IMG/VR virus record: IMGVR_UViG_3300027806_000564
Span: 1 to 24,133 of that record
Origin: a virus
Direction: 5' to 3' (one strand)
DNA: 24,133 nucleotides
Part shown: positions 1 to 24,133 of the stretch, piece by piece
How positions within the stretch are numbered: the first letter of the stretch is position 1
Layout of the letters: every line of letters begins with the position of its first letter
Program-made: the position numbers and the translations under genes
The notes under the pieces: generated by a model
What the model saw: the letters and a program-made list of their open reading frames with translations, nothing else
Databases searched by the model: none
What the model was told of the DNA's origin: nothing

Positions 1-1
1 C

Positions 2-697
2 CGTTCCATAATTAGCCAGCTATGGAGCGATCCGAAGCTAAATGAAATGCTATCCAAATTCAATGCTGGTGCCGGTCAGGACGACCTCAAATCAGAACTA
101 TTTGCCGTCTTATGTGAAAAGGACAATGACTTCATTTGCGACCTTTGGTCAAAGAATCAGCTTTTATTCTATTGCACAGGCATAGTTCAAAGGATGATTT
201 TTCAGCCGGGTAATCGCTTCCATCGACGCTACCGGACACAATCATATGAATTTACCGAAGCTATCCTGAATACGACAGATGAAGAGTACAATGCCGACAA
301 AGAAAAGAAACTGCAAGATCTCGAATCAGCTATGGATAAAGATTTGCATTGGGTTGAGAATGCTATGGTTAAGCTCCATCAGGATTTGGGAAGCATGGAA
401 AAGATTAGCAAAGTCACGAAAATAAGTTTCAATCAAGTAGATCGTATTTATAAAAAAGCAAAGGAAAAATTAAGGACTTCGCTTTCGGGTAAGCTTATGG
501 GTAATTATATTGTAGTCACAGGGGAATTCGTTTTGGACATTCCACAAGATGTCACACCTGACAATATTAACGACATACTGGATGAAACTTTGGATTACAT
601 GAAGATGCGATTAGAAGGCCGCATGATACCTTCCAAAGAAAAGACCAACGGATACATCAAAGATATCAAACCACTAAAAGCCAAAAAGATAATATGA
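2..697 (+). CDS. Sigma-factor-like HTH DNA-binding protein, 5' partial
   Basis: The first ATG in this frame is at 47, but the frame stays open without a stop to base 2, and the extra residues read as ordinary protein. The true start is therefore probably outside the window. The N-terminal part (acidic start, then an aromatic/basic stretch near FHRRYR) resembles region 2 of phage sigma-like proteins. Around residues 105-145 from Met47, the segment ISKVTKISFNQVDRIYKKAK looks like a helix-turn-helix similar to sigma region 4. The likely role is transcription of phage genes or another DNA-binding task placed before the packaging genes. The last four bases overlap the next start (ATGA). The domain call rests on pattern recognition only; a terminase-associated DNA-binding protein is an alternative. 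Confidence 0.6.
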   Translation, partial: RSIISQLWSDPKLNEMLSKFNAGAGQDDLKSELFAVLCEKDNDFICDLWSKNQLLFYCTGIVQRMIFQPGNRFHRRYRTQSYEFTEAILNTTDEEYNADKEKKLQDLESAMDKDLHWVENAMVKLHQDLGSMEKISKVTKISFNQVDRIYKKAKEKLRTSLSGKLMGNYIVVTGEFVLDIPQDVTPDNINDILDETLDYMKMRLEGRMIPSKEKTNGYIKDIKPLKAKKII

Positions 698-924
698 TTC
701 TACTTATCCCGATAACTGCCATCCTTTGCGCATGGATATGGATGGATGTGTGGCGAATGCCTGAAAGGTATCTGTGGCTTAATAGAAAGCCATTTAATTG
801 CCCTATGTGTTTATCGATGTGGCTAAGTTTACTTTTGTATCTTTGCCCTTTATTCATACAGCAAATCTTATTCGTAACCACAACAGCAGCAGCATTAGGA
901 GCATGGGCAGATCAAAAAAGATAG
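694..924 (+). CDS. Small membrane protein with CPxC motif (DUF1360-like)
   Basis: This 76-residue protein starts with a hydrophobic helix (residues 1-18) and has a second hydrophobic segment at about 43-70, so it is probably an inner-membrane protein. Between them sits FNCPMCLSMW, a Cys-Pro-x-Cys motif followed by Trp, which resembles the DUF1360 family of small membrane proteins. The start overlaps the preceding stop as ATGA, and the 3' end overlaps the next gene by 22 bases, so it is translationally coupled. The two cysteines could bind metal or form a disulphide, which is inference. Function is unknown, and it is too far from the lysis genes to be called a holin on position. Confidence 0.6.
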   Translation: MILLIPITAILCAWIWMDVWRMPERYLWLNRKPFNCPMCLSMWLSLLLYLCPLFIQQILFVTTTAAALGAWADQKR

Positions 925-1169
925 TAACATTAGAAACCAATATCCCCGAAATTAGTCAGTACGCTAAAAATCGGGCAAAGTTTATGGAATTGGAACAGCA
1001 TTGGTCATCAGTCAGGATAGGATATTTAAAGAGCTTAGACGCTGAAATAAAGATGCAGATTGAAACAATATACAAAGAAGAACTTGATCCTAAATGGTTA
1101 CCGAACAAATACTGCACAGGATGCTATTTTAACGCGGTCAAAGATTTAATACTACATTTTTTCTTATGA
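903..1169 (+). CDS. Small conserved-looking protein with CxxC near C-terminus
   Basis: The frame is open from 798, but the ATG at 903 (MGRSKKIVTL) is the better start. It gives an 88-residue protein with a short overlap with the gene upstream, whereas starting at 798 would add 35 residues that only mirror that gene in another frame. The protein is mostly helical and charged, and ends with a KYCTGCYFNAV motif (CxxC) and a hydrophobic tail. It overlaps the following acyltransferase start by ATGA. The CxxC may hold zinc, which is inference. I do not recognise a named family; its position suggests co-expression with the packaging genes. Confidence 0.6.
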   Translation: MGRSKKIVTLETNIPEISQYAKNRAKFMELEQHWSSVRIGYLKSLDAEIKMQIETIYKEELDPKWLPNKYCTGCYFNAVKDLILHFFL

Positions 1170-1663
1170 GTTATATCCACGAAACTGCCATTATTTACCC
1201 AAACGTCATTATTGAAGACGACGTACATATCGGGCCATATTGCGTTATAGGTGGTGAGCCAGACTGGAAAGGGAGAGAGAATGACAGCAAAGGAGTAATA
1301 ATAAGATCAGGGACAAGACTTACTGGATTTGTTACAATAGATAGTGGTGCAGAAGGTGTAACATATATCGGCCAGAATTGTTACATCATGAAGTATACAT
1401 ACATAGCTCATGATGTTACCCTAAAAGATAACGTGACCATATCGGCCGGTGTCAGCATTGGCGGATTATGTACAATAGGCGAAGGGACTAATATTGGCAT
1501 GAATGCAGCTATCCATCAAAAAGCAAAAGTACCGCAAGGGTGCATGATCGGGATGGGTGCTGTGGTAACAAAGAAAACGGAATTAAAAGAGAATTGTAAA
1601 TATGCCGGCGTGCCTGCAAAATTCATAGGATACAATGACAGGAATCATATATCTAAATTATAA
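1166..1663 (+). CDS. Left-handed beta-helix (hexapeptide-repeat) acyltransferase
   Basis: The 165-residue protein is built of hexapeptide repeats from the first residues (IYPNVIIEDDVHIGPYCVIG) through residue 155, the signature of the left-handed beta-helix acyltransferases such as LpxA, LpxD and sugar O-acetyltransferases. The ending VPAKFIGY is typical of hexapeptide acetyltransferases (xGVPAK). These enzymes work as trimers and move an acetyl or acyl group from CoA or ACP to a sugar. His residues at HQKAK and in AHDV could be catalytic, but the exact one cannot be fixed here. It overlaps by 29 bases the glycosyltransferase that follows, which suggests that the two modify the same glycan. 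Substrate unknown. Confidence 0.85.
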   Translation: MSYIHETAIIYPNVIIEDDVHIGPYCVIGGEPDWKGRENDSKGVIIRSGTRLTGFVTIDSGAEGVTYIGQNCYIMKYTYIAHDVTLKDNVTISAGVSIGGLCTIGEGTNIGMNAAIHQKAKVPQGCMIGMGAVVTKKTELKENCKYAGVPAKFIGYNDRNHISKL

Positions 1664-2309
1664 ACGCAAAGAGCATTCAGATCGGGCATTACAATCAATA
1701 AAGCAAGGTCAGGCAGATGCCGAGATACTTGAGGTTGAAATGTTTGGTATTGCAGCCGCTATAAATTACGGACTGAAATACTTCTTTGAAGATAATGGCT
1801 TCGACTATGTTGCCATCTGTGCAAACGACATCATAATGCCTCCGGGATGGCTTAACAAAATGATTAATGATGCTGAAATAATTACAAACACCGGACTATC
1901 TGCCATTCATTGCGTGGAAGGTTTACCCGATGAACAAACAATAAACGGGATTAAATGTCATCCATCATGGGGTGTATTTGGTAATGCTTTACTGACAAAG
2001 CAAGCATTCGATAAGGTCGGCTATTTTAACACCGATCACGATCCATATGGGATGCAGGATAGCGATTATTGTTACCGATTACATAAAGCAGGATTTGTAA
2101 ATTATTACATATCAGCATTAAAAGCTGAACATATCGGCGGTGATGTCGGAACGGGAACGGATTACCGATTAATGAAAGATGAAGGGTTAAGCAAGGCTGG
2201 TAATACTTATGGCAAATGGCTGAAAGTTTACGATTCGGGGAAGGTCTATCTTCCGTATTTACAAGAGAATTACATAATCCAAATGAATCAAATGTATGGG
2301 GAGGTATAA
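1635..2309 (+). CDS. GT-A/GT2-like glycosyltransferase
   Basis: The 224-residue protein has a GT2-like opening (GIIYLNYKR) and then a central ANDIIMPPGW segment where GT-A enzymes keep their nucleotide-sugar/metal DxD-type motif. A later DPYGMQDSDYCYRLHKAG segment matches the acceptor-side (Q/E)DxDxxxR region of GT2 enzymes. It lacks membrane segments, so it is probably cytosolic. It overlaps both the acyltransferase upstream and the small terminase gene downstream (ATG at 2296), indicating one operon. Likely role: adding a sugar to a phage or host surface structure. The donor sugar and acceptor cannot be read from sequence. It is somewhat short for the family, consistent with a catalytic domain alone. 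Confidence 0.75.
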   Translation: MTGIIYLNYKRKEHSDRALQSIKQGQADAEILEVEMFGIAAAINYGLKYFFEDNGFDYVAICANDIIMPPGWLNKMINDAEIITNTGLSAIHCVEGLPDEQTINGIKCHPSWGVFGNALLTKQAFDKVGYFNTDHDPYGMQDSDYCYRLHKAGFVNYYISALKAEHIGGDVGTGTDYRLMKDEGLSKAGNTYGKWLKVYDSGKVYLPYLQENYIIQMNQMYGEV

Positions 2310-2724
2310 ATTAATAGAATCACCGGAAAAGATGTGGGAGCTGTTTGTAGCTTATAAAGAAAGCGCAAAAAGTAAACCTATATTAGTGCAGGACTTTGTA
2401 GGTAAAGACGGGATGGAAGTTAGAAGAGAAAGGGAAAGGCCTCTTACAATGGAAGGGTTTGAATGTTATGTTTGGGATCAGGAAATAGTAGAAGGTGTTG
2501 AGCAATATTTTAGCAATAGAGATGGAAGATATGCAGATTTTGTAGGTATCTGTTCACGTATTAGAAGGGAAATAAGGCAGGATCAGATAAGCGGTGGCAT
2601 GGCAGGTATTTACAATCCATCCATAACACAAAGATTGAATGGGTTAGTAGAAAAGACCGATGCAAAGACAGAAGGCATCCAAAAGATAACAATTGAGCGC
2701 GTCACAAAAAATACAGATCAATAA
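2296..2724 (+). CDS. terS: Terminase small subunit (DNA-packaging gp3-like)
   Basis: This 142-residue protein lies directly before the large terminase and overlaps it by 32 bases, the usual place for the small subunit, which recognises phage DNA and regulates packaging. The N-terminal half has the pattern of gp3-like packaging proteins: ESPEKMWELFVAYK near residue 8, PLTMEGFECYVW near 49, and a mid region with YADFVGICSRIRREIRQDQ. The later GIYNPSITQRLNGL segment is also typical. The 3' end contains the ribosome-binding region of the next gene. The family call is from memory of sequence patterns; the positional evidence is strong. Confidence 0.8.
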   Translation: MGRYKLIESPEKMWELFVAYKESAKSKPILVQDFVGKDGMEVRRERERPLTMEGFECYVWDQEIVEGVEQYFSNRDGRYADFVGICSRIRREIRQDQISGGMAGIYNPSITQRLNGLVEKTDAKTEGIQKITIERVTKNTDQ

Positions 2725-3871
2725 CGAACATTCCGGGCAGCTAAAGGTACTTTCCGAAGCTAAGAGATTTAATGTATTGGATTGTGGTAGAAGGTGGGGG
2801 AAGTCTGCTTTGGCGGTTAACCTACTTTGTGAGCCGGCATTAGATGGCCATCCGGTCGCCTATTTTGCTCCATTTTATAAACTACTCGAAGGGACGTATA
2901 AAGAGTTATATTCGGTCTTAAATACAGTTACAATAAAAAAGCATGAGAATCAGTTTATTGAGCTTGTAACAGGCGGATCGATTGAGTTCTGGTCACTTGA
3001 GAATCCATTGGCAGGCCGTTCACGAAAATACAAGGTGGCCATAATAGATGAAGCGGCATTTAATCGAAACCTATGGCAGTCATGGACAGAGGCAATAAGG
3101 CCGACATTAACCGACCTGAAAGGTAGCGCGTGGTTTATGTCAACGCCAAAGGGTAAGAATGATTTCTACAAGCTATGGATGCGAGGACAGACGGGTGAGC
3201 CGGACTGGATGTCATGGCAGATGCCGACCATTACAAACCCGTTTATCGATCCGGCAGAGATAGAAGCAGCAAGGCGCGACCTTCCTGATCTTGCATTTAA
3301 ACAGGAATACCTTGCAGAGTTTAATGATAATGTCGCTAATCCTTTCGGATTAGATTACATCCGGATATGTACGGGAAGAATATCCAATGAGCCGGCCGTC
3401 TGCTTCGGGATTGACCTTGCAAAGTCGTTTGACTGGACCGTCATAATAGGGTTAGATAAGTTCGGCAATGTTTGTCATTTTGATAGGTTTCAAAGGCCCT
3501 GGAACGAGACGAAAGAGATTATCAGGCGATTGCCGAGGGGAGCGATAAAGATAGATAGTACAGGTGTAGGCGATCCGATAACGGAGGACATCCAACGTGA
3601 GCGTGGTGATGTGCATTCTTTTAAGTACACATCGACATCAAAACAACAACTTATGGAAGGGTTAGCGGCTGCCATCCATCAAAGGCGCGTGATCTTCCCT
3701 GATGGGGTTATAAAGTCCGAATTAGAAAGCTTTGAATATCAAATGACAGGAACGGGTGTAAAATATACTGCACCTCCCGGACTGCATGATGATTGCGTAA
3801 ATGCTTTGGCATTGGCGTGGGCCATGTACGTACAGGACAACGGGGGGCATGTTAAATATTCTTTTTTATGA
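2693..3871 (+). CDS. terL: Terminase large subunit (packaging ATPase/nuclease)
   Basis: The 392-residue motor protein translocates DNA into the prohead and cuts it. Walker A is GRRWGKS (residues 32-38) and Walker B is AIIDEA, with D119-E120 as Mg/ATP catalytic acids. STPKG (150-154) fits the coupling motif. The C-terminal RNase H-fold nuclease shows D241 (GIDLAK), D288 (KIDSTG) and D366/D367 (HDDCVNAL), the expected acidic metal-binding set. The best start is a TTG at 2693, 32 bases inside the small subunit; no ATG fits before the ATPase. Length is slightly short for the family but all motifs are present. It overlaps the next gene by ATGA. Confidence 0.95.
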   Translation: MSASQKIQINNEHSGQLKVLSEAKRFNVLDCGRRWGKSALAVNLLCEPALDGHPVAYFAPFYKLLEGTYKELYSVLNTVTIKKHENQFIELVTGGSIEFWSLENPLAGRSRKYKVAIIDEAAFNRNLWQSWTEAIRPTLTDLKGSAWFMSTPKGKNDFYKLWMRGQTGEPDWMSWQMPTITNPFIDPAEIEAARRDLPDLAFKQEYLAEFNDNVANPFGLDYIRICTGRISNEPAVCFGIDLAKSFDWTVIIGLDKFGNVCHFDRFQRPWNETKEIIRRLPRGAIKIDSTGVGDPITEDIQRERGDVHSFKYTSTSKQQLMEGLAAAIHQRRVIFPDGVIKSELESFEYQMTGTGVKYTAPPGLHDDCVNALALAWAMYVQDNGGHVKYSFL

Positions 3872-4497
3872 ACTGGAACAAAATCACAGTAAAGCAATAT
3901 CAGGATATCTTCCCGATAATTAATGATGACAATTTATCCGATCTTGATAAGCTTGTTAAAATTATCTGCATACTTACCGGATACACGGAAGACTACATCG
4001 ACTCATGGCCGATTGATAAGCTGAATGAGTATAGGCATTTATTTGAGTTTGACCACAAAAAAGAAGCTCGCAAGAGGGTTAAAGTCAATGGCAGATATTA
4101 CCGATTTAACTGGGAGATCAATAAATTAAAGGCGGCAAGATACATTGAGGCCAAAACATTCACGGGTGAAGGACTATTTCAAAACTTACATAAGATTATG
4201 GCATCATGCGTAATCCCGCAAAGGAAGATCGCATTCTTTTACTTTGATAAAAAGTACAATGCAGCGGACCACGACAAATATGCCACTGATTTATTAGATG
4301 CCCCTTTCCCATTTGTTTATAATGCTTGCGTTTTTTTTTGTCAATTATTAATGAAGTGGATCGACGTTACCCTGTCTTATTCGGGGGAACTCAAAGGGAA
4401 GATGACGGAGAGCCAGATAGCAGCATTGAAAGAGTCTTTGCAAGGTATTACGGATGGATTTATAGTACGACCCTTGTCGCAGATCTCGAGCGAATAA
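3868..4497 (+). CDS. Tail assembly chaperone-like protein, zero-frame product
   Basis: The 209-residue product has a helical N-terminus (ITVKQYQDIFPI, then a region spaced like tail-chaperone proteins) and contains a run of nine Ts at 4331-4339, read as Val-Phe-Phe-Cys. Past this run the frame goes on for about 52 residues, while the -1 frame, reached by slipping on T TTT TTT, encodes a longer and more protein-like C-terminus up to 4613. This layout is that of lambda gpG/gpGT: a short product and a frameshifted long product upstream of the tape measure gene. It directly follows terL (ATGA overlap). An error in the T-run would also join the frames, but the short form would still be a normal phage arrangement. 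Confidence 0.6.
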   Translation: MNWNKITVKQYQDIFPIINDDNLSDLDKLVKIICILTGYTEDYIDSWPIDKLNEYRHLFEFDHKKEARKRVKVNGRYYRFNWEINKLKAARYIEAKTFTGEGLFQNLHKIMASCVIPQRKIAFFYFDKKYNAADHDKYATDLLDAPFPFVYNACVFFCQLLMKWIDVTLSYSGELKGKMTESQIAALKESLQGITDGFIVRPLSQISSE

Positions 4498-4613
4498 CAT
4501 TAGATCATGCATTTGAGTTACCTATTTATCAATATTTGAACGGACTGGCATATTGCAAAATGAAAGAGAAATTAGAACGCAAACAATTGGAAGATATGCA
4601 AAAAAAGAAGTAG
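4338..4613 (+). CDS. C-terminal extension of tail chaperone reached by -1 frameshift
   Basis: This 91-residue segment in the -1 frame relative to the preceding gene begins after codon Phe157 of that gene and would give a 248-residue fusion. The features YYGWIYSTTLVADLERIT, then LPIYQYLNGLAYCKMKEKL, are typical of tail-chaperone C-terminal domains, which recruit the tape measure protein and tube. A TTG at 4326 could start it alone, but there is no good initiation context and it lies inside the T-run region, so translational fusion is preferred. A strong terminator follows within 40 bases. A conserved stimulatory RNA structure is not clear: a weak imperfect hairpin (4366-4390) lies about 27 bases downstream, farther than usual. 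Confidence 0.6.
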   Translation: MSIINEVDRRYPVLFGGTQREDDGEPDSSIERVFARYYGWIYSTTLVADLERITLDHAFELPIYQYLNGLAYCKMKEKLERKQLEDMQKKK

Positions 4614-4650
4614 ATTTGTCGTTTCATAGCAAGCATAGGTTTAGGTTTCC

Positions 4651-4686
4651 CCCCTGATCTTTTTAGATTAGGGGTTTTTTGTTTTT
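4651..4686 (+). terminator. Rho-independent terminator after packaging/chaperone genes
   Basis: A ten-base-pair stem (4651-4660 with 4665-4674, one G-U pair) encloses a four-base TTTT loop and is followed by a T-rich tract. It separates the packaging block from the tail block. Confidence 0.9.
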
Positions 4687-4703
4687 ATTGTATTTATGAA
4701 GGT

Positions 4704-5381
4704 ATGGCATTATCAATAGCACAAGCGCAAGCAGCATTCCTCAAAGATGGTGGTCCTGTGGGGGGGACTTTAAGGGGGCAGCCTAATGAGCTATCTGATA
4801 TTGAAAAAATGATGTCGGACTATATTACTAAGTTTTTAAATGCTGCCTCCGATAATCTAAATAAGAATCAATCGGTTACAACAGGTAACCTGTTGGATAG
4901 TTTAAACTTTAATATTGAATCTACAAAGGCCGGATATACCATAAACTTTACGGCCTTAGATTATTATAAGTTTGTAGATAAAGGGGTTAGGGGTGCAGGT
5001 GCAAGCCTTAAGAATAACACATCGCCCTATAAATTCAAATTCATAACACCTTCAAAAAGTCATATAGCGGCTATTGAAAAGTGGCTAACTAAAAATAATT
5101 TAACGGCTACGGCAAGGGATGTGAACAAATACGGAAGAACGGGAAGGGAGCGTAAAGCGACTGACCCGGCCGAAGCTAAGCAGTCATTGGCGTATATTAT
5201 TGCCAAAAGTATAAAGCGCAACGGATTGAAAGCGACTAACTTCTGGACCGATGCCTTCGATGATACATTTAAAGATTTCGGAGTAAAAATGAGTGAGGCA
5301 TTAGGTAAAACAATAACTGTTAACCTGCAGCAAATGGCCTCAGAAGTTCAAAGTAAAAAAGGATCAAAAATACCACGATAA
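4704..5381 (+). CDS. HK97 gp10-like head-tail/tail completion protein
   Basis: The 225-residue protein follows the gp10-like layout. An N-terminal helical segment is followed by [20 protein letters not shown], which resembles the 'GxLxxSI' entry, and by [12 protein letters not shown], the counterpart of the 'YAxyvExGT' strand of gp10 proteins. The C-terminal half is helical and basic ([16 protein letters not shown], then [12 protein letters not shown]). Gp10-like proteins sit at the head-tail joint or end of the tail tube. It starts after the terminator and its stop overlaps the next start by one base, so it is the first gene of the tail operon. The inserted basic loop near residue 150 is longer than I expect for the family. 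Confidence 0.65.
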
Positions 5382-6499
5382 TGGGAATAACAATACATCA
5401 ATCGCCTACGGGATTCGCATCAGCGCATGAAGAGGTGTGGCACGTAGTCGAAAGTACAGATAAGAACATCACCGGCTTTCAATATGTCTATGACATTTAC
5501 AAGGGTGCTGAATTACTGACAAGGGTAAAAAATTCACCTTTGGGCGCAAGTAAGTTGGGTGTATTGGATGTCGGCAATATTGTCAGGTCGGCATTGGATT
5601 CTTATAACTTCCCTGCTTTCAATCTGGCTGCATTTACGAACGAGGTGACATTAGGGGCGGATGTATTCTTTACTGACTATGATGTAAGATATGGCCAGGT
5701 GAGTGGTGTGGGTGAGGTTAGCGGTAACTTGGCATCCGGAACATATCGCGTGTATAATAATTACAAGAGGTCAAAATGGGATAATGCGACAAGTGAAATA
5801 TCGGCAGATGCATTCTTAACTAACAGACCATCGGGAAGCACATACTATCCCGGTGAGCCGATTGTTGCAAGCGTTTATGTGGGCAGTGAAGACAGGTCGA
5901 GATTGCTTACTACAAGCTACGGCAATGCCGGCAAATATTATAACACATCGGGCCAATACAATCTGGGATATACTTTTGGGATATTGCCTGTGAGCGGTAC
6001 TATTACATTTGATTTGCAGGATGAAAATGATGATGTAATTGATACGATTACATTTAGGCAAAAGTGCGCTAAATACGAAACGCATACTTTGATTTTCTTG
6101 AATGCTTATGGTGCTTATGATTCCTTTACGTTCGTACATGGTAAGCTCATGATGTCAAATGAGAAAAAGAAGTTCGAGCAGATGCGCTGGGGATTGTCGG
6201 GTAATAGTATGGTTGAAAAGTCAGGATCGGTTTATAATGAAAGCATGAAGACGTATGCGGTTAAATACAAAGAGCGCATGATGCTGACAAGCGATATTTT
6301 AAGCACAGGCGAATATAACTGGTTATCGGAACTTATCAATAGTCCGCAAGTCTATTACTATTCTACGGAGAATGCTGAATATTACCCGGTACAGATTACA
6401 GATACTGATTATGAGTTTAAAGATGATAAGATCAATAAGACAGATACATTAAGCGTGACCATTGAATTTAGCACGCCACAAAACACACAATACCGATGA
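5381..6499 (+). CDS. Tail structural protein (unassigned, tail operon)
   Basis: The 372-residue protein is beta-rich with frequent Gly, Tyr and Asn, without membrane segments or coiled coil. It looks like a virion structural protein: repeated aromatic strands such as SGTYRVYNNYKRSKW and GTITFDLQDENDDVID, and a compact C-terminal domain (residues 260-372) ending TLSVTIEFSTPQNTQYR. It is joined to both neighbours by overlaps (one base upstream, ATGA downstream), so it belongs with the tail operon. In tailed phages a gene at this position could form the distal tail or tail tip. I do not recognise a named family; the tail role is inferred from context. Confidence 0.6.
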   Translation: MGITIHQSPTGFASAHEEVWHVVESTDKNITGFQYVYDIYKGAELLTRVKNSPLGASKLGVLDVGNIVRSALDSYNFPAFNLAAFTNEVTLGADVFFTDYDVRYGQVSGVGEVSGNLASGTYRVYNNYKRSKWDNATSEISADAFLTNRPSGSTYYPGEPIVASVYVGSEDRSRLLTTSYGNAGKYYNTSGQYNLGYTFGILPVSGTITFDLQDENDDVIDTITFRQKCAKYETHTLIFLNAYGAYDSFTFVHGKLMMSNEKKKFEQMRWGLSGNSMVEKSGSVYNESMKTYAVKYKERMMLTSDILSTGEYNWLSELINSPQVYYYSTENAEYYPVQITDTDYEFKDDKINKTDTLSVTIEFSTPQNTQYR

Positions 6500-8565
6500 T
6501 CTACGAACTTTATCTGAATGGTGAAAAGGCAGACGTACGTCAAGACTTAGGCGTTCAGTTGAGCTTTAATATCGATGACATTAATAAGTTCGGATCACGC
6601 GATACATCATTTAGCAAGACGATTGTTTTACCCGGAACAGCAAACAATAATAAGCTGCTCGGCTTTGTGGCTGACATGGGCAGCTTTAATACATTCGACG
6701 CAGGTGCGGCAAATATAGGCGCTAACTTTAATGTTGCCCAAACGACAAAGGCGGAATTAAGGGGTAACGGTTTATTATTGATTAAAGGCGTTTTTAGGTT
6801 ATTAAGCATCGTAAAGGATAAAGATATTATTGAATATGAGTGTGCGGTATTTGGTGAGCTTGGTGGGTTTATTGCATCCATTGGCAATGGTAAGCTTGAG
6901 GAATTAGATTTCAGCGATTATGACCATGTTTATAATAGAGCAGCTATTGTTGGTAGCTGGGATACAATAAACGGATCGGGATATTATTACCCATTGATTG
7001 ATTACGGGACGCATTCTTCTGCTGACATTTACGGCATTGTAAAGGCGAAAGTCGATTATAATTATTTGACATTTAGGCCGGCTCTGTACGCTAAAGAGTA
7101 CATCGATAAGATATTTTCCGCAGGTGGTTATACCTATGAAAGTACATTCTTTGATAGTGCGTTTTTTAAAAAGCTGATCATTCCTAATAATCAAAAAGGG
7201 ATATTTAAAAAAGAAGGCTATAATGTGCAGGGTTTGCGGACAACAGCGGTTACAACAACTGCCCGCAATGTCTTATTATCTTATGAGAATACTACATTAT
7301 CAGCCGACTGGCTTACCAATGCCGGCAAGAATCAGTTTACTTATATCGGCTCAACGGCACAGACATTTGATTATAGCTTTGTAGGTACTTTTACACTCAC
7401 ATCGGTTACTGATGCTGGCTGGTCGTTTGAGATAAGGAAGAATGGCGTGGTGGTTTACACACAAGGTATGTCAGAGATTAACGGGCAGCAGTTCGTATAT
7501 GAAGAAACGGGAACCATATCCGTAGTCACCAATGATGTTATTACAATACGGCTTATTTATCCGGAGGTTGAGGCGGTCAGCGTAATATATGATGAGCTAA
7601 CATTTAGAATATTTAATTCATCTAACCCTTGGGTAGAAATTACTTTAAATGGTGCCATTGAGATTTCTCAAACCATACCGAAGGGCATTATGCAAAAAGA
7701 CTTCTTTACATGGATTATAAAGATGTTTAATTTGTACGTAACAGAAGATAAAGAAAAATCTAATCACCTGATCATTGAGCCGTACATTGATTACTACGGG
7801 ACTGACACAATAGACTGGACATATAAGGTGGCAAGGGATAAGGCATGGCAGATAAAACCAATGGGCATGCTGAATGGTAGATTCTTTGAATATAGGTTTA
7901 AAGAGGATAGCGACTTTTATAATGATGGTTATAAAAAGAAATACAATCAGTCGTATGGTGACAGGTTAGAAGATACGGCCTTTCAATTCGCAAAGGATAA
8001 GCAGACCATTGACGTGGGTTTTTCACCTTCTCCTTTGGTACAATATAACGGGACTGATAAAGTTTTGCCGGCCATTTACAAACGAAGTAAAGGAAATTCA
8101 GTCGATCAAGAAGAGCTTGTAGATAGCAATATCCGCATATTAATGGCCAAAAAGGTGAGCTGTTCAAGTTGGAATATAAGGAATGGTAAAACGCCAACTT
8201 CACCGAATTTAGGCGCATCGCTTATTGTTTACGGATATGCCGGCCACTTTGATGACCCTATTAACCCAACAAAGGATATCAACTTCGGGGCAGCGTCTGA
8301 GATATACTTCGATCCTAATAGCTATACATCAAATAATTTATTTAATGATTATTGGAGTGAGTACATATCCGAGATAGCCGATAAAGATAGTAAGATATTG
8401 AGCTGCTTTGTACATTTAACACCTTTAGATATTGCCCAGTTGGATTTCAGCAAAGCGGTCATGATTGACGGCATAAGATTTAGGTTAAATAAGATTGAGG
8501 ACTTTGATTACACGAATAATGAACTTGTAAAGGTTGAACTTTTAAAAATAATAAATAATGGCTAA
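6496..8565 (+). CDS. Large tail protein, probable tail tip/baseplate hub component
   Basis: This 689-residue protein starts with IYELYLNGEKADVRQDLG and has a Ser/Thr-rich TSFSKTIVLPGTANNNKLLG segment at residues 38-57, a start I associate with large tail proteins of Bacteroidetes phages. It is beta-rich. A middle region (about 270-380) looks like a separate Ig-like or carbohydrate-binding-like insertion with alternating Thr/Val strands. The C-terminal part begins near AISQTIPKGIMQKDFFTWIIKMF and resembles hub-like domains with repeated DYY/W motifs. It lies immediately upstream of the tape measure gene with an 8-base overlap. Function by context: tail tip or baseplate. Enzymatic motifs were not seen. 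Confidence 0.6.
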   Translation: MIYELYLNGEKADVRQDLGVQLSFNIDDINKFGSRDTSFSKTIVLPGTANNNKLLGFVADMGSFNTFDAGAANIGANFNVAQTTKAELRGNGLLLIKGVFRLLSIVKDKDIIEYECAVFGELGGFIASIGNGKLEELDFSDYDHVYNRAAIVGSWDTINGSGYYYPLIDYGTHSSADIYGIVKAKVDYNYLTFRPALYAKEYIDKIFSAGGYTYESTFFDSAFFKKLIIPNNQKGIFKKEGYNVQGLRTTAVTTTARNVLLSYENTTLSADWLTNAGKNQFTYIGSTAQTFDYSFVGTFTLTSVTDAGWSFEIRKNGVVVYTQGMSEINGQQFVYEETGTISVVTNDVITIRLIYPEVEAVSVIYDELTFRIFNSSNPWVEITLNGAIEISQTIPKGIMQKDFFTWIIKMFNLYVTEDKEKSNHLIIEPYIDYYGTDTIDWTYKVARDKAWQIKPMGMLNGRFFEYRFKEDSDFYNDGYKKKYNQSYGDRLEDTAFQFAKDKQTIDVGFSPSPLVQYNGTDKVLPAIYKRSKGNSVDQEELVDSNIRILMAKKVSCSSWNIRNGKTPTSPNLGASLIVYGYAGHFDDPINPTKDINFGAASEIYFDPNSYTSNNLFNDYWSEYISEIADKDSKILSCFVHLTPLDIAQLDFSKAVMIDGIRFRLNKIEDFDYTNNELVKVELLKIINNG

Positions 8566-10576
8566 CACAGTTATAGGGGCAACGGTTGAAGTAGATGTTC
8601 AGTCGGTCGGTAACATGAAGCAACAATTAAGGGCGGCTACGGCTGATCTTGTTGCTATGAATGAAAAGTTTGGGAGTACATCAAAGGAAGCTATTGCAGC
8701 AGCGAAGCGAGTGGCAGAATTAAAAGATGCCATAGGGGATGCCAAATCGCTTGCGGATGCCTTTAATCCGGATGCAAGGTTTAAAGCATTAGGGCAAACG
8801 CTCGGAGCTGTGGCCGGTGGGTTTTCAGCAGTACAAGGGGCAATGGTATTGCTGGGGAATGAAAGTGAAGACCTGCAGAAAAGTCTATTAAAAGTACAGG
8901 CGGCCTTAGCTATATCGCAAGGACTTGAGCAGCTTGGAGATTTAGGCCAGGCTTTTAAGAATTTAAAGGCCGTAGCGGTTAACGCTTTAAATGGTATTAA
9001 GGCGGCCATCGGATCAACAGGGATAGGGTTGTTGGTTGTTGCTTTGGGTACCATTGTGGCCTACTGGGATGAAATAAAAGCGGCGGTAAGCGGCGTAAGT
9101 GAAGAGCAACAAAAGCTTAATGCTGATGCAGCTGCAAAATTAAAAACAGCGCAAAAAGAGCTTGAGGTTTTAGGTTTACAGGAAAATAGTTTAAAGCTTC
9201 AGGGCAAAAGCGAAAGGGAGATTCTTAATTTAAAGATTAAGGCAACTGATGAAGTTATAGCCGCGACGGAAGCTCAGATAAAGCAAAATGAAATAACGCT
9301 AAAAGCTCAGATAGAAGCAGCGCAAAGGAATAAAGATATCCTGCAAGGTATATTAACGTTTATATCAGCGCCGCTTGCTTCATTATTAAAGGGCATTGAT
9401 TTAATAGGTGATGCTGTTGGTAAAAACTTTGATTTATACAATAAATTCTATGGCGGCATATCTTCATTTGTTTTTGACCCTAAAGAGATTGAGGCCGAAG
9501 GTAAAAAGTCACTTGAAGAACAAGAGAAAGCATTGTCACAATTGCGTAATCAAAGGGATGGCTTTGAAATACAAAGGAAAGCTATTGATAAAAAGAATTC
9601 TGATGACAGGGCAAAGAAAAATGAAGATGATGCTAAAAAAGAAGCCGAAAAGCAGGCGGCCGCTGCAAAGGTTATAGATGATGCAAGACGCGCTAAATTA
9701 ACTGAAAGACAAAGGGAGGAGGAAGATGCGATACGTGCCTTTAATGAAAGAAAAAAGACTTTGGAGCTTGCCGGCAAAACGGACTTGACAGGTATTGAAG
9801 AACAAAAGGAGATCGAGCTAAAAGCTATTAGGGATAAATATAAAGCGATACAAGACGAAGCAGATAAAAAAGCACAAGAGGCGAAATTAGCAAAAGAAAA
9901 TGAGGAAGCCGAAAGATTGAAAGCGGCCGATGAGAATACGCTCAAAATGGTTGCGGAACAAAATCAGGCTTTGCTAAATGCTGAAATTGAATTACAGAAT
10001 CAAAGATTTAATGCAGCACAGGCAGGGTTAGATCTGTTGGCATCATTAGCTGGCCGCAATGAGAAAATCGCAAACATAATATTTGCAGTACAGAAAGGCT
10101 TAGAGATTGCTCGAATAATAGCAGATACGGCGCGCGGCATTGTAGCTGCAAAAGCAGGACTTGCGGCTGTGCCTCCCTTTATAGGGGTAGCTCCTAACCC
10201 GGCGTTCGTACTTGCAGCGGCATCGGCTGCCAAACAGATTGCGGGGTTAAAGATTGCGGCTGCCGTTGGTATTGCACAGATAGCAGGGGCATCAATAGCC
10301 AAATTTAAAGGGGGTGGCGGTGCAGGTGCGGTAGGCGGTGGCGGTGTCGAGGTGTCCGGTGGTGGCGCAGCTCCTATGTCAGCTATGCCATCAGCATCGG
10401 TAACCGCTCAGGCATTAAACGCACAAGCGATTAATAATTTAAACAATCAGGGGATAAGAGCTTATGTGTTAAATAGTGACATTCAAAATACAGAACAAAG
10501 AAACGCGTATTTAGAAAGAAGCTCATCCGTTGGCGGTATGGATGCATTTATAAGAAGAGTTACAGGTAGACCTTAA
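8558..10576 (+). CDS. Tape measure protein
   Basis: The 672-residue protein has the classic tape-measure build. It has an N-terminal helical segment, hydrophobic helices at about residues 85-105 and 140-170 (AAIGSTGIGLLVVALGTIVA), then long charged coiled-coil stretches rich in Ala/Lys/Glu (about 180-490). An Ala-rich hydrophobic helix zone (about 490-585) and a Gly-rich linker (GGGGAGAVGGGG) precede the C-terminus. It sets tail length and helps DNA ejection. At about 1.5 angstrom per residue, its length would suit a tail of roughly 100 nm, which is an estimate. It follows the large tail protein with a small overlap, and reading frames inside it on the other strand are shadows. Confidence 0.85.
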   Translation: MANTVIGATVEVDVQSVGNMKQQLRAATADLVAMNEKFGSTSKEAIAAAKRVAELKDAIGDAKSLADAFNPDARFKALGQTLGAVAGGFSAVQGAMVLLGNESEDLQKSLLKVQAALAISQGLEQLGDLGQAFKNLKAVAVNALNGIKAAIGSTGIGLLVVALGTIVAYWDEIKAAVSGVSEEQQKLNADAAAKLKTAQKELEVLGLQENSLKLQGKSEREILNLKIKATDEVIAATEAQIKQNEITLKAQIEAAQRNKDILQGILTFISAPLASLLKGIDLIGDAVGKNFDLYNKFYGGISSFVFDPKEIEAEGKKSLEEQEKALSQLRNQRDGFEIQRKAIDKKNSDDRAKKNEDDAKKEAEKQAAAAKVIDDARRAKLTERQREEEDAIRAFNERKKTLELAGKTDLTGIEEQKEIELKAIRDKYKAIQDEADKKAQEAKLAKENEEAERLKAADENTLKMVAEQNQALLNAEIELQNQRFNAAQAGLDLLASLAGRNEKIANIIFAVQKGLEIARIIADTARGIVAAKAGLAAVPPFIGVAPNPAFVLAAASAAKQIAGLKIAAAVGIAQIAGASIAKFKGGGGAGAVGGGGVEVSGGGAAPMSAMPSASVTAQALNAQAINNLNNQGIRAYVLNSDIQNTEQRNAYLERSSSVGGMDAFIRRVTGRP

Positions 10577-10588
10577 AAATAAAATTAT

Positions 10589-11617
10589 ATGAATTTACCA
10601 TTATTTAAGCTGACCATCAAAGAAAATGAGGAAGCTATACAGGAAGTGAACGCGGTAGCATTGGTTGACATACCGGCCATCGGTGAAAACTTTTTTGCGT
10701 TCAATAAACAGTTATTTGTTGAGCCTAACAAAAACGAAAGGGAAGATGAGTTCATTCCGCGCTGCATATCGTATATGATAGGCGAGGGCAAAGATGAAGA
10801 TCAGGCAGCAGCTATCTGTTATAGCAAATGGGAAAACAAAAGTCAGTCATTCCAGGAAAGCTATTCTGATTACCCAAAAGCAGCAAGCGAAAATGCAAAG
10901 ATAGCTTTGAGATGGGCCGAAGAGAATGGATGGGGTGAATGCGGAACGCCTGTCGGGAAAGCAAGGGCAAACCAATTAGCAAAAGGAGAGCCGATCAGTA
11001 GGGATACGATCGCACGTATGGCAGCCTTTGAAAGACATCGGCAAAATAGCCAAAAGGAGTTAGGAGATGGATGTGGCCGGCTGATGTGGTTAGCGTGGGG
11101 AGGTGATGCTGGTATTGAATGGGCGCAGCGTAAATTGGAACAGATAGATAAGCAAAAGATGCAATCATTCGCGGTGGTGAATGACGAAGAGCGTATCGTT
11201 GTCGGCCCTGCCATGATCCCTGACCTACCTATTTACCGAAATGATGAAGCAGGCGAATATTATGTATTCTTTGATAAGAAAACCATTGAAACTATTGCTT
11301 TAAAGTTTTATGCAAAAGGGTTTCAGCAGAATGCCAATGAGATGCATGCTAAGGCGGTCGATGGTATTACATTCTTTCAATCATGGATAGCAGACGAAAG
11401 TAAAGGCATCCCGAAAATGAAGCAGTTTGAAAATTTACCTGATGGGACATGGTTTTTAGGTGCAAAGGTTGAAAATGATGAGACGTGGGCAAAGGTAAAG
11501 GATGGAACGTTTAAAGGGTTTAGCGTGGAGGGTATGTTTGACATGACAGAAATAAAGATGCGCAAAAGTGCTGATGAGATTATAGCAAAACTTCGTGAGC
11601 TATTGGCTGACATTTAG
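10589..11617 (+). CDS. XkdF-like prohead serine protease with N-terminal extra domains
   Basis: The last part of this 342-residue protein (about 195-330) matches XkdF-like phage proteases: VVGPAMIPDLPIYR, then EMHAKAVDG with H253, GTWFLGAKVENDETWAKVK, and GFSVEGMF with S312 as the likely nucleophile. It would process the capsid scaffold. Ahead of it are two extra domains: a Cys-framed motif (C59 to C77, RCISYMIGEG...DQAAAICY), and residues 95-186 with GKARANQLAKGEPIS, RMAAFERHRQN and MWLAWGGDAGIEWA. The latter pattern recurs in many phage head proteins. This gene is separated from the beta-domain gene downstream by a terminator, and sits with scaffold and capsid genes. No signal peptide. Confidence 0.75.
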   Translation: MNLPLFKLTIKENEEAIQEVNAVALVDIPAIGENFFAFNKQLFVEPNKNEREDEFIPRCISYMIGEGKDEDQAAAICYSKWENKSQSFQESYSDYPKAASENAKIALRWAEENGWGECGTPVGKARANQLAKGEPISRDTIARMAAFERHRQNSQKELGDGCGRLMWLAWGGDAGIEWAQRKLEQIDKQKMQSFAVVNDEERIVVGPAMIPDLPIYRNDEAGEYYVFFDKKTIETIALKFYAKGFQQNANEMHAKAVDGITFFQSWIADESKGIPKMKQFENLPDGTWFLGAKVENDETWAKVKDGTFKGFSVEGMFDMTEIKMRKSADEIIAKLRELLADI

Positions 11618-11650
11618 GTTTGGTTTTTCATTGTTTGGTTAAGTGGACAT

Positions 11651-11684
11651 CCCCGGCTGTTTCTACGGCTGGGGTTTCTTTTTG
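11651..11684 (+). terminator. Rho-independent terminator after protease gene
   Basis: A nine-base-pair stem (11651-11659 with 11666-11674, two G-U pairs) with a six-base loop is followed by TTTCTTTTT. It lies in the 79-base gap between the protease and the next ATG, and overlaps the optional GTG start at 11643, which argues against that start. Confidence 0.8.
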
Positions 11685-11696
11685 GTATATATAAAC

Positions 11697-11975
11697 ATGA
11701 GCGCGAATCTGCAGCCGATACCATTAGGATTGATAGCGATACAGCCATATTTGGACTTTGTTGCTGAAAAGGGTTTTTCGCCTATTGAGCCGGGAGATAC
11801 TACTTATCAAAATGATGCATTCGCTAACCCTCCTTCGGTGTTTATTGATGGGTTATTGCTTACTTATGTTCCGGTATTGGATAAAAGATACATAAGCTTT
11901 GATTGGTCGACGCGGACCATAACGTTTAATAATGGCACGTTAATACAAGGTGAAACAGTCCAGATATTTTTATAA
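11697..11975 (+). CDS. Small beta-domain protein, paralogue of C-terminus of gene at 18204
   Basis: The 92-residue protein starts at ATG 11697. A GTG at 11643 keeps the frame but would read through a terminator hairpin, so it was not used. From residue 19 to 92 it aligns with the last 75 residues of the gene at 18204: GDTxYQ, VFIDGxLxTYV, DxRYI, TxTITxNxG and GExxxIxL are shared. It is beta-rich and acidic with no membrane segment. It stands between the protease and a glycosyltransferase gene. A small decoration, fibre-like or binding role is possible; I do not know the function. The duplication is seen directly in the sequence. Confidence 0.7.
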   Translation: MSANLQPIPLGLIAIQPYLDFVAEKGFSPIEPGDTTYQNDAFANPPSVFIDGLLLTYVPVLDKRYISFDWSTRTITFNNGTLIQGETVQIFL

Positions 11976-11989
11976 CCAAACAAACAAAC

Positions 11990-12997
11990 ATGAAAATTTT
12001 AGTATTGACGCAAAAGTTCAGCGGATGCGGTTACCATCGGCTTATGCTTCCCGTTTCATTTATGCCGAAAGAATATGGCAGAATTACAGATACCATAACG
12101 GAAGAGGAATTAGCGGAAAAGAAATATGATATTGTATTTGTGAATCGGGTATGGGAAAAGGATGACCTGATTGATCTACGCAAAAAATACGGTTTTAAGT
12201 TGGTGGTTGATGTAGATGATTATTGGATACTTAATCATGACCATTTGATGTTTGATTCATTTAATGCTACTGGGTTCGCATCAAAGCTGATAAGATATAT
12301 GAGGGAGGCGGATATGGTCACATGTACGCATTATAGATTAGCGGAGGCGGTTGCGGTCCATAATCATAATGTCATAGTGGTACCTAATTCGATACCTTAT
12401 GGACAAGGGCAGTTCAATGGTGAACGTGTAGCTACTGATGCCGTTAAGATATTCTGGGCGGGCGGCATTACGCATGATCAGGATTTGAAGATACTTGAAG
12501 CGCCTATGAAAAGAGTTGAAGGTAATGTACAGATGGTTTTGGGTGGCTATGCCGATTCAAACGAAACGGAAAGGTATTATTGGGGGCGCATGGCTAATTA
12601 TTTCACAGCGGATAAGCGGTTACCATATACTTTGATGCGTGGCAAAGAGGTGTTTGAATATTATGAGCTTTTCAAATATGCCGACATCATGCTGATACCT
12701 TTGGTTAAAAATAACTTTAATAAGTACAAGTCAAATATCAAAATATTGGAGGCAGCCGGTAAGGCGGTGCCGGTGGTGGTTAGCGCGGTCCATCCTTACT
12801 TAGACTTCCCAGATGATGTGGTCAATTACGTATATGATAGGGTCGACTGGAATAAGCATATTAACCGACTTGTAAATGATAAGGGGTTACGGGATGAACA
12901 GGGGGCAAAGCTGCATGAATATTGTTGTAAATATTACAACTTTCACGAAATAAACGAAACGAGGCGAAAGTCTTTTGAGGCATTGGTTTCAAAGTAA
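11990..12997 (+). CDS. GT4-like glycosyltransferase (GT-B fold)
   Basis: The 335-residue protein has the two Rossmann domains of GT-B enzymes. The N-terminus (MKILVLTQKFSGCGYHRLML) has a GGxG-like sugar-binding start, KLVVDVDDYWIL follows at residue 64, and VVPNSIPYGQGQ marks the domain link. The C-terminal domain starts at IFWAGGITHDQDLKIL, and NKYKSNIKILEAAGKAVPVVVS near residue 245 is the donor-binding EX7E-type region, with the first Glu apparently replaced within a lysine-rich loop. It transfers a nucleotide-activated sugar, acceptor unknown. It is next to capsid genes, unlike host LPS clusters, which hints at virion glycosylation. A short CAAA repeat precedes the start. Confidence 0.85.
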   Translation: MKILVLTQKFSGCGYHRLMLPVSFMPKEYGRITDTITEEELAEKKYDIVFVNRVWEKDDLIDLRKKYGFKLVVDVDDYWILNHDHLMFDSFNATGFASKLIRYMREADMVTCTHYRLAEAVAVHNHNVIVVPNSIPYGQGQFNGERVATDAVKIFWAGGITHDQDLKILEAPMKRVEGNVQMVLGGYADSNETERYYWGRMANYFTADKRLPYTLMRGKEVFEYYELFKYADIMLIPLVKNNFNKYKSNIKILEAAGKAVPVVVSAVHPYLDFPDDVVNYVYDRVDWNKHINRLVNDKGLRDEQGAKLHEYCCKYYNFHEINETRRKSFEALVSK

Positions 12998-13027
12998 AAT
13001 GGGGAATAAATTAAAACATAAGTATAT

Positions 13028-13612
13028 ATGATTATGAAAAGTCCGATCGAATTATTACAAGAAGTTAAAAAGCTGGTGTTTCAAGAAGAAACAGCTCCAG
13101 CTCCTTCCTATTCTTTGGAAGATGGCACTAAGATACTGATTGATAAATTAGAGGTTGGCGGTGTTGTAACATTGGAAGATGGTACACCTGCCCCTGTTGG
13201 CGAACATACACTTGCTGATGGGACTATGATTGTTTTAGGTGAGGGTGGTGTGATTGCAGAAATAAAGCCTAAAGAAGTTGAAGATGACAAAGTAGAGATC
13301 GAGATTGAAAGCGCGGAAGATAAGAAACCGGATATGGAAGAGATGAAAGAAAAGATTGCAAAGATCGAAGAGGAGTTAAATGCCGGGAAAAATAAGATGA
13401 GCGCTTTCGAGGTTGATTATTCAGCATTAAAAGAAGCATCTGCAAAAGCTCAGGAAGGTTTACAGGCTTTGATTGCTTTGGTTGAAACTTTGGTTAACGT
13501 GCCTTCACAAGAGCCGGCCGAAGTTCCAAATGGTTTCAAAAAACATTCAGCTTCTACAAAAGAAGATAAAATTCGTTCGTATTCTCAATTCGTTTCACAA
13601 TTTAAAAAATAA
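13028..13612 (+). CDS. Capsid scaffold-like protein
   Basis: The 194-residue protein lies just upstream of the major capsid gene, seven bases apart, the usual scaffold position. The first half holds beta motifs with repeated DGT (LEDGTKILIDK, LEDGTPAPVGEH, ADGTMIVLGEGG). The second half is a charged coiled coil (MEEMKEKIAKIEEELNAG, then a second helix at about 135-165) and a basic, Ser/Lys-rich C-terminal tail expected to bind capsid protein. The start may be 13028 (MIMKSPIELL) or 13034 (MKSPIELL); the choice changes two residues. The neighbouring XkdF-like protease would cleave it. Called by position and build, not by a specific match. Confidence 0.65.
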   Translation: MIMKSPIELLQEVKKLVFQEETAPAPSYSLEDGTKILIDKLEVGGVVTLEDGTPAPVGEHTLADGTMIVLGEGGVIAEIKPKEVEDDKVEIEIESAEDKKPDMEEMKEKIAKIEEELNAGKNKMSAFEVDYSALKEASAKAQEGLQALIALVETLVNVPSQEPAEVPNGFKKHSASTKEDKIRSYSQFVSQFKK

Positions 13613-13618
13613 CAAAAG

Positions 13619-14596
13619 ATGGCTTTTTTAGTAACAGGCCTTACGGCTTACACAGAACAAAACGAGCAGCAGCTCGTAACTGCTTCGCTGTTTGAGGCAC
13701 GTACTCAACAGCTTATCCTTTCCGAAGGTAACGTAATGACAGGTGTGAAATCTTCTCAGACCGTTAACCGCATGGATACCGATGTATTCTTCCAAGATGA
13801 CAGCTCTTGCGGGTTTTCTGCTTCTGGCACAACTGAGTTCACTCAGCGTACTTTGACAGTTGGTAAAGTTAAAACACAAGAGATCCTTTGCCCTAAAGAT
13901 CTGGAAGCTTACTATTTACAAAAGGCACTGCCTGCTGGATCTAACTATGACAGCATGATCTTCGCTCAAGAATATACAAGCCGCAAAGCTGGTAAGATTG
14001 CAGAAGCTTTGGAGGTTGCTATTTGGACCGCAACAGGTAGCGGGTTTGGTGGATCTAATGGTCTTTTGAATAAGTTTAAAGGTATCCGCCAATTAGTTGC
14101 TGATGCTGGCGGTAGTGTCGTAAATGCTAACGTAACTGGCTTCTACGGTACCGGCGCTCCTATTACTGCAATTGATACAATGGATAAAGCTCAGAAGTCT
14201 GTGCTTGCAGTTATCAATGCTCTTCCTAATGGAGTAAAAGGCAAGACTGATGTTCGCATCTTCGTAGGATGGGATGTTTACAATCTGCTTATCCAGAAGT
14301 ATGTTGATCTGAACTTGTATCACTACAATCCCGGAAGCAATGGTAATGCTCCTTCATCTGAGTTCATCGTTCCCGGTACATCTTACAAGGTAATCCCTGT
14401 ACATGGATTGAATGGTACTAATGACATCTATGCATTCAGAATGTCAAACATCTTCATGGGTGTTGACCTTCAAGGTGAAGAGGACAACTTTGAGATGTGG
14501 TATTCTCAGGATGACAGGAACGTTAAGTTCAGCGCATCTTTCAAAATCGGGATTCAGTTCGCATTCCCTGACGAGATCGTTAAGTTCGAAGCGTAA
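13619..14596 (+). CDS. Major capsid protein (HK97-fold)
   Basis: The 325-residue protein has a layout expected of a capsid protein: long N-terminal arm (residues 1-90, Gln/Thr-rich), a spine helix (SNYDSMIFAQEYTSRKAGKI), a peptide-rich glycine loop (ATGSGFGGSNGLLNKFKG), and a P-domain with DVYNLLIQKYVDLNLYH and SSEFIVPGTSYKVIPVHGLNG. The C-terminus (DRNVKFSASFKIGIQFAFPDEIV) matches the end typical for these proteins. Codon use differs from neighbours: more C-ending codons (AAC, TTC, ATC, CGC; six of eight arginines are CGN), fitting high expression. It follows the scaffold and is followed by a terminator. HK97 fold is inferred, not shown. Confidence 0.85.
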   Translation: MAFLVTGLTAYTEQNEQQLVTASLFEARTQQLILSEGNVMTGVKSSQTVNRMDTDVFFQDDSSCGFSASGTTEFTQRTLTVGKVKTQEILCPKDLEAYYLQKALPAGSNYDSMIFAQEYTSRKAGKIAEALEVAIWTATGSGFGGSNGLLNKFKGIRQLVADAGGSVVNANVTGFYGTGAPITAIDTMDKAQKSVLAVINALPNGVKGKTDVRIFVGWDVYNLLIQKYVDLNLYHYNPGSNGNAPSSEFIVPGTSYKVIPVHGLNGTNDIYAFRMSNIFMGVDLQGEEDNFEMWYSQDDRNVKFSASFKIGIQFAFPDEIVKFEA

Positions 14597-14609
14597 TTAA
14601 TTAATAACG

Positions 14610-14634
14610 AGGGCGGTCAATAGCCGCCCTTTTT
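14610..14634 (+). terminator. Rho-independent terminator after capsid gene
   Basis: A perfect seven-base-pair stem (14610-14616 AGGGCGG with 14624-14630) has a seven-base loop and is followed by TTTTT. It ends the capsid transcript and would allow separate control of the tube gene. Confidence 0.9.
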
Positions 14635-14647
14635 AAAATAGATAAAT

Positions 14648-15166
14648 ATGCCCTGCGCATTAACACAAGGATATAGTTTAGATTGTAAAGATTCAGCCGG
14701 CGGTATTACCGAAGTTTACTTTATTGAATTGGCTAATGTCAGCTCAATGGCAAGTGCTTCAGGTGTAGTAACCGGACTAACTAAAGCATCCGGAAAAAGA
14801 TTCTGGAAGTATGAACTTCCAAAAGAGACCGGCTCATTTACTCACAATCCAACAGTATCAACAGAAAATGGTACTTTGTTCTTTGAGCAAAACTTAACAA
14901 TCGTAGTTAACAAGCTTTCAGCTTCCATCAATACGGAGCTTAAATTATTAGCTCAAAACATTCTTATTGCAGTTGTTAAGGATAATAATAACAAGTATTG
15001 GATGTTAGGTAAAGAAAGAGGTTTGGATATGTCAGGATCTACAAGCGGAAGCGGTACAGCTTTCGGTGATCGTTCCGGATATAGTCTTGTATTTGTAGGT
15101 AAAGAGCCGGATCAACTTTATGAAGTTAATAGCTCTATTGCCAATGCTTTACAAACGCCTGGTTAA
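14648..15166 (+). CDS. Major tail (tube) protein
   Basis: The 172-residue protein is beta-rich, has no coiled coil and lies between two strong terminators, as fits a highly made structural protein. It begins with CALTQGYSLDCKDSAGGI and continues with alternating strands: EVYFIELANVSSM, GKRFWKYELPKETGSFTHN, LFFEQNLTIVVNKLSAS, and KYWMLGKERGLDMSGSTSGS. The last, followed by GYSLVFVGKEPDQLYEV, fits tail tube proteins of siphoviruses I recall from Bacteroidetes phages. C3 and C13 are near the N-terminus. It would polymerise around the tape measure protein. A capsid decoration role cannot be excluded from sequence alone. Confidence 0.75.
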   Translation: MPCALTQGYSLDCKDSAGGITEVYFIELANVSSMASASGVVTGLTKASGKRFWKYELPKETGSFTHNPTVSTENGTLFFEQNLTIVVNKLSASINTELKLLAQNILIAVVKDNNNKYWMLGKERGLDMSGSTSGSGTAFGDRSGYSLVFVGKEPDQLYEVNSSIANALQTPG

Positions 15167-15188
15167 GTTTAGATGATTAATGGTTAAG

Positions 15189-15216
15189 CGCCTGCCTTAA
15201 ATAGGCGGGCGTTTTT
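15189..15216 (+). terminator. Rho-independent terminator after tube gene
   Basis: A nine-base-pair stem (15189-15197 with 15203-15211, one G-U pair) with a five-base loop is followed by TTTTT. It sits in the 72-base gap before the next gene. Confidence 0.9.
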
Positions 15217-15238
15217 ATTTAATGGTATTTATTAAAGA

Positions 15239-15625
15239 ATGATAAAGTTTACCAAAGGCACTACGGATACAATTTATCTGACATTAAAGGAGAAGCAGAC
15301 CATATTGGATGCTAACTTCCTCTGTGTTTTTCAATCGCGATCAACGAACGAGAAGGTAAAGTTTGTACTTGTAAATTCAGCCGATCAAAGTTTATATAAA
15401 GATCGGTTTAATGAGTTTGACATTGTTGTTAATACTTACTTTGCAACAAAAGAGGAAGGGTGGTTTACATATACGATATATGAGCAGGTCAGCTCTTCAA
15501 ATTTAGTGGAAGCGAATGCCGGCGCAATAGTGGAGACGGGCTTAATGTTTTTATCAGATGGTCAGGATGTAACCACAACTAAATACGATAATCCAACAAC
15601 ATTTAAAGTATATGATGCGACATAG
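15239..15625 (+). CDS. Small structural-type protein of unknown function
   Basis: The 128-residue protein is beta-rich, starting MIKFTKGTTDTIYLTLKEKQ, with central LYKDRFNEFDIVVNTYF and a closing EEGWFTYTIYEQVSSSNLVE plus VETGLMFLSDGQDV. This type of short protein often occurs between tube and portal genes of Bacteroidetes phages in my memory, but I do not know its function. It lies after a terminator and overlaps the portal gene by 14 bases, so it is the first gene of that operon. No catalytic motif, coiled coil or membrane segment is visible. A virion role is inferred from position. Confidence 0.65.
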   Translation: MIKFTKGTTDTIYLTLKEKQTILDANFLCVFQSRSTNEKVKFVLVNSADQSLYKDRFNEFDIVVNTYFATKEEGWFTYTIYEQVSSSNLVEANAGAIVETGLMFLSDGQDVTTTKYDNPTTFKVYDAT

Positions 15626-17561
15626 TGTATCTTTTATAAAGTTTGCCGATGTGAAAGTTCCGGTAATGAAGGAAGTGCCTAATAAGGGATGGGTATTATT
15701 TGGAGAAGATAATAAGTTCCCAAATATGCTTTTAAATATGTTTAATAAGAGCAGTAAGCATAATGGCATCGTGTTGGGTAAGGTGAACTATATTACCGGC
15801 AAAGGATTTGATCATGTATTGCAAGCGAATGCTTATGAGAATTGCAATGAAATACTTAAAAAAGCTTGTTTGGATATTGAAGTGTTTGGAGGGTGTTATT
15901 TGGAGATTCAGTACAATGCGGCTGGCACGATTGGCGCATTTTACCACATCCCTTATCATAAGGTAAGATCAAGCAAGGATAATACTCAATTCTATGTTAA
16001 GGATTGGGACAGCTATAAAAAGAATGATGAGCCGAAGGTGTTCGCCGCTTATAATCCTAAATTGGATGTTAAATTACTACGCAATCAGACTCAAATACTT
16101 TACTACAAAGAATACAGACCGGGTGTTGAGACATATTCATATCCGGGATACATGGGTGCGCTTAATGCTATTCAGACGGATATTGAGATAAGTAAATACC
16201 ATTTAAGCACCATCACGAATGGGATGTTTGCATCAAAGATGATCAGTTTCTTTGAGGGTATCCCTACGGAAGAGGAGAAGCGCGAGATTGAAAAGGGTTT
16301 CAAAAGTAAGTTTACGGGGAGTGAGAATGCAGGTAATATCGTTTTGAACTTTGGTAAAGACCCTGCGAAGCGGCCACAGTTGGATGATCTTAGCAGTACG
16401 GAATTAGATAAGCATTTCGACATACTTTCTAAAAGCGTACAGACTGAGATATTTTGCGGTCATCAGGTGGTCAGTCCGATGTTGTTCGGTATTCGTGTTG
16501 AGGGGCAATTAGGCGGTCGTAGCGAGATTAGGGAGGCTTATGAGATCATGAAGTCAACCTATGTAAACGATAAGCAGCAGGCGTTAGAATTGCTATTTAA
16601 AGAGATTACAGGTCAGGATCATAAGATAATACCTGTTGAGCCGATAGGATTTGAATTTAGTGAACAGACTTTATTACAGATTGCTCCTAAAAAATGGCTA
16701 TTAGAAAAGATCGGAATTGATTCGAGCTTATACCCTGAGATTGCACAGCCTGACGGCGTTGCACCACAATCGCAACCGATGGCGGTTAATGAGAATTTAA
16801 AGAATTTGAGCGGTCGGCAATGGCAAAGCTTAACACGTATTATCAGGAAGTTTGAGAAGGGTGAGATCAGTCAGGATCAAGCTAAATTGTTATTAAAGAG
16901 CAGTCTGGGGTTGAATGATGACGAAGTGAATACTATGCTTGCGATTGATAATGGTATGGAGTTCAGCAGTCATGAGAATGATGAATTATTACTGGCTGAA
17001 TTTTCAAAATGTGGTGAGCCGAAAAATGAATATCTGATTATAAAGCAGTCCAAATTTGTATTTGCTAAAGATCAGCAATTTGCCGACGTCACTCAAATAG
17101 AAACCAATGTTCTGGACTTATTAAGGAAAGATAAAAAAATAACGCCTGAGGTTATTGCTGAGACATTAGATTTGGAGGTTGACAGTGTAAAAGAGATTTT
17201 AAAGAGATTATCCAGCGAAGGTCGTATATCTATAAAGACTACAAAGGTAGGCCAGGATAATGTGATTGAGCGTACTTTGACAGAGCCATTAAAGACACAG
17301 ACTGATAAGAAGCCTGAGACTTTAAACTTTAAGATTCTTTATTCTTATGAAGGACCAAAAGATGACAGGAATAGAGATTTTTGCGCAAGACTTTTGGAGA
17401 TGGATAAGTTATGGTCAAGATCTGAAATTGAAACCATGTCGAGAAGGATGGGGTATAGCGTATGGGATAGGCGTGGCGGATGGTGGACCATGCCGGATGG
17501 GGACCGTTCAAAGTCATGCCGTCATGATTGGGTTAGCAATATCGTAATGAAGAAAAAATAA
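15612..17561 (+). CDS. Portal protein with winged-helix and C-terminal Cys/His domain
   Basis: The 649-residue protein is a portal. The N-terminal 400 residues have the family pattern GWVLFGEDNKFPNMLLNMF, NKSSKHNGIVLGKVNYITGKG, EVFGGCYLEIQYN and a stem region ending GHQVVSPMLFGIRVEGQLGG. It forms the ring through which DNA enters the capsid. After residue 480 there are additions: a winged-helix-like region at about 490-555 (ETNVLDLLRKDKKITPEVIA, then VDSVKEILKRLSSEGRISIK) and a closing domain at about 570-649 with YEGPKDDRNRDFC, MGYSVWDRRGGWW, and C636-R-H638-D-W. The latter pattern I link to phage minor head proteins. C591, C636 and H638 could bind metal. Confidence 0.85.
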   Translation: MMRHSVSFIKFADVKVPVMKEVPNKGWVLFGEDNKFPNMLLNMFNKSSKHNGIVLGKVNYITGKGFDHVLQANAYENCNEILKKACLDIEVFGGCYLEIQYNAAGTIGAFYHIPYHKVRSSKDNTQFYVKDWDSYKKNDEPKVFAAYNPKLDVKLLRNQTQILYYKEYRPGVETYSYPGYMGALNAIQTDIEISKYHLSTITNGMFASKMISFFEGIPTEEEKREIEKGFKSKFTGSENAGNIVLNFGKDPAKRPQLDDLSSTELDKHFDILSKSVQTEIFCGHQVVSPMLFGIRVEGQLGGRSEIREAYEIMKSTYVNDKQQALELLFKEITGQDHKIIPVEPIGFEFSEQTLLQIAPKKWLLEKIGIDSSLYPEIAQPDGVAPQSQPMAVNENLKNLSGRQWQSLTRIIRKFEKGEISQDQAKLLLKSSLGLNDDEVNTMLAIDNGMEFSSHENDELLLAEFSKCGEPKNEYLIIKQSKFVFAKDQQFADVTQIETNVLDLLRKDKKITPEVIAETLDLEVDSVKEILKRLSSEGRISIKTTKVGQDNVIERTLTEPLKTQTDKKPETLNFKILYSYEGPKDDRNRDFCARLLEMDKLWSRSEIETMSRRMGYSVWDRRGGWWTMPDGDRSKSCRHDWVSNIVMKKK

Positions 17562-17564
17562 AAC

Positions 17565-18149
17565 ATGAGAGATATTATATTTATCAGTCCGGAGAATATT
17601 TATGAGCGCTCATCTGTTCATAAAAATATAGACAGCAAAATGATTGTGCCTGAGATTAAGGCGGTGCAGGAGATGTATCTGCTGCCGGTTTTGGGTACTG
17701 CATTATATGAGAGGTTACAAGATGGCATCGACAATGATGATCTAACAGCAGACGAAGAAACGCTGCTAAAAGATTATATCCGCGATCCTTTGATTCATTA
17801 CACCATTAGCGAATTAGCGCCGGCATTGAGCTTCCAATTGTGGAATAAGGGATTAACACGTAAGACTACTGAGAACAGCGAAGCGGTCAGCAGTTCAGAG
17901 ATTGATGACTTTACTGCAAAGTTTAAAAATAGAGCGGAATGGTATCTTGAAAGACTTATTAGGTACTTGATTGAAGAAGCTGGCAGCGGTACTAAGTTTC
18001 AGCAATATATTAACCCGGGTAGCCGGGCCGATACTTTCGTACCTAAGCGCACATCATTTGAGATTGGTATTTATTTGGGGAATACTGATGTTAGCCGTAA
18101 GGAGATGCCGAAATGGTATAAATATGAGTTCTTATCCTGTTGCAGATGA
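17565..18149 (+). CDS. Head-tail connector-like protein (DUF6712-like)
   Basis: The 194-residue helical protein follows the portal by three bases, the expected position for the connector that binds the portal ring. VPEIKAVQEMYLLPVLGTAL near residue 28 and an all-helical core (ADEETLLKDYIRDPLIHYTI) are typical of the DUF6712/gp6-like adaptor proteins of Bacteroidetes phages as I recall them. The C-terminal tail is basic and aromatic (EMPKWYKYEFLSCCR). Its stop (TGA, 18147-18149) overlaps a small ATG at 18146. The family name is from memory; the connector role rests on position and helical content. Confidence 0.6.
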   Translation: MRDIIFISPENIYERSSVHKNIDSKMIVPEIKAVQEMYLLPVLGTALYERLQDGIDNDDLTADEETLLKDYIRDPLIHYTISELAPALSFQLWNKGLTRKTTENSEAVSSSEIDDFTAKFKNRAEWYLERLIRYLIEEAGSGTKFQQYINPGSRADTFVPKRTSFEIGIYLGNTDVSRKEMPKWYKYEFLSCCR

Positions 18150-18289
18150 ATGGACAATATACTAACAAAATTCAAAAGCTATTAAAAGCTTATTTAAAGA
18201 AACATGACGCTCAATCAAATAATAAAAAAGCTGATCGAGATAGCATCCGGCCACAAAATGGTAAGGACTGCAAAGCACGTAAAAGCTGA
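18146..18289 (+). CDS. Possible 47-residue small ORF overlapping the next gene
   Basis: An ATG at 18146 overlaps the preceding stop as ATGA and opens a 47-residue frame ending TGA at 18289. It begins MNGQYTNKIQKLLKAYLKKH, a plausible short basic helix. The rest overlaps the gene starting at 18204 by 86 bases and is Asn/Lys-rich, so only the first 20 residues look coding. It could be a real short gene, or chance open frame in the 54-base gap. Low confidence. Confidence 0.2.
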   Translation: MNGQYTNKIQKLLKAYLKKHDAQSNNKKADRDSIRPQNGKDCKARKS

Positions 18290-18911
18290 AGACTTTATTG
18301 TCTTTGATTATAAGGATGTGGAATATCCGGCCGTATGGTACACGCTTAACACGTCATCCATTACCGGAAAGGAAAAGACTTACCAAATTTTGGTAACTAT
18401 TGCTGATATTCATCATGTAGAAAATATGGATGAATTAGAGATGCAGTCAGATTGTGAGCAGATAGGTCATGATCTACTTGCTCAGGTAGGGTGGAATTTG
18501 CAGGAATGGGTAATGGAAAGGTCATTTAACTTTGAATATTTTAGGCAAGGTCAAGAAGATATACTGGCCGGGGTGACATTTGAATTAAGTTTAAAGTTGC
18601 CGATTATTTACAATGCCTGTCAGGTGCCATCTGATTATGAGTTACCTAATGGCAATTTCGTATATATTAATACCAATAGATTTATGACAATTGCGGATTT
18701 CATAGTAGGTGCCGGTCAGCCGATGGAGCAGGGGGATACTGAATATCAAGATAATCAGTTAACGATTGCTCCTTTTGTGTTTATCGATGGGATATTACAG
18801 ACGTATGTGGTGAGATCGGATAGAAGGTATATTACGCATAATGCAACAACAAAAACAATAACAATAAATGGCGGTGTCAATGAAGGCGAAAATATTAGGA
18901 TTCTTTTGTAG
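18204..18911 (+). CDS. Tail terminator/completion-like protein fused to beta domain
   Basis: The 235-residue protein has two parts. Residues 1-150 form an alpha/beta domain with VEYPAVWYTLNTSSITG, KEKTYQILVTIADIHHVENM and DELEMQSDCEQIGHDLLAQV, resembling the tail terminator/completion proteins that cap siphovirus tails; its place after portal and connector supports this. Residues 161-235 are a beta domain similar to the separate protein at 11697 (GDTEYQ, VFIDGILQTYV, DRRYIT, TKTITINGG). An ATG at 18684 could start this domain alone. Its last 44 bases overlap the chosen start of the fibre gene. The fusion looks complete, with no frameshift. Confidence 0.65.
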   Translation: MTLNQIIKKLIEIASGHKMVRTAKHVKAEDFIVFDYKDVEYPAVWYTLNTSSITGKEKTYQILVTIADIHHVENMDELEMQSDCEQIGHDLLAQVGWNLQEWVMERSFNFEYFRQGQEDILAGVTFELSLKLPIIYNACQVPSDYELPNGNFVYINTNRFMTIADFIVGAGQPMEQGDTEYQDNQLTIAPFVFIDGILQTYVVRSDRRYITHNATTKTITINGGVNEGENIRILL

Positions 18912-20487
18912 TTTACTGATTGTAAACTTTGCTATTGGTCAGACTATTGATGGAGTTCTTTATACGAACTTTAATAACTATTATAAATGGAAGGGAGGTG
19001 CATTTGATTCGACTTTCCTACTTCCACAAACATCTGCGACTAATGGCAAGCGTGCCGGTGCATTAAGATATGCCGCTGCTGATAGTTCTGTTTATTCATG
19101 GAGCGGTACACAATGGATAAAGTTAGGCGGCGCGAGTGGCGATACCGCCACCGTTGTAAAAGCCTACGTGACCAATGCCGAAGCGGTTACGATTACAAAA
19201 GGTCAAGTGGTTTACATTTTTGGCGCAAGCGGAGACAGGGCAAGCGTAAAACTTGCAAAGAATACAAGCGATACATTTAGCTCAAAAACTTTGGGTATAG
19301 TTAGGGCGAATATTGCAGCGGGTGCGGCTGGATGGATTACTACACAGGGACAGGTTAGCGGCATAAATTTAGGCGCATATACGGCGGGGGATATTCTATG
19401 GTTGGATAGTATTCCTGGAGGGTTTACAAAGACAAAACCTCAAGCCCCTTATCATGCTGTGTTTGTTGGTGTGGTTGAAAGGGCGAACGCTGGCAATGGG
19501 CTGATATATGTTAAGCCACAAAACGGGGTTGAGTTGGATGAGCTACATGACGTTAGGATTACAAGCCTTGCAAATAATGACATTATAAGATACAACTCTA
19601 CTTTAGGGTATTGGGAGAATAAAAGCATTACAACTACGCTGGGTTACACTCCTTTAAATGTTACCGATACAACGGCAATGCTTACGCCTTATCTTAGAAA
19701 AGTAGATACTTTGAGTTTGAGCAATAGAATAAATGCAGTAGCTGCTTCGGCAGGCGTTCAATGGACTGGTGTTGATAGTTCGTTCGCATCTGAATTAGCA
19801 GCTAATGGTGAACATGAAGTAGAAGAGTTTAAAGTGTTTCCAACGGCAATTGCTACAAATGGTTTTTTCCCGGGTAACAAATGGGCATTTGTTAATGGTG
19901 GTGGAAATTATATAGGATTTAATGATAACGCAGTAATTGCAGTAAGGTTAGGAACTCAAACAAGTACAACAGCCGCACCATATATACATTTAGCAGCTGG
20001 AATAAACGGGACTTCCCCACCAGGTTATATATTAACATCTGATTACATTGTAATGACAACAAGAATAAGAATACCTGATTTAAGCGATGGTACTAATTCT
20101 TATTATATAAGAGTTGGACTTACAAATATAATGAATCAATTAAACCAAGCTCATGCATGTATTTTTACTTATGATTTAAGTGGGACACAAACAGGAAGTA
20201 GTGCTTCAGCAAATTGGCAAGCATTAACAGCTAATACCAACGTCAGGACTTTTACCAATACAACTACTGCCGTATCTGCAAATACATGGGTTAAATTAAG
20301 AATTGTTGCAAATAGTAGTAATGTGTTTTTCTATGTTAATAATACATTAGTGGCTACGCATACTACAAATATACCAACCACAAATTTAACTCCTTATATA
20401 GATATACGAAAAACGGCTGGAAGTACTGCAAGAACTTTGGAAGTAGATTATTCAACTATTGATATTAAATACTCAACTCCACGATGA
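18880..20487 (+). CDS. Fibre/receptor-binding protein with signal peptide and lectin-like C-terminus
   Basis: An ATG at 18868 is in frame, but 18880 gives a clean start, MKAKILGFFCSLLIVNFAIG, which looks like a Sec signal peptide with likely cleavage after AIG (about residue 20). The 535-residue protein then has a fibre-like N-terminal half: AAGAAGWITTQGQVSGINLG, LGAYTAGDILWLDSIPGGF and GNGLIYVKPQNGVELDELHD. The C-terminal half (from about residue 325) has an insertion-like beta pattern, including DYIVMTTRIRIPDLSDG and SANTWVKLRIVANSSNVFFY, typical of concanavalin-like/LamG lectin domains. Sampled rows from 19801 on fall to about 23-37% GC from 45-50% before. The gene overlaps its neighbours at both ends. 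Confidence 0.7.
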   Translation: MKAKILGFFCSLLIVNFAIGQTIDGVLYTNFNNYYKWKGGAFDSTFLLPQTSATNGKRAGALRYAAADSSVYSWSGTQWIKLGGASGDTATVVKAYVTNAEAVTITKGQVVYIFGASGDRASVKLAKNTSDTFSSKTLGIVRANIAAGAAGWITTQGQVSGINLGAYTAGDILWLDSIPGGFTKTKPQAPYHAVFVGVVERANAGNGLIYVKPQNGVELDELHDVRITSLANNDIIRYNSTLGYWENKSITTTLGYTPLNVTDTTAMLTPYLRKVDTLSLSNRINAVAASAGVQWTGVDSSFASELAANGEHEVEEFKVFPTAIATNGFFPGNKWAFVNGGGNYIGFNDNAVIAVRLGTQTSTTAAPYIHLAAGINGTSPPGYILTSDYIVMTTRIRIPDLSDGTNSYYIRVGLTNIMNQLNQAHACIFTYDLSGTQTGSSASANWQALTANTNVRTFTNTTTAVSANTWVKLRIVANSSNVFFYVNNTLVATHTTNIPTTNLTPYIDIRKTAGSTARTLEVDYSTIDIKYSTPR

Positions 20488-20879
20488 TAACGAAATACAA
20501 AATAACAAAAGACGGCGTTACTATTGAATTTTTAACGCTTAATGAAGCAAACAATTTTATCCTTGCAAACCCTGAATGGGCGGGCGTAGCGGTTATAGAA
20601 TTTCAGGAAGATATACCAGCGCCTGAAGTGATAGTACCTTTTGACGTACCTACGTGGCGTTTGCGTGCCATCCTTGCTTTGGATAATTTGGAGCAATCGG
20701 TAACGGATGCGCTCGATCAGTTAACCGATCCGCAAAAAACCATAGCCAAAAGGGCGTGGGACTTTGGTAGCAAAACTGAAAGATCAAGTCCGACAGTTGA
20801 CTTTATTAAAGGGGTTTTGAATTTAACTGATGCACAGGTTGATGATATATTTGTGCAAGCCGAAGCGATACAGATATGA
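20484..20879 (+). CDS. Fibre-associated phage protein (tail accessory type)
   Basis: The 131-residue protein overlaps the fibre gene by ATGA, so it is coupled to it. Its N-terminal half is a small alpha/beta domain (EFLTLNEANNFILANPEW). The C-terminal half carries VPTWRLRAILALDNLEQSVT, KRAWDFGSKTERSSPTVDFI and LTDAQVDDIFVQAEAI, a helical pattern I have seen in phage tail-end proteins (XkdW-like). It may be a chaperone for the fibre or an attachment factor. No membrane segment or enzymatic motif is visible. Function is inferred from place; the family is only loosely recognised. Confidence 0.6.
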   Translation: MITKYKITKDGVTIEFLTLNEANNFILANPEWAGVAVIEFQEDIPAPEVIVPFDVPTWRLRAILALDNLEQSVTDALDQLTDPQKTIAKRAWDFGSKTERSSPTVDFIKGVLNLTDAQVDDIFVQAEAIQI

Positions 20880-21220
20880 GAGGGTTTGTATTATTGATTG
20901 TCGCTATTCTGCTGGCAATAATAATACTGCCAATTGGTTTTGGTTATCAGATTATAAGTTCTTTGTTTAAAGCGGTAAATGAGTATTTATTTAAAGTAGC
21001 GAAAAGCATAGACCAGTTGGGGAATGTGGTCTGCCGGGACTTATTTAATGATACTTTGATAAAGAAAAACGGATACCGATTTGGAAATGAAGATGTGACG
21101 ATTAGTCACGTATTGGGAAAGAATGAAGAAACAAAAACATTGAGTATCATGGGTAAAGGTTTGGCATGGATATTAAACACAATAGATAAGGATCACAATA
21201 AAAAAGCGATTGAGAGATGA
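20876..21220 (+). CDS. Membrane-anchored protein in the lysis region
   Basis: The 114-residue protein has one strong N-terminal membrane helix (FVLLIVAILLAIIILPIGFG, residues 4-23) and then a soluble helical part (VNEYLFKVAKSIDQLGNVVC, YRFGNEDVTISHVLGK, MGKGLAWILNTIDKDHNKKA). The last part looks like a recurring Bacteroidetes phage protein that I have seen beside holin genes. It overlaps both neighbours by ATGA. It may aid membrane disruption or be a holin-associated factor; no more can be said from sequence. Confidence 0.6.
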   Translation: MRGFVLLIVAILLAIIILPIGFGYQIISSLFKAVNEYLFKVAKSIDQLGNVVCRDLFNDTLIKKNGYRFGNEDVTISHVLGKNEETKTLSIMGKGLAWILNTIDKDHNKKAIER

Positions 21221-21417
21221 GCGTTAAGTTTGAATATGCGTTGTTAACGATAATGAGTATTATCGGTTTTTTGTCGAAGCATGACGTATTATTTACCATA
21301 TCGGTAATTGCTCAGATAATTTTTGCCATTAAGAATTTGCCGGGTGCTATACATAATTTAAAACAATTTAAATACAGAATATATGCCAGAATGGTTAAAA
21401 AGACTAACAAAGACTGA
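21217..21417 (+). CDS. Small membrane protein, holin candidate
   Basis: The 66-residue protein has two hydrophobic stretches (about residues 6-20 and 24-40) and a basic C-terminus (KQFKYRIYARMVKKTNKD), an arrangement seen in small holins. It overlaps its upstream neighbour by ATGA and the next gene by 35 bases. It lies in a run of four small membrane proteins upstream of the u-spanin candidate and the lysozyme. Which of these is the true holin cannot be read from sequence. Confidence 0.5.
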   Translation: MSVKFEYALLTIMSIIGFLSKHDVLFTISVIAQIIFAIKNLPGAIHNLKQFKYRIYARMVKKTNKD

Positions 21418-21619
21418 CATTCGCAATTCACTTGCTATTATTATCGTTGTGGGGAGCTTTTTGCTTTTGTATCTATTGCAAGTAAAGCCGATACCCGAAC
21501 AGAATCATGATCTTGTATTAACTGCCGGCGGCTTCATCTTTGGTGGCGCATTGGCCGGTGTGGTCGGGTATTATTTCGGAGCTACTAAAACAGATAAAAA
21601 GCATGACACCGAAGGATAA
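21383..21619 (+). CDS. Small two-helix membrane protein, holin candidate
   Basis: The 78-residue protein has a short basic N-terminus (MPEWLKRLTKTDIRNS), a membrane helix (LAIIIVVGSFLLLYLLQV), a polar turn with Pro and His, a second hydrophobic, glycine-rich helix (LTAGGFIFGGALAGVVGYYF) and a charged tail. Two membrane helices plus charged ends suits a class II holin. It overlaps both neighbours (35 and 17 bases). The glycine-rich second helix is compatible with oligomer formation. Function rests on build and place. Confidence 0.55.
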   Translation: MPEWLKRLTKTDIRNSLAIIIVVGSFLLLYLLQVKPIPEQNHDLVLTAGGFIFGGALAGVVGYYFGATKTDKKHDTEG

Positions 21620-21842
21620 AGAGATGCATTTTTGGGCGGGTGTGTGGGTTAGCTTTGCTGCCCTTATTTTATTTAAGGCTTTAAATGTACAATACTGCTG
21701 GCTTTATGTTCTTTGTGCTGTGTTGGCCGCTGCCATCGGTAAGGAATTAAAAGACGTTTTGGATTACGGTAAATTTGATTGGAGGGATGCGGTTTACACA
21801 ATCGTTGGTGGCATGTCAGGGTTTATACTTTCATTCTTTTAA
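21603..21842 (+). CDS. DUF2279-like small membrane protein
   Basis: The ATG at 21603 gives 79 residues; an in-frame start at 21540 would only overlap more of the previous gene. HFWAGVWVSFAALIL, then IGKELKDVLDYGKFDWRD and TIVGGMSGFILSFF, match the His...GKExxD...D...GG pattern of the DUF2279/YfiM type of small periplasmic or membrane proteins. The repeated hydrophobic segments suggest two or three membrane helices. It sits in the lysis cassette one base before the lipoprotein gene. Role unknown; it may belong to the holin group. Confidence 0.6.
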   Translation: MTPKDKEMHFWAGVWVSFAALILFKALNVQYCWLYVLCAVLAAAIGKELKDVLDYGKFDWRDAVYTIVGGMSGFILSFF

Positions 21843-21843
21843 T

Positions 21844-22374
21844 ATGAATAAATATATATTCTTTTTGTTCTTTTTGGCATCATGTGCAAATCCTAATAAG
21901 TTGCATAAAATGATGGATAAACTTCCGGAAGCTACGGCGGATGAATGTGCGTATAGGTTTCCAATAAAGGAAACAATCGAAACGATAACAATAACCGATA
22001 CGGCTTTGCTTCAGCAATATGAAACTGAATTTAATTACATGGCCATGCTGATTGATAGTCTGCTTTCAGCTAATTGCGATACGGTGCATATTGATAAGAT
22101 CAAAGAGGTAATTACTAAAATACCATGCAAGCCGATCACAAAGGTCATTATTAAAACTCAGGAAAATACGGCGAAGCAACAAGTAATAATTGATAATTGC
22201 GCCAAAGCTACCAAAGAATTAAATGATAAATTGGATAAGCAGACACAAATATCAAAGAAACTTACGGCTAAATTGAATAAAGCTAAATGGCAGCGAAATT
22301 GGTTATTTTGGTTAGTTATAGCTTTACTTTTTTGGACATTCCGTAAAGTCATTGCTATACTGATAAAACCATGA
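21844..22374 (+). CDS. Candidate unimolecular spanin (u-spanin)
   Basis: From ATG 21844 the 176-residue protein has a lipoprotein signal: MNKYIFFLFFLASC, with lipobox LASC and Cys14. The body holds a predicted coiled coil (NCAKATKELNDKLDKQTQIS) and the C-terminus is a membrane helix (WLFWLVIALLFWTF, about residues 153-166, extending with RKVIAILIKP). Lipid-anchored N-terminus plus C-terminal inner-membrane helix is the hallmark of u-spanins such as T1 gp11, which join outer and inner membranes at lysis. The length is greater than T1 gp11. Its place between holin candidates and the lysozyme fits. It could instead be a membrane-bound entry exclusion or lysis control factor. Confidence 0.65.
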   Translation: MNKYIFFLFFLASCANPNKLHKMMDKLPEATADECAYRFPIKETIETITITDTALLQQYETEFNYMAMLIDSLLSANCDTVHIDKIKEVITKIPCKPITKVIIKTQENTAKQQVIIDNCAKATKELNDKLDKQTQISKKLTAKLNKAKWQRNWLFWLVIALLFWTFRKVIAILIKP

Positions 22375-23357
22375 AAAAAACAGACATAGCACATGAATAT
22401 CGGGCAAAGTACGGGATGGAGATGCCGACATTAACGCTTGCAAAAATCATGTATAAAGAAAATAAAGAAGCGTTTACCAGTGTCGATCATGCAAGGTCTG
22501 CATTGCGAATGATTGAGGGTAAGTCGGGCAATAAATTACGCGGTGAAATAAAAGATAAAAGTTTATACATGACAGAAGAACGACCAAAAAACCCTTGGAA
22601 ACTGCCCGAATCTGAGGAAACGAAATATGAGCCGTTTGTTATTAAAGCCAAAAAAATAGCCGTTTTAAGTGATATCCACATTCCTTACCATTCTGTCGAT
22701 GCTTTGTCTGCCGCCCTTGATTTCATACAAGCTGAAAAGCCGGACGCGATCTTATTGAATGGTGACACTATTGATATGTACTCTTTGAGCAGATTCCAAA
22801 AAGATCCCCGCAAAAGATCGGTGGCGCATGAGTTACAGGCAACCCGCGACTTTTTGGATGTCATTAGTCAGTTCGGAGCTAAAATTTATTTTAAGATAGG
22901 CAATCACGAAGAGCGATATGAACACTATTTGATGCGCGTAGCTCCAGAGCTATTAGGGGTGCGAGAATTTGAGCTGAAACACCTTTTAGGATTAGATACA
23001 CGCGGGATTGATTTAATAGGCGATAAACGTATAATAAAGGCCAATGATTTAAATATAGTACATGGGCATGAGTTCGGTCAATCGATATTCAGTCCGGTGA
23101 ATGTGGCGCGTGGATTGTTTTTGAGGGGCAAGGTATCAGCTATGCAAGGTCATAATCATTCCGTTTCAGAACATACTGAAAGCAACATGAATGGAGATAT
23201 TGTGACAACGTGGTCACTCGGATGCCTTTGTGAGCTTAACCCGGCCTATCTGCCCATCAATAAATGGTCACATGGATTTGCAATGGTTGACTTATCGGAC
23301 AACGGCAAAGACTTTCATGTTCGTAATTATCGCATTCATAAAGGTAAAATCTTATGA
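22371..23357 (+). CDS. Calcineurin-like metallophosphoesterase
   Basis: The 328-residue protein has a full metallophosphoesterase set: D101-I-H103 (SDIHIPYH), G131-D132 (NGDTID), G177-N178-H179-E180 (IGNHEE), H231-G-H233 (VHGHE) and G260-H261-N-H263 (QGHNH), giving a two-metal site for phosphoester hydrolysis. An N-terminal region of about 95 residues (DIAHEYRAKYGMEMPTLTLA) precedes it and looks helical; it may bind nucleic acid or protein, function unknown. The gene overlaps both neighbours by ATGA inside the lysis region. Substrates of such phage enzymes include nucleotides or DNA ends; which it is here is unknown. Confidence 0.85.
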   Translation: MKKTDIAHEYRAKYGMEMPTLTLAKIMYKENKEAFTSVDHARSALRMIEGKSGNKLRGEIKDKSLYMTEERPKNPWKLPESEETKYEPFVIKAKKIAVLSDIHIPYHSVDALSAALDFIQAEKPDAILLNGDTIDMYSLSRFQKDPRKRSVAHELQATRDFLDVISQFGAKIYFKIGNHEERYEHYLMRVAPELLGVREFELKHLLGLDTRGIDLIGDKRIIKANDLNIVHGHEFGQSIFSPVNVARGLFLRGKVSAMQGHNHSVSEHTESNMNGDIVTTWSLGCLCELNPAYLPINKWSHGFAMVDLSDNGKDFHVRNYRIHKGKIL

Positions 23358-23611
23358 CAGACGAAGCTAACATACATACTGAATTCATACCGGTAGATAA
23401 TGAGCTGTTGCAGATTATCGAGGTTGAGTGTATGTTATTGGCTACCATTGCGGATATATGTGATGCTGAATATCGGACTTATGATCAAGAGATCGAGGAC
23501 ATGAATGTAATAAAGGGGAATGCTTACAAGGTCATATTTGCGGCTCAAAAGAAACTATTAAAATTCATTAAAGACTATGAACAAGGGAATACCGATAATA
23601 CGAAAGTTTGA
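23354..23611 (+). CDS. Small acidic protein of unknown function
   Basis: The 85-residue protein is acidic and largely helical (NELLQIIEVECMLLATIADI, then VIFAAQKKLLKFIKDYEQ), without signal peptide or clear membrane helix. It overlaps the phosphoesterase gene by ATGA and the lysozyme gene by 35 bases, so it is co-expressed with lysis genes. I do not recognise it; a lysis regulator or endolysin partner is possible but not supported by a motif. Confidence 0.55.
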   Translation: MTDEANIHTEFIPVDNELLQIIEVECMLLATIADICDAEYRTYDQEIEDMNVIKGNAYKVIFAAQKKLLKFIKDYEQGNTDNTKV

Positions 23612-24014
23612 GGGGTTAAAGCTGAAGGCATACATATGCCCGGCGGGTGTACCAACAATAGCATGGGGCAATACGTTCTATGAGAATGGTAGCAAAGTAC
23701 AAATTGGGGATAAGATTACATTAGATAGAGCGGATAAGTTGTTATTTTTTATTGTGGCTAAATTTGAGTCAGAGGTGTCAAAACTTGTTAAATCTTCCAT
23801 TAATGACAATCAGTTAGGTGCGCTCACTTCCTTTGCATTTAATGTAGGTGCCGGCAATTTAGCTAAAAGTACTTTGTTGAAAAAAGTAAATGCCAATCCT
23901 AATGATGTGACAATACGGGATGAATTTATGAGATGGACTAAGGCAGGCGGCAAAGTGCTGAATGGTTTGGTTACAAGGCGCAAAGCCGAAGCTGATTTAT
24001 ATTTTACTATTTGA
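23577..24014 (+). CDS. GH24 lysozyme (endolysin)
   Basis: The 145-residue enzyme hydrolyses peptidoglycan. The catalytic region IRKFEGLKLKAYICPAGVPT carries E12, C21 and T27, spaced E-x8-C-x5-T, the GH24 triad in its Cys form (T4 lysozyme has E-x8-D-x5-T). Downstream, TSFAFNVGAGNLAKSTLL and GLVTRRKAEADLY match the conserved GH24 C-terminal helices. There is no signal peptide or signal-arrest helix, so release through a holin is expected. It overlaps the small gene upstream by 35 bases. Length matches the family. The stop overlaps by two bases the tRNA-like element on the other strand. Confidence 0.95.
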   Translation: MNKGIPIIRKFEGLKLKAYICPAGVPTIAWGNTFYENGSKVQIGDKITLDRADKLLFFIVAKFESEVSKLVKSSINDNQLGALTSFAFNVGAGNLAKSTLLKKVNANPNDVTIRDEFMRWTKAGGKVLNGLVTRRKAEADLYFTI

Positions 24015-24102
24015 GCCGCTGAGGGATTCGAACCCTCATCTCCCTGACCAATCAGGGGCGTTATCCCGAGCCGGTATTCATTCCCGGTTACGCCAAGCGG
24101 CT
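24013..24102 (-). tRNA. tRNA-like element, isotype not assignable
   Basis: On the minus strand a perfect seven-pair acceptor stem (24096-24102 with 24014-24020) is followed by a five-pair T-arm (24033-24037 with 24021-24025) with the loop TTCGAAT, adjoining the acceptor as in real tRNAs. The core is abnormal. A six-pair hairpin (24042-24047 with 24052-24057) has only a four-base loop, and a further stem (24057-24061 with 24090-24094) encloses about 28 bases where a D-loop of about 8-11 is expected. No standard seven-base anticodon loop is found, so I cannot name the amino acid. No CCA is encoded. It is the only gene on this strand. Confidence 0.5.
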
Positions 24103-24133
24103 ATCCAACTGCCATCCCCTTTAAATTACTAAT

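Follow-up and report, generated by a model that had tools for sequence, protein, structure and literature searches.

The window, that is the whole stretch of 24,133 nucleotides that was analysed, carries directly after its terminase gene a locus with two overlapping open frames (Table 1). The ATG of frame 0 overlaps the terminase stop codon (ATGA), and the gene order is terminase, chaperone-like gene, 225-aa gene, 372-aa gene, 689-aa gene and tape measure. An earlier note had described a frame opened at 3868 that runs through nine T's and a -1 frame that continues for 91 residues, and checks of sequence and translation bore out its coordinates (T-run at 4331-4339; fusion length 157 + 91 = 248 aa; frame-0 product 209 aa). 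Frame-0 codons at the run are GTT (4330) TTT TTT TGT, and the heptamer T_TTT_TTT (4332-4338) is thus in phase for a -1 slip. As the -1 frame is open from 4323 to 4613 and the stop preceding it occupies 4320-4322, the junction is confined close to the run. The -1-frame C-terminal domain can be produced only via a frame change, and over the frame-0 tail the short and long products differ in sequence. The terminator-like hairpin, a strong one, and its T6 (4651-4674) sit within an apparent single late operon; a comparable hairpin lies 3′ of the gene in L022 (3359-3380), and the scan found none in L014.

Table 1. Features at and around the nine-T run, in positions of the window.
Feature	Position	Strand	Basis or remark
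Terminase large subunit, directly upstream	2693..3871	+	phrog_2, E 1.3e-39
Frame-0 ORF, short product, 209 aa, G-like	3868..4497	+	Conserved in 16 diverse relatives
N-terminal domain common to both products, 157 codons	3868..4338	+	Confident predicted fold in single-ORF homologue
Run of nine T's, frame-change site	4331..4339	+	Exactly nine T in 174/174 frameshift loci
In-phase heptamer T_TTT_TTT	4332..4338	+	Frame-0 codons GTT TTT TTT
-1-frame C-terminal domain, 91 codons + stop, T-like	4338..4613	+	N and C halves fused in one frame in L058, L076, L077, L088
Dual-coded overlap, frame-0 tail of 52 codons	4339..4497	+	Third-position substitutions suppressed
Terminator-like hairpin, 10 pairs, then T6, just 3′ of gene	4651..4674	+	Hairpin scan
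Next gene downstream, 225 aa	4704..5381	+	phrog_29822
689-aa protein	6496..8565	+	L088 homologue, 38% identity
Tape measure protein (probable)	8558..10576	+	phrog_24676, E 1.5e-8

Elsewhere in the window, the proteins encoded at 11643-11975 and 18204-18911 (C-terminal third) have a 73-residue module in common at 47% identity, which suggests that a small structural domain may have been reused. The portal protein (15612-17561) has, at residues 490-550, a match to DNA-binding domains of the winged-helix type (HTH_24, E 3.6e-4), which would be unusual in a portal. Inspection by eye also picked out, among the packaging and structural genes, one acyltransferase-like gene of the hexapeptide-repeat type and two genes resembling glycosyltransferases (1166-2309, 11990-12997).

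The 24-kb window has no other T-run of seven or more, against an expectation of 5.2 such runs (0.6 of at least nine) under a Markov model. Among relatives with the frameshift arrangement that could be analysed, obtained from IMG/VR-based and wider searches (two contigs counted twice), 174/174 showed exactly nine T's, with both frames open and the extension in the -1 frame. These loci are drawn from many separate metagenomes, take in the lineage of the cultured phages P12024S and P12024L, and comprise 39 representatives below 85% C-domain identity. Each half of the gene has relatives in IMG/VR, and the close ones (54-86% identity) retain the run, its phase and both open frames. Two codon registers were found: that of the window, [GC]TT TTT TTT T[GA]N, at 95 of the 174 loci, and GGT/AGT/GCT TTT TTT TTR at 79/174, a very divergent subfamily reached through the metagenome-assembled genome contig L117. 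The heptamer that had been proposed as the slip site lies in phase, inside the ORF overlap, in the window and at every one of the 174 loci. Its wobble T's are fixed, both Phe codons being TTT in 16/16 diverged representatives; Phe codons elsewhere in the same domain divide into 65 TTT and 35 TTC. One apparent exception without a T-run, L078, was left out, as it matches L056 save for an internal gap of approximately 31 codons across the junction. The deletion that removes the nine-T junction there (L078, 1502-2178) may stem from misassembly or mark a defective phage.

Both frames of the overlap appear to be under constraint. In pairs of relatives, third-position substitutions of the -1 frame occurred at 0.24 per codon in the overlap. 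The rate was 0.39 once frame 0 had ended, and the N domain, coded in one frame only, had 0.44. When codons of the -1-frame protein were resampled, frame 0 remained open for as long as observed (≥52 codons in the window) with a probability of 0.026 in the window; the corresponding values at 16 further loci were 0.004-0.34. The frame-0 tail is open for at least 44 codons in the frameshift loci (shorter, approximately 25 codons, in the P12024S type, described below) and is of similar length and character across lineages. The pattern shows the overlap to be dual-coding. Aligning related phages, the check that the earlier note had set, thus found both overlap and T-run conserved, and its proposal of a programmed -1 frame change is upheld by the 174 loci and by the dual coding.

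Not all homologues have this arrangement: 28 loci carry the N and C halves in one continuous frame, without nine T's at the junction, and in 16 of these the counterpart of frame 0 reaches a stop within 0-27 codons. Four loci (L143-L146) were excluded from the single-ORF count because they are matches to the C domain only and also carry the nine T's, and the occurrence of T_TTT_TTT in single-ORF L100 and L102 was taken as chance, being absent from L096 and L105. Single-frame relatives had been named as evidence that would count against programmed frameshifting; they do exist, but they possess no T-run at all, and in one trio the single frame is apparently a secondary loss. In an unrooted maximum-likelihood tree of 34 rows, two changes of label (frameshift vs single-ORF) are needed, and L058, L076 and L077, all single-ORF, fall inside a group of 12 rows (support 99/97). 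Given its position inside a frameshifting clade, the trio reads as having lost the frameshift secondarily, keeping what would be the fused form only. Taken together with the many distant relatives that have no frameshift, this nested clade indicates that the short form is not universally needed.

The same relatives bear on a reading of the T-run as a sequencing error, or as the mark of an indel that recently disrupted a gene for 248 aa; the earlier note had itself called the run a possible sequencing or indel site. Homopolymers of such length are prone to error, and continuous-frame relatives do exist, but those relatives are without any T-run, the frame-0 tail is conserved and dual-coded, and the run has the same length at 174 loci from many datasets and in the GenBank-deposited P12024S. 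This reading was rejected for the family and is improbable in the extreme. Very improbable, too, is a -1 ORF that forms a separate gene with its own start, expressed by translational coupling, despite a TTG (4326) that opens the ORF in a mechanical ORF list and the annotation of P12024S_39 on its own: N and C are one protein in the single-ORF relatives, the -1 domain of the window is without an ATG until near its end, and the conserved element at the junction is the T-run, not a start codon. The one protein that N and C halves make up in the single-ORF relatives has a confidently predicted fold (mean pLDDT 89 for L058); the 209-aa form of the window was predicted at 77.

A cultured and distant homologue was recovered when the family profile matched P12024S_38 of the Nonlabens (Persicivirga) phage P12024S (JQ823122; E 1.9e-7). 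As in the window, this gene directly follows the terminase gene and has nine T's (23578-23586) in the same codon register, which join P12024S_38 to the -1 frame containing P12024S_39; P12024L matches at 99%. Unlike the window gene, to which identity is approximately 20%, the two are annotated as separate hypothetical genes (phrog_32199 and phrog_38404), with the frameshift unrecorded. P12024S_38 and P12024S_39 are probably a single frameshifted gene (locus L108, 23136-23830), the annotated _39 starting within the -1 domain. Neighbours of the gene in P12024S have PHROG families in common with the window (phrog_29822 and phrog_35281, with phrog_38559 through L088), which supports a common ancestry of the module. 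The P12024S counterpart of the gene at 4704..5381 has a weak match to tail completion/Neck1. By extension from P12024S, hosts of the family are probably Bacteroidota.

As to the identity of the protein, searches of Pfam and PHROG with the short product, with the -1 ORF and with the family profile found no match, sequence and structure searches gave no PDB match or PDB fold for the gene products, and single halves and two single-ORF forms had no matches when searched against phage records. The family was not found in bacterial genomes, where relatives of the terminase, with the exception of L117, had no detectable counterpart gene downstream. Structure searches returned uncharacterised phage proteins, including a 175-aa P12024S protein (a length that fits P12024S_38), together with marginal fold matches to two proteins named tail assembly chaperone (E 0.045 and 0.33); these, at weak scores, were the sole tail-function names among the fold matches.

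Gene layout is more informative. Phage lambda gpG and gpGT are, like the products proposed here, a short and a -1-extended protein that have an N-terminal domain in common and whose coding region precedes that of the tape measure protein (PMC5009743), and G/GT frameshifting of the lambda type is widespread in long-tailed phages, with a product ratio of about 30:1 in lambda (PMC5009743). The window gene has no detectable sequence kinship to the lambda pair, however, it has nine T's in place of the lambda slip site, and its relatives include fused-only forms. The earlier note had placed it upstream of the tape measure gene, and this is correct with respect to 8558-10576, although, unlike in lambda, the two are not adjacent, having three genes between them. 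In the divergent homologue L088 the chaperone-like gene does immediately precede a tape measure gene (phrog_9483, E 1.8e-12), with a homologue of the 689-aa protein (6496..8565) shortly before it. The tail-chaperone assignment made in that note stands in part: layout, synteny and the L088 homologue speak for it, while family matches are lacking and fold similarity is marginal. With the G/GT layout, the position in the tail module and the L088 homologue upstream of the tape measure gene, a tail-chaperone role is likely. It is unlikely, by comparison, that the programmed frameshift serves some other tail or neck assembly factor. Such a factor would account for the want of a recognised family or solved fold and for a gene directly after the terminase and apart from the tape measure, both in the window and in P12024S, but it fits poorly with the L088 homologue, with a short-plus-extended architecture typical of G/GT, and with weak fold matches that name tail assembly chaperones only.

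The efficiency of the frame change and the level at which the slip takes place (ribosome or polymerase) are inferred, and the sequence is compatible with slippage at either level. No stable RNA stimulator was evident downstream of the junction, where folding z-scores across 16 loci were mostly near 0 (the only score below -2 was that of L062, in one of its four folding windows), and no purine-rich SD-like element was seen by eye within 40 nt upstream. Bacterial genomes give evidence of selection against transcriptional slippage from nine-base runs onwards in many species, Thermus dnaX uses a run of nine, and in Shigella mxiE an inserted U joins two ORFs (PMC1088944); for the polymerase of bacteria a run of seven T's is the minimum, and insertions are the favoured outcome (PMC6260861). 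Both mxiE and dnaX resemble the window in having a homopolymer run in the overlap, and mxiE in joining two ORFs by one inserted nucleotide, but their proteins are unrelated to the window gene, which additionally has the in-phase ribosomal heptamer. Among ribosomal slip sites in E. coli, U_UUU_UUC belongs to the efficient Y-ending class (PMC4066793). In favour of the ribosome, measurements at two tail-chaperone sites gave 6-7% frameshifting (PMC3711429).

Programmed transcriptional slippage, in which RNA polymerase would add one U at the run in some transcripts and ordinary translation would then yield the long protein, is accordingly a serious contender, though not the favoured one. The run is exactly nine T's in both codon registers despite the different placement of the heptamer, a length from which many bacteria show evident slippage (PMC1088944) and above the seven that bacterial RNA polymerase requires (PMC6260861); insertion is the outcome in mxiE too; and the downstream RNA stimulator is absent. 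Moreover, the eighth T is invariant, although in the register of the window a C there would alter neither protein and would leave U_UUU_UUC. The odds of such invariance are approximately 0.035 (corrected for codon usage, 16 representatives, before shared ancestry), and as a sign of slippage by polymerase it is only suggestive. Nor was the exactness of the nine accepted as proof, since each edge T may equally be constrained by the protein sequence in one or other frame. A ribosomal heptamer is in phase at every locus, and the reviews consulted treat tail-chaperone frameshifts of phages as ribosomal. If the frame change is programmed, its main route is somewhat more likely to be -1 slippage of the ribosome at T_TTT_TTT, a slight lean that owes itself to precedent, and the remaining, smaller share of the probability falls to the addition of one U by RNA polymerase. 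It can be entertained, tentatively, that a large and mostly uncultured family of tailed phages, probably of Bacteroidota, makes two chaperones via transcriptional slippage on exactly nine T's in place of ribosomal frameshifting, and that at least one clade has since become fused-only.

Whatever the level of the slip, one gene with a programmed -1 frame change and both a short and a long product is strongly supported by comparison of the loci. The two proteins would have their first 157 residues in common. Expression would mostly end in frame 0 and yield the short form of 209 aa; now and then a shift back by a single base at TTTTTTTTT would yield the long form of 248 aa, whose C-terminal domain is a different one and is conserved. 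If the lambda pair gpG/gpGT is a guide, the tape measure protein would be coated by the shared domain, tail tube subunits would be recruited by the extra domain of the long form, and neither product would be part of the virion. The explanation as a whole, a programmed frame change that yields two tail-chaperone-like products, is highly probable.

Tail chaperone genes are well-known users of programmed frameshifting, and the system is not of a new kind. The apparent novelty lies in a chaperone-like family whose run of nine T's is invariant in two codon registers, has gone unannotated in cultured phages and was given up by a nested clade. The literature searched, most subscription papers aside, contained no account of a phage tail chaperone made by transcriptional slippage, which is weak evidence. 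Tail-chaperone frameshifting is a textbook example of a system where the proportion of two products matters, and the family allows a single uniform signal to be compared in great depth, with more than 170 loci, two codon registers and the cultured phages P12024S and P12024L. For tail genes of phages it sets ribosomal cleanly against transcriptional slippage, and the phages that apparently lack the short form make the need for two products testable.
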